DNA of 64,000 nt, from contig JALSJP010000016.1 in the NCBI GenBank assembly GCA_026989265.1, positions 62,001 through 126,000 of the forward strand, written 5' to 3'. The notes under the pieces are model-generated. The model was not told the origin of the DNA. It worked only from the letters and a program-made list of their open reading frames with translations, and did no database searches. This DNA is from Micavibrio sp. Its GTDB lineage: Bacteria > Pseudomonadota > Alphaproteobacteria > Micavibrionales > Micavibrionaceae. The first letter of the stretch is position 1, and every line of letters starts with the position of its first letter. The position numbers were made by a program, and so were the translations under genes. Below, one piece after another: positions 1 through 64,000 of this stretch.

Positions 1-2
1 TT

Positions 3-350
3 AATAAAGTTGCTATTTACGACAATGATGCTATAAATACATTAATGCAAAATACAGGAATAATCCGCCATCGCGGTAAAATATCTGCCACCATAAATAA
101 CGCTCAGTGCGCTATCAATCTAATTGAAGAACATGGGTCATTAAGCAATTATTTCTGGAGCTTCAAGCCAAGCGAGAAAACCACAATAAAACATAAGGGT
201 GATATTTTATCGAAAACAGATGAATCAATCGCACTATCCAAAGATTTAAAACAAAGAGGCTGGAAATTTGTAGGCCCAACAACATGCTACGCCTTCATGC
301 AAGCAATGGGCATGGTTAATGATCATATTGATAGCTGTAATTTCAAATAA
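3..350 (+). CDS. tag: DNA-3-methyladenine glycosylase I, C-terminal part (5' cut by window edge)
   Basis: Base-excision repair enzyme that removes 3-methyladenine from alkylated DNA. The reading frame is open from base 3, so the start lies outside the window. Visible family features are the stretch GIIRHRGKISATINNA, the FWSF segment, SKDLKQRGWKFVGPTTCYAFMQ and the terminal H-x3-C (HIDSC), which in Tag supplies two zinc ligands. About 115 residues of a usual ~190 are present. The gene converges with the large minus-strand ORF that ends 8 bases further on. Confidence 0.9.
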   Translation, partial: NKVAIYDNDAINTLMQNTGIIRHRGKISATINNAQCAINLIEEHGSLSNYFWSFKPSEKTTIKHKGDILSKTDESIALSKDLKQRGWKFVGPTTCYAFMQAMGMVNDHIDSCNFK

Positions 351-358
351 TTATCTTA

Positions 359-3300
359 CTAACGAGCCGTAGCTTGGCTTAAAGGGCGCGCAAGGTTTAA
401 CAAATCAGCATTATGCGGATTATATTCATCCTCATTGGCTGCATCTACATTCATATCACCTGCATTTTGCTTTATCTCTGCACTAACATCAGATGCATCA
501 TCACCAGACCCATTAAACAAACGAGCTATCCAGCTTTGCTTTTCTTCCTTAACTTCAGGCTCATTTAATGGTCTTTGACCTGCATTAACGATAACGCCCT
601 TATGCTTCTCAGAAGGCACTCCGCCTGTATATTTCATATCTCTTTGAACTTGCTCATAAGCCGAGCGCGCATTAAATCTGTTTTGATATCCAGATGAATA
701 TTTTTCTATCGCGCCTTTTTCATCATATGCATCCTGATAAACATAGCGCATACCGTTTTGTGAAAATGTCCCGCCATTGACATCAGAAGCAATAAACTTT
801 ATGCCTGCGAATCCAGTGGTAACATTAGCAGCCTCCCTTACCATGCCGCCCGAGCTAACGCTAATATGATCAAGAAAATCATCTATGCGAAGCTTGCCAA
901 AAGGGTTATGGATTTGCGACATATCAGACATGCCCGCCGCGCGTTGCTCTGATAATGGTTTAAAACCATCCTTACCATAATTCACAACGCGGTAATCAAT
1001 ATTATCACCATCACGCATCGCAATGACAAGGTCAGGAAGCTCTGCGCCTTTCAAACCATGCGCAGAAGGCTCAAGAATAACAAATTCTGATACACCGTGA
1101 TCTTTAATAGAAATATGCTTTTCAAATAATTTCTCAACGTCAAGCCCCGCATCTAAAAGATACTTCGCCTCACCTTCGGTAAGCCTGCATAAATCTTTGA
1201 ATGTTTCAGGATTGTTTGTGCTGCATCCTGATGCGCCATTAAATGAAGATGAAATTTGTGTAACTTTTACACTAACATTAACCTCAACATTAGCAGCGCC
1301 AACAGTAGTAACATCAACGCCCACCTTAACTCTAGACGTTGCGCCATCAATATTGTCCGCAGTAACAGGAACAGCTTCAGTTTCAGCCCCCGAGTTAGTC
1401 ACAGGAGCAACCTCAGTTTCGGCATCACTACCCAAGGCAGGAACAATTTCAGCCGAAGCGCGCGGAGCTAAAACCAAGCTCGCCGCAATTTGGTTTTCTA
1501 AGAATGACTGCTCTAAAACACTGATCTCTTGTATTGGATTATCTGGCAGTGTAGTAGAACGATAATCATTTGCAAGCTCGCTAGCATTTTGAATAAATTT
1601 ATTTACATCAGCGTCTGACAAGCCTTTTGCTTTCATATAAGCTTCAACATCGCCAAGATTATCATTTGATAATTTATGCTCCAAGCCCTCAAAATCACCC
1701 TCAGGAATTTCAACGCCAGATTCTGTAAGAGCATGGATTTGTGCAAGTATAGCTAGTTCTTCGAATATTGCGCTAGTATTTCTAGTAGCCATCCCCGAAT
1801 ATTTTCCATCAATTTTCATATCATTAGGGGCGATTTCCAAGCCAAGCAATTCGCGGTTAGCCTCATTTCCTATAACCTCTTGCATGGCTCTAATTGCATC
1901 TTCAGAAAAGCGCATTGGCTCTTGCTCATAATCATTTGTATCAGGGGTAAAGGCAAGCACGACATGGCTATCATTTTCAACCGCAGCAGGTTTATTAGGG
2001 GTGACATTACCCGCATCAATTTCCGCCTGAACTATTTTCTGCATTTCGGGAGATTTAGCCAAAGCCGTTGTGCTGGTCAATGCCTCGCTCATTTTATCTA
2101 ATGTAAGGTCACTATTATTTTGATAATCAGCGCCTGCTTGTATCAATGAATCAGAAAATGCAGTTCTTGCCGCGTCATAATCACCAGCAGCAATCGCCGC
2201 GTCCATTGCATTGGTAAGGGCTTCTTCTATGAATTCCTCACCTTTACCATCAAAGATTTGATTCATAATCTTATCAATAGCAGATTTCTTAATTCCGCCG
2301 ACGATGCTACCATCAGAATTTTTCAGTTTATCAAGCATGTCTTGCTTTGCTAGACTCATAACTTCTTGAAAACCAGCCCCATCGCCTAATGTTGATTTTG
2401 CATGATCAACAAATAGATCATAACCTTTTTCAACAATAGGGCGAGCCGCCTCAACGCCCATATCATTTTTATCACCCCAAAGGCGATTAACATTAATCCC
2501 AAACATTGACAGCATCGCGCCAATCATTTTACCACTAATGCCAAATATTTCTTGATCACTATTGAAGAAATTTTGAAGCATGCCTGACATACCTGGCATA
2601 AATTTATCCATCGCAGTGAACATGCCATCAAGCATGATATTCATCTTGGTAGTAGAGCGCGCTTTTTCTTCATTAATTAATTTAGCACCCTCTATATTAT
2701 CAAGGGCTTCAAACATGCCATTAAGCACACCTAGATTAAGATTTGTATCAACTCTTTTCTGATGTTCTTCATGGGCTAATTTTTGTTCGTCCGTTGCGCT
2801 AGGGCTAATTTCAAAATATTTTTTAGCCTCATCTTCACTCATCTGTGAAATTTCAAGAACATCACGGATTGGCTGCAACGCATCTTTGGTAAGGATAGCG
2901 CGTTTTAATGCTTCGCTATCACCCGCAGAATATAAACCATTTGGGTTCTTATCGCCGTCTATGGTTCTGATAAGAGTAATCGCCTTTGCCAAAATATCTT
3001 GAGAATTTTCGCCAAAACCATCATCCTCTAAATCAGCTAGGGTTAACGGCGTTACAATTGATTCAGATAATCCAAACTTATCAAAATCTTTTATGTTTCC
3101 ACCTAGATCAAAAAGGATTTTTTCAATGAGCGCAACGTCACCAGCAACACCCTCATCATTAGCTGCAGATAAAAGCTCTTCTGTACTTTTAGTGCTAGTG
3201 GCAGGAGGCTTGCTATTATCACTATTTCCTTGCGGCGCAGAATCTTTGGGGGTAGGAGTTTTTGTAGGATTGTTAGTTGTTTGAGCCACGACCTCTATCG

Positions 3301-4657
3301 GGATTCTAACAGTTTTCCCTGTCACAGTAACTGGATTCGACAAAAGACCAGCAGACTCTAATGCAACAATCTCTTTCATAATTTGTGGGATTATTTCTTC
3401 TTTTAAGACACCTAATTTTTGTATTTCAGCATCTAATTCAGCTTTTTTTGCAGGATCAGTTTCTTTTCCGAAATCCTCGCCCTTCTTAACTATGCTTTCA
3501 TTAACACCGTCAATAAGCATAGACATCATATCATCAACTCTATTTGGATCAAAATCCTCACTGGCACTGTTTTTCATGTCAGTTAAGAATTGGTCGCTAG
3601 CATTTGCCTTAAACAAATTCATTTTGCCATTTTCTTTAAAATCAAGCAAGAAATTCAAATGCTGTATAGAACCATTATAAGATTCCAGCATTCTAGCATC
3701 AGCAAAACCATCTGCCGCGTCAGGTGCTTTAATATCTTGTACAGGTCTAAGATTTACACCTAAATAATCATCAAGTGTATTTAATGTCGGAACAATCTCT
3801 GCCAAGGCATTTTCAAGGCGTTGTATGCGCTGATCAAAGTCAACTTCGTTGCCATTTGCTCCAACACCTACCGTTTTAGTGACTTCTCTATATTGTTGTG
3901 GCTGTCCATCATTGGTATTTGTTTGAGCATTTACAGGAGCAACAGGCTGCCCGCCCGCTTTAATTGTTAAGTGATTAACATAAGCAGGGGCTTGCGTAAC
4001 AAGCCCATATATATAGTTACCCATTTCTTCTGTAGGGCTCTCTATACTAGAAAGCAAGCTTCTGGTCAAAACCGTTTCAACTGTTTCATTAGGGTCTTTA
4101 TTATCTGAAGTATCAAGAATCACCTGAGCTTGTGCTAATAAACTATTATAGACATCATTAACCTGACCAACTTCTTCTTCGCTGTATGAAATTTTATCAG
4201 GATCAGGATTTGGAGGCGGCAAATTAAACCCAAGAACATTGGCAAGATTATGAAAATTATCCTGAAGCCTATGCTCATGCACATCAGCAATCTCAGAAAT
4301 AACCAGCATATTAGAATCCGCACCGTCAATAGCAGCACTAACGCGCGCAAGTATTTCAGGATCACCTGAGTATCTCTTTTTAAGCATATCATCTAATACA
4401 GACTCAGCCTTTATAGGGTTATCCCTAAGACCTCGCCTTGTTTGAACTTTACTAGGAATAGAACCATCAGCCAAACCTTTATCCAAAAACGCTTGTGCCT
4501 CTGTTTTTATCATATGCTCTCTTGCTTCGCGGACTTGCGCCACATCTGCCTTTGTATATGGGGAAGTCGGCGGATGCATGTCAACACCAAGCATAGTCGC
4601 AAGGTCATGAAACTCTTGATTTGCTTCTTTTAATTGCTCTGGGGTTATATCAACCAT
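359..4657 (-). CDS. Very large acidic protein of unknown function with repeated N-terminal modules
   Basis: A 1432-residue protein that I do not recognise. The start is backed by AAGGG about 6-10 bases upstream. No signal peptide or membrane segment is evident. Similar modules recur: residues ~14-58 (FHDLATMLGVDMHPP...), ~132-182 (FHNLANVLGFNLPPP...) and ~281-340 (LDDYLGVNLRP...). More degenerate ones lie near 505-565 and 920-975. Some contain a DG[FY][GS]-like turn followed by a helix, vaguely like peptidoglycan-binding modules; this is speculative. A Pro/Thr/Ser-rich linker spans ~460-495, and an AETE-x-x-PVT duplication occurs near 1115-1140. The C-terminal third contains a region with MRDGDNIDYRVVNYG. 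The gene stands alone between tag and a small exported protein. Confidence 0.85.
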   Translation of the reverse strand: MVDITPEQLKEANQEFHDLATMLGVDMHPPTSPYTKADVAQVREAREHMIKTEAQAFLDKGLADGSIPSKVQTRRGLRDNPIKAESVLDDMLKKRYSGDPEILARVSAAIDGADSNMLVISEIADVHEHRLQDNFHNLANVLGFNLPPPNPDPDKISYSEEEVGQVNDVYNSLLAQAQVILDTSDNKDPNETVETVLTRSLLSSIESPTEEMGNYIYGLVTQAPAYVNHLTIKAGGQPVAPVNAQTNTNDGQPQQYREVTKTVGVGANGNEVDFDQRIQRLENALAEIVPTLNTLDDYLGVNLRPVQDIKAPDAADGFADARMLESYNGSIQHLNFLLDFKENGKMNLFKANASDQFLTDMKNSASEDFDPNRVDDMMSMLIDGVNESIVKKGEDFGKETDPAKKAELDAEIQKLGVLKEEIIPQIMKEIVALESAGLLSNPVTVTGKTVRIPIEVVAQTTNNPTKTPTPKDSAPQGNSDNSKPPATSTKSTEELLSAANDEGVAGDVALIEKILFDLGGNIKDFDKFGLSESIVTPLTLADLEDDGFGENSQDILAKAITLIRTIDGDKNPNGLYSAGDSEALKRAILTKDALQPIRDVLEISQMSEDEAKKYFEISPSATDEQKLAHEEHQKRVDTNLNLGVLNGMFEALDNIEGAKLINEEKARSTTKMNIMLDGMFTAMDKFMPGMSGMLQNFFNSDQEIFGISGKMIGAMLSMFGINVNRLWGDKNDMGVEAARPIVEKGYDLFVDHAKSTLGDGAGFQEVMSLAKQDMLDKLKNSDGSIVGGIKKSAIDKIMNQIFDGKGEEFIEEALTNAMDAAIAAGDYDAARTAFSDSLIQAGADYQNNSDLTLDKMSEALTSTTALAKSPEMQKIVQAEIDAGNVTPNKPAAVENDSHVVLAFTPDTNDYEQEPMRFSEDAIRAMQEVIGNEANRELLGLEIAPNDMKIDGKYSGMATRNTSAIFEELAILAQIHALTESGVEIPEGDFEGLEHKLSNDNLGDVEAYMKAKGLSDADVNKFIQNASELANDYRSTTLPDNPIQEISVLEQSFLENQIAASLVLAPRASAEIVPALGSDAETEVAPVTNSGAETEAVPVTADNIDGATSRVKVGVDVTTVGAANVEVNVSVKVTQISSSFNGASGCSTNNPETFKDLCRLTEGEAKYLLDAGLDVEKLFEKHISIKDHGVSEFVILEPSAHGLKGAELPDLVIAMRDGDNIDYRVVNYGKDGFKPLSEQRAAGMSDMSQIHNPFGKLRIDDFLDHISVSSGGMVREAANVTTGFAGIKFIASDVNGGTFSQNGMRYVYQDAYDEKGAIEKYSSGYQNRFNARSAYEQVQRDMKYTGGVPSEKHKGVIVNAGQRPLNEPEVKEEKQSWIARLFNGSGDDASDVSAEIKQNAGDMNVDAANEDEYNPHNADLLNLARPLSQATAR

Positions 4658-4851
4658 TACTACCCTTTATTATAAGTTCGAAAGGCTTATCTAGCACTTT
4701 CTTAAATCACCATATTCTTCTATCTGTTAGGAACGCTTATTTTTATTATTATTGCGCTATTCCCAAGATTTTTATACGAAGTTACGGTTATTCTTACATA
4801 TAATCATAAAAATTACAAATTTAATTTGCATATATGCAGGGGGGAATATCA
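4658..4851. other. Intergenic region upstream of the 1432-residue protein
   Basis: About 190 AT-rich bases lie between two minus-strand genes and should hold the promoter and leader of the large gene. I see no RNA structure or repeat here that I would defend. Confidence 0.4.
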
Positions 4852-5439
4852 TTATTTTTGATTTTTTTTCATAAGATTAGGGTAGCTAGCCAACGTTGCC
4901 CTAAGCATTTGGTTCATACTATCCTCTGTCTCATCCATTTTACTAAGCATAAACTCGCACGCTTCGGGGGTAGTCACGGGCAGCGCCTCAAAGCGAGAAG
5001 AATTAACGCTGCGCACTCTATCCACTAAATCAAAAATCATTTTAACTTCTGATTGCGGAAGATATGTCTGAGCCAAAGACAAATTATTCAAATTCGCATA
5101 TGCTTCTTTCATAGTGCCGCCAACAGAATCCACCCATTTGCCATACCGTCTATTAATATCATCAGCCATATCCTTATTATTTTCAGCGCAAGCATCAACA
5201 GCTTTGCCAACATCTTCGCTAACGGCTTTTACCATGCTATAAATATTGTAATTTGCATACATAACAAGGAAATGAGTTGCCTCACTTTGAGAAAGGTTTT
5301 TCAATAAACCTGATACTTTATTTTTAAGAGCCTTATTTTGTGCGTTAGAAATTTCAGCAGCCGGCTTTTCTGCCATTGACGAGCTAGAAAACCCAAAAAA
5401 CATAACCAATACAGAAAAAAGAACCATTAAACGTAGCAT
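4852..5439 (-). CDS. Small exported helical protein of unknown function
   Basis: A 195-residue protein with a clear signal peptide: MLRLMVLFSVLVMFFGF followed by SSSSMAEKPAAE. I chose the ATG at 5439 because it begins the signal peptide and has AAAGG about 10 bases upstream; the frame stays open 20 codons further. The mature part looks helical and has two cysteines (VDACAENN and PEACEFM) that could form a disulphide in the periplasm. I recognise no family. It is oriented like the large unknown gene downstream and is divergent from the pilin-like gene at 5563. Confidence 0.7.
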   Translation of the reverse strand: MLRLMVLFSVLVMFFGFSSSSMAEKPAAEISNAQNKALKNKVSGLLKNLSQSEATHFLVMYANYNIYSMVKAVSEDVGKAVDACAENNKDMADDINRRYGKWVDSVGGTMKEAYANLNNLSLAQTYLPQSEVKMIFDLVDRVRSVNSSRFEALPVTTPEACEFMLSKMDETEDSMNQMLRATLASYPNLMKKNQK

Positions 5440-5562
5440 CACAATAAAACCTTTATATTTATAGAACCTAAATTTGGCACAAAATATCATGACAAACAAG
5501 CTATAGCATATAAATTATTTTTACCCCTTGCAAGTAAACTAAAAACTGACAATCATATATAT

Positions 5563-6282
5563 ATGAAAGATGCTCTTCAAAATCAAAATGGTAATGCTCT
5601 ATGGTTTATATTATTAGCCGTAGCGCTTCTGGGTTTTTTAGCAGGAGCAGTAAGTCGCAACAGCTCATCTGTTAATCAATCGGGCAGCATTGAGCAAGCA
5701 CGAATAAAAGCAAGCGCATTATTGCGATATTCAAAATCAGTAGAAACAGCGGTGCAGCAAATGATGCTAAACGGTGTAAGCGAGAATGACCTCGACTTTA
5801 TAGCTATAAGCGCCGCTCATGATAATACGAATTGCAGCGACGCGCAATGCGAAGTATTTGATATTAAAGGCGGCGGAATTCAATATAGAAGCGTTGCAAA
5901 TATATTAAGTGACAGCTCACATTCTGATATTTGGCATGTTTCTACAGAAAACCGAGTATATCAATTTGGATGTGATGATGCTAATAACGGCTGCACCGAG
6001 CTTTTACTGCTCGCCAAAAATATTCCTAAAACCGTGTGTTTGCAAATAAATAAGATACAATCAATTACAAACCCAAGTAATGATGCCCCTAGACAATCAG
6101 AGATATTAGAGGGATCAGAGTTTACAGGCTCATACAGCGCAACCATAAATTCTGTATCCATTGGCGGAACAAATACAACAAACGAAGCTCCGCAAGTTAA
6201 GGGGAAATCCGCTGGCTGCGTTTATGAATTTGGCAGCTCACAAAATATATATCACTTCTACCAAGTTCTTGTTTCAAGGTAA
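5563..6282 (+). CDS. Membrane-anchored pilin-like or pseudopilin-like protein
   Basis: A 239-residue protein with a short polar N-terminus (MKDALQNQNGNALW) followed by one hydrophobic segment, FILLAVALLGFLAGAVS, then a polar extracytoplasmic domain. The N-terminus resembles alphaproteobacterial proteins whose names are usually 'hypothetical' or pilus-related: Q-G-N-A-L followed by a transmembrane helix. Cysteines at NCSDAQC, FGCDDANNGC and CLQ suggest disulphides outside the cytoplasm. No other pilus gene lies nearby, so an assembly role is inference. Confidence 0.65.
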   Translation: MKDALQNQNGNALWFILLAVALLGFLAGAVSRNSSSVNQSGSIEQARIKASALLRYSKSVETAVQQMMLNGVSENDLDFIAISAAHDNTNCSDAQCEVFDIKGGGIQYRSVANILSDSSHSDIWHVSTENRVYQFGCDDANNGCTELLLLAKNIPKTVCLQINKIQSITNPSNDAPRQSEILEGSEFTGSYSATINSVSIGGTNTTNEAPQVKGKSAGCVYEFGSSQNIYHFYQVLVSR

Positions 6283-6348
6283 CAATCCAGAGCTATATGC
6301 CACTAATGCACAAATGAGGCAATGTAAAGATAAATGCAAATTGCTGTA

Positions 6349-7317
6349 TTATTTACTTGAATTTTTCTGACCTCTTGTTTTTATCATGGAAAATATAAAA
6401 CCTGCGGCGAGGACGCTTAATGTTACGGTTAGAGAGACATTAGGGCTGACATGCCCGAAAAAACCACTATAAAATACTTTTGCGCCGATAAATATAAGTA
6501 CAGCGGATATCGCATATTTCATAAGCTCAAAGCGGGTTATAATATTCTCAACTGCAAAGAATAAAGCGCGCAAGCCCAGTACAGCAAAAATATTGCTGGT
6601 AAAGACGATATATGTATCAGTAGTAACTGAAAGGGCGGCGGGTATGCTGTCTACTGCAAAAATAACGTCGCTTATCTCTATGACTATCAGAGCGAGGAAT
6701 AAAGGCGTTGCTATATATTTTGCTTTGTGACCGCTTTTTTCTTCATCACTTAGCTTGTCTTTGTGGACAAAGAACTTATTGCCATGAATTTTAGAAGTAA
6801 ATGCGAAATGCTTTTTCAAGAAAACCACAAGCGGCTTTTCCTCAAAGTTATCAAGGTCATCGTCATCATCCATAAAGACCATTTTAAAGCCTGTATAGAT
6901 TAGTATTGCTGCAAAAACATAAAGCACCCAATCGAAATTATGGACAAGCGCCGCGCCAGAGCTAATCATAATACCGCGCAGCACTATAACCCCAATAATT
7001 CCCCAAACTAGGACTTTATGTTGATATTGCCGCGGGATTGCAAAGGCAGAGAATATAACCGACATGACGAATAAATTATCTAAGGATAAGCTCTTTTCCA
7101 GCACATAAACGGTGTAGTAATCCATAGCACTATCCGCGCCAAAATCCCTCCATACCAATAAACCAAAGGCAAGCCCCGCAGCGATGTAAAACAGGCTTAG
7201 ATACATGCTTTGCTTAAAGCCTATAACATTATCTTTGCCCTTATTAAAAAGCTTCAAATCAATGAATAAGAGTATGGGTACAAGAACAAAAAATATTGCC
7301 CAATCAGTTATTGCCAT
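6349..7317 (-). CDS. TerC/Alx-family integral membrane protein
   Basis: A 322-residue inner-membrane protein of the TerC/Alx family, linked to metal (Mn) homeostasis or tellurite resistance. Family signatures include YYTVYVLEKSLSLDNLFV, the acidic loop (DDDDDLDNFEEKPL) and IVIEISDVIFAVDSIPAA with membrane-embedded acidic residues. There are seven or more hydrophobic segments. I use the internal ATG at 7317, with AAAGG 10 bases upstream, rather than the ATG 12 codons earlier. I looked for an upstream Mn riboswitch of the yybP-ykoY type and could not recognise one. Confidence 0.9.
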   Translation of the reverse strand: MAITDWAIFFVLVPILLFIDLKLFNKGKDNVIGFKQSMYLSLFYIAAGLAFGLLVWRDFGADSAMDYYTVYVLEKSLSLDNLFVMSVIFSAFAIPRQYQHKVLVWGIIGVIVLRGIMISSGAALVHNFDWVLYVFAAILIYTGFKMVFMDDDDDLDNFEEKPLVVFLKKHFAFTSKIHGNKFFVHKDKLSDEEKSGHKAKYIATPLFLALIVIEISDVIFAVDSIPAALSVTTDTYIVFTSNIFAVLGLRALFFAVENIITRFELMKYAISAVLIFIGAKVFYSGFFGHVSPNVSLTVTLSVLAAGFIFSMIKTRGQKNSSK

Positions 7318-7435
7318 GAAAAGAAAGCCTTTGTTATTACATTGATTAGTCAATCTAGCATGAGGATATGCCAGTTACTATTAAAATTGGATTAACTATT
7401 ACATTTTTATTGACAAGCCATGTGAAAGCAATGAT

Positions 7436-7882
7436 TTTTTAGCGCGTTATAATAAGCATCAGTTATTTTTGGCTGGTGAAGAAGGCGGAGAGCAATTTGT
7501 TTGCGGTTGTCGTGAGGTTTTACCAAAATATCTAGGAAATGCTAATCTGAGTGGTTCTAAAATATATGCATTCTCTTTGCTCAATGAGGTAGAAGTATTT
7601 GAAAATACTGACCTTACAAATACACAATTACATGTGGGTGGAAATTTGTTATTAGGCATTGAAAAATCCCGTAAACTAATGATAAAAATATTGGTTGAAC
7701 GCGGCGTTACGACGGCTAGAGGGCTTGGTGATGAATATCAAGCCGCACTTATTGATGCAGAGCTTATTGCCCCGCCTAAAAAAAGTGAGAGTGAATTAGC
7801 GCCATCTCTGGCAGCAGCCGGTTTTACAATTGCAAGTATTATTAAGATCTCTCCATTTCATGTTCGAGATGACACTTGGTGA
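7436..7882 (+). pseudogene. Eroded or 5'-truncated ORF of unknown origin
   Basis: The frame is open from a TGA at 7433 to 7882 but has no ATG near its beginning. The first usable codon is TTG at 7469, giving 137 residues. The protein-like reading continues upstream of that TTG (FLARYNKHQLF), which suggests loss of the original 5' end. One stretch (ANLSGSKIYAFS...NTDLTNTQL) is weakly like pentapeptide repeats. A hydrophobic stretch lies near the C-terminus. I cannot name a family; it could also be a genuine TTG-initiated small gene. Confidence 0.35.
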
Positions 7883-7957
7883 CTTCGAGTCTTAGTAGTA
7901 AAAAATAAAATAGCAACCGTGTTTTTAAGTTAATTTACTATATCAATTTCAAATATA

Positions 7958-8512
7958 TCAAAGCTTCTCAACTGTGATATTTTCATTTGTATAAACGCAG
8001 ATATCAGCGGCTATTTTTAGAGATTTGCGAGCGATTTCCTCTGCGCTTAAATCTTGGTCATATAAAGCTCTTGCCGCCGCTAAAGCGTAATTCCCGCCAG
8101 AACCTATACCGATAACGCCATGCTCTGGCTCTACCACATCGCCATTACCTGTCAATATAAGCGAAGTTTCTTTGTCCGCCACCGCCATTAATGCCTCTAA
8201 TTTGCGCAAATATTTATCGGTGCGCCAATCCTTGGCAAGCTCAACACATGCGCGGGTGAGCTGCCCAGGGTGAGCCTCTAGCTTTGCCTCTAATCGCTCA
8301 AACAAAGTAAAAGCATCAGCGGTAGAGCCAGCAAACCCAGCAATAATATCACCATCACGCCCAAGCCTGCGAACCTTGCGAGCATTGCCTTTTAACACAG
8401 TATGCCCCATAGAAACTTGCCCATCACCCGCGATAACAACGTCTTCGCCCTTGCGAATTGAGATAATTGTAGTGCCGCGCCATTTCTGCGCATCTGCGTA
8501 ATCTTGTGTCAT
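7958..8512 (-). CDS. hslV: ATP-dependent protease subunit HslV
   Basis: Proteolytic subunit of the HslUV (ClpYQ) cytoplasmic protease, an N-terminal-nucleophile threonine peptidase. The active Thr14 follows a 13-residue propeptide in [11 protein letters not shown], as is usual in alphaproteobacteria, where the E. coli protein loses only Met. Also visible are [23 protein letters not shown] and [14 protein letters not shown]. At 184 residues the length is normal. Its partner hslU is not adjacent but about 24 kb away at 32805. A protease gene lies 26 bases upstream on the same strand. Confidence 0.97.
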
Positions 8513-8538
8513 TGTAATATAATCTTTCTCAAAAAAAT

Positions 8539-9924
8539 CTACTTTAACTCAATATATAAATATTTCAATGCATCTTCGATAGGAATAAATAAATTAAGCC
8601 CTGAATCGCCCTCACCTAGCTCCCTATACATGCCAGCAACGCTAACCCCTATAATATTGCCATTAGCATCAAGCAATGGTCCTCCGCTATTTCCGCCGCG
8701 AATTACGATATCTCCTTGAATAAAATTCATTTTAGTGCCAAATGCGCGGAAATTTTTACGATGCGCGCTGACAATTCCTTTGCTCAAAGTATCTTGCAAG
8801 CGCCTATGTTCGGGCGCTCCTAGCGCATAAATATCCTCGCTAACTTGCGCCCACTCGGTTTTTATCGGCAAAGTGATAATATTAAGCCCCTCAGCTACTT
8901 CTTCTAATTTCAGCAGCGCAATGTCGCGCTCCTCATCTTTGCGCAAAACTTCGGCTATAAGCTTTTTCTTATTTCCCGCCGTTACTATCCTAACGCGCAT
9001 AGCATTGCCAATCACATGCGCATTAGTGATGATATGCCCCTGATTAGTGATAAAAAAGCCAGAGCCATGCCCCGCACCTGCTTGCACAAGAACGGCGGCT
9101 TTTCCGCTACGTTTTATATGCTGGGTAAGCGGAGAATTAGATAAAGGAAGATTATCTATAACCACCTTTTCTTGAGAATCAAATATCCGCGGGCGACTCT
9201 CTTTTTTCTTCTTTTTGCGCCAATCTTGAGGCGGTGGCTTGCCATAGAAAATCAAATCATGGAAGCTCTTTTCCGCAGCCAAATTATGCGCAGCCATAGC
9301 AAATGCCTCATTTAGCATCAATGCCGAGCCTTCCTTATTTAGCACCTTGCGATTAACATAGCCCTCGGTCACGGTTTTATAGACAACCTTGCGGCGCAAA
9401 CTATCATAAACCGCCCATCGGATTTTCAAGTATAATTTACCGCCCTCACCGCCGCGCCCTATGTGCCTTGGGTCTAATATAGGTAGATAAAATAACGCCA
9501 TTCGCTCTGGCGTGGCGCATACATTAATTTGCGCATCTATGATTTTTGCGCCAATTTTATATTCCGATCTTAAAAATTCCGCTTCATATTCTTCATCGAA
9601 AACAGTATTTATCCTGCTTGCAACGTCAAAACCTTGTGCTTCTAATGTTTGTGCAAACTCATCATTAAGCTCTAATTGATTGATATTACCTCTGAAATAA
9701 TGCCTGCCAATCTCACTATATGATAGCAAGCAGCTCTGGCGATAAGTGCCGATTTCTGCGCCAACGGGAAGCCGCACTGTAAGCTTATCAAATCTTATAG
9801 GCGATGGGTGCGCATCTTCGGGGTGTTCAAGGCTTTGTGAGTATTCGACTTCTTTAACATTGGCACATGATACCAAAAAAGACATTGCGGTAATTAAAGC
9901 TATTTTTATTGTAAAACCGATCAT
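8539..9924 (-). CDS. Trypsin-like (HtrA-type, S1C) serine protease, lipoprotein
   Basis: A 461-residue predicted lipoprotein: [20 protein letters not shown] gives a signal peptide with a lipobox ending in Cys. The C-terminal ~200 residues form a trypsin-like domain with His in NAHV, Asp in [11 protein letters not shown] and Ser in [12 protein letters not shown], so the catalytic triad is complete. No PDZ domain is visible. The N-terminal half is not recognised. I reject the 61-codon upstream extension because it removes the signal peptide and overlaps hisB on the other strand. A role in envelope protein quality control is inferred from family only. Confidence 0.85.
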
Positions 9925-9987
9925 ATTTTTATGATAAGATGCGATTAATAAAAAGCAAGCAAAGAAAAGTTCAAGAAAGAAAAATAA

Positions 9988-10581
9988 ATGAGCAAACGCA
10001 TAAGCAATATATCCCGTAAAACTAATGAGACAGCAATTGAGGTTTCTATTAATCTTGATGGCACTGGCAAGTTTGATGTCAAAACTGGCATTGGTTTTTT
10101 CGACCATATGTTAGAGCAATTATCCAAGCATTCCTTAATTGATATGGTAATTAAAGCCGAGGGCGACTTGCATATTGACGGGCATCACACGGTGGAAGAT
10201 ATCGGGATTACTCTTGGGCAGGCAATAAAGCAAGCCGCAGGCGATAAAATTGGCATTCGCCGCTATGGGCATTTTGATTTAGTGATGGATGAGGCGCGCT
10301 CAAGCGTTGCACTCGATTTATCTAACCGCCCATATTTAGTATGGGATGCAGATTTTAGCGCCGCGCGCCTTGGTGAGATGGACACGGAATTATTTCAGGA
10401 ATTCTTCCAAGCTTTAGCAGGAGCGGGAGGCCTTACGCTGCATATCACTAATATTTGTGGCTCGAATAACCACCATATCATCGAGAGCATATTTAAAGCC
10501 GTTGCAAAATCTCTGCGCATGGCAGTAGAAGCAGACCCGCGCACCGCTGGGAAAATCCCAAGCACTAAAGGAAAGCTTTAG
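9988..10581 (+). CDS. hisB: Imidazoleglycerol-phosphate dehydratase
   Basis: Converts imidazole-glycerol phosphate to imidazole-acetol phosphate in histidine synthesis. The 197 residues include [50 protein letters not shown] and the second metal-binding motif [12 protein letters not shown]. It is monofunctional, with no phosphatase domain. In alphaproteobacteria hisB usually precedes hisH-hisA-hisF; here a Fic gene and hisD, both on the opposite strand, separate it from hisH. Confidence 0.97.
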
Positions 10582-10601
10582 GTTTTTATTCTTTATCAAT
10601 G

Positions 10602-11768
10602 TTAAACAGGCGCAATATTATTATTCAAAAAATCAGCTATGAAGCCACTTTCTTTGAGTGTATGAATAACTCCACGCAACAAATAGTTGTTAGCAAACCG
10701 TATTGTATATATTCGACCACCTTCTGTTATAGGTTGTACCATTTTATTATTACGAAGCTTTGTCATTACATATGATTTTTGCTGCGAACTATTAATACCA
10801 AATTTGTTAAGATCACTGGATTTTATAGTCATATCCTCGCTTTTAACAAGATAAGACAAAATGTCAAATTCTTGTTTTGTTATATTCTCTCTATCTAATG
10901 CAATTTTAATGGTTGGCAAAAGTATTTTATCTCTTGTGAATTCTAGCTGCATTAGGCTATCAATTTTTTCAATCTCATTTTTTAAGCCGTCTAAAAAATA
11001 TTCTGACCACAGTAATAAATCTTCATCAACTAAAGAATCTGCCTTCCCCAGCATTTCGTAATACTTATCTCTATCTGTGTAAAAAACAGAAGATGGATTT
11101 ATAATTCTTTCTGATTTTACATTAAAACCTAGCTTTATCAAAAACGCATAATTTAAAAGCCGCCCCATCCTTCCATTACCATTATCAAATGGGTGAATAT
11201 GCATAAAGCGGTGATGAGCAATAGCAACCATTAAAAGTTGATTTTGCTCTAAATGTTGTTGATTAACAAATGTTATGAAGCTCTCAAAGTGTTCCTGTAA
11301 AACCTGAATAGAAATTGGTTTGTGAATTGCTCCTTTGATACTAACATTATTTTTCCTTAACTCTCCTGAGTAACGTGACCCCTCACCTTGCGGCGGTGGG
11401 GTAAGATTGTTAGTTACTATCCTATGTAATTGTGAAATATAAGCCCTATCTATATTTGAAGTCTCGTTAGTATGTTCCTCAATAAATCTTATTGCTTTTT
11501 CAATATTTTCAAGCTCTTGACGTTCCTCATCCACTATTTTATCATTATCAATGATTTTTTCAATAAATTCAGATAAGGTTGTGCCATTGCCTTCAATACG
11601 CGCGGAGCCTAATGTTTCTAAAAGTTGAAAAATTTCCTTTAATTGGAAAAATATATAAGGAGGGACTTCTGAATATAGCGTTTTTGTCCTTAATTTTTCT
11701 AGATCAAGCACTGACCTAGCCAAACCACTATTCCATTTTGGTTCTGGTATTTCTATTTTTACAGACAT
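10602..11768 (-). CDS. Fic-family protein (probable AMPylase) with C-terminal winged-helix region
   Basis: A 388-residue Fic protein. The core motif HPFDNGNGRMGR (about residues 192-203) is complete, so nucleotidyl transfer activity, usually AMPylation, is expected. An N-terminal SARIEGN (55-61) matches the inhibitory motif [ST]xxxE[GN], placing it in the class with an intramolecular inhibitory helix. Residues ~290-370 look like a winged helix, suggesting DNA binding. The gene has its own promoter, overlapped by four copies of an 11-bp repeat, and no adjacent antitoxin. It sits inside the his region and is probably an acquired module. Confidence 0.88.
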   Translation of the reverse strand: MSVKIEIPEPKWNSGLARSVLDLEKLRTKTLYSEVPPYIFFQLKEIFQLLETLGSARIEGNGTTLSEFIEKIIDNDKIVDEERQELENIEKAIRFIEEHTNETSNIDRAYISQLHRIVTNNLTPPPQGEGSRYSGELRKNNVSIKGAIHKPISIQVLQEHFESFITFVNQQHLEQNQLLMVAIAHHRFMHIHPFDNGNGRMGRLLNYAFLIKLGFNVKSERIINPSSVFYTDRDKYYEMLGKADSLVDEDLLLWSEYFLDGLKNEIEKIDSLMQLEFTRDKILLPTIKIALDRENITKQEFDILSYLVKSEDMTIKSSDLNKFGINSSQQKSYVMTKLRNNKMVQPITEGGRIYTIRFANNYLLRGVIHTLKESGFIADFLNNNIAPV

Positions 11769-11890
11769 TTACTTCAAAATCCTGTTTTTATTACTTCAAA
11801 AGTATACCCCTATTTTCCAAATATTACAAAGCATTAGATAGAGTTAATTTTAAAGGTTACTTCAAAACCGGTTAGAATCTTACTTCAAAA
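11769..11890. repeat. Four copies of an 11-bp repeat at the fic promoter
   Basis: TTACTTCAAAA (TTTTGAAGTAA on the gene strand) occurs exactly at 11769-11779, 11791-11801, 11857-11867 and 11880-11890. Start-to-start steps are 22, 66 and 23 bp, close to multiples of two helical turns. The copy nearest the gene ends directly at the fic ATG and contains its GAAG ribosome-binding signal. The next one abuts the -10 box. These look like operator sites. Confidence 0.75.
11801..11829 (-). promoter_or_regulatory. Predicted sigma70 promoter of the Fic gene
   Basis: On the minus strand TTGTAA (11829-11824) and TATACT (11806-11801) are separated by 17 bases and point at the fic start 33 bases downstream. 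A TTTTGAAGTAA repeat begins at the last base of the -10 box, so a protein bound there would block initiation. Confidence 0.6.
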
Positions 11891-11908
11891 CCCCCTGATA
11901 ATAGCCAT

Positions 11909-13222
11909 CTAAACCTTCCGTCGCCTTAGAACTTCGCCATGCATTGGAAAGTTTTCATAGTCCGTGATTGTGCAAACATCATCTTTCAGGGCTTCAAACC
12001 CCTGCTTATCACAGCGCGATATTGAGGTGCGTTTAAGGAAATCCCATACGCTTGTACATGAATATGTGTGCGCCCATCCGCCCGTTGGCAAAACATGATT
12101 AACCCCTATCCCATAATTGCCCAAGCTTGAGGGCGTATATTCACCGATTAAAATCTCACCCGCATGTTTAAGACGGTCTAGCAATTTCTCGCCATCACGA
12201 ACCTTTAAATGCAAATGCTCTGGCGCATATTCATTTGCCAAAGCAATAGAAGCGTCCAAGCTCTCGGTTAATATAATCCCGCCATAGCTGCTCTCACTAT
12301 CACTCATAACTGATACGCAAATATCGCGATGTTTTGGCGGCAGGCTGTTAATCACGGCGGGCATATTATCTCGCACATATTTTGCCAAAGCCTCATCATG
12401 GGTAACTAATAACGCGCCGCTATCCATGCCGTGTTCCGCCTCATTCAAAACATCTAATATAGTATTATCGAAGTTAGCCGAGCCATCCGCTAGCACTATA
12501 GACTCGCTTGGGCCTGCGGGCATTCCTGCGTCCATTACATCTGATAATATGCGCTTTGCCGCCGCGACATATGGACTTCCCGGCCCTAGGACTTTTCTGA
12601 CTTTAGGCACGCTATTTGTCCCATATCCAAGCGCGGCTATCCCTTGCGCTCCCCCGCATTTATAGATATTTTCAATGCCGCACAACTTTGCTGTATAAAG
12701 CGTTGCATCATCAATAGAGCCATCAGGAGTGGGCGGCGTAACAACGGCTATATTTGGCACGCCCGCAATTACCGCGGGCAGGGCTAGCATATATAAAGCC
12801 GAGGGAAACGCGCCCTTACCGCGCGGCACATACAGCCCAACCGAGTCTATGGGCGAGACTTGCTCACCCGCCCAAACGCCTGCCTCGATCTCCACCATCC
12901 AGCGTTTCTCCACGTTCTCCATTTGTTTCACGTGAAACATTCGAACATTTTCAGCGCATCGTTTAATTGCAGATTTTAGCTCATCATCAAGATTATGCTC
13001 CGCCCGCGCAAATTCCTCCGCGCTAGCCTTTATATTCGTGATATCTGCGCCCTCAAATTTCTTGGCATATCGGCGCAAAGCCTCATCGCCATTATCTCGC
13101 ACATCGCCAATGATTGGCTGCACCAATTTAGCAACCCCGTCAATATCAATTTGCGCCCTACGCATTATACGTTTGCGGGTATTCTCATCTGTTTCATTCC
13201 AACGATAAAAAGCTATAGCCAT
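11909..13222 (-). CDS. hisD: Histidinol dehydrogenase
   Basis: Catalyses the last two steps of histidine synthesis, histidinol to histidine, with NAD and zinc. The 437 residues show the family run: GLYVPRGKGAFPSALYM, the GPGSPYVAAAKRILS stretch, MPAGPSESIVLAD, NEAEHGMDSGALLVT and EYAPEHLHL with the base histidines. Length is normal. It is read divergently from hisH (64 bases between starts). Confidence 0.97.
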   Translation of the reverse strand: MAIAFYRWNETDENTRKRIMRRAQIDIDGVAKLVQPIIGDVRDNGDEALRRYAKKFEGADITNIKASAEEFARAEHNLDDELKSAIKRCAENVRMFHVKQMENVEKRWMVEIEAGVWAGEQVSPIDSVGLYVPRGKGAFPSALYMLALPAVIAGVPNIAVVTPPTPDGSIDDATLYTAKLCGIENIYKCGGAQGIAALGYGTNSVPKVRKVLGPGSPYVAAAKRILSDVMDAGMPAGPSESIVLADGSANFDNTILDVLNEAEHGMDSGALLVTHDEALAKYVRDNMPAVINSLPPKHRDICVSVMSDSESSYGGIILTESLDASIALANEYAPEHLHLKVRDGEKLLDRLKHAGEILIGEYTPSSLGNYGIGVNHVLPTGGWAHTYSCTSVWDFLKRTSISRCDKQGFEALKDDVCTITDYENFPMHGEVLRRRKV

Positions 13223-13285
13223 TGATTTAATTCCCTAACCCACTTATAAAAAAACATTGAAAATATATACACCGAAAACCATTAC

Positions 13286-13939
13286 ATGACAAAAGAAACA
13301 ATTCACATTATTGATTATGGCTCTGGTAATTTGCGTTCCGTAGCAAAAGCGTTTGAGCATATAGGCGCAACCGTAAATATAAGCAATAATCCAAAAGACT
13401 TACTAAAAGCAAACCGCATAGTCTTGCCAGGGCAAGGGGCATTCCGTGATTGCATGGAAAGCCTAAGCTCTATTGAGGGCATGATAGAGACCTTAAATGA
13501 AGCAATATTACAAAAAGCCACGCCATTTCTTGGGGTTTGCGTGGGTATGCAGCTTATGGCTTCGCGAGGGGTGGAACACGGCGCAACCGCTGGGCTGGGC
13601 TGGATTGAGGGCGAGGTCATCCCCATTAATCCAGCCGATAAATCCTTGAAAATCCCGCATATGGGCTGGAATGACCTGCATTATCTCTCCGCAAATAATG
13701 CCCAAGATAACCTCCATATTGTGCTGCGCAATATAGATTCTTCCGCAAATTTTTATTTTGTTCACTCTTTTATGTTTAGTTGCGTGTATAATCATAACTG
13801 CCTTGCAATGGTAGATTATGGAGCGCTTATCCCTGCCGTGGTTGGGCGTGATAATATGATTGGCGTTCAGTTTCACCCTGAAAAGAGCCATAATGCTGGG
13901 CTGCAATTATTATCCAACTTCCTTGATTGGAAGCCATAG
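13286..13939 (+). CDS. hisH: Imidazole glycerol phosphate synthase, glutamine amidotransferase subunit
   Basis: Glutaminase subunit that feeds ammonia to HisF. The class-I triad is present: Cys85 in FLGVCVGMQLM, and His197 and Glu199 in GVQFHPEKS. The start has DYGSGNLRSVAKA as expected. At 217 residues its length is normal. Its obligate partner hisF is not found in this window, although HisF normally follows hisA. Confidence 0.96.
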   Translation: MTKETIHIIDYGSGNLRSVAKAFEHIGATVNISNNPKDLLKANRIVLPGQGAFRDCMESLSSIEGMIETLNEAILQKATPFLGVCVGMQLMASRGVEHGATAGLGWIEGEVIPINPADKSLKIPHMGWNDLHYLSANNAQDNLHIVLRNIDSSANFYFVHSFMFSCVYNHNCLAMVDYGALIPAVVGRDNMIGVQFHPEKSHNAGLQLLSNFLDWKP

Positions 13940-13966
13940 ATAAAGGAAAATAAAGGAGCAATTAAC

Positions 13967-14515
13967 ATGGGCGATCAAACAAAGTTAAAGCCGCTAGAAC
14001 CTACGCCAAGCGTTGAGCATATTAAAGAATTTCGCTCTGGCGATCTAAATGATCTTTGCGATGCAACCGATGCAGCCATAGAAGGCGGCGGCGGTTTTGG
14101 TTGGATAGAACCTCCCGCCCGCGATGTTTTAGAGCGATATTGGCAAGGCGTTCTTGCCATGCCAAAAAGAGAGCTATTTGTTGCCCGCCTTGATAATGTG
14201 ATTTGCGGAACATGCCAATTGCTAAAACCTCCTGTGAATAACGAAGTTCAAAGCTTTGCCATGCAGCTAACTACTAATTTCGTAACCCCTTGGGCGCGTG
14301 GCCATGGCTTAGCAAAAATGCTGGTCATCGCTGCAGAAAAATACGCAAGCTCAGAAGGCTTTGAAGTTATTAATCTTGATATCCGCGAGACCTTGGTCAA
14401 GGCTAAAGACCTTTACGAGAGTATGGGGTATATCCGCGTTGGCGAGCATCCACATTACGCAAAAGTCGATGGTAAAATCCTAAAAGGATATTATTACTGC
14501 AAAATAATAAATTAA
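13967..14515 (+). CDS. GNAT-family N-acetyltransferase
   Basis: A 182-residue GNAT-fold acetyltransferase. The acetyl-CoA site is visible as TNFVTPWARGHGLAKMLVIAAEKYA, and a late strand-helix VINLDIRETLVKAKDLYESMGYIRVG is typical. GGAG lies 8 bases before the ATG. It is placed between hisH and hisA with gaps of 27 and 10 bases, so it is co-transcribed with them. The substrate is unknown. Confidence 0.88.
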   Translation: MGDQTKLKPLEPTPSVEHIKEFRSGDLNDLCDATDAAIEGGGGFGWIEPPARDVLERYWQGVLAMPKRELFVARLDNVICGTCQLLKPPVNNEVQSFAMQLTTNFVTPWARGHGLAKMLVIAAEKYASSEGFEVINLDIRETLVKAKDLYESMGYIRVGEHPHYAKVDGKILKGYYYCKIIN

Positions 14516-14525
14516 GAGAAAAAAT

Positions 14526-15254
14526 ATGATTATATATCCCGCAATAGATTTAAAAAACGGAAAATGCGTTCGCCTTTATAAAGGTGATATGAGCAAAGAT
14601 ACGGTTTATAATGATAATCCATCGGATCAAGCAATGACTTGGGCGCGGGCAGGATTTCCATGGATTCACGTGGTTGACCTTGATGGAGCATTTAGCGGTA
14701 AATCTATAAATCACGAAGCGGTGCGAGATATTATAAGCGCAACAGATGTCCCCGTGCAGCTTGGCGGCGGTATTAGGTCACTTGAGCAAATAGAAAGCTG
14801 GCTGCATGAAGGGGTTAGCCGCGTAATACTTGGCACGGCGGCTCTACGCGATCCTGATTTGGTTAAACGCGCTTGCTATGAATTTCCAGATCAAATAGTC
14901 GTTGGCATTGATGCCCGCAAAGGCATGGTCGCCGTTGAGGGCTGGGCTGAGCAATCCGATATGCAAGCAACCGAGCTTGCCAAAATATTCGAAGATGTTG
15001 GCGTGTCCGCCATTATCTATACCGACATTGACCGCGACGGCACTGGCAAAGGCGTAAATATTATCTCAACAATATCTTTGGCTGGGAGTACATCCATCCC
15101 CGTTATAGCATCAGGCGGAGTTGGCTCTCTCGAAGATTTAGAGCTTGTCCGTGATGCAGCGCAATATGGCGTTAGCGGCGTGGTGGTTGGCAAAGCTCTT
15201 TATGACGGCAGAATATCCCCACAAGATGCAATTAAAACCGCCGCTGGTGGTTAA
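14526..15254 (+). CDS. hisA: ProFAR isomerase (phosphoribosylformimino-AICAR ribotide isomerase)
   Basis: Beta/alpha-barrel isomerase of the histidine pathway. The 242 residues begin MIIYPAIDLKNGKCVRLYKGD with the first catalytic Asp. PVQLGGGIRSLEQIE and the second half YTDIDRDGTGKGVN carry the other phosphate and acid motifs, and PVIASGGVGSLEDL follows. The usual next gene, hisF, is missing. The sequence after the stop holds only ~100 bases before the RNase E/G gene on the other strand. Confidence 0.96.
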   Translation: MIIYPAIDLKNGKCVRLYKGDMSKDTVYNDNPSDQAMTWARAGFPWIHVVDLDGAFSGKSINHEAVRDIISATDVPVQLGGGIRSLEQIESWLHEGVSRVILGTAALRDPDLVKRACYEFPDQIVVGIDARKGMVAVEGWAEQSDMQATELAKIFEDVGVSAIIYTDIDRDGTGKGVNIISTISLAGSTSIPVIASGGVGSLEDLELVRDAAQYGVSGVVVGKALYDGRISPQDAIKTAAGG

Positions 15255-15280
15255 TGGTTATTTTGTAAAATGCTTACTAT

Positions 15281-15320
15281 ATTCACCACAAAGACTCAAA
15301 GCACCACGAAGTCACGAAAA
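15281..15320. repeat. CACAAAG/CACGAAG-type sequence downstream of hisA
   Basis: The segment reads ttcaccacaaagactcaaag then caccacgaagtcacgaaaa. It resembles the CACAAAG-ACACGAAG sequences I recall near GxxExxY genes in many genomes; that link is from memory. It stands where hisF would begin and could mark a past insertion or deletion. Confidence 0.35.
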
Positions 15321-15354
15321 TCAATAAGTTAATCTTTAAAGCGCATGAAAATTG

Positions 15355-18015
15355 CTACAAACGATTCCACCAGCCTTTTTTCTTTTGCTTAGGTGCTTGG
15401 TTTACAGTCTCATGCAAACTTGCCTCAGATGGCGTATCATCAACAGCTTTTATCTCAGCTTTTTCAACCTCTTTGGGCATTTTTGCCTTGCTCTTTGGCG
15501 TAGTTTTTTTAGAAGCAGCCTTCTTTACTGGCTTTTTATCCGCTACTTCATCATCATTAGCAGGATTAGATGTTTTAGCATCTGCTTTATTGTTTGGCTC
15601 TTTGTCATCTGTTTTAGGAGGATTACTTTTCACCTTGCTTCTAGTTACTTTGCTGCGAGGCTTGCTTGCACGCTTTGGCTTAGTTGAAGACTCAGATTTT
15701 GCTGGTTTATTTCCATCAATATCATCATTTTCATCTATAGACTTTGCAACATTGCCATCGGCATCATTGGCTTGCGCCACGTCAACATTATTACCATCTT
15801 GTGTTGCTTCGTTATCAGGGCGACTATTACGATTACGCCCACCTCTGCGACCACGACGACGAGTGCGACCATCTGCGTTATCATCATCAAGCTTTTCTTG
15901 CCCAGATTTTTCTTCCTTAGAATCCTCCATAACAGGAATTTCATCAGAAGCATCACCATCAGTATTATCTTTTTCGGCTGGCTTTGATACTTCCACATTA
16001 TATTCTGATGCTGGAATCTCATCATCAATGCGAATTAGCACTTCTAAGTTATAACGCTCTTCAATTTGCGCCATCTTTTTACGTTTATAATTCAAAATAT
16101 AAAGCGCGACATTCCCCGTAACCTGCACAATAATTTGCGCAGCGCGTCCGCGAATTCCTTCATCTTCTATCGCCCGCAATACAAGTATAGACATAGCATC
16201 GGCCGTACGTGTTAAACCAACGCCGCGACATGTATTACATTGCTCAAACTGTGCTTCAGTCAAACTAGGACTAAGGCGTTGGCGCGATAGCTCCATCAAA
16301 CCAAATGAGGAAATGCGCCCAACTTGAATACGTGCCCGATCACTTGAAAGAGCCTCCTTCATACGGCGCTCAACCTTTGCATTATTACCACGATTTTCCA
16401 TGTCAATAAAATCAACGACAACCAAGCCGCCCAAATCGCGCAATCTTAATTGACGCGCAAGCTCTTCGGCTGCTTCTAGGTTCGTTTTAAGGGCAGTTTC
16501 TTCAATATGGCGACCTTTAGTAGACTTGCCAGAGTTCACATCAACAGAAACAAGGGCTTCTGTAGGGTTGATAACCAAATAACCACCTGATTTTAAACGC
16601 ACCTCAGGCTGTCCTATTTCATTAATTTGGCTCTCTATTTGATAGCGATTAAATAATGGCAATTTCTTACCATCATAAAATTTAACCTTTTTAGCATGAG
16701 AAGGGATAATCATCTTCATGAAGTCTTTTGCTGTATTATAGCCATTTTCTCCAGCGACATAAATTCCCTCAACATCACTTGTATATAAGTCACGAACTGA
16801 TCTTTTTATAAGGTCGGCTTCTTCATAAACAAGCGCTGGCGCAGTAGATTTAAGCGTTAAATCACGTATATTATCCCACAGGCGCATCAAATAATCCAAA
16901 TCGCGCTTAATCTCATCTTTAGTACGACCAACACCAGCAGTGCGCACAATAACCGACATGCCTTTAGGAACTTCAAGATCCTTAACTATTTCACGCATAC
17001 GGGCGCGATCTTTATGATTAGCTATTTTTCGGCTAACCCCGCCACCACGAGGAGAATTAGGCATTAAAACGCAATAACGCCCTGGCAGAGAAAGGTACGA
17101 TCCAACGGCTGCGCCTTTATTACCGCGCTCCTCCTTATTGGCTTGAACCAACATAATTTGACCGCGTTTTATTACTTCTTGAATTTTATATTTACGGCGT
17201 AAATTAAAACGAAAGCGGCTGTCTTCATCGGCTTCCTCGCCGCCAACGACCTCTACACTACGATTGCGATATTGAGATCGCTTACCTCCGCGCCCGCGCC
17301 CGCGGTAATTACCACGCCTGCGACCAGTCTTTTTATTTTCATCCGATTCGGACTCAGTGTCATTATTGCTATCATCAGCGACACAATCTTTCACCTCACC
17401 ATCGCTATCATCAGCAGATTTTTCAGCAGCAGCAACCTTTTCTTTATCCTTAACCTCGACTGCCGCCTCACTTTTTTCAGTTTCAGATGGCTTTTCTTCG
17501 TCCTTAATTTCTTCTTCTTTTAGCTTAGGTGATTTACGAGTTTTAGTTTTAGGCTTAGGCTTAGGCTTAGGCTCTGGATCTGGTTTTTCCTCACTAGCAT
17601 CCGTGTCTTTTTCAACTACATCAGCATTAGTAATAATTTCTTCAGATTCGATAGGCTCTTCTTCATTATCTTCATTATCCACCCCATCAGCAAGGTCTTC
17701 TTCTTCCTCTGCATCATGTTGCTGGATTAAGGCTTCTTGCTCCGCAATTAATGCCTCACGGTCAGCCACAGGAATTCTGAAGTAATCAGGGTGTATTTCC
17801 GAAAATGGCAAGAAACCATGTCTATTACCACCAAAGCTTACAAATGCAGCCTGCAATGACGGCTCAACGCGCGTAACCTTTGCTAAAAATATACTACCTT
17901 TTAAAGGTTTTCTGCTTTGGCTTTCGTAATCATACTCAACCAGTTTATTACCATCAGTAATCGCAACCCTTATTTCTTCTTTATGGGTTGCGTCAATTAA
18001 CATTCTTTTTGTCAT
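15355..18015 (-). CDS. rne: Ribonuclease E/G family endoribonuclease
   Basis: Single-strand endoribonuclease of RNA decay and rRNA/tRNA processing. The 886 residues start MTKRMLIDATHKEEIRVAI. The S1-like domain (GSIFLAKVTRVEPSLQAAFVSFG) is split by a long acidic insert, typical of alphaproteobacterial RNase E. The catalytic core carries DVNSGKS and LRDLGGLVVVDFID, and the Zn-link CNTCRGVG. The C-terminal ~200 residues are disordered, rich in Lys/Arg/Asp/Glu, with an RRGRRGGRNRN patch, probably a degradosome scaffold. I chose the ATG at 18015 because GGA lies 9 bases upstream. Confidence 0.95.
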   Translation of the reverse strand: MTKRMLIDATHKEEIRVAITDGNKLVEYDYESQSRKPLKGSIFLAKVTRVEPSLQAAFVSFGGNRHGFLPFSEIHPDYFRIPVADREALIAEQEALIQQHDAEEEEDLADGVDNEDNEEEPIESEEIITNADVVEKDTDASEEKPDPEPKPKPKPKTKTRKSPKLKEEEIKDEEKPSETEKSEAAVEVKDKEKVAAAEKSADDSDGEVKDCVADDSNNDTESESDENKKTGRRRGNYRGRGRGGKRSQYRNRSVEVVGGEEADEDSRFRFNLRRKYKIQEVIKRGQIMLVQANKEERGNKGAAVGSYLSLPGRYCVLMPNSPRGGGVSRKIANHKDRARMREIVKDLEVPKGMSVIVRTAGVGRTKDEIKRDLDYLMRLWDNIRDLTLKSTAPALVYEEADLIKRSVRDLYTSDVEGIYVAGENGYNTAKDFMKMIIPSHAKKVKFYDGKKLPLFNRYQIESQINEIGQPEVRLKSGGYLVINPTEALVSVDVNSGKSTKGRHIEETALKTNLEAAEELARQLRLRDLGGLVVVDFIDMENRGNNAKVERRMKEALSSDRARIQVGRISSFGLMELSRQRLSPSLTEAQFEQCNTCRGVGLTRTADAMSILVLRAIEDEGIRGRAAQIIVQVTGNVALYILNYKRKKMAQIEERYNLEVLIRIDDEIPASEYNVEVSKPAEKDNTDGDASDEIPVMEDSKEEKSGQEKLDDDNADGRTRRRGRRGGRNRNSRPDNEATQDGNNVDVAQANDADGNVAKSIDENDDIDGNKPAKSESSTKPKRASKPRSKVTRSKVKSNPPKTDDKEPNNKADAKTSNPANDDEVADKKPVKKAASKKTTPKSKAKMPKEVEKAEIKAVDDTPSEASLHETVNQAPKQKKKGWWNRL

Positions 18016-18259
18016 ATTATTTCCGTTCTCGCACAAAGCAGCCTGCCCTCAAATGTCATTAAAAACAAAAAAGGCGGCGCAAAAGCGCATATAAATTAAA
18101 ATTTAATGCTTACAGCCGAGCGGAACTTTTCAAACTTTACTATAAACGCAAAGCCGCATGCATATAAAACCTCTGCCACCATACACAGTTGTTAATAAAT
18201 TCTCAATCCTAAAACGAAATTCTTATAAGAAAAATAATGAAAACAAGCCTAAAGCATTG
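18016..18259. other. Leader of the RNase E/G gene
   Basis: About 240 bases separate the M23 gene from rne on the same strand. They contain a 12-bp palindrome TTCTTATAAGAA (18230-18241), just after the M23 stop, and a GCGC-AAAA-GCGC mini-hairpin (18077-18088). Long leaders that mediate autoregulation are known for RNase E genes; here that is only a possibility. Confidence 0.3.
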
Positions 18260-19690
18260 TTAAAGCTCATTTTTAGCAAATTTTAAATCTTGCGCGAGGA
18301 CAACATATTTTTGTTTAACAGCAAGGATGCGCGCTTGAAAATCTTTTAGCTTCCTTCCAGCGAGCTTTTCCCCTGAAGATGATCTAACGGATTTAGGGTT
18401 AATTTGCTTACCATTTTTTATAACTTCAAAATGCAAATGAGGTCCAGTAGAGCGACCAGTAGTGCCAACATACCCAATAACATCACCTTGCGAAACGCGC
18501 TTACCTGATTTCATGCCTTTAGCAAATTTACGCATATGCGCATATGCGGTTTTAAGTCCATTATTATGGCGGATGCGAATATAGTTTCCATAACCACCGT
18601 TGCGCCCCGCTTTTTCAATAACTCCATTACCAGCAGCATAAATTGGCGTTCCCCGCGGCGCTGCAAAATCAACACCTTTATGCATCTTGTTATAGCCCAA
18701 AACAGGGTGGCGGCGCATACCATATCCTGAAGACATGCGCGCACCATCAACTGGGGTTCGCATCAAAGCACGCTTTAAACTTGCACCATTTTCACGGTAA
18801 TAGTCAACGTAACCATCTTTACCACCATAACGGTAAACTGGGATTTCACGACCACCAACCTTTAAGCTAGCGTAAAGAATATTACCATATCGTACAAACA
18901 TACCGTCTCTTGTTTCATATGTTTCATACAATATCTCAACTTTATCACCGCGCCTTATATCACGCTGAAAATCAACATCATATGAATAAATTTTAATCAT
19001 CTCAGCGACTATAGAAGCAGGGACACCCGACTTAGCAGCCGAACCATATAATGAAGTTTCTATAGAAACCATAGCTGCTTTTGTTTGTAGAGTAACTTCT
19101 GCTTCATTAACCTTAGCAGAAAAACGCTCAAGCTCATCGCGAGTAATAATAAGCTCTTTAATAGGTGTTATTTTCATATCAAGACCAGTAAGCTTTAGGT
19201 CATTTTCACTAGGATCGACATATATAGAAATTACCTGCCCTGGTCTAATAGAGCGAGGATCATAATGCTCGCTCATAACTTTAACAACTCTATATGCTTC
19301 TGCGCCGCTAACCCCAGCATCTTGCAGCGCGCCCGCGATAGTGCCGCCCGAACTTATTTTAATAATTTCCTCGTAAGGTGATAAATCCTTAACCACAATT
19401 TCTGCAGCCTCTTCGATAATATTCAAAGGCAGGGGCTGTAACATATCAATGTCATATTTATCATTGGTTGTTATTGCCACCGTAGATATAATATCATTAT
19501 TAATTGGCGCAAAAGCAACTGAAGAGCTTGTAGCTCCCATAAGGCTCGCAAACATCATAGACATAACCACGGCGCTGCTAGCTAAATAACGCAAGCGCGG
19601 CCAATTGCCTTTTGTCAAGACATAGCGACGGCGCAGCCTAAATACGCGGTAAAGTGATATCTTATTGTTCAATATATTAATTAAGCGCAA
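18260..19690 (-). CDS. M23-family peptidoglycan endopeptidase with membrane anchor
   Basis: A 476-residue LytM/M23 protein. A basic N-terminus precedes a hydrophobic segment near residues 34-60 (membrane anchor or signal). Residues ~125-165 look like a LysM/OapA-type binding region (SGGTIAGALQDAGVS ... IRPGQVISIYV). The C-terminal M23 domain has HKGVDFAAPRGTPIYAAGNG, the middle His in AYAHM and HLHFEV, so the zinc site is complete and the enzyme is probably active. It would cut cross-links in the periplasm during growth or division. It lies upstream of rne on the same strand. Confidence 0.92.
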   Translation of the reverse strand: MRLINILNNKISLYRVFRLRRRYVLTKGNWPRLRYLASSAVVMSMMFASLMGATSSSVAFAPINNDIISTVAITTNDKYDIDMLQPLPLNIIEEAAEIVVKDLSPYEEIIKISSGGTIAGALQDAGVSGAEAYRVVKVMSEHYDPRSIRPGQVISIYVDPSENDLKLTGLDMKITPIKELIITRDELERFSAKVNEAEVTLQTKAAMVSIETSLYGSAAKSGVPASIVAEMIKIYSYDVDFQRDIRRGDKVEILYETYETRDGMFVRYGNILYASLKVGGREIPVYRYGGKDGYVDYYRENGASLKRALMRTPVDGARMSSGYGMRRHPVLGYNKMHKGVDFAAPRGTPIYAAGNGVIEKAGRNGGYGNYIRIRHNNGLKTAYAHMRKFAKGMKSGKRVSQGDVIGYVGTTGRSTGPHLHFEVIKNGKQINPKSVRSSSGEKLAGRKLKDFQARILAVKQKYVVLAQDLKFAKNEL

Positions 19691-19805
19691 ATTATTAACT
19701 CCGATGCCCTACATATCATAATTCATTCTAACTTCTAAAAAGTTTAGAACTGGTTATCACAACACAAAATCAATTCCTAGTCTTTAAACTCAGAAAGTTA
19801 ACAAA

Positions 19806-20324
19806 TTAAATACCACATTCCTTAGAAATAGCCTTATAAGCAGAGCCAGAACCTTTCAAGCTATAAGTATCCGTGGTTAGTGTACCGCGAGCAGACGTAC
19901 CCTTAACAACCATTTTTGAACCTGTTTGTATGGCTTTTGCGAGCTTAGAGTCCGCGTTAGCATCTGGCGCCCAAGCGGTATCATCTTGTGTAAACAGCAC
20001 ATAACGCTTACCATCAATAGTAACGGTAGCATCACTGCCCGCCTTATAAGTGTAGCCAGTAATATAACTAAATACATTCCGTGTGTTTTCTGATGGGCGG
20101 TGCGTGATAAGGGCAAAAATCTCACCACGATTAGTATATTTACCTTGCGCTTTTACAGGCTTACTCACCATATAACATACTTTACTGCCATTTTCGCTCA
20201 AGCTATATGATGTCCAATCCCCATGCTTACCAAGCTGTTTAGGGTTGGTCGCATAAGATGCGGAAGACATTAAAACCAAAGCACCGAGCGCAAAAAGAGA
20301 AAACCTAAATATTTTTCCACACAT
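19806..20324 (-). CDS. IalB-like exported protein
   Basis: A 172-residue protein with a signal peptide (FSLFALGALVLMSSASYA). After it comes KQLGKHGDWTSYSLSENGSKVCYMVSKP, the N-terminal pattern of invasion-associated locus B (IalB) family proteins. One Cys follows early and one ends the chain (SKECGI). TAGG lies about 10 bases before the ATG. IalB proteins are widespread in alphaproteobacteria and need not mean invasion. A second, more typical IalB gene lies at 26332. Confidence 0.8.
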   Translation of the reverse strand: MCGKIFRFSLFALGALVLMSSASYATNPKQLGKHGDWTSYSLSENGSKVCYMVSKPVKAQGKYTNRGEIFALITHRPSENTRNVFSYITGYTYKAGSDATVTIDGKRYVLFTQDDTAWAPDANADSKLAKAIQTGSKMVVKGTSARGTLTTDTYSLKGSGSAYKAISKECGI

Positions 20325-20433
20325 AATAAAACCTAGCTATAACCCCTGTTAAATACACTCATCGCAGTCTATATAATTCACCTTATTGTGCAAAACTGAA
20401 AATACAATTGAAACAAATTCATCCACAATACTA

Positions 20434-20997
20434 TTATAATTTAGATGGATCAAAATCTGACACGTCACCCTCATCAGCGCCCAAATCTTCATCTAGAATG
20501 TCACCATCATCAGCTTCAGGGGTATTACTTTCCCCTTCATTATAAGCAGCCATTTCCGCAGCATATACTTTTTCTTTTGAATACCTATATAATTCCAGTA
20601 TTTCAATTCGCGGCACTTCAAATACAGCTCGACGCTCATCAATGGATGCCCTCAATTCTTTTGCGCTCTCTCTAAATGCAAGGCTGCGCCCATATATATC
20701 GTAATATTCATTATCTATGTCCGTTGAAACAGTGCCTTTCACAGCATCCGAAGAAGTCGGTATTGATTCTATTAAGGCTTTTACCTCTTCAAGATTAAGG
20801 ACTTTATCATTCTCAACCTCTTCAATTTCAGAATTAGAGGTTTCATGATTAGCATCTTCCTCGGACTCTACATCCTCATCAAGAACAACCTCCTCAGGCA
20901 ACATATCATCAATCGCAGAATCTTGAGCATGCGCATAATGAATAGGCAAAAGGCTGAAAGCTACAAAAAGGAAGGTAATATAAGTAAGAAATTTCAT
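20434..20997 (-). CDS. Acidic exported protein of unknown function
   Basis: A 187-residue protein with signal peptide FLTYITFLFVAFSLLPIHYAHA. The mature part is strongly acidic at both ends, with a central segment DIYGRSLAFRESAKELRASIDERRAVFEVPRIE that looks helical. I chose the ATG at 20997 because GGAG stands 9 bases upstream and the signal peptide starts there. No family is recognised. It lies between rsmE and the IalB-like gene, all on the minus strand. Confidence 0.7.
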   Translation of the reverse strand: MKFLTYITFLFVAFSLLPIHYAHAQDSAIDDMLPEEVVLDEDVESEEDANHETSNSEIEEVENDKVLNLEEVKALIESIPTSSDAVKGTVSTDIDNEYYDIYGRSLAFRESAKELRASIDERRAVFEVPRIEILELYRYSKEKVYAAEMAAYNEGESNTPEADDGDILDEDLGADEGDVSDFDPSKL

Positions 20998-21065
20998 CGA
21001 AGAACTCCGAAAATAGTAAAACAATCTATATAGACTACATTATATTTTAAACTTAATCAATTTAT

Positions 21066-21776
21066 CTATAATGATAAGCGCACATAAGATAAACAAGCAA
21101 TAGCAGCCGTCTCTACGCGCAAGATATTATCACCCAAATTAATTGCCGCTACTTTTTCACTAGAGAGTAATAACTCTATTTCCTGCTGATCAAACCCTCC
21201 TTCAGCGCCAATTATAAACGATGCCCCATCCTCATACGAATATGAAGAAATTAGCTTTGCTCCATTATTGCGCTCTAAACACGCATATAACCGCTCTTTT
21301 GACAATATATCACCTAGCTTTTGCATGGGATATAACATGGGCAAGTCAAGACGTTCGCATTGCTCGGCTGCCTCTATAATTTGTGCATTTATACGCCCTT
21401 CATTAAGCTTGCGATTTTCTGTGCGGTTCATAATTATTGGGTAAAGCCCCGTAACGCCAAGCTCCACCGCTTTTTCTATCAAAAAATTCATACGATGCTT
21501 TTTAATTGGTGAGAAAAATAAATTAAGCTCAATTGGCGCAATAGGCTGTTTTTTAATCTGCTTTGTTAAAGTAATAGTGCCATCTTTTTTCCCGAGTGCA
21601 TCTATTAACGCCAGCCACTCACCATCTTCTCCATTAAAAATGCGCAATATATCGCCTGCGCCCTTACGCAAAACATTCCTCAAATAATGCGAATGCTCCG
21701 CGCCCAAAGAAATTTTTGCATTTTCTTTAAACGAAGCATTGAGATATAGGCGTGGATACTTGTATAAATCTACCAT
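21066..21776 (-). CDS. rsmE: 16S rRNA m3U1498 methyltransferase
   Basis: SPOUT-class methyltransferase that modifies U1498 of 16S rRNA. The 236 residues contain the PUA-like N-terminus (HSHYLRNVLRKGAGD) and the knot motifs: FSPIKKHRMNFLIEKAVELGV, FIIGAEGGFDQQEIELL and NLGDNILRVETAAIACL. I start at the ATG 21776, matching usual family starts; an upstream extension of 13 codons runs into ubiA. The start codon overlaps the ubiA start head to head in one CATG. Confidence 0.94.
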   Translation of the reverse strand: MVDLYKYPRLYLNASFKENAKISLGAEHSHYLRNVLRKGAGDILRIFNGEDGEWLALIDALGKKDGTITLTKQIKKQPIAPIELNLFFSPIKKHRMNFLIEKAVELGVTGLYPIIMNRTENRKLNEGRINAQIIEAAEQCERLDLPMLYPMQKLGDILSKERLYACLERNNGAKLISSYSYEDGASFIIGAEGGFDQQEIELLLSSEKVAAINLGDNILRVETAAIACLSYVRLSL

Positions 21777-22680
21777 GACAAAGCCAGTGAACACCAAAGA
21801 GCATACAGATATCAAGAAAATTATATGGGTCGAGCGATTTTTGCCCGAATATTTGCGCCCCTATGCTTATCTTATGAGGCTTGACCGCCCAATTGGAATT
21901 TGGCTTTTGCTGATACCATCCTTATGGGGGATAACCCTTGCATCTAATGGATCATTAAATATTAAAATCATTACACTATTTATTATTGGTGCAATAATTA
22001 TGCGCGGAGCGGGCTGCGTGGTAAATGACCTATGGGATCGTGATTTAGATAGACTAGTAAAGCGCACAAAAAGCCGTCCAATAGCTAGCGGCGCAATATC
22101 ACCAAAAAAAGCTACGTTGTTTTTAGCTACATTGTTGCTAATTAGTCTAGTTGTATTATTACAATTCAATATAACCACCATAATTCTAGGGTTTTTAGCC
22201 ATACCTTTGATTATATCCTACCCCTTAATGAAGCGTATAACATGGTGGCCTCAGGCTTTCTTAGGTTTGACATTTAACTTCAGCGCATTAATGGGGTGGA
22301 GCGCAGTAGCGGGAGAAATTTCAGCTCCCACCATATTACTATATATAGGAGGAATATTCTGGACGCTTGGATATGACACAATATATGCGCATCAAGATAA
22401 AGAAGACGATGCAATGGCTGGAATAAAATCAACTGCTCTTAAATTTGGTAAGCATAGCAAATCATGGGTAGGCTTATTTTACTCTTTAAGCATATTATCT
22501 ATTTTTTGCGCCAATGTCATGGTAAATGGTGCAGATCCAATGTCATTACTCATAGCCCTACCAGTAATTCACTTTATATGGCAGATAAAAAAATGGAATG
22601 CAAACGACCAATCCAGCTCCCTATATATTTTTAAATCCAACAAAATTGCAGGATTGTTAATCCTTATTAGCCTCTTATAA
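21775..22680 (+). CDS. ubiA: 4-hydroxybenzoate polyprenyltransferase
   Basis: Membrane enzyme that attaches the polyprenyl tail to 4-hydroxybenzoate in ubiquinone synthesis. The two Asp-rich motifs that bind Mg-diphosphate are present: NDLWDRDLDRLVKRTKSRP and YAHQDKEDD. There are several hydrophobic segments, and 301 residues is a normal length. The start at 21775 shares its bases with the rsmE start on the other strand. The alternative codon-5 GTG would separate them slightly. Confidence 0.95.
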   Translation: MTKPVNTKEHTDIKKIIWVERFLPEYLRPYAYLMRLDRPIGIWLLLIPSLWGITLASNGSLNIKIITLFIIGAIIMRGAGCVVNDLWDRDLDRLVKRTKSRPIASGAISPKKATLFLATLLLISLVVLLQFNITTIILGFLAIPLIISYPLMKRITWWPQAFLGLTFNFSALMGWSAVAGEISAPTILLYIGGIFWTLGYDTIYAHQDKEDDAMAGIKSTALKFGKHSKSWVGLFYSLSILSIFCANVMVNGADPMSLLIALPVIHFIWQIKKWNANDQSSSLYIFKSNKIAGLLILISLL

Positions 22681-22701
22681 GTAGCAATTATAAGTAGCAA
22701 T

Positions 22702-22736
22702 AAAAAAAGCCCCCGAATATTGGGGGCTTAAATTTA
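22702..22736 (-). terminator. Intrinsic terminator after the autotransporter gene
   Basis: AAGCCCCC (22707-22714), loop of 7, GGGGGCTT (22722-22729). On the minus strand the stem is followed by a run of seven T, so it ends the autotransporter transcript. It may also stop ubiA from the other side less efficiently. Confidence 0.85.
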
Positions 22737-22786
22737 AATCATATATTCTAGGCACTAAAATAATTAATGCCAGTGAGGCATCCGAC

Positions 22787-25700
22787 CTAGAATTTGTAAG
22801 CTGCTTTCAGATAGCCTGAATGCGCTTTATAAGATGAGCTAACATCAAGATCATAATTCGCTGTCAATTCCCAGTTATCTGCTGAGAAGTAAGTAATACC
22901 GGCATCGATATTGAACTCGCTTCTTTCAGCGTCAGCACCTTTGGACTTGAATGATGTTGCGGATGCACCAGCTAGGCTTGAAGAAGTTTCAACTTCATCA
23001 GCTATAACATCATATGTGTAACCAACACCCAAAACAGGCTTCAATACTGAACCATCAGATTGCTCTAAGTTCCATGATGTCTTAACTGCAACACCAAGAT
23101 CAAGAACATTGAAGTTTTCTGTATTTACAGTCAAGTTCGCTCCACCAGCACCAGTTTCAGTATAATTATCAACTGAAACATATGTGTAGTTAGAAGATAC
23201 GCTAGGAGTTATAACAAAACCTTGGCTTGTCTGATAATCACGTCCAACTTCAGCCCCAATAGAGAACTGATTGCTGTCTGTGTCACCATTAGCATTAAGA
23301 CCTGAAATACCACCAACATCATAACGAGTTGAATCAATGCTGTTCCATGCATAAGCAACTTGACCACTTAGATATGTACGATCATCAAGGTCAACATCTC
23401 CATATGCTGTCAATTGGTAAGAATCAACATCAGTATTGGTTCTTGTCGCATTCTTTGATGTAACGTCTGTATTACCATAGCTAAACGCCAAGCCTACAAC
23501 CGCTTTATCAGAAATGTTTGAAGTATCAACACCAACTGCAACGCCATATGTATCAGCATCAAAGCCATCAACACCATCGCGCTTGTCCATCTCAGCTAAT
23601 TTACCGAACGCTTGTCCCCAAACTTTCAGACCATTAGACATGTCACCAGCAACCATTCCAGTTTCAGAAGAACCGTCACGAAGAGAGGCCATGCGGTAGG
23701 AAACAATGTCAGAAGCCTGACCTGAAACCTGAAGACCAGCTAATACAGAACCACCATCAACAGTAGGAGCAACAGCTTCCAACACTTCATTAACAGCAGC
23801 CTGATCAACAGCATCAGCTACATTATCAACAATCGTGTCAAGATCAGTATCAGCACCAATAACTATACCATCAAGAGCAGTGGCAACGCCGGCATTACCA
23901 ACATTATCACTCATTGAAGCAATAGTTTTCTTAGCAACTGTTACATCAGTATTAGCACCATTATTAGCAACTGTGAAATCATACTGATATGAATTATCAA
24001 CCAATGTAGCAGCACCAGTCTGAATACCAGTCAATAATTGAACCGTACCTGCCGTCATATTACCAGTAACATCAATTGTAAGGTTAGTAGCAGTTAATGT
24101 TCCACCAGCGCCAGTATCAGTCAATGAACCAAAGTCAGCGGCAGCCAATGTACCATTGGCATCATTAGCCTTTAACACATAAGAACCAGTATCGCTCAAT
24201 GTAGTAGCCTCAACCGTAGCGCCAACACCAACAATAGACGTACCAGTGTTAGTAAAAGCAGCATCAGAAGTTACGTTAGCATTAAAACGAGCAGTTGCAG
24301 CAGCCGAAACAGTAATTGCACCAACATCAAAGCCCGCGCCCGTACCAACAATACCAGCAAAAGTAACGTCTGATGTTGTTGTACCATTACCAATTGTCAA
24401 GACACCGTCGCCAGCGCCATTACCAACTATAGTACCAGAAACTGTTTGAGCAGAATTACCCAAGAATTGCAAAATATCAGCATCATCTAGAGTAACAGCG
24501 TCAACAAACAAGTTGCCAGTTGTAGTAACTGTCTGCGTTGTGCCACCGCCCAAAGTCAAAGCAGCAAGTGAATTAGCTGTACTCGCACCTAAGTTACCAA
24601 CGATAGTAGTTGTACCAGCGCCATTAGCAATAGTAATAGTACCTTGACCATCTGTTGTGTTTGTAAAGTTACCAGTCACAGCTTTGTTACCAGCCGCTAA
24701 AGCCAATGTACCAGCCGCAGAAAATGTTGTAGTGCCAACATTATATGCATTTGTGCCACCAGATTGTGTCAATGTAACCGCCGCGATATCAGCAGTTCCT
24801 TGCGTAATAGCACCTGCAATAGTAGTTGCAGCATCAACATCCAACGCACCCGCGCCAGTAATAGCACCAGTTAAACCACCAGTACCAGTAAACTGAATAG
24901 TGCCAGAGTTAGCAACAGCGGCAGTAATTGCGCCAGCGCCTTGATCTAATTTAGCACCAGAAGCGATAGTAACCGTTGTTGCAGCAATAGCAGCATCAGA
25001 GTTTAACACCGTATCTGTGCCAGTTACGCTAACTGTATCAATATTTGAAGTAGCTGCGCCACTAACAGTAATTGTTTTTCCACCAGTAAACACTAACGCA
25101 ACAGTATCCGCCGCGCCACCACCAGCAATCGCGCCAGCAACAGTAGTATCAGCAGAACCGCCGAATGTAGCAGTAACAGTGTCAGTTCCAGAGTTATCAC
25201 CAAGTGAAATACCGCTTGCAGTAGCAACATTTGCCGTAAATGTCACAGACTGATCATTACCGTCGTTATTAACAGTAATTGTATCAACAGTAGTCGCACC
25301 AATAATACCAGAGAAAGTAACACCATTAGCATTGGTAACAACGATATTACCCTCACCAGCAGCACCACCAGCAATCGCGCCAGCAACAGTCTGAGCAGCA
25401 GAACCAGATAATGTCAATATAGCAGAGCCATTAGTACCATCATTTAATGTAATAGCGCCTGTATTAGTCGCACCATTAAGTGTTAGCGTAGCATCAGCAG
25501 CAGCATTAGCACCACCATTAACAGTCATGCCACCAGTAAATGTAGAATTACCAGTTACTGTTAATGTAGTAGTAGATGCAGCAGCAGCATTACCTGCAGT
25601 AATAGCAGACGTGCCAGTAACCGTTAACGCACCACCAACGCTCATAGCGTTTGTTGCAGCAGCATCAGGCTCAACGTTAGTCATTGACAAATTACCACCA

Positions 25701-26089
25701 ACTGAAACATCACCAGTAATTGTTGAAGCAACATTTCTAGTAGTTTGGTTAGTGACAGATTGAGTTAGGTTACCTGCACCTGATATATCAATTGAACCAA
25801 TAGTAATTGACACAGCAGCATCAGTTACCGTCGAGATCGTAACAGCGCCAGTCGTAGATGTAACCGCGCCGATAGTTGTAACACCAGTCTCAGATCCATC
25901 AACAGTAAACGCATTTGTAGTAGCGATAACATTATCACCAGCAGTCGGAGTAGCCACCATACCATTCCCAGCAGTTCCCCAAGTAGCAGCGCCCGTAAGC
26001 GTTAAATCAGCCGCTTGAGCCTGCCCAGCAAAAGAAACAGCGACCAACGCCGTCCCCACCAGTAAGGTTTTTTTCAAATTTAGTTCCAT
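22787..26089 (-). CDS. Autotransporter (type Va) with repeat-rich passenger domain
   Basis: An 1100-residue surface protein. The signal peptide is KTLLVGTALVAVSFAGQAQA. The passenger (~27-800) is rich in Ala, Gly, Thr, Val and Asn and built of beta-helix-like repeats. One ~70-residue unit recurs, seen as SAAQTVAGAIAGG...FSGIIG and SAQTVSGTIVGN...FAGIVG. The C-terminal ~280 residues are a beta-barrel (GLKVWGQAFGKLAEMDKRDG ... HSGYLKAAYKF) ending in Phe. The arrangement recalls Rickettsia Sca/OmpB proteins, but that is similarity of type, not proven homology of passenger. AGGAGAG precedes the ATG closely, implying strong expression. No protease motif was seen in the passenger. Confidence 0.92.
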   Translation of the reverse strand: MELNLKKTLLVGTALVAVSFAGQAQAADLTLTGAATWGTAGNGMVATPTAGDNVIATTNAFTVDGSETGVTTIGAVTSTTGAVTISTVTDAAVSITIGSIDISGAGNLTQSVTNQTTRNVASTITGDVSVGGNLSMTNVEPDAAATNAMSVGGALTVTGTSAITAGNAAAASTTTLTVTGNSTFTGGMTVNGGANAAADATLTLNGATNTGAITLNDGTNGSAILTLSGSAAQTVAGAIAGGAAGEGNIVVTNANGVTFSGIIGATTVDTITVNNDGNDQSVTFTANVATASGISLGDNSGTDTVTATFGGSADTTVAGAIAGGGAADTVALVFTGGKTITVSGAATSNIDTVSVTGTDTVLNSDAAIAATTVTIASGAKLDQGAGAITAAVANSGTIQFTGTGGLTGAITGAGALDVDAATTIAGAITQGTADIAAVTLTQSGGTNAYNVGTTTFSAAGTLALAAGNKAVTGNFTNTTDGQGTITIANGAGTTTIVGNLGASTANSLAALTLGGGTTQTVTTTGNLFVDAVTLDDADILQFLGNSAQTVSGTIVGNGAGDGVLTIGNGTTTSDVTFAGIVGTGAGFDVGAITVSAAATARFNANVTSDAAFTNTGTSIVGVGATVEATTLSDTGSYVLKANDANGTLAAADFGSLTDTGAGGTLTATNLTIDVTGNMTAGTVQLLTGIQTGAATLVDNSYQYDFTVANNGANTDVTVAKKTIASMSDNVGNAGVATALDGIVIGADTDLDTIVDNVADAVDQAAVNEVLEAVAPTVDGGSVLAGLQVSGQASDIVSYRMASLRDGSSETGMVAGDMSNGLKVWGQAFGKLAEMDKRDGVDGFDADTYGVAVGVDTSNISDKAVVGLAFSYGNTDVTSKNATRTNTDVDSYQLTAYGDVDLDDRTYLSGQVAYAWNSIDSTRYDVGGISGLNANGDTDSNQFSIGAEVGRDYQTSQGFVITPSVSSNYTYVSVDNYTETGAGGANLTVNTENFNVLDLGVAVKTSWNLEQSDGSVLKPVLGVGYTYDVIADEVETSSSLAGASATSFKSKGADAERSEFNIDAGITYFSADNWELTANYDLDVSSSYKAHSGYLKAAYKF

Positions 26090-26331
26090 TTTAGTTCTCT
26101 CCTAAGATTTTAGATTAATTGAAGGCAATAATACCAAGACCTACACCACGCAAACCCCAGCCCCTTATTTAATAAGGTAAAACACAGAAAACACCGCATA
26201 AACACATTAGATATATCCACGCATCATAGTTGTATCACCACAAAAGATTCGCACCAAGTCTCTTTTTTGATAAATAAACAATAAAATCAAATATGTTGCA
26301 AAAAAGCCACAATTCATATGTACAAGCAATA
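26090..26331. other. Leader region of the autotransporter gene
   Basis: About 240 bases between the second IalB-like gene and the autotransporter, both on the minus strand. It contains a 15-bp palindrome CCTTATTTAATAAGG (26163-26177), which could be an operator or a small hairpin in the leader. Confidence 0.35.
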
Positions 26332-26823
26332 TTACAAAGACTTATAGTTTTTAGTAAACCCCTTCAAAGACATTTCTATATTTATTGGCTGATTAGCCGC
26401 GCCCCTTGCCGTTACCAAAACCTTATTCCCACGCTTAAGATTATCAATCACTGTCTTTTTAAGCGTAAGATTTGACAAACACCCACCAGGAACGCAATAT
26501 TTGATCTTAAAGCTTACGGGCTTATTATCATCAATCTTCATAATGACCTTTTCTTGAACCAAAATCCCCAGCGGAAGCATAATAACAGCTTTAGACGTGC
26601 CACCTTCATCAGGAGAGCCAATAGAAAACTCCGCCACTCGCTGCCCTGTTTTTGCCACAGAGATTCTTTGAACCATCTCGCATAAATTTTTGCCCTCCAC
26701 CTCAGCACACCTAACATTCCACGGCGAGGGGGGTTCTGCAAGCACCTTAGAGCTTTGGAATAAAGCGCCCGCAAACACAAAAGTGACAAACAAACAAATA
26801 AAATATCTATTAAGATAAGACAT
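26332..26823 (-). CDS. Invasion-associated locus B (IalB) family protein
   Basis: A 163-residue exported protein, typical of the IalB family: signal peptide YFICLFVTFVFAGALFQSSKVLA, then PSPWNVRCAEVEGKNLCEM, LPLGILVQEKVIMKID and CVPGGCLSNLTL. The four cysteines in C-x(8)-C and C-x4-C spacing probably form disulphides. I use the ATG at 26823, with GAGG about 8 bases upstream, rather than the 40-codon extension. In Bartonella the homologue aids erythrocyte invasion; in other bacteria its role is unknown. Confidence 0.88.
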   Translation of the reverse strand: MSYLNRYFICLFVTFVFAGALFQSSKVLAEPPSPWNVRCAEVEGKNLCEMVQRISVAKTGQRVAEFSIGSPDEGGTSKAVIMLPLGILVQEKVIMKIDDNKPVSFKIKYCVPGGCLSNLTLKKTVIDNLKRGNKVLVTARGAANQPINIEMSLKGFTKNYKSL

Positions 26824-26929
26824 AGCGATCCTCTGAAATCTATTAATTAAGCTGTTACGATAATAAATATAAAGCAACCACGCAACACTGAATAAACAGA
26901 CGTTATCTTTACCCTCATAAAAATAACAT

Positions 26930-26947
26930 TTAGGGCCTGACACCTAA
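26930..26947. repeat. 18-bp palindromic repeat, copy 1
   Basis: TTAGGGCCTGACACCTAA with TTAGG/CCTAA ends. A copy differing at one base lies in opposite orientation at 56185-56202. It sits ~107 bases upstream of the IalB-family gene. Confidence 0.6.
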
Positions 26948-27171
26948 TATTGTTGTTTAAGGGGGATTTTGAGTTCACCCAAGGGTTGTTTTGGCTGACG
27001 GCATTGGGGTGCGAGGCTCTAACCTAGATGATGGATTTTTACATATAAATTTGGAGTGAGTAATACCCGAATCAAGCGCAGTTAAGATTAAAATCAATAA
27101 GGTTGATAAGAAAAATTAAAACCTTCAAGCCATTGATGTTGAAAGATTAAGGGGTAGTTGTTAAATGAATT
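26944..27171. other. Gene-free stretch before the DUF1150 gene
   Basis: About 230 bases with no convincing ORF on either strand. Apart from the palindromic repeat at its left end and the promoter at its right end I see no structure. Confidence 0.4.
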
Positions 27172-27201
27172 TTGACAAACAGGGTGTTTTTTAGGTATAG
27201 T
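27172..27201 (+). promoter_or_regulatory. Sigma70 promoter of the DUF1150 gene
   Basis: TTGACA (27172-27177) and TATAGT (27196-27201) with an 18-base spacer, 37 bases upstream of the start codon. This is a near-consensus promoter. Confidence 0.75.
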
Positions 27202-27203
27202 CT

Positions 27204-27238
27204 GATAATTAAGGGAGATAATTAAGGGAGATAATTAA
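27204..27238 (+). repeat. Tandem 13-bp repeat carrying duplicated Shine-Dalgarno sites
   Basis: GATAATTAAGGGA occurs at 27204-27216 and 27217-27229, followed by a partial third copy (GATAATTAA) that runs into the ATG at 27238. Each full unit with the next base holds an AAGGGAG ribosome-binding site; the second is spaced 7 bases from the ATG. Confidence 0.8.
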
Positions 27239-27480
27239 TGACAGATAGACATGCCGCAATAAATCATAAAACAAAAGTGGTGTTAAAGAATCTATCTATT
27301 CAGGATTTTAAAAATTTTGGCATTCAGCAAATTGCCTATATTAGAGCTGTGCAAAATGGGAGTGAAATTAATTATTCCGTTCATACTGCCGATGGCAAGA
27401 AAATCCATATGATGGATAGCCTTGATGAAGCAATAATCACTACTCGTCAAAGTAATCTTGAGCCTGTTACCGTTCATTAA
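27238..27480 (+). CDS. DUF1150 family protein
   Basis: An 80-residue alphaproteobacterial protein of the DUF1150 family. Family features are the middle IAYIRAVQNGSEINYSVHTADGKKIHMMDS and the end LEPVTVH. The function is unknown; in other alphaproteobacteria it often neighbours small heat-shock genes, but none is here. It has a near-consensus promoter and a duplicated ribosome-binding site, so it is probably well expressed. Confidence 0.82.
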   Translation: MTDRHAAINHKTKVVLKNLSIQDFKNFGIQQIAYIRAVQNGSEINYSVHTADGKKIHMMDSLDEAIITTRQSNLEPVTVH

Positions 27481-27527
27481 TGTTAGTATGGTACTTTAGA
27501 TTTTAAATAGTACATATTATAGCACAG

Positions 27528-27553
27528 TATAACGTATCAATATAACGTATCAA
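27528..27553. repeat. Tandem 13-bp duplication
   Basis: TATAACGTATCAA occurs twice without a gap, at 27528-27540 and 27541-27553, 48 bases after the DUF1150 stop. It has the same unit length as, but no sequence similarity to, the repeat before that gene. Confidence 0.8.
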
Positions 27554-27574
27554 TTACCCAACAGGAAAGCCGTC

Positions 27575-27697
27575 GTGTCCTATATAAATAACGGTGGAAA
27601 TAAAGTTGAAGATTTAGCACCTAATGCTCTTGTACATAGAAAAAATATTATTGGTAAAATGCTTAAAAAACATGGGCATGTCTTATTGTTAATCTAG
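27575..27697 (+). CDS. Possible 40-residue protein
   Basis: A GTG-initiated frame of 40 codons beginning VSYINNGGNKVEDLAPNALV and ending HGHVLLLI, with AGGAAAG about 7 bases upstream. It overlaps the end of cysS by four bases. Composition is protein-like but no family is recognised. It could be a real small gene co-transcribed with DUF1150, or chance. Confidence 0.3.
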   Translation: MSYINNGGNKVEDLAPNALVHRKNIIGKMLKKHGHVLLLI

Positions 27698-29070
27698 ACC
27701 ACTATATATCTTTTCCAAATCGCACCATCCGCCGTATCTTCAATTGTAACTCCCATAGATATTAGTTCATCGCGGATTTCATCAGACCTTGCAAAGTCTT
27801 TATTCATCCTTGCAGCCGTTCTTTGCTGCAGCAAATTTTCGATATATGGCACATCAAGATCACCATCAAAAACCTTGCTTTCAAGCCATTTTTCGGGGCT
27901 ATGCTGCAATATTCCAAGTATATTACCCACAGCAATTAGCTTTGACTTAAGCTCTGGCGAGTTTTCTTGTTTAAGCAGATTATTCATCTCTGTAATAGCT
28001 AGCGGAGTATTCAAATCATCGCATAAAACATCTAAAATCTTAGATGAATTAATATCGACAATATCCATATCTTTCATTTGATTTAGGCGTTTATAGAATT
28101 TATCCAATGTCTTTTTCGCATTGGCAATCGCATTTCCTGTCCAATCAAGCGGTTTGCGATAGTGAGTGGATAACAAAGCCAAGCGCAAAGTCTCGCCCTC
28201 ATGGTCTTTTACCAAATCATGGGCAAGCACCACATTACCAAGAGATTTTGACATTTTCTCGCCGTCTACCGTGACAAAACCATTATGCACCCAAAATTTA
28301 GCAAATGAAGATAAATCATCCGCCGAGCCATGAGCGCAGCAGCTTTGTGCTATCTCATTCTCATGATGCGGGAATTTCAAATCAGCGCCCCCGCCATGAA
28401 TATCAAACGGCAAGCCCAAATGCTCCGCCGCCATGGCAGAGCATTCAATATGCCAACCTGGACGACCCGCCCCCCATGGGCTACCCCAAGCTGGCTCACC
28501 CTTGTGGCTAGGCTTCCACAACACAAAATCCGCAGCATCGCGCTTATATGAAGCAATATCCACCCGCGCGCCTGCCATTTGCTCATCATGGCTGCGCCCT
28601 GACAATCCGCCATATTTGGCAAAAGACGGCACGTGAAACAACACATGACCATCCGCCTCATAAGCATGATTTTTTGCGATTAATATCTGAATAAGAGCAA
28701 TCATATCCGCAATATGCTCTGTCGCGCGTGGCTGAATATCAGGAGCAATAACTCCAAGGCTTGCCATATCCGCATTATAAATATCAGCATATTTTTTGGT
28801 TATAACGCTTATTTCCTCACCGCTTTTTTGGGAGGCTGCAATAATTTTATCGTCAATATCGGTTATATTAGATACATATGTCACTTTTGGATAAATAATG
28901 CGCAAAATCCGAGATAGCACATCAAACACTACTGCCATGCGCGCATTACCAATATGAGCATAGCTGTAAACCGTTGGTCCGCAAGCATAAATCCGCACAT
29001 GCTTCGTGTCAATCGGTTCAAATACTTCCTTTTTTCGGGTCAATGAATTATATAATTTCAACTCAGCCAT
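27694..29070 (-). CDS. cysS: Cysteinyl-tRNA synthetase
   Basis: Class-I synthetase charging tRNA-Cys. The 458 residues show zinc ligand Cys30 in YACGPTVYSYAHIGN, with the HIGH-type HIGN at 39-42, the other zinc ligands in HIECSAMAAEHLG and FPHHENEIAQS, and KMSKS in GEKMSKSLGN. The C-terminal DALR-like region ends in TAARMNKDFARSDEIRDEL. Length is normal. It is divergent from folE. Confidence 0.97.
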   Translation of the reverse strand: MAELKLYNSLTRKKEVFEPIDTKHVRIYACGPTVYSYAHIGNARMAVVFDVLSRILRIIYPKVTYVSNITDIDDKIIAASQKSGEEISVITKKYADIYNADMASLGVIAPDIQPRATEHIADMIALIQILIAKNHAYEADGHVLFHVPSFAKYGGLSGRSHDEQMAGARVDIASYKRDAADFVLWKPSHKGEPAWGSPWGAGRPGWHIECSAMAAEHLGLPFDIHGGGADLKFPHHENEIAQSCCAHGSADDLSSFAKFWVHNGFVTVDGEKMSKSLGNVVLAHDLVKDHEGETLRLALLSTHYRKPLDWTGNAIANAKKTLDKFYKRLNQMKDMDIVDINSSKILDVLCDDLNTPLAITEMNNLLKQENSPELKSKLIAVGNILGILQHSPEKWLESKVFDGDLDVPYIENLLQQRTAARMNKDFARSDEIRDELISMGVTIEDTADGAIWKRYIVV

Positions 29071-29156
29071 GATATAAAATATTCCTAATTAATTTTTTAC
29101 TGGAAAATAAGCTAAATAAACGCTAATACCAACACTTAATTTAGGATTTTACAAAT

Positions 29157-29771
29157 ATGGCGCTTAACATGCAAAAACAAGAATTAGTTGTCCAAGATAA
29201 TAAACCGAGCCGAGCCGAGGCAATGAAAGCCGTAGAGGTGCTATTGCGTTGGGCTGGCGAAGACCCTACGCGCGAGGGCTTGCTTGAGACTCCCGCCCGC
29301 GTTGTAAAAGCATATGAAGAGTTCTTTTCTGGCTATGATAAGGACGCTGGCAAAGAGCTGCAAAAGACTTTTGAGGATATCAAAGGATTTAATGACATGG
29401 TTTTGGTCAAGGATATTGATTTTGTATCCCATTGCGAGCATCATTTAGTTCCGATTTTGGGCAAGGCGCATGTCGCTTACTGGCCTGATGAAAAAGTAGT
29501 GGGAATTTCAAAGCTCGCGCGGATTGTTGATATATACGGACGCAGGCTGGTATCTCAAGAAAACATGACATGCAATATCTTAAATTGCATTAATGACACG
29601 CTAAAACCTAAAGGCGTCGCGGTTTATATTGATGCAAACCACCAATGCATGTCAACGCGCGGCGTTAATAAGACGGGTTCATCTACTGTAACCTCTATGT
29701 TTTGCGGCGTTTTCAAAGATGATATAGAAGTGCAGCGGCGTTTTCTGGACATGATCCGCTTTAGAGGATAG
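29157..29771 (+). CDS. folE: GTP cyclohydrolase I
   Basis: First enzyme of folate synthesis, GTP to 7,8-dihydroneopterin triphosphate. The 204 residues include the zinc motif SHCEHHLVPILGKAHVAY, the QENMTCNI segment and NHQCMSTRGVNKTGSSTVTS with the remaining Cys ligand. An ATG at 29169 is an alternative start. pyrC follows after 9 bases, so the two are probably co-transcribed. Confidence 0.97.
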   Translation: MALNMQKQELVVQDNKPSRAEAMKAVEVLLRWAGEDPTREGLLETPARVVKAYEEFFSGYDKDAGKELQKTFEDIKGFNDMVLVKDIDFVSHCEHHLVPILGKAHVAYWPDEKVVGISKLARIVDIYGRRLVSQENMTCNILNCINDTLKPKGVAVYIDANHQCMSTRGVNKTGSSTVTSMFCGVFKDDIEVQRRFLDMIRFRG

Positions 29772-29780
29772 TCTAACCCT

Positions 29781-30881
29781 ATGACAAGCTTTGATATCCC
29801 CAAATGGTACGACCTCCATACTCATTTTAGACAAGGTGAAGTTTTGTCCGCATATATCAAGGCTCATCTTGATATGGGCTGTGCGGGCGCGCTTGCTATG
29901 CCAAATACTAAGCCACCAACCGCCGCTATATTTGAAGCAAATGAGGGTAAATATTGGAGCATAGAACGCTACAGGCGCGATCTACTCAATGCGGGGGCGG
30001 ATAAATTTGGGGAGCTAATAATCCCGCTATATTTAACTAAAGATACCAGCATTAACATGATCCAAAGCGGCGCAAAATCGGGTCATTTAAAAGCATGTAA
30101 ATACTACCCTCCACATGGCACTACGGGCGCGGAGTTTGGCGCTCCACTTAGTGAATATATCGAAAATGGCGTTTTAAAAGCTATGGAAGATGAGGGGGTT
30201 ATTCTGTGCATTCATGGCGAGCAGCACGCCCTTGGCCCTGATAAATATTTTGACCGCAACACCAATGCGGAGGAGCTATTTTATCAAGAAGACATGCCAC
30301 AACTCCGCGATAAATTTCCTAATTTAAAAATAGTGTGCGAGCATATCACAACTAAAATCGCCGTGGATTTTGTGGAGGAAAGCAACGCAAATATAGTTGC
30401 AACCATAACGCCGCAGCACCTTCTTTATACTATTGGCGACTTAATCCAAGGGCTTAAATATCATCTATATTGCTTGCCAGTTTTAAAACATTGCGAGGAT
30501 AGAGCTGCACTACAAAAAGCCGCCACATCGACGCAAAACACCAAATTTTTTGCAGGAACAGACAGCGCGCCCCATGCGGTTAAAGCCACTGAATGCGGCT
30601 GTGCAGCGGGATGTTTTACTGGCGGCATAGCCCCGCAATTATATGCCATGAGCTTTGAGCTAGCAGGACTTGATTTAGCAAATGCAAGCTCACAAGAGAT
30701 ATTCAAAAACTTCTTATGTTTAAATGGCGCAAATTTCTATAATCTCCCCATTCCACAAGAAACATTCACATTGGTAAAGCAACCGAGCAAGCTTGAGCCA
30801 TTACAAACACCAAATGGTGAAATAATCCCACTCCCGCTTGGGCTTGGCTTAAAGACATTGCCATGGTCAATAAAGCTATAA
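29781..30881 (+). CDS. pyrC: Dihydroorotase
   Basis: Pyrimidine synthesis: cyclises carbamoyl-aspartate to dihydroorotate. The 366 residues have the metal site of the PyrC type: YDLHTHFRQGE, the carbamylated-Lys position in KACKYYPPHGTT, CIHGEQHA, VCEHITTK and FAGTDSAPH. It resembles the short single-domain E. coli PyrC class (about 350 residues). Its end overlaps the following methyltransferase by 19 bases if that gene starts at 30863. Confidence 0.93.
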   Translation: MTSFDIPKWYDLHTHFRQGEVLSAYIKAHLDMGCAGALAMPNTKPPTAAIFEANEGKYWSIERYRRDLLNAGADKFGELIIPLYLTKDTSINMIQSGAKSGHLKACKYYPPHGTTGAEFGAPLSEYIENGVLKAMEDEGVILCIHGEQHALGPDKYFDRNTNAEELFYQEDMPQLRDKFPNLKIVCEHITTKIAVDFVEESNANIVATITPQHLLYTIGDLIQGLKYHLYCLPVLKHCEDRAALQKAATSTQNTKFFAGTDSAPHAVKATECGCAAGCFTGGIAPQLYAMSFELAGLDLANASSQEIFKNFLCLNGANFYNLPIPQETFTLVKQPSKLEPLQTPNGEIIPLPLGLGLKTLPWSIKL

Positions 30882-32056
30882 ACCAGATACTCATGCCCGA
30901 GATTCAACGCTTCATCTTAAAGCATGAGCATGATGATGTGCGCCTGCTTGCACTTAAAAAATCACCTGACCCATCATGGAATTATGCTCTGATAATGGAT
31001 CAAATAAAGGTACGCCAAAAAGCCAAGATAAAGTCACCAGACTTATACGATACGGATGGATTTATATTCCCGCCAAATGATTTATTCGAGCAAGCCTCAT
31101 CATCTGCTTGCGCTAAATATAAAACAAATTTAGTAAGCGGCGTTTCGTTTATCGACCTAACCGCAGGGGCGGGCATAGATGGCTACTATATATCTAAGAA
31201 TTTCGAAACTGCCACATTGGTAGAGCGAGACAAAAACAGCGCGGAATTGCTGGAACATAACATGCCTATATTAGCAGGTAATATTAGCGTTCATCATGGC
31301 GATGCGCTGGAATACATGCAAAAATCTTCAAAGATAGATTTTGTATTTATCGATCCGCAGCGTCGCGAAAACGGGCGTAAAGGCATATTTGATTTATCAT
31401 CTTGTGCGCCCGACATAGCCTCCCTGCTCCCCCTGCTCAAACAAAAGTCAAAGTCAGCAATAATCAAAACATCGCCCGTCCTTGATATTGAAAGCGCAAT
31501 CATGGCTCTTGAATATGTGGCTCAGCTTCATGTGGTGCAATGGCGCGGTGAATGTAAAGAGGTTCTATATCACCTCGATTTTACCGCCGCGACAAATCCC
31601 GATGATGTAATTATTATGGCTGTTAATATTGATGATGATGGAAACCCATTACAAAAATTTAGCTTTAAAATATCAGAGGAGAAAATTGCCGAGCCAAAAT
31701 ACTCAATGCCGCAAAATTATATTTATGAGCCATACCCCGCATTCATGAAATCGGGTGGTTTTAAATCTATAGCCACATATTTTAATATCGAAAAAATCGA
31801 TAGAAATTCTCATTTATATACGAAAGAATCGATAGTAGAAAACTTCGCGGGCAAAATTTATGAGTTCATAGAAATAAAACCAGCCAAAGCAAAAGGGCTA
31901 AATATCAAAAAAGCAGACCTAACTATTCGCAATTTCCCAAGCAGCGTCCATGACTTAAAGAAGAAGCTTAAAATATCCGATGGTGGAGAACATAAAATAT
32001 TTGCAACCACATTATGTGATAAATCAAAAAAACTAATTATTTGCAAAAAGATATAA
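30863..32056 (+). CDS. Class I SAM-dependent methyltransferase with THUMP-like C-terminal domain
   Basis: A 397-residue protein. SAM-binding features are FIDLTAGAGIDGYYIS and the catalytic-type FIDPQRRENGRKGIFDLSSC. The C-terminal ~90 residues (IEIKPAKAKGLNIKKADLTIRNFP...) match the THUMP-like domain often fused to these enzymes. Nucleic acid or RNA methylation is inferred. The ATG at 30893, after the pyrC stop, is an alternative start. The stop codon lies 8 bases from the left end of the IS element. Confidence 0.75.
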   Translation: MVNKAINQILMPEIQRFILKHEHDDVRLLALKKSPDPSWNYALIMDQIKVRQKAKIKSPDLYDTDGFIFPPNDLFEQASSSACAKYKTNLVSGVSFIDLTAGAGIDGYYISKNFETATLVERDKNSAELLEHNMPILAGNISVHHGDALEYMQKSSKIDFVFIDPQRRENGRKGIFDLSSCAPDIASLLPLLKQKSKSAIIKTSPVLDIESAIMALEYVAQLHVVQWRGECKEVLYHLDFTAATNPDDVIIMAVNIDDDGNPLQKFSFKISEEKIAEPKYSMPQNYIYEPYPAFMKSGGFKSIATYFNIEKIDRNSHLYTKESIVENFAGKIYEFIEIKPAKAKGLNIKKADLTIRNFPSSVHDLKKKLKISDGGEHKIFATTLCDKSKKLIICKKI

Positions 32057-32064
32057 ATATTCAT

Positions 32065-32775
32065 GGCTCTAGACTAGCAAAGCAATCCATGATAGGAGTA
32101 TTTTGTATGAATAACAAAGCATTAAGCACTTACAAGATTAAAAAGATAATGCATTGTTTTGCAGAGGATATTCCAGCAAGCAAAGCGGCACAAATTTTGG
32201 GTGTAAATCGTAACAGTGTCAATAAGTATTTTAACCTCTTCCGTTTTGTAATTCTGCAAAATGGAGGGATGGGAAAGGTTAAAGAATCAGGTAAATTTGA
32301 GCTTGACGAGAGCTATTTTGGAGCAAAGCGAGTAAGAGGTAAACGTGGGCGCGGAGCTGCTGGTAAGACACCTGTTTTTGGTTTGTTAAAGCGCAATGGT
32401 GATGTATATGTTGAGATAGTAGAAAACTGCTCTAAAGCGCAATTAATGCCTATAATTCAAGGGCATATACTGGAAGACTCAGCCATACATACTGATGACT
32501 GGAAGGCTTATGATGGACTTGTGCTCAACGGATATGATCACTACAGAGTCTACCACTCACACGACGAATTTGCCCGTGGAAAGTGCCATGTAAACGGAGT
32601 TGAGGCATTTTGGTCATTTTCAAAAAGAAGGCTTGCCAAGTTTAACGGTTTGGCAGATAATAAGCTATATTTACACTTAAAAGAATGCGAGTTTAGGTAT
32701 AACAATAGAGGCAAAAATTTGTTCCAGATACTCTGGAAATTATCTAGAAAACACAATATTTGCTAGTCTAGAGCC
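32065..32775 (+). mobile_element. IS1595-like insertion sequence (711 bp), intact
   Basis: The terminal inverted repeats GGCTCTAGACTAGCAAA (32065-32081, and its complement at 32759-32775) are perfect over 17 bp. The flanks AATATTCAT on the left and AATATCAT on the right are an 8-bp target duplication with one extra base. The IS carries a complete transposase. It sits between the methyltransferase stop and the hslU start, so hslU may have lost or gained promoter sequence. Confidence 0.9.
32107..32766 (+). CDS. IS1595-family transposase
   Basis: DDE-type transposase of 219 residues from the ATG at 32107, with AGGAG 9 bases upstream. It shows a short helix-turn-helix-like N-terminus (IPASKAAQILGVNRNSVNKYF), then ELDESYFGAKRVRGKRGRGA, HTDDWKAYDG and HVNGVEAFWSFSKRRL, the catalytic blocks of IS1595/IS1016 elements. 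No frameshift or early stop is seen, so it may be active. A longer start at 32041 lies outside the IS end and is rejected. Confidence 0.92.
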   Translation: MNNKALSTYKIKKIMHCFAEDIPASKAAQILGVNRNSVNKYFNLFRFVILQNGGMGKVKESGKFELDESYFGAKRVRGKRGRGAAGKTPVFGLLKRNGDVYVEIVENCSKAQLMPIIQGHILEDSAIHTDDWKAYDGLVLNGYDHYRVYHSHDEFARGKCHVNGVEAFWSFSKRRLAKFNGLADNKLYLHLKECEFRYNNRGKNLFQILWKLSRKHNIC

Positions 32776-32804
32776 AATATCATTTATTTGAAGAGATTAA
32801 GCAT

Positions 32805-34142
32805 ATGTCAAAGACCAAAACACCAATGAATGTTTCATCATTATCACCGCGCGAAATCGTGAGTGAGCTGGAGCGCCATATTATCGGGCAAAATGATGCA
32901 AAACGCGCGGTAGCTATTGCGCTTCGTAATCGCTGGAGACGCTCTAAGCTTGATCCTGAGCTGCAAGAAGAGGTTTATCCGAAGAATATCTTGATGATTG
33001 GCCCTACTGGTGTTGGTAAAACGGAGATTGCTCGCCGCTTGTCAAAGCTTGCAAATGCGCCATTTATCAAGGTAGAAGCCACTAAATTTACCGAAGTTGG
33101 TTATGTCGGCAAGGACGTGGAATCAATTATCCGCGATTTAACAGAGGTTGCCATTCGTATGACACAAGAAAATATGCGCAAAACGGTTAAAGAACAGGCT
33201 GAAATTTATGCTGAAGAGCGCGTTTTGGACGCTCTTGTTGGTGATACGGCGGGCGAGGGAACTCGGGCTAACTTTCGCAAGAAACTCCGCGATGGAGAGC
33301 TTAATAATCGTGAGATAGAAATTGAGATTACAGATAGCTCAAACCCTATGGGCGATATGCTGGATATCCCTGGAATGCCCGGCTCATCCATGGGCATGAT
33401 TAATATTGGTGATATGCTTGGCAAGTCGCTTGGCTCGCGCACAAAAAAGAAAAAACTAAGCGTTGAGGATAGCTATGAAGTTCTAATCGCCGAGGAATCC
33501 GATAAATTACTTGATGAGGATAAAATTGTCTCTAGCGCTCTTGATATGGTGCAGCAAAGCGGCATAGTATTTATTGATGAGGTCGATAAAATCGCAGCTC
33601 GCCAAGATGCGCGGGGGGGCGATGTATCGCGCGAGGGGGTGCAGCGTGACTTGCTTCCACTGATTGAGGGAACAACCGTTAGCACAAAGCATGGCTCGGT
33701 TAAAACAGATCATATGTTATTTATTGCTAGCGGCGCATTTCACTATGCTAAGCCCTCGGATTTACTGGCAGAATTACAAGGGCGTCTGCCTATCCGCGTT
33801 GAGCTTCGCGCCCTTACGGTTGAGGATTTTAAACGCATATTGAAAGAAACCGAAGCAAGTTTAATTACTCAATATGAAGCATTGATAGGCACAGAAGGCG
33901 TTACTCTTACTTTCGAAGATGAGGCAATTAATGAGATTGCTCGCCTTTCTTTCGAAGTAAATGAAAGCGTGGAAAATATCGGCGCGCGCAGGCTTCACAC
34001 GGTTATGGAACGGTTACTTGAGGAAATTAGTTTCGATGCAAGTGAACGCGATGGTGAAAGCATTGTAATTACCGCCGATTATGTGCGCGAACATGTGGAA
34101 GAGCTTGCCAAAAGCACTGATTTAAGCAAATTTATTTTGTAA
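32805..34142 (+). CDS. hslU: ATP-dependent protease ATPase subunit HslU
   Basis: AAA+ unfoldase partner of HslV. The 445 residues carry Walker A GPTGVGKT (66-73), Walker [11 protein letters not shown], an I-domain between them (residues ~110-230), the sensor region [13 protein letters not shown] and the conserved C-terminal tail LSKFIL that inserts into HslV. The length is normal. It lies 24 kb from hslV and directly behind the IS element (29 bases), so the usual hslVU operon is split. Confidence 0.97.
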
Positions 34143-34165
34143 TACAGAGCTGAACTCATAATTAA

Positions 34166-34831
34166 TTAGCCTTTCCTATCCCCGAATATAGCTGTTCCAA
34201 CGCGGATATAGCTTGCACCAAGTGCAATGGCCTGTTCAAAATCACTGGACATACCCATGCTAAGCTCTGGCAAATCATGCTCACGCGCCATTTTTTGAAG
34301 CAGGGAAAAATACATCGTGGCTGGCTCATCTGCGGGGGGAATACACATAAGCCCCCTAATGTCCAAAGAACAATCATTTCGGCAAAACCCAAGAAAATCG
34401 GTAATATCTTGGGGGGGGATGCCTGATTTTTGCTCCTCATCGCCGATATTTACCTGAATAAAACAAGGGATAGAGCGATTTTGAGCTTTTAGCTCATTGC
34501 CTAATTTATGCGCTAATTTCTCGCGGTCTATTGTTTCTATAAGGTCAAAAATTTTCAATGCCTCTTTAATCTTATTAGTTTGCAACGCCCCTATAAGATG
34601 AAGCTTAAGGTCAGGATATAATGGTTTTATATCGCCCCAATGCAAGATGGCTTCTTGGACTTTATTTTCCCCGAAAAGGCGATGCCCCGCATTAAGTGCG
34701 GCTTGGATTTTATCTTGCGATTGACGTTTACTTACCGCAATAAGATTTATATCTCTGCTCTTCCTGCCCCATTTAAGTGCCGCTTGATTAATTTCTTCAT
34801 GGATTTGGTTTAGATTTTCTTGTGTGGTCAT
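34166..34831 (-). CDS. PLP homeostasis protein, YggS/PROSC family
   Basis: A 221-residue single-domain alanine-racemase-fold protein that binds pyridoxal phosphate and buffers its level. Lys35 in LIAVSKRQSQDKI is the PLP lysine. FGENKVQEA, LHLIGALQTNKIKEAL, SMGMSSDFEQAIALGASYIRVGTAIFG are the other family blocks. It converges with hslU with 23 bases between. Confidence 0.93.
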   Translation of the reverse strand: MTTQENLNQIHEEINQAALKWGRKSRDINLIAVSKRQSQDKIQAALNAGHRLFGENKVQEAILHWGDIKPLYPDLKLHLIGALQTNKIKEALKIFDLIETIDREKLAHKLGNELKAQNRSIPCFIQVNIGDEEQKSGIPPQDITDFLGFCRNDCSLDIRGLMCIPPADEPATMYFSLLQKMAREHDLPELSMGMSSDFEQAIALGASYIRVGTAIFGDRKG

Positions 34832-34850
34832 ATGGGCATTGTAATGAAAA

Positions 34851-34875
34851 AAAGGGCGCTAATAAAGCACCCTTT
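34851..34875 (-). terminator. Intrinsic terminator of the porin gene
   Basis: AAAGGGCGCT (34851-34860) pairs with AGCACCCTTT (34866-34875) with one mismatch. On the minus strand it is followed by seven T. It lies 29 bases beyond the porin stop. Confidence 0.85.
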
Positions 34876-34903
34876 CATAATTATTTATAAAGTTAATCTT
34901 CAA

Positions 34904-36007
34904 TTAGAAGTTAACTTGAGTACCTAGAAGAACAGCAGTACCGTTTGCACTGTTAGTACCAATTACATTATCAACGTCCAACTGTTGGATAGATCCGCGG
35001 AAAGTCATTCCTGGACCATATTCATATGTAACGCCAGCAGTGTAACGGTCATACTCAACGCCATTTGTTGATTTATCATCATTGTTATAGTAAGAAGCAC
35101 CAAGTTTGAAAGCACCAGTTGTGTAGTCAACACCAACAACAAATATTTCATTGTCACCAGCATTCACGCCAGTACCATCTTCAGCATTATTGTCTTCAGA
35201 GTAAGAAGCACCAACACCAAATGGACCGATATCTAGATCAAGACCGATATTCCATGCTTTACGATTATCAATTGCTGTATCTGTGTTCTCTTGTGAACCA
35301 TGAGAATAACCAGCACCAACGATAACGCCAACATTTTGAACTTGACCTTCATAACGAGCGGCAATTTCATATGTTTCATTGATAACATTAGCAGTATCAG
35401 CAAGTGTTGTATCTGTATCATTAAATACACCGCCAAGATCACCAGCAGCACCTGTAGAATCAGGTGTGAAAGACGCACCAAATTGGAAACCACTTATGAT
35501 TGGTGATAAATATGATAATTTGTCATTTTTACCGTTACCAGTAACCATATCATAGTCAAGACGAACACCGTCCATGTTACCAGAAGTAACAAATGGTTGG
35601 ATATATTGACGAATACCATCAATGTTTGAGTCAGCAGAAGGAGCAGCAACTTGTAGTAAGTAAGCAGCGCCATCTTCATAACCAAAGTTTACGCGACCCC
35701 AGTCACCTGAGAAGTAAGCATATGATTCGTTAGCTGTAGTTGCGCCATCAGTTGCATCAGCTTCTAATTCGATCCATGCACCAACAGTTAGACCATTGTC
35801 TAATGTTGTTTCAAGACCGATATGGATTTCTGTATCACGTAGAATATCAACACTAGCAGTATCAGCATTGTTAGCAGTATCTTGGTTTACGAACGCGCCG
35901 TAACCTTTAAAGTAACCACCGACTGTAAGGTCGAATTCAGAAGCGTGAGCAGGAGCAGCAAAAGCTAGTCCACTAACAGCAACGCTTGCAAGTAAAAGTT
36001 TTTTCAT
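34904..36007 (-). CDS. Gram-negative porin
   Basis: A 367-residue outer-membrane beta-barrel protein. The signal peptide is MKKLLLASVAVSGLAFAAPAHA, followed by SEFDLTVGGYFKGYGAF, typical of alphaproteobacterial porins. The chain has alternating amphipathic strands and ends AVLLGTQVNF with terminal Phe, the BamA recognition signal. GGAGG stands 10 bases before the ATG at 36007. It stands alone with its own terminator and is probably abundant. Confidence 0.9.
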   Translation of the reverse strand: MKKLLLASVAVSGLAFAAPAHASEFDLTVGGYFKGYGAFVNQDTANNADTASVDILRDTEIHIGLETTLDNGLTVGAWIELEADATDGATTANESYAYFSGDWGRVNFGYEDGAAYLLQVAAPSADSNIDGIRQYIQPFVTSGNMDGVRLDYDMVTGNGKNDKLSYLSPIISGFQFGASFTPDSTGAAGDLGGVFNDTDTTLADTANVINETYEIAARYEGQVQNVGVIVGAGYSHGSQENTDTAIDNRKAWNIGLDLDIGPFGVGASYSEDNNAEDGTGVNAGDNEIFVVGVDYTTGAFKLGASYYNNDDKSTNGVEYDRYTAGVTYEYGPGMTFRGSIQQLDVDNVIGTNSANGTAVLLGTQVNF

Positions 36008-36202
36008 TTTATTTCCTCCAACCATATTTTAAATATGATTATTTGTTTAAAGTTATAATCCTTATGGATCAAATTAAGTAGAATTATTCCCCACAATGCG
36101 AGGAATATCGCTATTACGCCATTTAATAGAATCGCCGTCAATATAATTTTGTGTTTTTTTTGCAACATTTTTTGCATCGTTGTATTTTTGCAACAGGTAT
36201 CT

Positions 36203-36255
36203 GTCATTGTGAGGAGGGAAAAGCCGACGCGGCAATCTAGTGGGGCGATCTGAAA
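36203..36255. repeat. GTCATTG-GAGGAG-CGGCAATC type intergenic repeat
   Basis: The segment begins GTCATTGTGAGGAGGGAAAA and ends gacgcggcaatctagtgggg. It matches a frequent interspersed pattern, GTCATTGCGAGGAGC...GACGCGGCAATC, that I know from several proteobacterial genomes. No copy elsewhere in this window was noticed. Confidence 0.5.
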
Positions 36256-36312
36256 ATACAATTAGGGGCTGTTGCAAGATGAAGTTTTTATCTCATTCAT
36301 CATCCTGAACTC

Positions 36313-36355
36313 ATTTCAGTATCTATATATCACAATTACCTATGGATACTGAAAT
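36313..36355. repeat. 11-bp perfect inverted repeat next to a CATCCTGAACTC element
   Basis: ATTTCAGTATC (36313-36323) and GATACTGAAAT (36345-36355) are separated by 21 bases. The bases before, CATCCTGAACTCATTTCAG, resemble another frequent interspersed repeat, CATCCTGAACTTGTTTCAG. Confidence 0.6.
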
Positions 36356-36450
36356 AAAACATCGCCCGTTTCATACATGTGATCTATGGATTTACACTAC
36401 TATGCATTATTTAGCACGTAAAAGACGCGCAATGACTGACATGCTTGTTC

Positions 36451-38244
36451 TTAATTAAATGCAGCTTCATCCATAGCCATCATACTATCCCCGCCAGCCA
36501 ATACCATTTTAAAGCGGGCATCGGATTCGGGCAGCACGCGATCCATAAAGAATTTAGCCGTTTGAATTTTTGCTTCATAAAATGCTTTATCACCTTCACC
36601 AGATTTAAGTTTTTCTTGCGCCGCAATAACCATCTTACACCACATGAAGGCCATGGCAACAAGCGCGAAATGGCGCAGGTAATCAACACTTGCCGCCCCA
36701 GCTTCATCAGGGTTTTTAAGTCCTTTTTGTGCGATAATAGCCGTGCTTTGCTGCAATTTCATAAATGATTTAGCCATAGGGAATATAAACTCTTGAAGCT
36801 CTGCATTGCCTTGATGCTGCTCAATAAACTCCTGCACGGGGTGGAAAAAGCGACGTAGCAACCTCCCAAAATTTTGCGGCATTTTACGCCCGACAAGATC
36901 AAGGGCTTGTATGCCGTTTGTACCTTCGTAAATTTGAGCAATGCGCGCATCGCGGACATATTGCTCTACTCCGCTTTCCCAGATATAGCCATGACCGCCA
37001 TATATTTGCACGGCGAGATTAGCAATTTCTGATCCCATATCAGTAAGATAAGCCTTTATGATAGGGGTAAGGAGCGCAACAAAATCATCGGCTCTTTGAC
37101 GTTCTTTCTCATCCGCATGTTTAAGGGAAATATCAAGCTCCATCCCAACTAAGTAGCTAAGCGCCCGACCGCCTTCGGTTACAGATTTAGATAGCATTAA
37201 CATGCGCCTAACATCGGGATGCACAATAATCGGATCGGCAGGTTCATCAGGAGCTTTTACGCCCGCAAGAGAGCGCATTTGCAAGCGTTCCTTTGCGTAA
37301 GCCACGCCATTTTGATATGCAACTTCGGCAATGCCAAGCCCTTGCATAGCAACGCCAAGCCGCGCATCATTCATGAAAGCAAACATAGCGCGAAGACCCT
37401 TGTGCGGCTCTCCGATAAGCCAGCCCTTAGCTTCATCGAAATTCATTACGCATGTGGAGTTCGCCTTAATCCCCATTTTATGCTCTAAGGTGCTGCAAAT
37501 TACTGCATTACGCTCGCCAATATCACCCTTATCATTTGGCACAAATTTAGGCACAACAAATAGTGATATCCCGCGCGCACCCTCTGGCGCATTTGGCAAT
37601 TTTGCCAGCACTAAATGCACGATATTTTCGGTTAAATCATGCTCACCCGCGGAAATAAATATCTTTGTGCCTGTAATATTATAACTGCCATCATCATTTG
37701 GGATGGCTTTAGTTTTGATGAGCCCTAAATCTGTTCCGCAATGCGGTTCGGTAAGGCACATAGTCCCAGACCACGCGCCTTCAGCCAGTTTAGGGAGATA
37801 CAAATCTTTAAGCCCACCGCTCCCGAATTTATGGATAGCCTCATACGCGCCAAAGGAAAGTCCCATATACATTCCCAGCGACATATTGGCAGAGCATATC
37901 AGCTCTTTCATGGCAGTATTAATCAGCATCGGCATGCCCATACCGCCATGCTCTTCGTCGCAAGCAAGCCCGCACCAGCCATTTTCTGCAAAGATATCAT
38001 ATGCCGCCTTAAAGCCTTTGGGCGTTGTAACTTCTCCATCTTTCAAGGTGCAGCCCTCTTTATCGCCGCTTTGATTAAGTGGGAATAGAACTTCGGCGCA
38101 TAGCTTACCGCCTTCTTCTAATATCTGCTCACCAAGCTCTAGGGAGAAATCCTCATAGCCTGATAGCTTGGATAATTTATCCGCGCCAAGCACATCATTA
38201 AGCACAAATTTTATATCATCTAATGGAGGGTTATATACGGGCAT
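36451..38244 (-). CDS. Acyl-CoA dehydrogenase (C-terminally extended, FadE/DmdC type)
   Basis: FAD enzyme for the first step of beta-oxidation. The 597 residues have ACAD N-terminal, middle (CLTEPHCGTDLGLIKT; KIFISAGEHDL) and C-terminal domains (QIYGGHGYIWESGVEQYVRDARIAQIYEGTNGIQALDL), with the catalytic Glu in YEGTNG and a further C-terminal ACAD domain. Length fits the ~600-residue DmdC-like class. It is the last gene of the fadA-fadN-fadE operon, 15 bases after the fadN-like gene. The exact chain-length specificity cannot be read. Confidence 0.92.
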   Translation of the reverse strand: MPVYNPPLDDIKFVLNDVLGADKLSKLSGYEDFSLELGEQILEEGGKLCAEVLFPLNQSGDKEGCTLKDGEVTTPKGFKAAYDIFAENGWCGLACDEEHGGMGMPMLINTAMKELICSANMSLGMYMGLSFGAYEAIHKFGSGGLKDLYLPKLAEGAWSGTMCLTEPHCGTDLGLIKTKAIPNDDGSYNITGTKIFISAGEHDLTENIVHLVLAKLPNAPEGARGISLFVVPKFVPNDKGDIGERNAVICSTLEHKMGIKANSTCVMNFDEAKGWLIGEPHKGLRAMFAFMNDARLGVAMQGLGIAEVAYQNGVAYAKERLQMRSLAGVKAPDEPADPIIVHPDVRRMLMLSKSVTEGGRALSYLVGMELDISLKHADEKERQRADDFVALLTPIIKAYLTDMGSEIANLAVQIYGGHGYIWESGVEQYVRDARIAQIYEGTNGIQALDLVGRKMPQNFGRLLRRFFHPVQEFIEQHQGNAELQEFIFPMAKSFMKLQQSTAIIAQKGLKNPDEAGAASVDYLRHFALVAMAFMWCKMVIAAQEKLKSGEGDKAFYEAKIQTAKFFMDRVLPESDARFKMVLAGGDSMMAMDEAAFN

Positions 38245-38259
38245 GTTTTAAGTCCTATC

Positions 38260-40662
38260 CTAATTCCTAAGTGGTTTACCAGTGGTTAGCATATGTTCAA
38301 TGCGGTCAAGAGTGCCATCATTATGCAGCAATTTCATAAACTCGGTTAGCTCAAGCTTTAGCATGTCATCCTCGCTTAGAGTTTCGGTGTAATCCGCGCT
38401 CCCGCCTGATAAAACGGTTGAAAGATGGTCAGATACGACAACGTCATAGGGCGTTGCTTTGCCTGATTTTCTAAGGTCAGATACTGCCAAATCAAGAGCC
38501 GTTTTCGCTCCCGCCCCGCCAAGCCTTATATCGGTGACTTTATCAGGGGCTTTATAGCCATCAGCTAGCTCTAACGCGCGGCATTTAGCATCATAAAGCA
38601 GGCGATCCCTATTCATGGATATGCCGTCACTCTCGCGGAAATAACCGATATCTACCGCTTCGAATGCGCTTTTAGCCACGCTAGCCATGCCGATCACCTC
38701 AAAGGCTTTACGCACAGCGCCAACAGGGGTTGTATCAGGGCAAAGCCACAGGCTCTCTTTATCCACTTTTGCTAAATTAGCTTTAAAGGCTTTCTTTTCG
38801 CGCTCTTGAAAACGTAATATCATTTCCTTACAGCCACCCCAACCAGGGAGCAGCCCAACGCCGACCTCAACAAGCCCGCAATAAGTCTCACTATGAGCTT
38901 GCACCGCGTCACTTGCTAATAATATCTCACATCCTCCGCCAAGAGCCATGCCGCTAGGCGCGCTCACCATAGGAAATGGCGCAAATTTCAAATCCATAAA
39001 TACCTTTTGCCCGCGCGAGATAAAATTTTCCACCTGCGCCCACATGGCAATATTAATCATGAAAATAGCTAGCCCTAGATTAGCCCCCGCCGAGAAATGC
39101 GATCCTTCATTATAAATCACCAAAGCCTTATAATCATCAGAGCCAGATATAAGCTTATTAACTTCTTCTAGCATGTCAAAAATCTGCTCATCAAAAGTAT
39201 TCATTTTAGAGCAATGCTCAAAACACAGCACGCCGTCGCCAATATCCCAGACTTTCGCCGAAGCATTTTTCAAAACTGGCGCAGAAGTGAGCTTTATATC
39301 TCGTAGCAGCAACACGCCGTTTGCGCGCATGACATCATGATACTTGCCGTCACTTCCAAAATATTGCTGTTTTCCATCATTTATGCGATAGAACGTGCCG
39401 CCTCCTACTTGGTCAAGTATATCAGGCACGCCGATATCATCTTCCAATAACTTATCTGCAAACCATTTGGGATTTAGCGCGTCCATCATCTCGAAAGGAC
39501 CCATTTTCCAGTTATAGCCAAGTTTCATGGCTTCATCAATATCATGGATAGTATCTGCGACCTCGCCAACAAGTTCGGCAGCATAGAATAATGTTTGCTT
39601 TAAAACTTCCCAAGCATATTTCCCGCCCGCATCATCGGTAGTCACAACTGCTTTAAGCCCGCTTCGCCCCGCTTTAACGGAATCCATCGCCATAGCTGCT
39701 TTCTTTATTGATTTGATATAATGCGCATTACTAAAATTATTAACATTAATATCAAGAGCCTGCTTCTCGCGCGCAGATTTTGGCGCATCGGGGTTAAGAC
39801 GATAAAACCCGCCCTTACCTTTACGCCCAGTATAGCCCTGTTCAATCATTTCATGGATGAATTTATGGTCTATAAATAGCTCGCGGTAAGCATCATCTTT
39901 AGGCAAATTACTAAGCAGGCTTTCCGATAATTTAGGCATTAAATCAATGCCTACAAGGTCAATCAGCCCGAATATTCCAGTTTTAGGAATGCCAACGGGC
40001 TTGCTCATAACAGCGTCGGCAATTTCAATAGAAACCCCTTGCTTAATAGCCTCATTCACCCCAGCAGTAAGCCAAAATACGCCCAAACGATTGGCAATAA
40101 ATCCAGCCGTATCATTACAAGTAACAACGCCCTTTCCCAAACGCTCATCACAAAATTTGCGCACTGTATCTATGGCATCTTGGCGCGTATCCTTACTTGT
40201 CACAAGCTCAAGCAAACGCATATAGCGCGGCGGATTAAAGAAATGGGTAATCATGAAATCTTGCTTAAACTCTTTGCTTTGCCCTTCTGCAAGTTTATGC
40301 AGCGGAATAGTAGAAGTATTAGAGCTTATGATAGAGGTTTTTTTACGATGTTTTTGTAAAGTCTCATAAATTTTATGCTTGATCTCTAAATTCTCGATCA
40401 CAACTTCGATAATCCAGTCCACATCTGATAATTTATCAAGATCATCCTCTAAATTACCGCAAGTAATAAGCTTGGCATTGCTTTTGCGCATAAATGCAGC
40501 AGGTTCGGTTTTAAGCATTTTAGCAACCGCATCACTTGCCAAGCATTTACCCTCAAGCTTGATATCTAATAACACAACAGGCAAACCAGCATTCGCCACC
40601 TGCGCGGCAATCCCGCTACCCATTACTCCCGCGCCAATAACAGCAACTTTTTCAATTTTCAT
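38260..40662 (-). CDS. fadN: Bifunctional 3-hydroxyacyl-CoA dehydrogenase / enoyl-CoA hydratase (FadN-like)
   Basis: Catalyses the middle two steps of beta-oxidation. The 800 residues begin with the NAD fold VAVIGAGVMGSGIAAQVANAG, then the dehydrogenase C-domains (FFNPPRYMRLLELVTS with catalytic His/Glu region). The hydratase domain comes last: NEGSHFSAGANLGL, GMALGGGCEILLASD and VEVGVGLLPGWGG with the two Glu. This dehydrogenase-first order is that of B. subtilis FadN (789 residues), not E. coli FadB. Neighbours fadA and fadE make the same set as the Bacillus fadNAE operon. Confidence 0.9.
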   Translation of the reverse strand: MKIEKVAVIGAGVMGSGIAAQVANAGLPVVLLDIKLEGKCLASDAVAKMLKTEPAAFMRKSNAKLITCGNLEDDLDKLSDVDWIIEVVIENLEIKHKIYETLQKHRKKTSIISSNTSTIPLHKLAEGQSKEFKQDFMITHFFNPPRYMRLLELVTSKDTRQDAIDTVRKFCDERLGKGVVTCNDTAGFIANRLGVFWLTAGVNEAIKQGVSIEIADAVMSKPVGIPKTGIFGLIDLVGIDLMPKLSESLLSNLPKDDAYRELFIDHKFIHEMIEQGYTGRKGKGGFYRLNPDAPKSAREKQALDINVNNFSNAHYIKSIKKAAMAMDSVKAGRSGLKAVVTTDDAGGKYAWEVLKQTLFYAAELVGEVADTIHDIDEAMKLGYNWKMGPFEMMDALNPKWFADKLLEDDIGVPDILDQVGGGTFYRINDGKQQYFGSDGKYHDVMRANGVLLLRDIKLTSAPVLKNASAKVWDIGDGVLCFEHCSKMNTFDEQIFDMLEEVNKLISGSDDYKALVIYNEGSHFSAGANLGLAIFMINIAMWAQVENFISRGQKVFMDLKFAPFPMVSAPSGMALGGGCEILLASDAVQAHSETYCGLVEVGVGLLPGWGGCKEMILRFQEREKKAFKANLAKVDKESLWLCPDTTPVGAVRKAFEVIGMASVAKSAFEAVDIGYFRESDGISMNRDRLLYDAKCRALELADGYKAPDKVTDIRLGGAGAKTALDLAVSDLRKSGKATPYDVVVSDHLSTVLSGGSADYTETLSEDDMLKLELTEFMKLLHNDGTLDRIEHMLTTGKPLRN

Positions 40663-40682
40663 TTACATACTCCAACTTTTTT

Positions 40683-40711
40683 AAACCACAGCGTACACAC
40701 AGGCGCGCTCA
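40683..40711. repeat. Left boundary repeat of the GxxExxY gene
   Basis: AAACCACAGCGTACACACAG then GCGCGCTCA. The reverse complement of the repeat at 41102-41138 starts AAACACAGCGAACACAGACG and ends CGCGCTCA, so the two are inverted copies with a small internal gap. Confidence 0.6.
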
Positions 40712-41146
40712 TAGCACAAATCTATTAATTCCATCTTTGACTAACTTTTCATTAAAATTTATTAAATACCCCAAACGTGATTTATTAATTTTCATATATG
40801 TTAAAAGCTGCGCTCTATGCACTGGCAGTAATTTTGCGCATGCCTTTAATTCTAAAATAATTTCACCTTCAACAAGTAAATCTACTTTATACGCATTTGA
40901 TACTATTAAATTTTCAAACTTAAGCGGCAGAATTTTTTGACGCTCGACTTTTAGGGATTTATTTTTAGTGAGATCATAATATAAACATTCTTCATATGCA
41001 CTTTCCAAAAGCCCTGGGCCAAAATTTCTATGAATTTTAAAGACAGAATCGCGAATTTCCTCCGAAATTTTATTTAATGGATGTTGCGGATCATCAAGCA
41101 CTGAGCGCGCTGTGATTTCGTCTGTGTTCGCTGTGTTTAGACTCAT
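40709..41146 (-). CDS. GxxExxY family protein
   Basis: A 145-residue PDDEXK-like protein of the GxxExxY family: NFGPGLLESAYEECLYYDL is the name-giving motif (GPGLLESAY). VDLLVEGEIILELKACAKLLPVHRAQLLTYMK carries the D...E-x-K nuclease-fold signature. Function is unknown. The ATG at 41146 overlaps the fadA stop (TGATG), so translation is coupled. The first codons (NTANTDE) are encoded by the boundary repeat. It sits in the middle of a beta-oxidation operon where it has no obvious role, so it is probably a mobile cassette. Confidence 0.9.
   Translation of the reverse strand: MSLNTANTDEITARSVLDDPQHPLNKISEEIRDSVFKIHRNFGPGLLESAYEECLYYDLTKNKSLKVERQKILPLKFENLIVSNAYKVDLLVEGEIILELKACAKLLPVHRAQLLTYMKINKSRLGYLINFNEKLVKDGINRFVL
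41102..41138. repeat. Right boundary repeat of the GxxExxY gene
   Basis: Inverted relative to 40683-40711. It starts 8 bases inside the gene's start and encodes the first residues of the protein. Confidence 0.6.
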
Positions 41147-42273
41147 CAAATAGCCTCCAGCACAGTAGCAACGCCTTGCCCGCCGCCGATGCACATGGTT
41201 GCAAGTGCGTATTTCTTACCCTCACGCTTAAGCAATGATGCCGCCTTACCAGTAATGCGCGCGCCAGAAGTGCCAAGTGGATGACCAAGGGCGATTGCTC
41301 CGCCGTCAAGATTAACCTTATTTATATCAATGCCAAGCTCTTTAATAACCGATAGACCTTGCGCGGCAAATGCCTCGTTCAGCTCAATAATATCAATATC
41401 TGCTAGCGTAAGCCCCGCTCTCTCTAAGGCTTTTTGAGTTGCAGGGACAGGGCCAATGCCCATGATCTCCGCAGCGCAACCAGCGGTGGCTATGCTCTTG
41501 ATCCGCGCTAGCTTTTCCAAGCCGTGCTTATCCGCATATTCTTCCGAGCATACTAATACAGCAGCAGAGCCATCGGTTAGCGGAGAAGAAGTCGCCGCCG
41601 TTACGCTGCCATCACTTAAAAAGGCTGGCTTTAATGTTGCAAGCTTTTCCGCCGAGCTATCTCCGCGAATAGTGCCGTCAGTTTTAACCTCGCCGATAGG
41701 AACTATTTCATCATCAAACTTGCCCGATTTTGCCGCCGCCGCCGCTTTATGGTGAGAGCCTACTGCAAATTCATCTTGATCCGCTCGTTCAATATCATAT
41801 TTTGCAGCCAAGTTTTCCGCCGTCTCGCCCATGCCCATATAAGCAGCGGGATATTCGGCGTAGATAGCAGGGTTAGGCATAGGGTTAAACCCGCCCATCG
41901 GAATGCGGCTCATGCTCTCAACGCCCGCGCATATAAATACCGCGCCCGCGTTCATTTGGATCATTCCTGCCGCTGTATGTATGGCAGTCATAGAAGAGCC
42001 GCAAAAACGGTTAATAGTTGCGCCTGCTACGCTGCTTGGCAGCCCAGCATGACCAGCTACAAGTCGCGCAATGTTAAATCCCTGTTCGCCTTCCGGAAAA
42101 GCGCAGCCCATAAGTAAATCCTCGATATCACCCGCATTAACTCCAGTGCTTTGGATCAAATTTTTTATCACTATTGCAGCCATATCATCAGGGCGAATCC
42201 TCGCCAATTCTCCCTTATTAGCGAAATGCATGGGAGAGCGTTTAAATCCACAAATAACTACTGATTTTTGCAT
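41146..42273 (-). CDS. fadA: Acetyl-CoA acyltransferase (3-ketoacyl-CoA thiolase)
   Basis: Thiolase that cleaves 3-ketoacyl-CoA in beta-oxidation. The 375 residues have the acylated Cys in NRFCGSSMTAIHTAA, NEAFAAQGL, GGAIALGHPLGTSGARI with the catalytic His, and ATMCIGGGQGVA with the second Cys. First gene of the operon fadA, GxxExxY, fadN, acyl-CoA dehydrogenase on the minus strand. Confidence 0.95.
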   Translation of the reverse strand: MQKSVVICGFKRSPMHFANKGELARIRPDDMAAIVIKNLIQSTGVNAGDIEDLLMGCAFPEGEQGFNIARLVAGHAGLPSSVAGATINRFCGSSMTAIHTAAGMIQMNAGAVFICAGVESMSRIPMGGFNPMPNPAIYAEYPAAYMGMGETAENLAAKYDIERADQDEFAVGSHHKAAAAAKSGKFDDEIVPIGEVKTDGTIRGDSSAEKLATLKPAFLSDGSVTAATSSPLTDGSAAVLVCSEEYADKHGLEKLARIKSIATAGCAAEIMGIGPVPATQKALERAGLTLADIDIIELNEAFAAQGLSVIKELGIDINKVNLDGGAIALGHPLGTSGARITGKAASLLKREGKKYALATMCIGGGQGVATVLEAI

Positions 42274-42448
42274 AATAAATACTTTCTTAATGATGCTTAA
42301 ATGATAAATTTTTACAAAGCTATACTACAACGATAAGCATCTTTGGTCTATACTCTTTCAATGCAGAGTGATTATAATTGACATGCACTTAAAAATAATG
42401 CAATTGAGACTAAAGAATAATAATTACCTTAATTTAGGAGAATATATA

Positions 42449-42850
42449 GTGAGCACTAATACAGCAATAAACCCTATGGGACTTAAAAGAATTTGCACAA
42501 GCTGCGGCGGACGTTTTTACGATTTGAACAAACGCCCAATTAGCTGCCCTGAATGTGATACTGAATTTACAGGCGAGGTTAAGGCTAAAACCCGTCGCGG
42601 GCGCGTTGCTGCTGAGCCAGAAAAAGAAATTATCAAAGAAGTTGAGCATAAAAAAGATGAGGGCGAAATTATTGAAGAAGATTCTGAAGTAGAAGTAGTT
42701 AGCCTTGATGATGCGGAGGCATCTACAAAGGAAGAAGACGATGATGATACAGTTCTTGGTGAGGATACATTAGACGATATCCCTGATTTGGCGGCTTCTG
42801 ATGCGGATGAAACGGGCGATGAAGATATACTTCTTGATGATGAAGCGTAA
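42449..42850 (+). CDS. TIGR02300-type zinc-ribbon protein
   Basis: A 133-residue alphaproteobacterial protein: RICTSCGGRFYDLNKRPISC followed by PECDTEF gives a CxxC...CxxC zinc ribbon, and the rest is acidic and probably disordered (DDDDTVLGEDTLDDIPDL). This matches the conserved family TIGR02300; its role is unknown. I start at GTG 42449, which has TTAGGAG 8 bases upstream, not at the ATG 27 codons earlier. It ends directly at the TTG start of prmA. Confidence 0.82.
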   Translation: MSTNTAINPMGLKRICTSCGGRFYDLNKRPISCPECDTEFTGEVKAKTRRGRVAAEPEKEIIKEVEHKKDEGEIIEEDSEVEVVSLDDAEASTKEEDDDDTVLGEDTLDDIPDLAASDADETGDEDILLDDEA

Positions 42851-43750
42851 TTGGCTTTGTATACAGTTCGGTTTAATATCCAAAAAGATTTGCCTGATGA
42901 TATAGTTTTTTGCCTATCAGAAGCATTTGTTGATATTGCATTATCTAGCTCTATAGCGCGTATAGATAGGGGATGCGCATTAGAGTGGCTTATGAATGAT
43001 AAGCCTGATATTAATGAAATTACCTCTAGGCTATCTTTGCAAGCCGCGGCTTATGATATTAAAGATATTGATATTACGGCGCAAAACATAGAAATCATTG
43101 AAACGCCTGATATCAATTGGCTTGAAAAGACATATCAAGAATTCAAGCCTTTTTCTATCGGTTCATTTTTCATACATGGATCAAAATATGAAGGAGAAGT
43201 GACAGAAGGGCAAATTGCTCTAAAAGTTGATGCGGCAACTGCATTTGGATCGGGTGAGCATGAAACAACTAATGGCTGCTTGCAAGCTATGCTTGACCTG
43301 AAAGGCAAGGGCGCTTGTCCATGGAATATTTTAGATATGGGCACTGGCTCAGGAATTTTAGCGATTGCCGCATGGAAGCTTTGGAAAAGCCCTGTTCTTG
43401 CCATTGATAATGATGCTGAAAGCGTGCGTGTTTGCTCGCGTCATGCAAATATGAACGGCGTTGCTTTGAGTAAAACTGCAATGACTTGTGAATGCGGAGA
43501 TGGGTTCAACGCTCCAGCAGTAGATAAATACAAGCCTTACGAGCTAATAGTCGCTAATATATTGGCGGGCGCAGTAATTGAAATGGCACCTGATTTGGTA
43601 AGCGTTCTTGATGATAATGGCTATGCCGTACTTTCTGGTATGTTGATCAAGCAATCAGATTTGGTTATCTCGGCTTATGAAGGCGCAGGACTGACATTCA
43701 AGAAGCGTTATGATATTGGTGAATGGTCAACCGTTGTCATGCAAAAGTAA
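42851..43750 (+). CDS. prmA: Ribosomal protein L11 methyltransferase
   Basis: Methylates lysines of ribosomal protein L11. The 299 residues include AATAFGSGEHETTNGCLQAM, LDMGTGSGILAIAAWKL (SAM motif I) and ELIVANILAGAVIEMAPDL (the NPP-like motif). The only usable start is TTG 42851, immediately after the TAA of the previous gene and in the same frame. Reinitiation or, with low frequency, read-through is likely to couple the two. Confidence 0.93.
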   Translation: MALYTVRFNIQKDLPDDIVFCLSEAFVDIALSSSIARIDRGCALEWLMNDKPDINEITSRLSLQAAAYDIKDIDITAQNIEIIETPDINWLEKTYQEFKPFSIGSFFIHGSKYEGEVTEGQIALKVDAATAFGSGEHETTNGCLQAMLDLKGKGACPWNILDMGTGSGILAIAAWKLWKSPVLAIDNDAESVRVCSRHANMNGVALSKTAMTCECGDGFNAPAVDKYKPYELIVANILAGAVIEMAPDLVSVLDDNGYAVLSGMLIKQSDLVISAYEGAGLTFKKRYDIGEWSTVVMQK

Positions 43751-43837
43751 ATTTAAAAAATCTTGCCTACAATGACCCCATATGAAAAATTCAAATATGC
43801 CAATTCAGTGCATCCCCAATGCATAATGGGTATGATC

Positions 43838-44953
43838 CTAAACCCGCAGCGGCATAAGCACGTACAGCGCGGATGGATCGCTATTATCTTGGATAATTGT
43901 CGGGCTGTTTGAATCAGCAAATATTAAGCGGCAACCCTCGCCCTCTATCTGAGATGTGATATCAAGTAAATATTTAGCATTAAAACCAATCTCAACTTCA
44001 GAAGATCCATTAACCTCAAGCTCTTCCGTCGCACTTCCCGCATCGGGGGAGCTAGCAGATAACATCATTTGCTTACCATTAACAGTGATTTTCAGAGCGC
44101 GGGATTTACCATCAGAAATAGTCGAGACACGATCAATGGCGCGTGAGAATATTTTAGGGTCAAGCTCAACAACCTTGTCATTTCCTTGTGGTATCACGCG
44201 TTGATAATCAGGGAATGTCCCGTCAATCAATTTGGATGTAAGGATAATATGATCAAATTCAAAACGGATTTTATGATCTGATAGGGAGATTTTTATAAGA
44301 TCCGCCGCATCTTCTATTAATTTGCGAATTTCACCAACGGCTTTGCGCGGAATAATAACGCCCGCCATACCGGAAGCACCCTCGGGAAGTGGCATTTCAA
44401 AACGCGCCAATCTATGACCATCAGTAGATACAGCGCGCAAGACTTTAACGCCATCATTATCTGCTTCATGTACGTATATACCATTAAGATAGTAACGCGT
44501 TTCCTCAGTGCTCATCGCGAATTTAGTGCGATCAATTAACGCACGCAAATCAGCCGCTGGCACTGAAAACTCACTAGGCAAATCTCCCGCAGATATCTCG
44601 GGGAAATCTTCGGTGGGCAGGCAGCTTAATTTGAATTTTGAGCGACCAGCGCACACCGTAATTTGAGAACCTTCCGCATTAAGTTCTATTTCAACTTCTG
44701 AACCATCAGGGAATTTGCGTACAATTTCATGGAATGTATGCGCAGGAGCAGTGGTAGAGCCATCAGCACTAACATTAGCGGCAACAGATTCGTTTATCTC
44801 TAAATCCATGTCAGTGGAAGCCAAGGATAAAACGCCATTCTCCGCTTTCATAAGGACATTAGAAAGAATGGGAACCGTGTTGCGACGCTCCACAACAGAT
44901 TGCATGTGATTTAATGATCTTAAAAGGTCAGAACGATCAATACTCAACTTCAT
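43838..44953 (-). CDS. dnaN: DNA polymerase III beta subunit (sliding clamp)
   Basis: Ring clamp that holds the replicative polymerase on DNA. From MKLSIDRSDLLRSLNHMQSV the protein has 371 residues, the usual length, with VVERRNTVPILSNVLM, STDMDLEI and the C-terminal YVLMPLRV. A 16-codon upstream extension is rejected on family length; the ATG at 44968 is an alternative. There is no dnaA or recF neighbour; dapD lies upstream on the same strand. Confidence 0.97.
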   Translation of the reverse strand: MKLSIDRSDLLRSLNHMQSVVERRNTVPILSNVLMKAENGVLSLASTDMDLEINESVAANVSADGSTTAPAHTFHEIVRKFPDGSEVEIELNAEGSQITVCAGRSKFKLSCLPTEDFPEISAGDLPSEFSVPAADLRALIDRTKFAMSTEETRYYLNGIYVHEADNDGVKVLRAVSTDGHRLARFEMPLPEGASGMAGVIIPRKAVGEIRKLIEDAADLIKISLSDHKIRFEFDHIILTSKLIDGTFPDYQRVIPQGNDKVVELDPKIFSRAIDRVSTISDGKSRALKITVNGKQMMLSASSPDAGSATEELEVNGSSEVEIGFNAKYLLDITSQIEGEGCRLIFADSNSPTIIQDNSDPSALYVLMPLRV

Positions 44954-45065
44954 AGCAAATTTATCCATTTCTATATTACATCTAAAATCGAAGTTTAGCA
45001 TAGGGGTTGGCGCGGTAAAAGCCCTAAAATGCCACTATTGCTAAATTAAAGCACTTGTGAAAAAT

Positions 45066-45917
45066 CTAATCTCGCAATAACTCATTAACGCCTGTTTTGC
45101 TGCGGGTTTTTGCATCAACGCGTTTGACTATTACCGCGCAAGCAAGGCTTGGTGCTGGGCTTCCATCGGGTAAATTCTTAGCTGACGGCATAGTACCTGG
45201 TATTACTACCGAATATGCTGGCACGCGACCATAGAAAACCTCACCCGTGCTACGGTCAATAATTTTTGTAGATGCGCTAATAAATACGCCCATAGAAATT
45301 ACAGCGCCCGTTTCAACGATTACTCCTTCTGCAACCTCTGAGCGCGCGCCGATAAATACGTTATCCTCAATAATAACAGGCTCGGCTTGCAAGGGTTCTA
45401 ACACTCCGCCAATGCCAACACCGCCAGATATATGGCAGTTAGCGCCAATTTGAGCGCATGACCCAACAGTTGACCAAGTGTCAATCATCGTCCCCTCTCC
45501 GACATATGCACCAACATTAAGGAAGCACGGCATAAGCACCGCATTTGGCGCAACATAAGCAGAGTGGCGAACAATTGAATCGGGAACAGCTCTAAAAGCA
45601 GCAGCTTTGAACTTGGCTTCGTCCCAGCCTTTGAATTTACTATCAACTTTGTCATACCAGTTAGAGCCGCCATTACCGCCAGAAATAATTTTATTTGCGT
45701 TCAAGCGGAATGACAAAAGCACAGCTTTTTTAAGCCATTGATGCACAACCCATCCATTATCAGATGGGCTAGCAACGCGCAGGTCGCCACTATCAAGCAA
45801 CGCAAGCGCTTGGGTAATAGCATCGCGCACCTCGCCTTTAGTATCAGTGCTTATCGAATCTTTATTATCCCAAGCTTTATCAATAATTGCTTGTAAGTCT
45901 TCGTTATTTGCCGTCAT
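45066..45917 (-). CDS. dapD: Tetrahydrodipicolinate N-succinyltransferase
   Basis: Succinylase step of the lysine/diaminopimelate pathway. The 283 residues contain the left-handed beta-helix hexapeptides: [58 protein letters not shown], and VIPGTMPS near the end. Length is normal. It is divergent from the FemAB-like gene and upstream of dnaN. It supplies DAP for peptidoglycan. Confidence 0.97.
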
Positions 45918-45965
45918 GTTATTTGCCTCTTGCGCTTATATAAATTTATGTGACTATATAATTCT

Positions 45966-46940
45966 ATGGTAGAAAAACAAGCAGAAATGCACTCTATATG
46001 TGAGATTAAGTGGAACGCCCTTTCATTATGTGAGTGGGAGGCAGCGCAGCGCACTATAAAACAATCAAATTTACTGCAATCATATGTCTATGCTAATGTT
46101 ATGGCGCACCTTAATAATCAGCGCGTGCGCCGCGGTCTTATTATAATTAATGGCAAGGCAGCGGGCTTGGTTCAAATATTAGAGGCTGGAATTTTTAACA
46201 ATGCTATACATGGAATCATAATTGACCGCGCCCCTATTTGGTTTGATGAATATGGTAGTTTGAGTGATTTTGAAGCATTATTGCAGGTCTTCACCAAAGA
46301 ATTTCCAAAACGATTTGGCAGGCGCATTCGTTTTCTCCCTGAAATAGAGAATACACCACAAGCAAAGGCGTTGTTGAGCAAGTATGGCTATAAATGTGTG
46401 TCAAAACATGGATATCAGACAATTTACCTTGATTTGCGCCCTGATTTAGAGGTTTTACGCAAAAATTTGAACAAAAAATGGCGCAATATGCTTGTTAAGT
46501 CGGAAAAGCAAGGTTTGAATGTTGTTTTTAGCGATAGGGGAGAGCATTTTGCTTGGCTTTTAAACCATTATTCTGCTGATAAAGCAATTAAGAAATATGA
46601 TGGAGCGTCGCCCAAGGTAATTACGGAGCTAGCAAAAGAATTCTTACGTGGGAAAAATATGCTAATTGGCACTGCACTCTTTGATAATAAGCCAATAGCC
46701 GCTATATTACTGTTTAATCATGGATCAAGCGCAACTTATCAAATTGGATATACATCTGATATTGGGCGTGATAAATCTGCGCATCATCTTTTGTTATGGC
46801 GAGCGATGGCGGAGCTAAAGAAAAGAAATATAAGTAATTTTGATTTAGGTGGAATTAATGAGAAGCACGCAAAAGGCATTAAAACTTTTAAACAAGGCAT
46901 GGGAGGGCAAGCTGTTGAAACGCTCGGTCTTTATAATTAG
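45966..46940 (+). CDS. FemAB-like GNAT-fold acyltransferase
   Basis: A 324-residue protein of the FemAB/lipid II:glycine-transferase superfamily, with two GNAT-like halves. Visible are IKQSNLLQSYVYANV, LDLRPDLEVLRKNLNKKWRNMLVKSEKQGL, GTALFDNKPIAAILLFNHGSSATYQIGY and HHLLLWRAMAELKKRNISNFDLGGIN, a typical late motif. In Gram-negative bacteria the substrate is uncertain (peptidoglycan, lipid or protein). The gene overlaps the next by 26 bases. Confidence 0.85.
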   Translation: MVEKQAEMHSICEIKWNALSLCEWEAAQRTIKQSNLLQSYVYANVMAHLNNQRVRRGLIIINGKAAGLVQILEAGIFNNAIHGIIIDRAPIWFDEYGSLSDFEALLQVFTKEFPKRFGRRIRFLPEIENTPQAKALLSKYGYKCVSKHGYQTIYLDLRPDLEVLRKNLNKKWRNMLVKSEKQGLNVVFSDRGEHFAWLLNHYSADKAIKKYDGASPKVITELAKEFLRGKNMLIGTALFDNKPIAAILLFNHGSSATYQIGYTSDIGRDKSAHHLLLWRAMAELKKRNISNFDLGGINEKHAKGIKTFKQGMGGQAVETLGLYN

Positions 46941-47814
46941 TATATTATTTATATTTTTATCTTATAAGACGGCTTTGGCACAAGAAATTGCTATGTTGCA
47001 GCCACCTGCAAAGCCTGACATCAACACTCATTCCGCAGATATCAATTCATATGATTATCAAAAAATGGATTTTAGTGTCTATGCTGGTGGGTTTAATGCT
47101 GTAAAAGCTAATATGGTGCTTGATTACCTTAATGAAGGTCGCTATTCCATGATTTTTAATGCCGAAACTAAGGGCGTGCTTGGATCACTTGCACCATGGA
47201 AAGGCAAGTTTTTATCAAAAGGTTGGGTCGATAATGGCAAATTATATCCCGAGATACATGAATCCATATCCTTTTGGCGTGATGAAAAAGAGGTCAAATC
47301 CTATAATTATACAAAAAATGGCGGGTTTGAAAATATAGTTACTTTATATAAGCATAAAAAGCCAAGAACCTATATTCCTAACAATGATCTAACCAAAGGC
47401 ACTATTGATGCATTAAGTGCAACAATGATGGTGATGGAGCATGTAGCTGATGGTGGAAATTGCGAAGGTGAAACGGAGGTATTTGATGGTAAGCGCCGCT
47501 ATAAATTAGTATTTACTCATAAAGAATTTGTGACATTAAAAAAATCTAGATATAACGCATATGAAGGTTACGCCGCGAAATGCACGGTAGAAGTTAAGCC
47601 TGTATCAGGGGCTTGGCATAAAAAGCCACGCGGCTGGCTTTCGATACAAGAACAAGGGCGTAAGCGCGGCATGATGCCAACGGTTTGGTTCGCACAAGTG
47701 ACAAAAAATGCGGTTGCCGTGCCTGTGAAAGTGCGCGTTAAAACTGCATATGGGACAATGTTTATGCATATGACGCGCTATGAAAGTGGAAACACTATTT
47801 TAGCTACAAAATAA
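46915..47814 (+). CDS. DUF3108 family exported protein
   Basis: A 299-residue predicted periplasmic protein. I start at TTG 46915, which has a strong GGGAGG 8 bases upstream and gives a clean signal peptide (MKRSVFIISILFIFLSYKTALAQ). The ATG at 46849 would bury it. Body features are DFSVYAGGFNAVKANMVLDY, AETKGVLGSLAPWKGKFLSKG and YKLVFTHKEFV, in line with DUF3108. The gene overlaps the FemAB-like gene by 26 bases, and glmU follows 19 bases after its stop, so the three are probably one operon. Confidence 0.8.
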   Translation: MKRSVFIISILFIFLSYKTALAQEIAMLQPPAKPDINTHSADINSYDYQKMDFSVYAGGFNAVKANMVLDYLNEGRYSMIFNAETKGVLGSLAPWKGKFLSKGWVDNGKLYPEIHESISFWRDEKEVKSYNYTKNGGFENIVTLYKHKKPRTYIPNNDLTKGTIDALSATMMVMEHVADGGNCEGETEVFDGKRRYKLVFTHKEFVTLKKSRYNAYEGYAAKCTVEVKPVSGAWHKKPRGWLSIQEQGRKRGMMPTVWFAQVTKNAVAVPVKVRVKTAYGTMFMHMTRYESGNTILATK

Positions 47815-47833
47815 TAAAATGAAGATAAAGAAT

Positions 47834-49177
47834 ATGAGTAATAAAAATCCGTTAGCTGTTGTGATTCTTGCCGCTGGTAAAGGTACGCGCATGAAATCTG
47901 ATAAGCCAAAAGTTATGCATGAGCTTTTAGGACTTCCCATGATTAATTGGCTTCTTAATTCGGTGGAGCAATTAAATCCAGACCGTATCTTAACTGTTAT
48001 TGGGCAAGGCATGGATGATTTGGCTAGTGCAGTATCCCCGCATGAAACAGTTACCCAAGTTAAACAAGATGGAACGGGCAGTGCATTAAAGATTGCTATG
48101 GGAGCGTTGCAAGATTTTAACGGTGATATACTTGTTTTGCTGGGTGATACCCCGCTTATATCTGTGGAGACCATGCAAGGGCTTATTGATGCTCGCCGTC
48201 AAAGACCTGATACGGGTATATCGGTTCTTGGCATGTGCATTGATAATCCATATGGCTATGGCAGACTTTTAATAGATAGCGACGGCACATTGCGAGATAT
48301 CCGCGAGGAAAAAGATGCAAGTGATGAAGAAAAGCAGGTTAATATCGTAAATACTGGCGCGTTTTGCCTTGACGCTGCCCAAGTTAATGATTGGCTTTCG
48401 GATCTGGTTAATATTAATGCTAGTGGTGAGTATTATATTACTGATCTTCCAGAAATTGCCGCGCGTAAAGGCGTTAAAACTAGCGTAGCTATTAGTGCAA
48501 ATCCCAAAGAAGTACAGGGCTGTAATACTCGCATAAACCTAAGTGAGTTAGAACAATATGCTCAAGAAATAATGCGCGAGGAATTTATAAATGCTGGCGT
48601 TGTGATACAAGACCCATCAAGCGTTTATTTCTACCATGATACAAAAATAAAAACAGGAACTTTGATAGAGCCTAATGTTTATTTTGGCGGCGGAGTCGAG
48701 GTGGGCGCGAATGTTCATATCAAGGCATTCTGCCATTTTGAAGGTGCTAAAATCGGCGCAAACACGGTCATAGGACCTTTTGCCCGCCTTCGCAATGGCT
48801 CTGATATCGGGCAGGAAGTACGCATTGGTAATTTCGTGGAAATAAAGAAATCCGAAATCGGTAGGGGAAGTAAAATATCTCACCTAGCCTATGTCGGTGA
48901 TTGCATAATGGGCAAGGATGTGAATTTCTCATGCGGGGCAATTACGGTTAATTATGATGGCTTTGATAAGCATCAAACAATTATAAAAGACGGCGCGATG
49001 GTGGGAAGTAACGTAAATCTAGTCGCTCCCGTTGAAATAGGCGAGGGAGCATTTATCGCGGCTGGCTCTACCATTACAACTGATATCCCATCTGATGCTC
49101 TATCAGTTGAGCGCAGCAAAGCCAAAACAATAAAAGGCTGGGCGGCTAATTTCCGTAAAAGCAAGCAGAGCAGCTGA
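47834..49177 (+). CDS. glmU: Bifunctional GlmU: glucosamine-1-phosphate acetyltransferase / UDP-GlcNAc pyrophosphorylase
   Basis: Makes UDP-GlcNAc for peptidoglycan and LPS. The N-terminal uridyltransferase has VILAAGKGTRMKSDKPKVM, QDGTGSALK and LGDTPLIS. The C-terminal acetyltransferase is a beta-helix of hexapeptides (GAKIGANTVIGPFARLRNGS) with HLAYVGDCIMGKDVNFSCGA. I use the ATG at 47834 (447 residues). The ATG 15 bases earlier has no ribosome-binding site, but remains possible. It is followed by glmS. Confidence 0.95.
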   Translation: MSNKNPLAVVILAAGKGTRMKSDKPKVMHELLGLPMINWLLNSVEQLNPDRILTVIGQGMDDLASAVSPHETVTQVKQDGTGSALKIAMGALQDFNGDILVLLGDTPLISVETMQGLIDARRQRPDTGISVLGMCIDNPYGYGRLLIDSDGTLRDIREEKDASDEEKQVNIVNTGAFCLDAAQVNDWLSDLVNINASGEYYITDLPEIAARKGVKTSVAISANPKEVQGCNTRINLSELEQYAQEIMREEFINAGVVIQDPSSVYFYHDTKIKTGTLIEPNVYFGGGVEVGANVHIKAFCHFEGAKIGANTVIGPFARLRNGSDIGQEVRIGNFVEIKKSEIGRGSKISHLAYVGDCIMGKDVNFSCGAITVNYDGFDKHQTIIKDGAMVGSNVNLVAPVEIGEGAFIAAGSTITTDIPSDALSVERSKAKTIKGWAANFRKSKQSS

Positions 49178-49238
49178 AACAATCCGTAAAACTTCGTTAC
49201 TTGCATTATAAATCCATATAATTATGATGCGGAATTGT

Positions 49239-49344
49239 TTAACCGCTCATATCTTTATCTGGACAAGGTATGAGTGACGACAAGTATATTTCATACCTTA
49301 GGATACGAAATAACGATGCTCCAGATAAAGATATGAGCGGTTAA
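49239..49344 (+). promoter_or_regulatory. Perfect 25-bp inverted repeat with inner hairpins directly before glmS
   Basis: Arms 49239-49263 (TTAACCGCTC...TATCTGGA) and 49320-49344 (TCCAGATA...GAGCGGTTAA) are exact complements. The right arm ends one base before the glmS ATG and contains its GAGCGG ribosome-binding site. Inside, AAGGTATGA (49265-49273) pairs with TCATACCTT (49291-49299); TATTTCATACC can alternatively pair with downstream GGATACGAAATA. No T-run follows. It could be a cis-acting RNA or a ~106-bp MITE, whose arms would be flanked by TA. Confidence 0.7.
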
Positions 49345-49345
49345 T

Positions 49346-51175
49346 ATGTGTGGAATTTTTGGAATTATAGGCGAGCAAGACGTAGCCCCTCTTTTATTAG
49401 AAGGGCTAAAACGCCTTGAATATCGTGGCTATGACTCTGCTGGCATTGCAAGCCTTTCAAATGGCGTTATTGATCGCAGACGCGCTCAAGGTAAGCTGGT
49501 TAATCTAGCGCAAAAGCTAAAAGATAATCCATTATCAGGCACTATAGGAATTGGTCATACGCGCTGGGCTACTCATGGACTGCCGAATGAGCGCAATGCC
49601 CACCCGCATGCAACTGATAAAGTCGCGGTTGTGCATAATGGAATTATCGAGAATTACGCTGCTCTTAAAGCTGAGCTGGAAAACCATGGCGCAAAGTTCG
49701 AAACGCAAACAGATACCGAAGTTATAATCCATCTTGTGACATATTATATGGATCAAGGCGATGAGCCTATAATTGCCGCTAATAAAGCGATGGATCGCCT
49801 TACTGGCGCGTATGCACTTGTGATGCTATTTACTGGTCATGAAGATTTTATAGTAGGATGCAGGCAAGGAACGCCGCTTGCCGTTGGTTATGGCGATGGT
49901 GAGATGTTCGTAGCATCTGATTCCTATGCCCTTGCTCCGCTAACCAAGAAAATATGTTTCTTAGAAGATGGTGATCGCGTTACTGTAACTCGCAATAATG
50001 TAAGTATTTATGATAAGGATCAAAACCCGCTTACCCGCGATATCCGCATAACAGAGCAATCGGGCGCGATAAGCGGTAAGGGGCAGTACAAGCATTTTAT
50101 GCTTAAGGAAATATATGAGCAGCCCGCCGTTATTGGCGAGACGCTTAACTCATTTGTTAATGCTGGCACTGGCAAGATATCCATCCCTGATGATGTGTTA
50201 AATGCCATTACAAACGCGCCGCGCCTTACATTAATTGCCTGCGGGACGGCGTATTATGCCTGCATGGTGGCGAAATACTGGTTCGAGCAAATAGCGCGAA
50301 TCCCGTGTGAAATTGACGTTGCAAGCGAGTTTAGATATCGCGAAGCCCCAATGCCAGCGGGCGGAGTTGCCCTGTTTATATCTCAATCAGGAGAAACTCT
50401 CGATACATTAGAGGCTTTAAGATATTGCAAATCACAAGATCAGAAAATACTTTCTATTGTAAATGCAATTGAAAGCACGATAGAGCGCGAATCCGATTTT
50501 GCGCTGCATACATTGGCAGGGCCAGAAATTGGAGTTGCTTCAACCAAAGCCTTTACAACCCAGCTAACTACGCTTGCATGTATTGTGCTTGCTAGTGCTA
50601 GGGCGAAAGGCTCAATTACAAAAGCTAAAGAGCATGAAATGGCAGAAGCTTTGCGCCAAGTTCCAAGCATTGCCGCTGATATTTTATCTCATGATGAGGC
50701 TATACTTGCGATTGCCAAAGATATAGCCGATGCGCGAGATGTTTTATATTTAGGGCGCGGGAGCTTATATCCGATAGCTTTAGAGGGCGCATTAAAGCTC
50801 AAGGAAATTTCATATATACACGCGGAAGGTTATGCCTCGGGCGAGATGAAACACGGGCCTATCGCTCTAATTGATGATAGCGTGCCTATTGTTGTTGTCG
50901 CACCAGAAAATGACCCGATGTTTGAAAAGAATGTTTCAAATATTCAAGAAACAGTGGCACGCGGGGGCAAGGTATTTCTTATATCTGATGAAAATGGCGT
51001 AAAAGCCCTTAATGAGCAATCAACGTGGAGCGTTGCCATGGGCGCGGTTCACCCATTTGTTGCGCCGATTTTATACTCAATCCCTGTGCAGCTTCTATCT
51101 TATCATGTGGCGGTTATAAAAGGCACAGATGTTGATCAGCCCCGAAATCTCGCCAAATCTGTAACGGTGGAGTGA
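49346..51175 (+). CDS. glmS: Glutamine-fructose-6-phosphate aminotransferase (isomerizing)
   Basis: First enzyme of hexosamine synthesis; product feeds GlmU. The 609 residues begin MCGIFGI with the N-terminal nucleophile Cys. LEYRGYDSAGIA, HTRWATHGLPNERNAHPH and the two SIS sugar domains (ISQSGETLDTLEALRY; GVASTKAFTTQL; HAEGYASGEMKHGPIALI) follow, ending in QPRNLAKSVTVE. Length is normal. Its ribosome-binding site is within a 25-bp inverted-repeat stem, so translation may be controlled by RNA folding. Confidence 0.97.
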   Translation: MCGIFGIIGEQDVAPLLLEGLKRLEYRGYDSAGIASLSNGVIDRRRAQGKLVNLAQKLKDNPLSGTIGIGHTRWATHGLPNERNAHPHATDKVAVVHNGIIENYAALKAELENHGAKFETQTDTEVIIHLVTYYMDQGDEPIIAANKAMDRLTGAYALVMLFTGHEDFIVGCRQGTPLAVGYGDGEMFVASDSYALAPLTKKICFLEDGDRVTVTRNNVSIYDKDQNPLTRDIRITEQSGAISGKGQYKHFMLKEIYEQPAVIGETLNSFVNAGTGKISIPDDVLNAITNAPRLTLIACGTAYYACMVAKYWFEQIARIPCEIDVASEFRYREAPMPAGGVALFISQSGETLDTLEALRYCKSQDQKILSIVNAIESTIERESDFALHTLAGPEIGVASTKAFTTQLTTLACIVLASARAKGSITKAKEHEMAEALRQVPSIAADILSHDEAILAIAKDIADARDVLYLGRGSLYPIALEGALKLKEISYIHAEGYASGEMKHGPIALIDDSVPIVVVAPENDPMFEKNVSNIQETVARGGKVFLISDENGVKALNEQSTWSVAMGAVHPFVAPILYSIPVQLLSYHVAVIKGTDVDQPRNLAKSVTVE

Positions 51176-51204
51176 GTGTTTATATGAATTATATTTTCTA
51201 AAAG

Positions 51205-53535
51205 CTAAGCAGCCTTGCTTGCTTTGGATTTAGAGCGCATAATTTTTGCGGCCTCCACCATATTTTCCAGCGCAGGCTTAACTTCTGCCCAACCTCTGGT
51301 TTTAAGTCCGCAATCAGGATTAACCCAAATCTGACGCTCATCAAGATTTTCTTTGGCTTTTTCCAGCAGATCAACCATTTCTTGAGTGCTTGGAACGCGC
51401 GGGGAATGGATATCATAAACGCCGGGCCCTATCTCGTTAGGATATTTAAACGCAACGAATGCCTCTAGCAATTCCATTTGAGAGCGTGATGTTTCAATAG
51501 AGATCACATCAGCGTCCATTGCCGCAACTTCCTCAATCACGTCATTAAACTCTGAATAACACATATGAGTATGGATTTGCGTAGCGTCATCAACCGAGCA
51601 AGAAGTAATGCGGAAGTCCTCAACCGCGTTATCAAGATATGCTTTCCAATCAGACTGACGTAATGGCAAGCCTTCACGGAACGCCGCTTCATCAATTTGG
51701 ATCATCTTAATTCCTGCAGCCTCAAGATCGGAAACCTCATCACGAATAGCAAATGCAATTTGCTTTGAAGTCAGGCTGCGCGGCTGGTCGTCGCGAACAA
51801 AAGACCACTGCAAGATTGTAATCGGGCCTGTTAGCATGCCCTTCATGATTTTATCAGTTTGGCTTTGTGCATAGACAGACCAAGCAACCGTCATAGGATT
51901 AGGGCGCGATACATCGCCGTATATAATTGGTGGCTTAACACAGCGCGTGCCGTATGATTGCACCCATCCGAATTTAGAAAAGGCAAAGCCGTCTAGCTGT
52001 TCACCGAAATATTCAACCATGTCGTTGCGCTCTGGCTCGCCATGAACAAGAACATCGATATCAACTTCATGTTGGAACTTAACAACGGATCTTATTTCAC
52101 GCTCCATTGCATCTTTGTAAGTTGCTTCGTCAATATTGCCCTTTTTGAAATCAGCGCGGCTTTTACGTATTTCCTTAGTTTGCGGGAATGATCCTATAGA
52201 CGTCGTCGGATAAAGCGGCAAGTTAAGCGCAGCTTGCTGAAGTTTTTGGCGCACAGCAAATGGTGATTTACGGCTTGTCATTTCAGGCGTGATATTAGCA
52301 ACCCTTTCCTTAACCGCGTCATTATGAATACGTTTGGATGTACGGCGATCTTCTTTAACCGCGTCACTAGCAGCAATTTCAGAGGAAATAGCCGCGCGCC
52401 CTTCATTTGCGCCTTTAGTAATTACAGCAATCTCATCAAGTTTTTGAGTTGCATAAGCCATCCAGCTTTTGATTTTATCATCAAGAGCATTCTCGCTATT
52501 AAGGTCAACAGGGCAATGCAGCAATGAAGAAGAGCCAGCCACAAATACCTTATCAGAGCCAAGCTTAGCAACTGCTTTTTCAACCAAATCAAGCGAGCTT
52601 GAAAGGTCATTTTTCCAAATATTACGACCATCAATAACGCCAATAGAAAGGGCTTTATCACCGATTTTGCTTAATGCTTCATCAAGTGATTTTTCTGCTT
52701 CATTTGCAGCAGTATTCGCCTGATTTGCTCCGCGGCATAAATCAATATGTAGCGCGTCCACAGGAAGAGCGTAGAACGCATCCGCATTATCGCGCAATGT
52801 ATCAAAGTAAGATGTCACAAGGATTTTAACATCTGATTTAGCAAGCTCAGCATAAATCTTTGCCGCGCCTTCTTGGAAACCCTCGCAAACATCTAGCACA
52901 AATGCAGGCTCATCAATTTGAACCCAATCCGCGCCCATAGCAGCCAGCTTATTTAGTATCTCAACATATAATGGTAGGATTTTTGCAGAAAATTCGGCAG
53001 GGCTGAAATCTTCATACTGCGCTTTACCAATTTTAATAAGTGTTAAAGGGCCAATTAAAACAGGGCGCGTTTCAATGCCTAAATCTTTGGCTTCTTGATA
53101 TTGGTCAAAGATTTTTGTGCTTGAAAGCTTTGGCTCCATGCCCTTTTCAAATTCAGGCACGATATAGTGATAGTTAGTATCAAACCATTTTGACATCTCC
53201 ATCGCCGTAACGTCTACGCCATCTTTCTGAGCGCCGCGAGCCATAGCGAAATATGTATCAAGATCAACATTTTTGCCATTCCAGTTATAACGCTCAGGAA
53301 TTAGACCCAATATTGTAATCATGTCCAAAACTTGGTCATAGAAGGAAAAGTCATTGGAAGGAATCATATCCAGCCCAGCGTCTTCTTGCAATTTCCAGTT
53401 ATGGGCGCGAAGCTCTTTGCCCGTGCTTAAAAGTGTATCGGCAGAACTTTTGCCCTTCCAATAGCTTTCAACTGCTTTTTTTAGTTGGCGCATATCACCT
53501 ATGCGCGGGAAACCTAGATTTGTTGCAAGAACCAT
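51205..53535 (-). CDS. metE: Cobalamin-independent methionine synthase
   Basis: Transfers methyl from 5-methyltetrahydropteroyl-triglutamate to homocysteine. The 776 residues include the N-terminal domain (NLGFPRIGDMRQLKKAVESYW), LPLYPTTSIGSFPQTKEIRKSR in the second domain, and zinc ligands in HTHMCYSEFNDV and NPDCGLKTRGW. No cobalamin or SAM riboswitch is recognised in the 100 bases upstream. metF lies 1.8 kb away on the other strand beyond guaA, and supplies the methyl-folate. Confidence 0.96.
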   Translation of the reverse strand: MVLATNLGFPRIGDMRQLKKAVESYWKGKSSADTLLSTGKELRAHNWKLQEDAGLDMIPSNDFSFYDQVLDMITILGLIPERYNWNGKNVDLDTYFAMARGAQKDGVDVTAMEMSKWFDTNYHYIVPEFEKGMEPKLSSTKIFDQYQEAKDLGIETRPVLIGPLTLIKIGKAQYEDFSPAEFSAKILPLYVEILNKLAAMGADWVQIDEPAFVLDVCEGFQEGAAKIYAELAKSDVKILVTSYFDTLRDNADAFYALPVDALHIDLCRGANQANTAANEAEKSLDEALSKIGDKALSIGVIDGRNIWKNDLSSSLDLVEKAVAKLGSDKVFVAGSSSLLHCPVDLNSENALDDKIKSWMAYATQKLDEIAVITKGANEGRAAISSEIAASDAVKEDRRTSKRIHNDAVKERVANITPEMTSRKSPFAVRQKLQQAALNLPLYPTTSIGSFPQTKEIRKSRADFKKGNIDEATYKDAMEREIRSVVKFQHEVDIDVLVHGEPERNDMVEYFGEQLDGFAFSKFGWVQSYGTRCVKPPIIYGDVSRPNPMTVAWSVYAQSQTDKIMKGMLTGPITILQWSFVRDDQPRSLTSKQIAFAIRDEVSDLEAAGIKMIQIDEAAFREGLPLRQSDWKAYLDNAVEDFRITSCSVDDATQIHTHMCYSEFNDVIEEVAAMDADVISIETSRSQMELLEAFVAFKYPNEIGPGVYDIHSPRVPSTQEMVDLLEKAKENLDERQIWVNPDCGLKTRGWAEVKPALENMVEAAKIMRSKSKASKAA

Positions 53536-53637
53536 AAATATCTCCGTTTAAAAATTGCTCAACACTTTGGATAGAATGATTTGCCCTAAATATCAAGCAA
53601 AATACTTAAAATTTTCTATTGCATACATTGCAAAAAT

Positions 53638-55239
53638 CTATTCCCATTCAATTGTTCCTGGTGGTTTAGAGGTTATGTCATAGACAACGCGGTTAATGCC
53701 GTGGACTTCGTTTATTATGCGAGTGGACACCTTACCTAAAAATTTATGTTCGAACGGATAATATTCCGCTGTCATACCATCGGTGGAGGTCACGGCTCTA
53801 AGCGCGCATACATAATCATATGTACGGGCATCGCCCATAACTCCGACTGTTCGCACAGGCAAAAGCACGGTAAATGCTTGCCAAATTATATCATAAAGAC
53901 CTGCCTTATGAATCTCATCGAGATAAACCACATCGGCTTTACGAAGGATTTCCAGCTTTTCTTGGGTGATTTCCCCTGGTATGCGAATAGCTAGACCTGG
54001 CCCAGGGAAAGGATGACGGCGGATAAAATCTTCTGGCATATCAAGTTCGCGCCCTAATGCCCTTACTTCATCCTTGAATAAATCTCGGAGCGGCTCGACC
54101 AGCTCCATCGCCATATTATCGGGCAAGCCGCCAACATTATGGTGGCTTTTTATCGTAAGGGATTTATCACCGACTATGCTAACGCTTTCGATAACATCGG
54201 GGTAGAGCGTGCCTTGAGCAAGGAATTTCGCAGGCTTGCCAAGCTCTTGAGTTATTCTATTAGAGCATTTATCGAACACTTCTATAAATAATCGTCCAAT
54301 TATCTTGCGTTTTTGCTCTGGATCGCTAACGCCTTCTAGCTCGCCAAGGAATAATTCTTCTGCATCTTCTTTGATAAGCTTGATTTTGTAATGATCGCGA
54401 AACATAGCAACGACTTGGCGGCTCTCGCCAGCGCGCATAAGACCTGTATCAACATATATGCAAGTTAGCTGATCGCCAATTGCTTCATGCAGTAAAATAG
54501 CAGTAACCGAGCTATCTACTCCGCCAGAAAGACCGCAAATAACATGTTCATCACCAACTTGATCGCGAATTCTTTGGATAATCTCGCTATGGAACGCTGC
54601 CATTGTCCAATCACCTGAACAGCCGCAGACCTCATGGGTGAAGTTCTTTAAAAGCTCGCGCCCGTGCAGGGTATGCACCACTTCGGGGTGGAACTGCACG
54701 CCGTAATATTTACGGCTATGATCTGCTATAAATGCAAACGGAGCGCCATCTGATTTTGCGATAACCTCAAAGCCTTCGGGAAGTGAGGCTACGTGGTCGC
54801 CGTGGCTCATCCAGACTTGCTCATGAGCGCCCTTATCCCAAACATCTGTTGTAATGCAAGAATGAGCCAATACATCAACAAAAGCGCGCCCAAACTCGCG
54901 CGATGATTCTGCCTTTACAACGCCGCCAAGCTGCTTGACCATGATTTGCTGACCATAGCAAATGCCAAGAATAGGCACGCCCATATCAAATATTATACCA
55001 GGCGCAGCGGGCGCATTATCATCTAAAACCGAGCAAGGCCCACCAGAAAGTATAATTCCCTTAGGATTATAAGATTTGATGCGCTCATCACTCGCTTTAT
55101 TGAATGCCCATACTTCACAATACACACCGCTCTCACGCAAACGGCGGGCAATTAACTGGGTAACTTGTGATCCGAAATCCAATATAAGGATATGTTCGTG
55201 ATCTTTGCTTGGGGCTGTAATTTCAATATCATTTGTCAT
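53638..55239 (-). CDS. guaA: GMP synthase (glutamine-hydrolysing)
   Basis: Aminates XMP to GMP. The N-terminal amidotransferase has Cys94 in [10 protein letters not shown] and [11 protein letters not shown]. The ATP-pyrophosphatase domain has the P-loop [15 protein letters not shown], and the dimerisation domain ends [11 protein letters not shown]. 533 residues is the usual length. It lies divergent from metF and upstream of metE by about 100 bases. Confidence 0.97.
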
Positions 55240-55322
55240 GGAAGCCTTTTTACCCTAGTAATTAACAGATGCAAAGGATAAATTAGTTTTATATAACAAA
55301 ACCACTTAAAGGATTAACGCAA

Positions 55323-56162
55323 GTGAGCAAACCTACATTTAGTTTTGAATTCTTCCCACCAAAAACGGAGAAAGGCTCAGATGCTTTGATAAAAGTCGTA
55401 GCTGAGCTTGTTAAATTAAACCCTAAATTTATGACAGTGACTTATGGTGCGGGCGGCACTACGAAAGATGGCACTATTGATACTATTATGAAGAAAATGG
55501 AGCTAACCGATATTCCTATTGGCTCTCATTTGACATTTATTAACACGCCAAAAGAAGAGCTTTATAAATATGTTGACGGGCTATGGAATCGTGGAGTTAA
55601 GCATATAGTAGCCCTTCGCGGGGATATGCCAGAGGGTTTGCAATGGCCATTAGATGATGACGGTGATTATTTCCAATATACTTCTGATTTTGTGGAAGGA
55701 TTGCTAGAGCGTCACCCGTTCGAAATTTCTGTAGGAGCATATCCTGAAAAACACCCCGATTCTAAAACATTAAAAGCAGATGTCTACGCCCTTGGCATGA
55801 AATGCGAGGCAGGGGCAACGCGAGCATTAACTCAGTTTTTCTTTGATAATAATGCGTATTATGACTTTGTTGATAAATGCGCGGGAGCAGGTATTACAAC
55901 GCAAATTGCGCCTGGTTTGCTGCCTATTCATGATTTTAAATCCATGTGCAAATTTGCCAAAAGATGTGGGGCAAATGTCCCTGATTGGCTTTATGATAAA
56001 TTTGAGGGGCTAAACAGAAAACCTGAAGAAGCGCGTAAAGTCGCTATTGATTTATTAGTAGCTCAAAGCGAGGATTTAGCGAAAAATGGAGTGGATCATA
56101 TTCATTATTATACGCTCAATAAATCCGATATTACCACACAAGCAATTCAATCTATTTCCTAG
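55323..56162 (+). CDS. metF: Methylenetetrahydrofolate reductase
   Basis: Flavoenzyme producing 5-methyl-THF for MetE. The 279 residues carry FSFEFFPPKTEKGSDALIKV, FMTVTYGAGGTTKDGTIDT, HIVALRGDMP, ISVGAYPEKHPDS and TRALTQFFFDNNAYYDFVDK. The start is GTG 55323, just after AAAGGATTAAC. It and metE are the two methionine genes of the region. Confidence 0.96.
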   Translation: MSKPTFSFEFFPPKTEKGSDALIKVVAELVKLNPKFMTVTYGAGGTTKDGTIDTIMKKMELTDIPIGSHLTFINTPKEELYKYVDGLWNRGVKHIVALRGDMPEGLQWPLDDDGDYFQYTSDFVEGLLERHPFEISVGAYPEKHPDSKTLKADVYALGMKCEAGATRALTQFFFDNNAYYDFVDKCAGAGITTQIAPGLLPIHDFKSMCKFAKRCGANVPDWLYDKFEGLNRKPEEARKVAIDLLVAQSEDLAKNGVDHIHYYTLNKSDITTQAIQSIS

Positions 56163-56184
56163 TATATAGTGGTTTAGAATAACA

Positions 56185-56202
56185 TTAGGTGTCAGCCCCT
56201 AA
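56185..56202. repeat. 18-bp palindromic repeat, copy 2
   Basis: TTAGGTGTCAGCCCCTAA. Its reverse complement differs from the copy at 26930 in one base, and similarity extends a few bases on both sides. It is placed 48 bases upstream of the hydrolase-like gene. Confidence 0.6.
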
Positions 56203-56249
56203 AATTAATATGCTAAGATCATAATTTAACAACTCGCTCGAGCCTGACC

Positions 56250-57101
56250 ATGAAAAAAACTCTATCCATAGTTACTATACTAATAAGTGCAACAATAGTT
56301 TCATCATGCATGTCAAACTTAACGCACAAGCAAGAAAACACAGCTAATAAAATTGCATCACCTGCATTTTTGCACCAAAGGGTAATCTATACAAATCCCT
56401 TTAACTTAACCATCTATGAGCGAGTTAATAAGAAAAAAAGCACCATTAATATATATATAGAAGGAGATGGATTTGCATGGGTATCAAGAAGACAAAAATC
56501 CCTAGACCCAACGCCAAAAACTCCTTTAGCCCTAAAGCTTGCGGCTAATGATGGTGCCGATAATGTGGTTTACATCGCCCGCCCATGCCAATATACAAAA
56601 TGGCAAAATGAGGGAGCTTGCCCCAACAAATATTGGACATCACATAAATATTCTTCAATAATAATAAGCTCTATAAATGAAGCTATAGATCAAATAAAAA
56701 CAAGATATAACGCGACTGGATTTAACCTAATTGGATATTCTGGTGGAGGCGCGATAGCTGCCCTAATATCAGCAGATAGAGACGATATATTATCCCTAAG
56801 AACCGTTGCAGGAAACCTCGATATAGACGCTCATACAAAAATACATAAAGTTACGCAGCTATACGGGTCACTAAACCCAATCGACATAGCTCCAAAACTA
56901 GCGACTTTGCCCCAAAGGCACTTTGTGGGAATGAAAGACAAAAATATAACGCCCGCCATATATCGCTCTTATTCCAAAGCTATTGGCAATACAAATTGCC
57001 TTAACTATAGCCTTGTAGCCAATGCAAGCCACAATAAAGGCTGGGCAGAGCGTTGGAGCGCACTATTAAAAGAGCCTGTAGAATGCTTAACGGCAAAATA
57101 A
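56250..57101 (+). CDS. Alpha/beta-hydrolase-like lipoprotein
   Basis: A 283-residue predicted lipoprotein (signal SIVTILISATIVSSC with a lipobox Cys). Features of an alpha/beta hydrolase: the nucleophile elbow GYSGGG with Ser, NIYIEGDGFAW near the N-terminus as an oxyanion region, and His in SHNKGWAERW. The Asp is not certain. Cysteines in RPCQYT and EGACPN may form a disulphide. The substrate is unknown. It converges with leuA with 10 bases between. Confidence 0.75.
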   Translation: MKKTLSIVTILISATIVSSCMSNLTHKQENTANKIASPAFLHQRVIYTNPFNLTIYERVNKKKSTINIYIEGDGFAWVSRRQKSLDPTPKTPLALKLAANDGADNVVYIARPCQYTKWQNEGACPNKYWTSHKYSSIIISSINEAIDQIKTRYNATGFNLIGYSGGGAIAALISADRDDILSLRTVAGNLDIDAHTKIHKVTQLYGSLNPIDIAPKLATLPQRHFVGMKDKNITPAIYRSYSKAIGNTNCLNYSLVANASHNKGWAERWSALLKEPVECLTAK

Positions 57102-57111
57102 TGCATTAACG

Positions 57112-58680
57112 TCAGGACTCAGGATTTACGCTTGAGCGTTTAGCAATAAGCTTATTAAGCGCATTAACATACGCGCGTGCGCTTGCTACCAGCGTATCAA
57201 CGTCAGAGGCTGTCCCAATAATAACCCTGTCACCCTCCTCTAATCGCACGCTAACTTCTGCTTGCGCGTCAGTTCCGCCAGTAACAGCATGCACCTGATA
57301 AAGCTGCAATATAGCATCAGGATGCGGGCAAATAGCGCGGATAGCTTTAAATATAGCGTCAACAGGGCCATTGCCTTCAACTTCCATGCATTCTTCTGCG
57401 CCGTAAACACTTAAACAAAGATTAGCAACTTGCGGACCTGAAGTTCCCGCGCGTATCTGTAATGATACAAACTGAATATCGTTATTTTCACTAAATATTT
57501 CATCTTCAACCAATGCTATCAAATCATCTTCGAAGACTTCTTTCTTGCGGTCAGCTAAATCTTTAAAACGAATAAATGCGTCATTAAGAGCACTATCTTT
57601 AAGCTCATACCCCAATTCTTTTAGCTTTTCATGGAAAGCATGGCGACCAGAATGCTTACTCATAACTAGCTTGCTTTCTTTTAAACCAACGCTTTCAGGT
57701 GTCATTATCTCGTAAGTATTTGAATTTTTAAGCATTCCATCTTGATGAATACCGCTTGCATGTGCAAAAGCATTTGCGCCTACAATTGCCTTATTAGGCT
57801 GCACAGAAAACCCTGTTATGCTTGATAAAATACGTGATGATTTTGTAATCATAGTAGTATCAATATTATTGGTAAATGGCATTAAATCATGACGAGTGCG
57901 CAGCGCCATAACAATTTCCTCAAGCGCAGCATTGCCCGCCCGCTCACCAATGCCATTTATTGTGCATTCAATCTGACGCGCACCAGCGACCAACCCCGCC
58001 AAAGAATTAGCAACAGCCATACCCAAATCATTGTGACAATGGGTGGAAATAATAGCTTTATCAATATTAGGCACGCGCTCAAATAACATTAATATTTTAG
58101 CAGCAAATTCATCAGGAATGGCATAACCAACTGTATCAGGGATATTAATAGTGCTTGCACCCGCATTAATTGCGGCTTCAACACACATACATAAAAAATC
58201 ATCTTCCGTGCGAGAGCCATCTTCCGCGCTCCACTCTACATCATCAGTAAAGCTGCGAGCTAGTGTTATGCTGCTTTTTACCATCTCCAAAACTTCTTCA
58301 GGAGACATTTTAAGCTTATATTTCATGTGAAGCGGGCTTGTGGAAATAAAAGTATGAATGCGCCCTGATTTTGCAGGTTTAATAGCCTTGCCCGCCGCCT
58401 CGATATCACTTTCCTTAGCCCTAGCCAAACCACAAATAGTTGCATTTTTAGCATTTCTTGCAATTTCATTAACCGCTTCAAAATCACCAAGAGAAGCCAC
58501 AGGAAAACCAGCTTCAATCACATCAACGCCAAGATCATCCAAAATGCCCGCAATTTTAAGCTTTTGCTCTAAATTCATCGCGCAACCAGGGCTTTGCTCA
58601 CCATCACGAAGGGTTGTATCAAAAATAATTACGCGGTTAGGGTCATTTTTTATTGCATCTAAGGCTCTGCTCATCGCCAA
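57112..58680 (-). CDS. leuA: 2-isopropylmalate synthase
   Basis: First committed step of leucine synthesis. The 522 residues show IIFDTTLRDGEQSPGCAMN, the metal site THCHNDLGMAVANSLAG, GERAGNAALEEIVMALR and HSGRHAFHEKL. The last ~130 residues are the regulatory LeuA-dimer domain that senses leucine (HAVTGGTDAQAEVSVRLE). Length is normal. It is downstream of the Trm112-like gene on the same strand. Confidence 0.96.
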   Translation of the reverse strand: MAMSRALDAIKNDPNRVIIFDTTLRDGEQSPGCAMNLEQKLKIAGILDDLGVDVIEAGFPVASLGDFEAVNEIARNAKNATICGLARAKESDIEAAGKAIKPAKSGRIHTFISTSPLHMKYKLKMSPEEVLEMVKSSITLARSFTDDVEWSAEDGSRTEDDFLCMCVEAAINAGASTINIPDTVGYAIPDEFAAKILMLFERVPNIDKAIISTHCHNDLGMAVANSLAGLVAGARQIECTINGIGERAGNAALEEIVMALRTRHDLMPFTNNIDTTMITKSSRILSSITGFSVQPNKAIVGANAFAHASGIHQDGMLKNSNTYEIMTPESVGLKESKLVMSKHSGRHAFHEKLKELGYELKDSALNDAFIRFKDLADRKKEVFEDDLIALVEDEIFSENNDIQFVSLQIRAGTSGPQVANLCLSVYGAEECMEVEGNGPVDAIFKAIRAICPHPDAILQLYQVHAVTGGTDAQAEVSVRLEEGDRVIIGTASDVDTLVASARAYVNALNKLIAKRSSVNPES

Positions 58681-58694
58681 ATTCCTTTAATATT

Positions 58695-58868
58695 TTATAA
58701 TTTACGCGCTTCATCAACCAGCATAACAGGAATACCATCACGAATAGGAAATGCCAGCTTTGCTTGCTCTGAAATAAGCTCTTGCGCTTCCTTATCATAA
58801 GTAAGCAGCCCCTTAGTTATAGGACATACAAGAATTTCTAATAATTTTGGATCAACTTCTACACTCAT
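58695..58868 (-). CDS. Trm112/YcaR-like small zinc-ribbon protein
   Basis: A 57-residue protein, too short for most ORF filters: [20 protein letters not shown] at the start and [19 protein letters not shown] at the end. These match the Trm112/UPF0434 family, whose eukaryotic and archaeal members activate methyltransferases; bacterial role is unclear. Only the first Cys of the ribbon is kept, as is common in bacterial members. It ends 14 bases before the leuA start and is probably co-transcribed. Confidence 0.85.
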
Positions 58869-58993
58869 AATCTTATTTTTACCTTTAATTTAATTAAAAA
58901 TTTCCATAATTTATAAATTTGTGCGATAATAGTTTATTAACATTTAGATGGCATAATACCCATAAATATATGTGTGTACAGGGGAAATAGATA

Positions 58994-59242
58994 ATGCAAC
59001 CAAATGAATTTTTAGAAAAGCTTGAGGCAAGCGACATAAAGCCAGTAAATAACCAGCTTATAGCCGATGCCATGGCGGGTTGTGAAATTAGCTCTATGAT
59101 GGGGCCACCACCTGGCGCAGAATCTATAATAGAAGGGGCATTTACCTCAACCATGCCGGCAGCTAACCATGTTCATCAACCAACCACAGAGCCAGACCAA
59201 ACAATTAATTTCAATCTACCAACAACTCCGGGGATGTCATGA
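58994..59242 (+). CDS. Small protein of unknown function
   Basis: An 82-residue protein with a Pro-rich second half (GPPPGAESIIEGAF; HQPTTEPDQT). GGGGAAAT precedes the ATG. It overlaps the next gene by four bases (ATGA), so the two are translated together. I recognise no family. Confidence 0.6.
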   Translation: MQPNEFLEKLEASDIKPVNNQLIADAMAGCEISSMMGPPPGAESIIEGAFTSTMPAANHVHQPTTEPDQTINFNLPTTPGMS

Positions 59243-59523
59243 ATATAGAGCTAGGAGTATTACATGATGGTGATGTTATGCTTGTCAGTGACACGCCGCT
59301 TCCTGATGTTGTATCTCGCGTTGAATATTACCGCGACCAACGCCTATTCATGCTAGTCTATGATGATGAAGATAATGGTGATGAGCTTATGCATTATGAA
59401 ATACCTGAAAACATGACACAGCCCGTTGAAAACACTCCAAATATATTAATTTATTCACTATTTCCCAACCATGAACCAATAGGTTATAAAGTTCCTTTGG
59501 TACAAGTTGGAGCAATGTTCTAA
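59239..59523 (+). CDS. Small protein of unknown function
   Basis: A 94-residue protein, start coupled to the stop of the gene before it. It has short beta-rich segments (LGVLHDGDVMLVSD; VSRVEYYRDQRLFMLVYDDED) and resembles, by memory only, small unknown proteins of alphaproteobacteria with a V-E-Y-D-x-x-x-x-x-L pattern. No signal or membrane segment. Confidence 0.6.
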   Translation: MNIELGVLHDGDVMLVSDTPLPDVVSRVEYYRDQRLFMLVYDDEDNGDELMHYEIPENMTQPVENTPNILIYSLFPNHEPIGYKVPLVQVGAMF

Positions 59524-59597
59524 CTTTTTATTATTTTTATGCTTGCATTTCATTTTTAAAGATATATATTTCTCTCACTTATTTCTTGGTGTTGTAT

Positions 59598-59672
59598 GCG
59601 AGTGTAGCTCAGGGGTAGAGCACAACCTTGCCAAGGTTGGGGCCGAGAGTTCGAATCTCTTCACTCGCTCCA
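59598..59672 (+). tRNA. tRNA-Gly (anticodon GCC)
   Basis: Complete cloverleaf: acceptor GCGAGTG/CACTCGC, D-arm GCTC-AGGGGTA-GAGC, anticodon stem CAACC/GGTTG with loop TTGCCAA (GCC at 59630-59632), T-arm GAGAG-TTCGAAT-CTCTT, discriminator T and encoded CCA at 59670-59672. Confidence 0.97.
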
Positions 59673-59710
59673 AGGAATTTAGTAATAATATTACAAAATA
59701 AAATAATATT

Positions 59711-59739
59711 TTGACATCTATCGTCCCTCCTGATAGTAT
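59711..59739 (+). promoter_or_regulatory. Sigma70 promoter downstream of tRNA-Gly
   Basis: TTGACA (59711-59716), 17-base spacer, TAGTAT (59734-59739). Close to consensus; start of transcription would be near 59746. Confidence 0.75.
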
Positions 59740-59811
59740 TAAAGACAGTAAAAATAATAAATCTAAGGGGATAAAAAAATAGTACAGGGTATTGGAATTA
59801 TTTCTTGTTGC

Positions 59812-59904
59812 ATGTTCATTATGTACATGACGGCAACCTTGATAAAATTTGCACAAAAACGTGCGAAGGTAAGAATTCAACCTCGAGCGCAAAAACAACA
59901 ATAA
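59812..59904 (+). CDS. Possible 30-residue basic hydrophobic peptide
   Basis: The frame begins MFIMYMTATLIKFAQ and continues with basic residues (KRAKVRIQPR) to a TAA-TAG double stop. The same frame is open upstream to a non-standard ATA that stands 8 bases after AAGGGG (59765-59770). A hydrophobic head with a basic tail is like small membrane peptides or type I toxins. No start codon is well placed, so this is uncertain. Confidence 0.2.
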   Translation: MFIMYMTATLIKFAQKRAKVRIQPRAQKQQ

Positions 59905-59982
59905 TAGCTCGTTACGGTGAAAACGGTTCAACCCGCTGCTAATGAATCTATCTGGTAGATTTATTAGCTTATCACCCCAACC

Positions 59983-60225
59983 TCAAAGGCCCCGCGACTT
60001 GTTCCGGGGCTTCTTTTTTTGTAAAAATAATAGCATGGGGGAAATCAATATTACTATATAGCCTATTGTGATGCACTCCCACAAAAAGTGAACAATTACC
60101 AAGTGTTTTGTGCCTCTTATTACTGGGCGTAAGAATCGAAAAGTTCCCATTATATACGATAAATCAGATACTGCATTTTTGGGGTTTATTGCCATGGGCG
60201 CAATTAAAATAATGCTAGGATTCAT
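59983..60225 (-). CDS. Possible small membrane protein downstream of hemH
   Basis: An 80-codon frame whose ATG is 6 bases after the hemH stop. It has a hydrophobic segment (ITIGYIVILISPMLLFL), but its last 12 codons are read through the terminator hairpin, and no family is recognised. It may well be chance. Confidence 0.25.
   Translation of the reverse strand: MNPSIILIAPMAINPKNAVSDLSYIMGTFRFLRPVIRGTKHLVIVHFLWECITIGYIVILISPMLLFLQKKKPRNKSRGL
59985..60018 (+). terminator. Intrinsic terminator of the candidate small RNA
   Basis: GCCCCG (59989-59994) pairs with CGGGGC (60005-60010) over a 10-base loop, and TTCTTTTTTT follows. It may also act on the minus strand after hemH. Confidence 0.85.
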
Positions 60226-60231
60226 AATTAG

Positions 60232-61212
60232 CTAACAGTGCCTAAAAACCAAATTCGATAATCCATTAATAAATTCTTGTGATGTGCCAACTGTTTGAGC
60301 GCGGTAGTAACCATTTATTCCAATATCGAAAGCGTATTTTTTATATTCAATATCAAGTTCAACCAAAGTTTCAATATGTTCTTGAGTAAAAGAATGCGGA
60401 TAGACAATAACTGCAACATTATCTGCTGCTGCTTTATTTAATGCATCCTTTATAGAAGGTGTAATCCATTTTAACCGCCCAACGCGGCTTTGATAACATA
60501 TTTGCCATTTAAGGTTTTTCACACCTAATTTTCTTGAAAGACCTTCAGCTATTTTTTCGGCAGATATCTCACATTGTTTTTGATAAGGATCACCAGCATT
60601 AATTATTTTTTCAGGCAAACCATGGGCAGAGAATAATATACGTACATCTTGGTGTATGTCTTTTGCCTGTACGTATTCATCATAAATATTATCAACCGAA
60701 GCAGTAATAAATCCATCATTATCAGGGTAACTATCAATTTTCAAAGTCTCAGGATTATAATTAATTTCCTTTAATGCCTTATCCCAAGCCTCAAATGATG
60801 AGAAACTAGTAGTGGTTGAATATTGCGGATAAAGCGGCAGTAAAACAACTTTATCCGCCTTCCAAGCCTGTACGTCTTTTGCTGTTTCCAGCGCAAAAGG
60901 ATGCCAATAACGCATAGATATAAAAACCTTATATTTATTGCCATTATTTTTATAATTTAGAGTTTTTTCCAAAGCTTTGGCTTGAGCATTTGTATTTTCA
61001 AGCAATGGAGATTTATATCCAACCTTACTGTATGCATTTCCAGCTTCACATTTAGAGCGTTTGTTACTTATGCGCCGCGCAAGCAAATAACGAAATGGCA
61101 GGGGCAATCTAATAATATTCTTATCCATAAAGAAATTCATCAAAAATGGCTTTATTGCCTCTTTTGAATCGGGACTTCCAAGATTAAATAAAACTACAGC
61201 AATTTTGCTCAT
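60232..61212 (-). CDS. hemH: Ferrochelatase
   Basis: Inserts Fe2+ into protoporphyrin IX, last step of heme synthesis. The 326 residues include VVLFNLGSPDSKEAIKPFL, VFISMRYWHPF, VVLLPLYPQYSTTT, LFSAHGLPEKIINAGDPY with the metal-site His, and CYQSRVGRLKWITPS. The start codon follows the hemE stop without a gap (TAG-ATG), so translation is coupled. Confidence 0.96.
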   Translation of the reverse strand: MSKIAVVLFNLGSPDSKEAIKPFLMNFFMDKNIIRLPLPFRYLLARRISNKRSKCEAGNAYSKVGYKSPLLENTNAQAKALEKTLNYKNNGNKYKVFISMRYWHPFALETAKDVQAWKADKVVLLPLYPQYSTTTSFSSFEAWDKALKEINYNPETLKIDSYPDNDGFITASVDNIYDEYVQAKDIHQDVRILFSAHGLPEKIINAGDPYQKQCEISAEKIAEGLSRKLGVKNLKWQICYQSRVGRLKWITPSIKDALNKAAADNVAVIVYPHSFTQEHIETLVELDIEYKKYAFDIGINGYYRAQTVGTSQEFINGLSNLVFRHC

Positions 61213-62262
61213 CTAAGAGTTTCCCCGAATTATTTTAACAAGCTTAGCAACATTTTCAGGCGGAGTATCTTTATGAATTCCATGCCCAAGGTTAAAAATA
61301 AAATCACCATCCGACAAATCAGTAATTATTTTTTCGGCTGCAATTTTCAACGCATCACCCCCTGTAAGCAAACAAATAGGATCAAGATTTCCTTGCACTG
61401 GAACTAATGGCTGTAAATTTTGAGCCGCCCAGTTAGTATCTACCGATTGATCTAGCCCCAGCGCATTAATGCCCGTTTCATTCGCATATGAAATATAATT
61501 TGCCCCAGCGCATCTTGGAAAGCCAATAATTGGAATATCAGGATGAACTTCACGTACAAGATCAATAATGCGCTTTGTTGGCTCTATCACCCATTTTGAA
61601 AAGCTTTGAGCATCTAACGCCCCTGCCCAGCTATCAAAAATTTGTAATGCTTGCGCCCCTGCATTAACTTGGTTAATTAAGTATTTAGCACTTGAATCAA
61701 CCAGCAAATCAATTAGCTTTTGAAAAGCCTTAGGATCAGAAAAAGCTAGTTTTCTGGTATTAATAAAATCCTTACTACCCCCGCCCTCAACCATGTAGCA
61801 AGCCACAGTCCAAGGAGCGCCGCAAAAACCAATAAGCGCGGTTTTATTGTAACCTTCAGCCTTTAAACCAGACCTAACCTTGCTTAAAGCCTCGTAAACA
61901 GGGCTTAAAACCTTATCGAAATTATCAAAATTTAGCTTTGATATCTCTTCCAAATTTCTAACAGGATCAAGTTTTGGTCCTTCACCTTGAACAAATTCTA
62001 AATGCTGTCCCAGCGCATGCGGAATAACTAAAATATCTGAAAATATAATTGCTGCATCCATTTCAAATCGCCTGATAGGCTGCAATGTAATTTCCGCTGC
62101 CATATCAGAATTATACGCCATATCCAAAAAACCACCCGCTTTTTTACGAAGCTCCATATATTCTGGAAGATATCTTCCAGCTTGGCGCATAAACCAAAAA
62201 GGAATATGATCAGTTTTTTGTTTATTCAAAGCTTTTAGAAAATTATTTTTTTGATATACCAT
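61213..62262 (-). CDS. hemE: Uroporphyrinogen decarboxylase
   Basis: Decarboxylates uroporphyrinogen III to coproporphyrinogen III. The 349 residues have the N-terminal signature PFWFMRQAGRYLPEYMELR, IIFSDILVIPHALG with catalytic Asp, GFCGAPWTVACYMVEGGGS and FNLGHGIHKDTPPENV. Length is normal. First gene of a two-gene heme operon with hemH. Confidence 0.97.
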   Translation of the reverse strand: MVYQKNNFLKALNKQKTDHIPFWFMRQAGRYLPEYMELRKKAGGFLDMAYNSDMAAEITLQPIRRFEMDAAIIFSDILVIPHALGQHLEFVQGEGPKLDPVRNLEEISKLNFDNFDKVLSPVYEALSKVRSGLKAEGYNKTALIGFCGAPWTVACYMVEGGGSKDFINTRKLAFSDPKAFQKLIDLLVDSSAKYLINQVNAGAQALQIFDSWAGALDAQSFSKWVIEPTKRIIDLVREVHPDIPIIGFPRCAGANYISYANETGINALGLDQSVDTNWAAQNLQPLVPVQGNLDPICLLTGGDALKIAAEKIITDLSDGDFIFNLGHGIHKDTPPENVAKLVKIIRGNS

Positions 62263-62657
62263 GTTTTTCTTCCAAATTTAAAAAACTAAACATAGAGACA
62301 ATTTAAAAAATAAATAGTATTTTTAAAAAGGTTTTTATAGATAGTAGGGGCTGTTAGTATCGGGGATTAAATTTAATTCATTTTTAATACATATGCATGC
62401 ATATTCAAAATTCAAGAGATTCATTTGGATTCGCATATTGTCTACTAAAATTTATCATTTTTAGATTTAAGCTTTTGCACAAGTGGAATAGTGGTTAGTT
62501 TCGCATGAGGACATATTGGGGGTAACTTAATCCCATGATTTATACAAAAGTCACTATTGGATTCGCACACAGAGTTTTACAAGGTTAGGAGGCTTGCTTT
62601 TTAGCTATATAGACTTCATTATCATCTTTTATAATCACTTTTGGCGAATCACCTAAC
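62263..62657. other. AT-rich region between hemE and an unknown gene
   Basis: About 395 bases with no supported gene. It contains a perfect 14-bp palindrome ATATGCATGCATAT (62391-62404), 128 bases upstream of hemE, and two copies of TTGGATTCGCA (62425-62435 and 62557-62567). The hemE promoter should lie here. Confidence 0.4.
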
Positions 62658-63272
62658 ATGTTTGACGAATCTTTTACAAAATTAGAAATAAATGAAATTG
62701 CTCCTATTATTGATGTGATTAACAATAAAATAGAGGGCAGCACTTTTGATCCTCTTGAAACCACTATTTTGGCTATTGATGTACCGTTTTACTCTGGCTA
62801 CAGATTTTTAAGTATTTCAGATTACGCAACAAGCCCGCCATTACAGCGTTTTGCCTTTCAAAAAAATAATAGTGATAATTTCATAATAATAGATTGGACA
62901 TATAATACTATCTATTCGATTAATAAAGAATCACCTATTAACTTGAATGATGAAAATATATTAGAATATGTAAGATTTTTCTTTTCCTATGTTAAAGGTC
63001 GCCACGGCAGATTCATTATTTGTGAAAGTATGAGTAATATAGAGTGGAAAGATGAACCAATTGATGATGTACGAAAAAAGATCAATGAAATATTAAAGCC
63101 ATTAGAGATTAAAGAAAAACGTACAGATGGCACTTATGAAATAAAATCATTAATGATGCTTAAAGATGCTTTATTTAATGTTGATATTTTTGTAGAGCCA
63201 AATGGCAATATTACAATGTCTAACCATGAAATTATGATAGAAAATCTTCCTGTTATAGATTTATCATTTTAA
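62658..63272 (+). CDS. Protein of unknown function
   Basis: A 204-residue soluble, acidic protein I do not recognise. Notable segments are VPFYSGYRFLSISDYATSPP, IIIDWTYNTIYSIN and SYVKGRHGRFIICESMSNIEW. There is no signal peptide. Base composition is more AT-rich than the heme genes. It is followed on the same strand by another unknown gene, which suggests an accessory segment beginning here. Confidence 0.6.
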   Translation: MFDESFTKLEINEIAPIIDVINNKIEGSTFDPLETTILAIDVPFYSGYRFLSISDYATSPPLQRFAFQKNNSDNFIIIDWTYNTIYSINKESPINLNDENILEYVRFFFSYVKGRHGRFIICESMSNIEWKDEPIDDVRKKINEILKPLEIKEKRTDGTYEIKSLMMLKDALFNVDIFVEPNGNITMSNHEIMIENLPVIDLSF

Positions 63273-63484
63273 ACATTGCCCTATAGATTACCATAATGAA
63301 GGGCTTGTTAACCCTTTGTTTAGCTTATATTAAAGCCTTGTTAGTAAAGAGCGCATTTTTCTTCAAAAAAACGATTATTTCCTGTTTTTAGTAGTAATTC
63401 GTTAACACATTCATCTCATAATAAACCTATGCCGCGCATTAATTGTGATCGTGGCGTTTTATACTTAACAAGTGGTTTAGAGCT
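63273..63484. other. Intergenic region with weak hairpin
   Basis: AAGGG-cttgtta-ACCCTT near 63300-63318 forms a short hairpin followed by TTT and could be a weak terminator of the gene before. No other structure is seen. Confidence 0.3.
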
Positions 63485-64000
63485 ATGAGCAAAAAATTTG
63501 AAGAATTTTCTAATGCAGCAGCGATGCAAAATAGAGTATGCAGCGTTTCTTATACATTAAATAATAATCAGCCTGTAATTTGCACATATATAGGTGATCA
63601 ACCACTTCATTACATGGATGAAGAAAATATCGATGAGGAAGAGTTTTTTGATTTTTCTGAGCTTGGGTTTTTAGATCGTGAAATTAAAATACTAAAAGAT
63701 GAAATTGATAAATTTGATTTAGATGTGATTTTCGAAGATACAATGCAATTAGTTCAAAACTTTGCTGAAAATTCCGAAAGCATCAATATTGATTTTTCTT
63801 TAACTAAAAAAGAGCAAAAACAACGCATCAAGCAAATTAAAAATATACTAGGTAATAGTAGATTAGCAGCTTCCTACCTTAATATTGCAGAAAAACATAA
63901 TATAGAAATTGCGATGAGCAGACAGGTTGAAAAAGCCTTTTATGATCGTAGCAGCGGGTCTATTTTAATAAATCCAGATATGGATATAAATGATCAAATT
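63485..64000 (+). CDS. Unknown protein, possibly DUF6782-type putative metallopeptidase (3' cut by window end)
   Basis: Open for 172 codons from MSKKFEEFSNAAAMQ to the window edge. The N-terminal ~80 residues are acidic. From about residue 120 the segment ASYLNIAEKHNIEIAMSRQV followed by FYDRSSGSILINPDMDINDQ resembles, from memory, the start of a family of alphaproteobacterial putative metallopeptidases (DUF6782), where Tyr-Asp-Arg and INPD stretches precede the catalytic part. The catalytic part would lie beyond the window, so this is tentative. Confidence 0.5.
   Translation, partial: MSKKFEEFSNAAAMQNRVCSVSYTLNNNQPVICTYIGDQPLHYMDEENIDEEEFFDFSELGFLDREIKILKDEIDKFDLDVIFEDTMQLVQNFAENSESINIDFSLTKKEQKQRIKQIKNILGNSRLAASYLNIAEKHNIEIAMSRQVEKAFYDRSSGSILINPDMDINDQI

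Follow-up and report, generated by a model that had tools for sequence, protein, structure and literature searches.

RNA control of glmS is known from the glmS ribozyme and from GlmY/GlmZ, and in ROSE-type RNA thermometers the SD sequence is placed in a hairpin opposite mismatches. The BOX and RUP elements of Streptococcus pneumoniae are small, dispersed and tightly folded repeats, which according to the accessible text of their description are transcribed as 5′ or 3′ additions to operons and are thought to affect expression (PMC3049150). REPs, in the available portion of the paper which surveys them, are 20–40 bp long with 8–9-bp CGTC stems and a terminal tag, many of them lie near gene 3′ ends, and the CGTC-1 repeats are present in Micavibrio aeruginosavorus (PMC3733652). 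In the excerpted text on the M. aeruginosavorus genome, repeats of at least 50 bp and at least 97% identity make up 0.10% of the sequence (PMC3189940), and copies as divergent as those described below would therefore be missed at that identity threshold.

Here we describe a hairpin upstream of glmS in a 64-kb stretch of Micavibrio sp. DNA (the window), which is one copy of a scattered, structured repeat family of approximately 105 nt. RNA-type control at glmS, which is predicted here, would be shared with the glmS ribozyme and GlmY/GlmZ; unlike these, the element is not specific to glmS, and no Rfam match to such RNAs is present in the window. In its presumed action the element is nearest to SD-hiding leaders such as ROSE, in that a hairpin places the SD across from mismatched bases (G·G and C·U, in the subfamily whose SD side faces GC); its length and core differ, and it has no Rfam match. 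In kind it is nearest to BOX/RUP, REPs and MITEs, and by the tests made its fold or sequence matches none of them. With BOX/RUP it shares small size, dispersal, tight folding and, presumably, transcription together with genes and an effect on expression; the sequence and fold are different, and a 3′ end fixed at 0–6 nt from the start codon with an SD in the arm is not described for them in the accessible text (PMC3049150). The GTAG/CGTC REPs, as far as the available portion of their description goes, are likewise dispersed palindromes that lie mainly between genes, are frequent in Alphaproteobacteria and occur in Micavibrio; our element differs in its length of ~105 nt, its two long helices and its conserved non-canonical core, and its consensus has no terminal CGTC or GTAG. 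Like the MITEs, which the accessible part of PMC10969869 presents as short, non-autonomous and multi-copy with inverted ends, the element is short, present in many copies and bounded by inverted ends; it differs from them in keeping its pairing by compensatory changes and in sitting at start codons.

The perfect inverted repeat described in the earlier note was found at the glmS site (Table 1): the two arms are complementary at 25 of 25 positions around a centre of 56 nt, and one base (49345) separates the hairpin from the glmS ATG at 49346. It is the only inverted repeat in the window with arms of at least 14 and a loop of at most 200, and the longest arm obtained in 20 first-order Markov shuffles of the window was 16. 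The RNA fold of positions 49178–49400 has an energy of −71.2 kcal/mol (z = −6.9). The inner 9-bp helix is also present, and GAGCGG lies inside the right arm, where the best anti-SD window of the leader reaches only −2.9 kcal/mol; anti-SD energies were calculated with an assumed 16S tail. A second, mismatched pairing alternative had also been pointed out for the inner hairpin (GGATACGAAATA).

Table 1. Coordinates of the repeat copy, its parts and the adjoining genes (positions in the window)
Feature	Position	Strand	Basis
Whole element, one family copy	49237..49344	+	Covariance model R2 (this copy is one of its 68 sequences), 91.0 bits, sole match in the window
5′ arm (helices P1 and P2), perfect in the glmS copy	49239..49263	+	
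3′ arm, fully paired in the glmS copy (loop closed)	49320..49344	+	
Conserved core, 5′ strand (CAAGGTATGAGTGACGA)	49264..49280	+	Alignments A2–A4
Apical hairpin region (P4), changed in the glmS copy	49281..49299	+	
Conserved core, 3′ strand (AGGATACGAAATAACGATGC)	49300..49319	+	Alignments A2–A4
Private 9-bp inner helix, left half (partner 49291–49299)	49265..49273	+	
Private 9-bp inner helix, right half	49291..49299	+	
ATATGA; the closest sister copy, L002, carries SD-like AGAGGA here	49331..49336	+	Alignment A2
GAGCGG, weak RBS-like stretch within the stem	49335..49340	+	
glmS	49346..51175	+	TIGR01135, 791 bits
glmU, gene upstream of the element	47819..49177	+	NF010933 and TIGR01173, above cut-off

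Copies of the element were tracked by BLAST and by covariance models (G and L numbers denote genomes and loci). The search of the own genome for further copies, which the earlier note had called for, gave six others besides the glmS copy by plain BLAST, and BLAST in the genus gave copies in 6 of 12 genomes. The 28 full copies found by BLAST form alignments A2 and A3 and were the seeds of model R1; model R2 was built from 68 copies (alignment A4). The own genome (G000, 1.74 Mb) has 24 R2 matches at E ≤ 0.01, one of which is the reverse strand of another; the 23 distinct ones, the weakest at 38 bits, correspond to about 23 copies. The consensus of the family is TATAGTC...GACTATA. Matches to R1 were obtained in 11 of the 12 genus genomes (E ≤ 0.01); within the order, which consists of Micavibrio-like Alphaproteobacteria, R1 matched 60 of the 142 genomes, from 23 of 54 genera (E ≤ 0.001). 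With R2 (E ≤ 1e-4), matches were obtained in 20 of the 385 genomes sampled from the class and in 34 of the 398 sampled from the phylum; the two samples overlap, and the best 9–10 candidates per genome were scored. Among the weaker matches of 40–50 bits, 15 loci were inspected and most of them have long arms and a recognisable core. A degenerate core pattern gave 38 stretches in named genomes, including Micavibrio sp. and MAGs named 'Alphaproteobacteria bacterium'; surprisingly, the Gammaproteobacteria were also represented, by Panacagrimonas (four stretches) and Nevskia (one). The same pattern gave 0 matches in viral contigs, and nothing was found in plasmids by BLAST with two copies from the gammaproteobacterial side (L254, L145). 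The genus Micavibrio is placed under Bdellovibrionales in the NCBI taxonomy and is cited as deeply branching within the Alphaproteobacteria in the available text of PMC3733652.

The whole window searched against all 4227 Rfam families at the gathering score gave one tRNA match only. At E ≤ 5, seven loci gave no match at the element and two weak ones elsewhere (L004, L054); that in L004 (2755–2866, minus strand) is to IMES-2 at 23.4 bits (gathering score 54.7) and lies away from the element. No description of the element was found in the literature searched, which included few subscription journals, and this is weak evidence of novelty. Some copies are arranged in pairs. Contig C5 of the own genome carries a pair of almost identical copies in head-to-tail order (19086–19292; L182/L311), adjoining the end of an opposite-strand gene, and at apparently the same place G002 and G004 have a copy with compensatory changes. 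Two of the four Panacagrimonas stretches and the Nevskia stretch hold inverted copy pairs with GC-rich arms, 6 to ~100 nt apart (L127 2822–3035, L145 3854–4167, L125 1–176). An apparent large extra insert within the core was seen in L067 (G002) and L160.

The fold of the family is conserved by compensatory changes. In the 68 copies of A4, 93.3% of 2243 cells are paired and two-sided changes occur at 31 of 33 pairs; the covariation score is 0.598 against 0.218 for the shuffled and at most 0.137 for the slid control, with a scored structure derived from A4 itself, which favours that structure. RNAalifold on 28 copies gave 28 pairs, 17 of them with two-sided changes. The arms (P1, P2) vary widely among subfamilies. 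The conserved core is made of two strands near AAGGCAUGAGCGACGA and UGAGGAGCGAAUAACG, which align so that short Watson-Crick steps and tandem mismatches follow each other in turn. The outer core mismatch is GA/GA in 20 of the 68 copies, GA/G-gap in 13 and AA/GA or AA/GC in 21, and the G·A pairs are presumably sheared. The inner strands of the core are exactly swapped (AGGAGCGA/GAGCGACGA) in two of the 68 copies.

The arm mismatches were counted on DNA alignments with equal penalties, because folding programs prefer G·U over A·C. The ratio of G·T to A·C is 43:5 in the 28 BLAST-found copies, which were collected without the RNA model; in the larger sets, which came via that model, it is 135:20 (all 75 copies at start codons) and 102:17 (the remaining 65). 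From this excess it follows that one strand folds, as RNA or as single-stranded DNA. Perfect arms were also tried as a hallmark of the copies away from start codons and were rejected, the number of unpaired arm positions being no different (p = 0.64). Template-switch correction of quasi-palindromes could be a source of part of the arm complementarity in the absence of selection.

The position of the element with respect to start codons was analysed in 140 copies, which are high-scoring ones picked among the matches listed and a part of all matches, by searching for an ORF of at least 80 codons starting within −3 to +20 of the element 3′ end. Such a start was found on the same strand for 75 of the 140 copies and on the opposite strand for 6, and in 63 of the 71 ATG cases it lies 0–6 nt from the element end. 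As controls, 253 of 2800 non-ORF positions in the same loci pass this test, and wholly random positions gave a mean of 20.4 of 140 and a maximum of 29 over 100 draws. The set of 140 was made without L067, L068 and L070 (insert or partial), L093 (contig end) and the loci duplicating a copy already included; the strand of L094 was assumed, and L046 (short contig), L054 and L069 (short gene) were counted as having no start despite an adjoining start codon. Conserved pairing, the folding of one strand and a fixed place, as in a cis-acting 5′ leader, are all found in the family, the fixed place for the 75 copies.

The fraction of start-codon copies is 24/28 among the R1 seeds and 51/112 among the other copies. 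By genome it is uneven, with 10/13 in G000, 8/13 in G002, 13/23 in G003, 6/10 in G004, 7/10 in G006, 10/18 in G007, 3/4 in G010, 7/9 in G021, 2/5 in G116, 3/4 in G117, 2/2 in G065 and 1/1 in G008; it is 0/2 in G001, 0/2 in G005, 0/3 in G011, 0/5 in G115 and 3/16 in further genera. Two of 15 more distant loci pass the test (L246, L250), one of them with ATG. Places of the non-start copies include the ends of genes, the gaps of convergent gene pairs and the vicinity of tRNA-like genes (by eye). Since 65 of the 140 copies fail the start-codon test, a leader role is not the sole role of the family. Copies immediately 5′ of apparent tRNA genes were seen by eye in L081, L091 and L115.

In many start-codon copies the 3′ arm carries an SD-like AGAGGA, AGATGG or AAGGAAG opposite an internal loop. 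The mean anti-SD energy of the 3′ arm is −3.86 kcal/mol vs −1.12 for the antisense arm in these copies, and −2.57 vs −1.24 kcal/mol in the other copies. The predicted accessibility of positions −20 to −4 is 0.21 for 71 element genes vs 0.46 for 83 control ORFs, whose starts are the first ATGs of long ORFs and represent putative genes; the mean SD energies of the two groups are numerically similar (−3.90 and −3.72).

The genes behind the element are unrelated and do not form a single pathway, as the targets of a riboswitch would. In the own genome the BLAST copies precede a PfkB-like kinase (an assignment that does not reach the curated thresholds), gltX, kdsB, mnmG and a TIGR00282 phosphoesterase (NCBIfam), and the sixth lies behind an apparent ahcY end (by eye). 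Further downstream genes there are obgE, alaS and radA, with accA at +22; smc and accC, also downstream of copies, are partial sequences with scores below the whole-protein cut-offs. The names purB, carB, typA, ahcY, rpmG and similar ones were assigned by eye. G010 has two different typA-like starts (L046, L057), each with its own copy, which may represent a strain mixture or a paralogue.

Presence and absence of the element differ among species of one genus. A glmS gene was matched in 57 of 58 genomes and 30 of the loci were searched with R2 (E ≤ 0.1); the element was found upstream of glmS in the own locus only, 1 of 30, where one of the 30 (L035) has just 60 nt of upstream DNA. In G003 one R2 match lies behind, rather than before, glmS. 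At gltX the element is upstream in 4 of 12 genus genomes (G000, G002, G004, G007); the remaining 8 lack it there, among them G010, whose gltX is the most similar (86%). At a purB-like gene it is present in G002 and absent in G004, G000 and G007, the G010 stretch being too short to judge. In G004 this gene has, in place of the element, a 32-nt leader with its own AAAGG; the leader differs, and a target duplication is not visible at this empty site. A carB-like gene considered as a second empty site was not clean, another gene being upstream in G002.

The copies at shared loci were also compared pair by pair. At a locus common to G000, G002 and G004 by its flanks, one of the two wider comparisons shows 7 compensated pairs and 1 broken pair, the other 8 and 0, and the close comparison shows 2 and 1. 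The gltX copies of G000 and G007 have 8 broken and 2 compensated pairs, the kdsB copies of G000 and G010 have 3 broken and 0 compensated, and the obgE copy of G000 against its presumed G021 counterpart has 5 broken and 6 compensated. These broken pairs at gltX, kdsB and obgE mean that not all copies are well kept, or that some insertions are independent.

The glmS copy is an atypical member of the family. Of 119 copies searched for the first 7 bp of its inner helix, 1 has them. Its nearest sister has a mismatched loop opposite the SD, CATATCTTT against GAATAGAGG; relative to this sister AGAGGA has become ATATGA in the glmS copy (alignment A2), and the arms are perfect because the mismatched loop became fully paired. 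With the arms closed and the helix private, the features which were noticed first are thus derived ones. The predicted accessibility of the ribosome-binding region is 0.08%. Since the weak point is closed, the glmS copy is expected to be a strong brake, probably a constitutive one, or else to serve RNA stability, and not to sense a metabolite.

By computation the family thus has many copies, a conserved fold, a one-strand folding bias, a concentration at start codons and turnover between genomes. From these we propose that the glmS hairpin is a copy of a dispersed MITE-like repeat and that the copies at start codons probably act as 5′-leader hairpins which hide the RBS and lower or gate translation. 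The family would spread as a non-autonomous mobile repeat with TA-flanked ends. A copy may land downstream of a gene's native leader and ahead of its start codon, and the 3′ arm of the copy would then supply the ribosome-binding site. The folded leader would hide this site, and the mismatched loop opposite the SD-like bases would be the weak point, which may be opened by the ribosome, by a protein on the conserved G·A core or by heat.

The earlier note had offered two readings of the hairpin, an undescribed cis-RNA sensing amino sugars or cell-wall state and a recruited MITE with TA-flanked ends, and the second was largely right, given the ~23 copies, the TATAGTC/GACTATA ends and the presence and absence within the genus. 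A glmS-specific RNA which senses GlcN6P or UDP-GlcNAc would suit the position before glmS and an inner 9-bp helix that could exchange its partners; however, copies of the element also precede unrelated genes, none lies upstream at the 29 further glmS loci searched (one with 60 nt upstream), the putative switch helix is that of a single copy among 119, and there is no Rfam match. The riboswitch reading was dropped on gene context and glmS relatives, and we regard it as extremely improbable. Coupling through a leader peptide, in which a short ORF within the element would stop where the gene begins and the gene would be translated by re-initiation, would fit the core-ATG ORFs of the glmS copy (window 49271–49344) and the PfkB-like copy (L002), which end 2–3 nt past the element at the gene start; among the 48 start-codon copies that have a core ATG, however, just 4 have a frame extending as far as the gene start or beyond, a count on which this reading was rejected, and it is scarcely credible to us.

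The element may also be a plain selfish repeat of MITE or REP type, whose hairpin matters only for transposition as a single-stranded DNA substrate and whose start-codon copies are simply tolerated ones. The copy number in the own genome, AT/AT beside AGTC...GACT in 33 of the 69 copies retaining those letters, the copies at gene ends and by tRNA-like genes (by eye), the turnover among species and the head-to-tail and inverted pairs all agree with it, and the one-strand G·T bias suits single-stranded DNA as well as RNA. Random tolerance, however, does not predict ATGs so close to the element end on one strand, nor an advantage of the 3′ arm over the antisense arm in anti-SD pairing; with its compensatory pairing, one folding strand and concentration at start codons the element is more than a decaying MITE, and selfishness by itself seems an unlikely account. 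A shared regulon, in which the leader copies are jointly controlled by one RNA-binding protein or RNA that reads the G·A core, would explain why the core is constant while the arms vary, and the exact strand swap of AGGAGCGA/GAGCGACGA points the same way. The non-leader copies also have the core, however, so that it may serve mobility or folding, and the gene set changes between species; such a regulon is quite improbable.

Dispersed repeats are usually regarded as intergenic clutter. The present family has an unusually well-supported fold and is wide in one order, with relatives elsewhere in the Alpha- and Gammaproteobacteria. Its copies lie, in several species, at the very place from which the translation of core genes could be set. 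It is doubtful, though conceivable, that a mobile RNA leader captures the RBS of essential genes so that its loss is lethal, with one trans-acting factor reading the G·A core and a rewired housekeeping set specific to each species. If the leader role of the start-codon copies is true, the family would clearly exemplify how repeats can add a post-transcriptional layer of control to housekeeping genes, and this layer would turn over between species within one genus.
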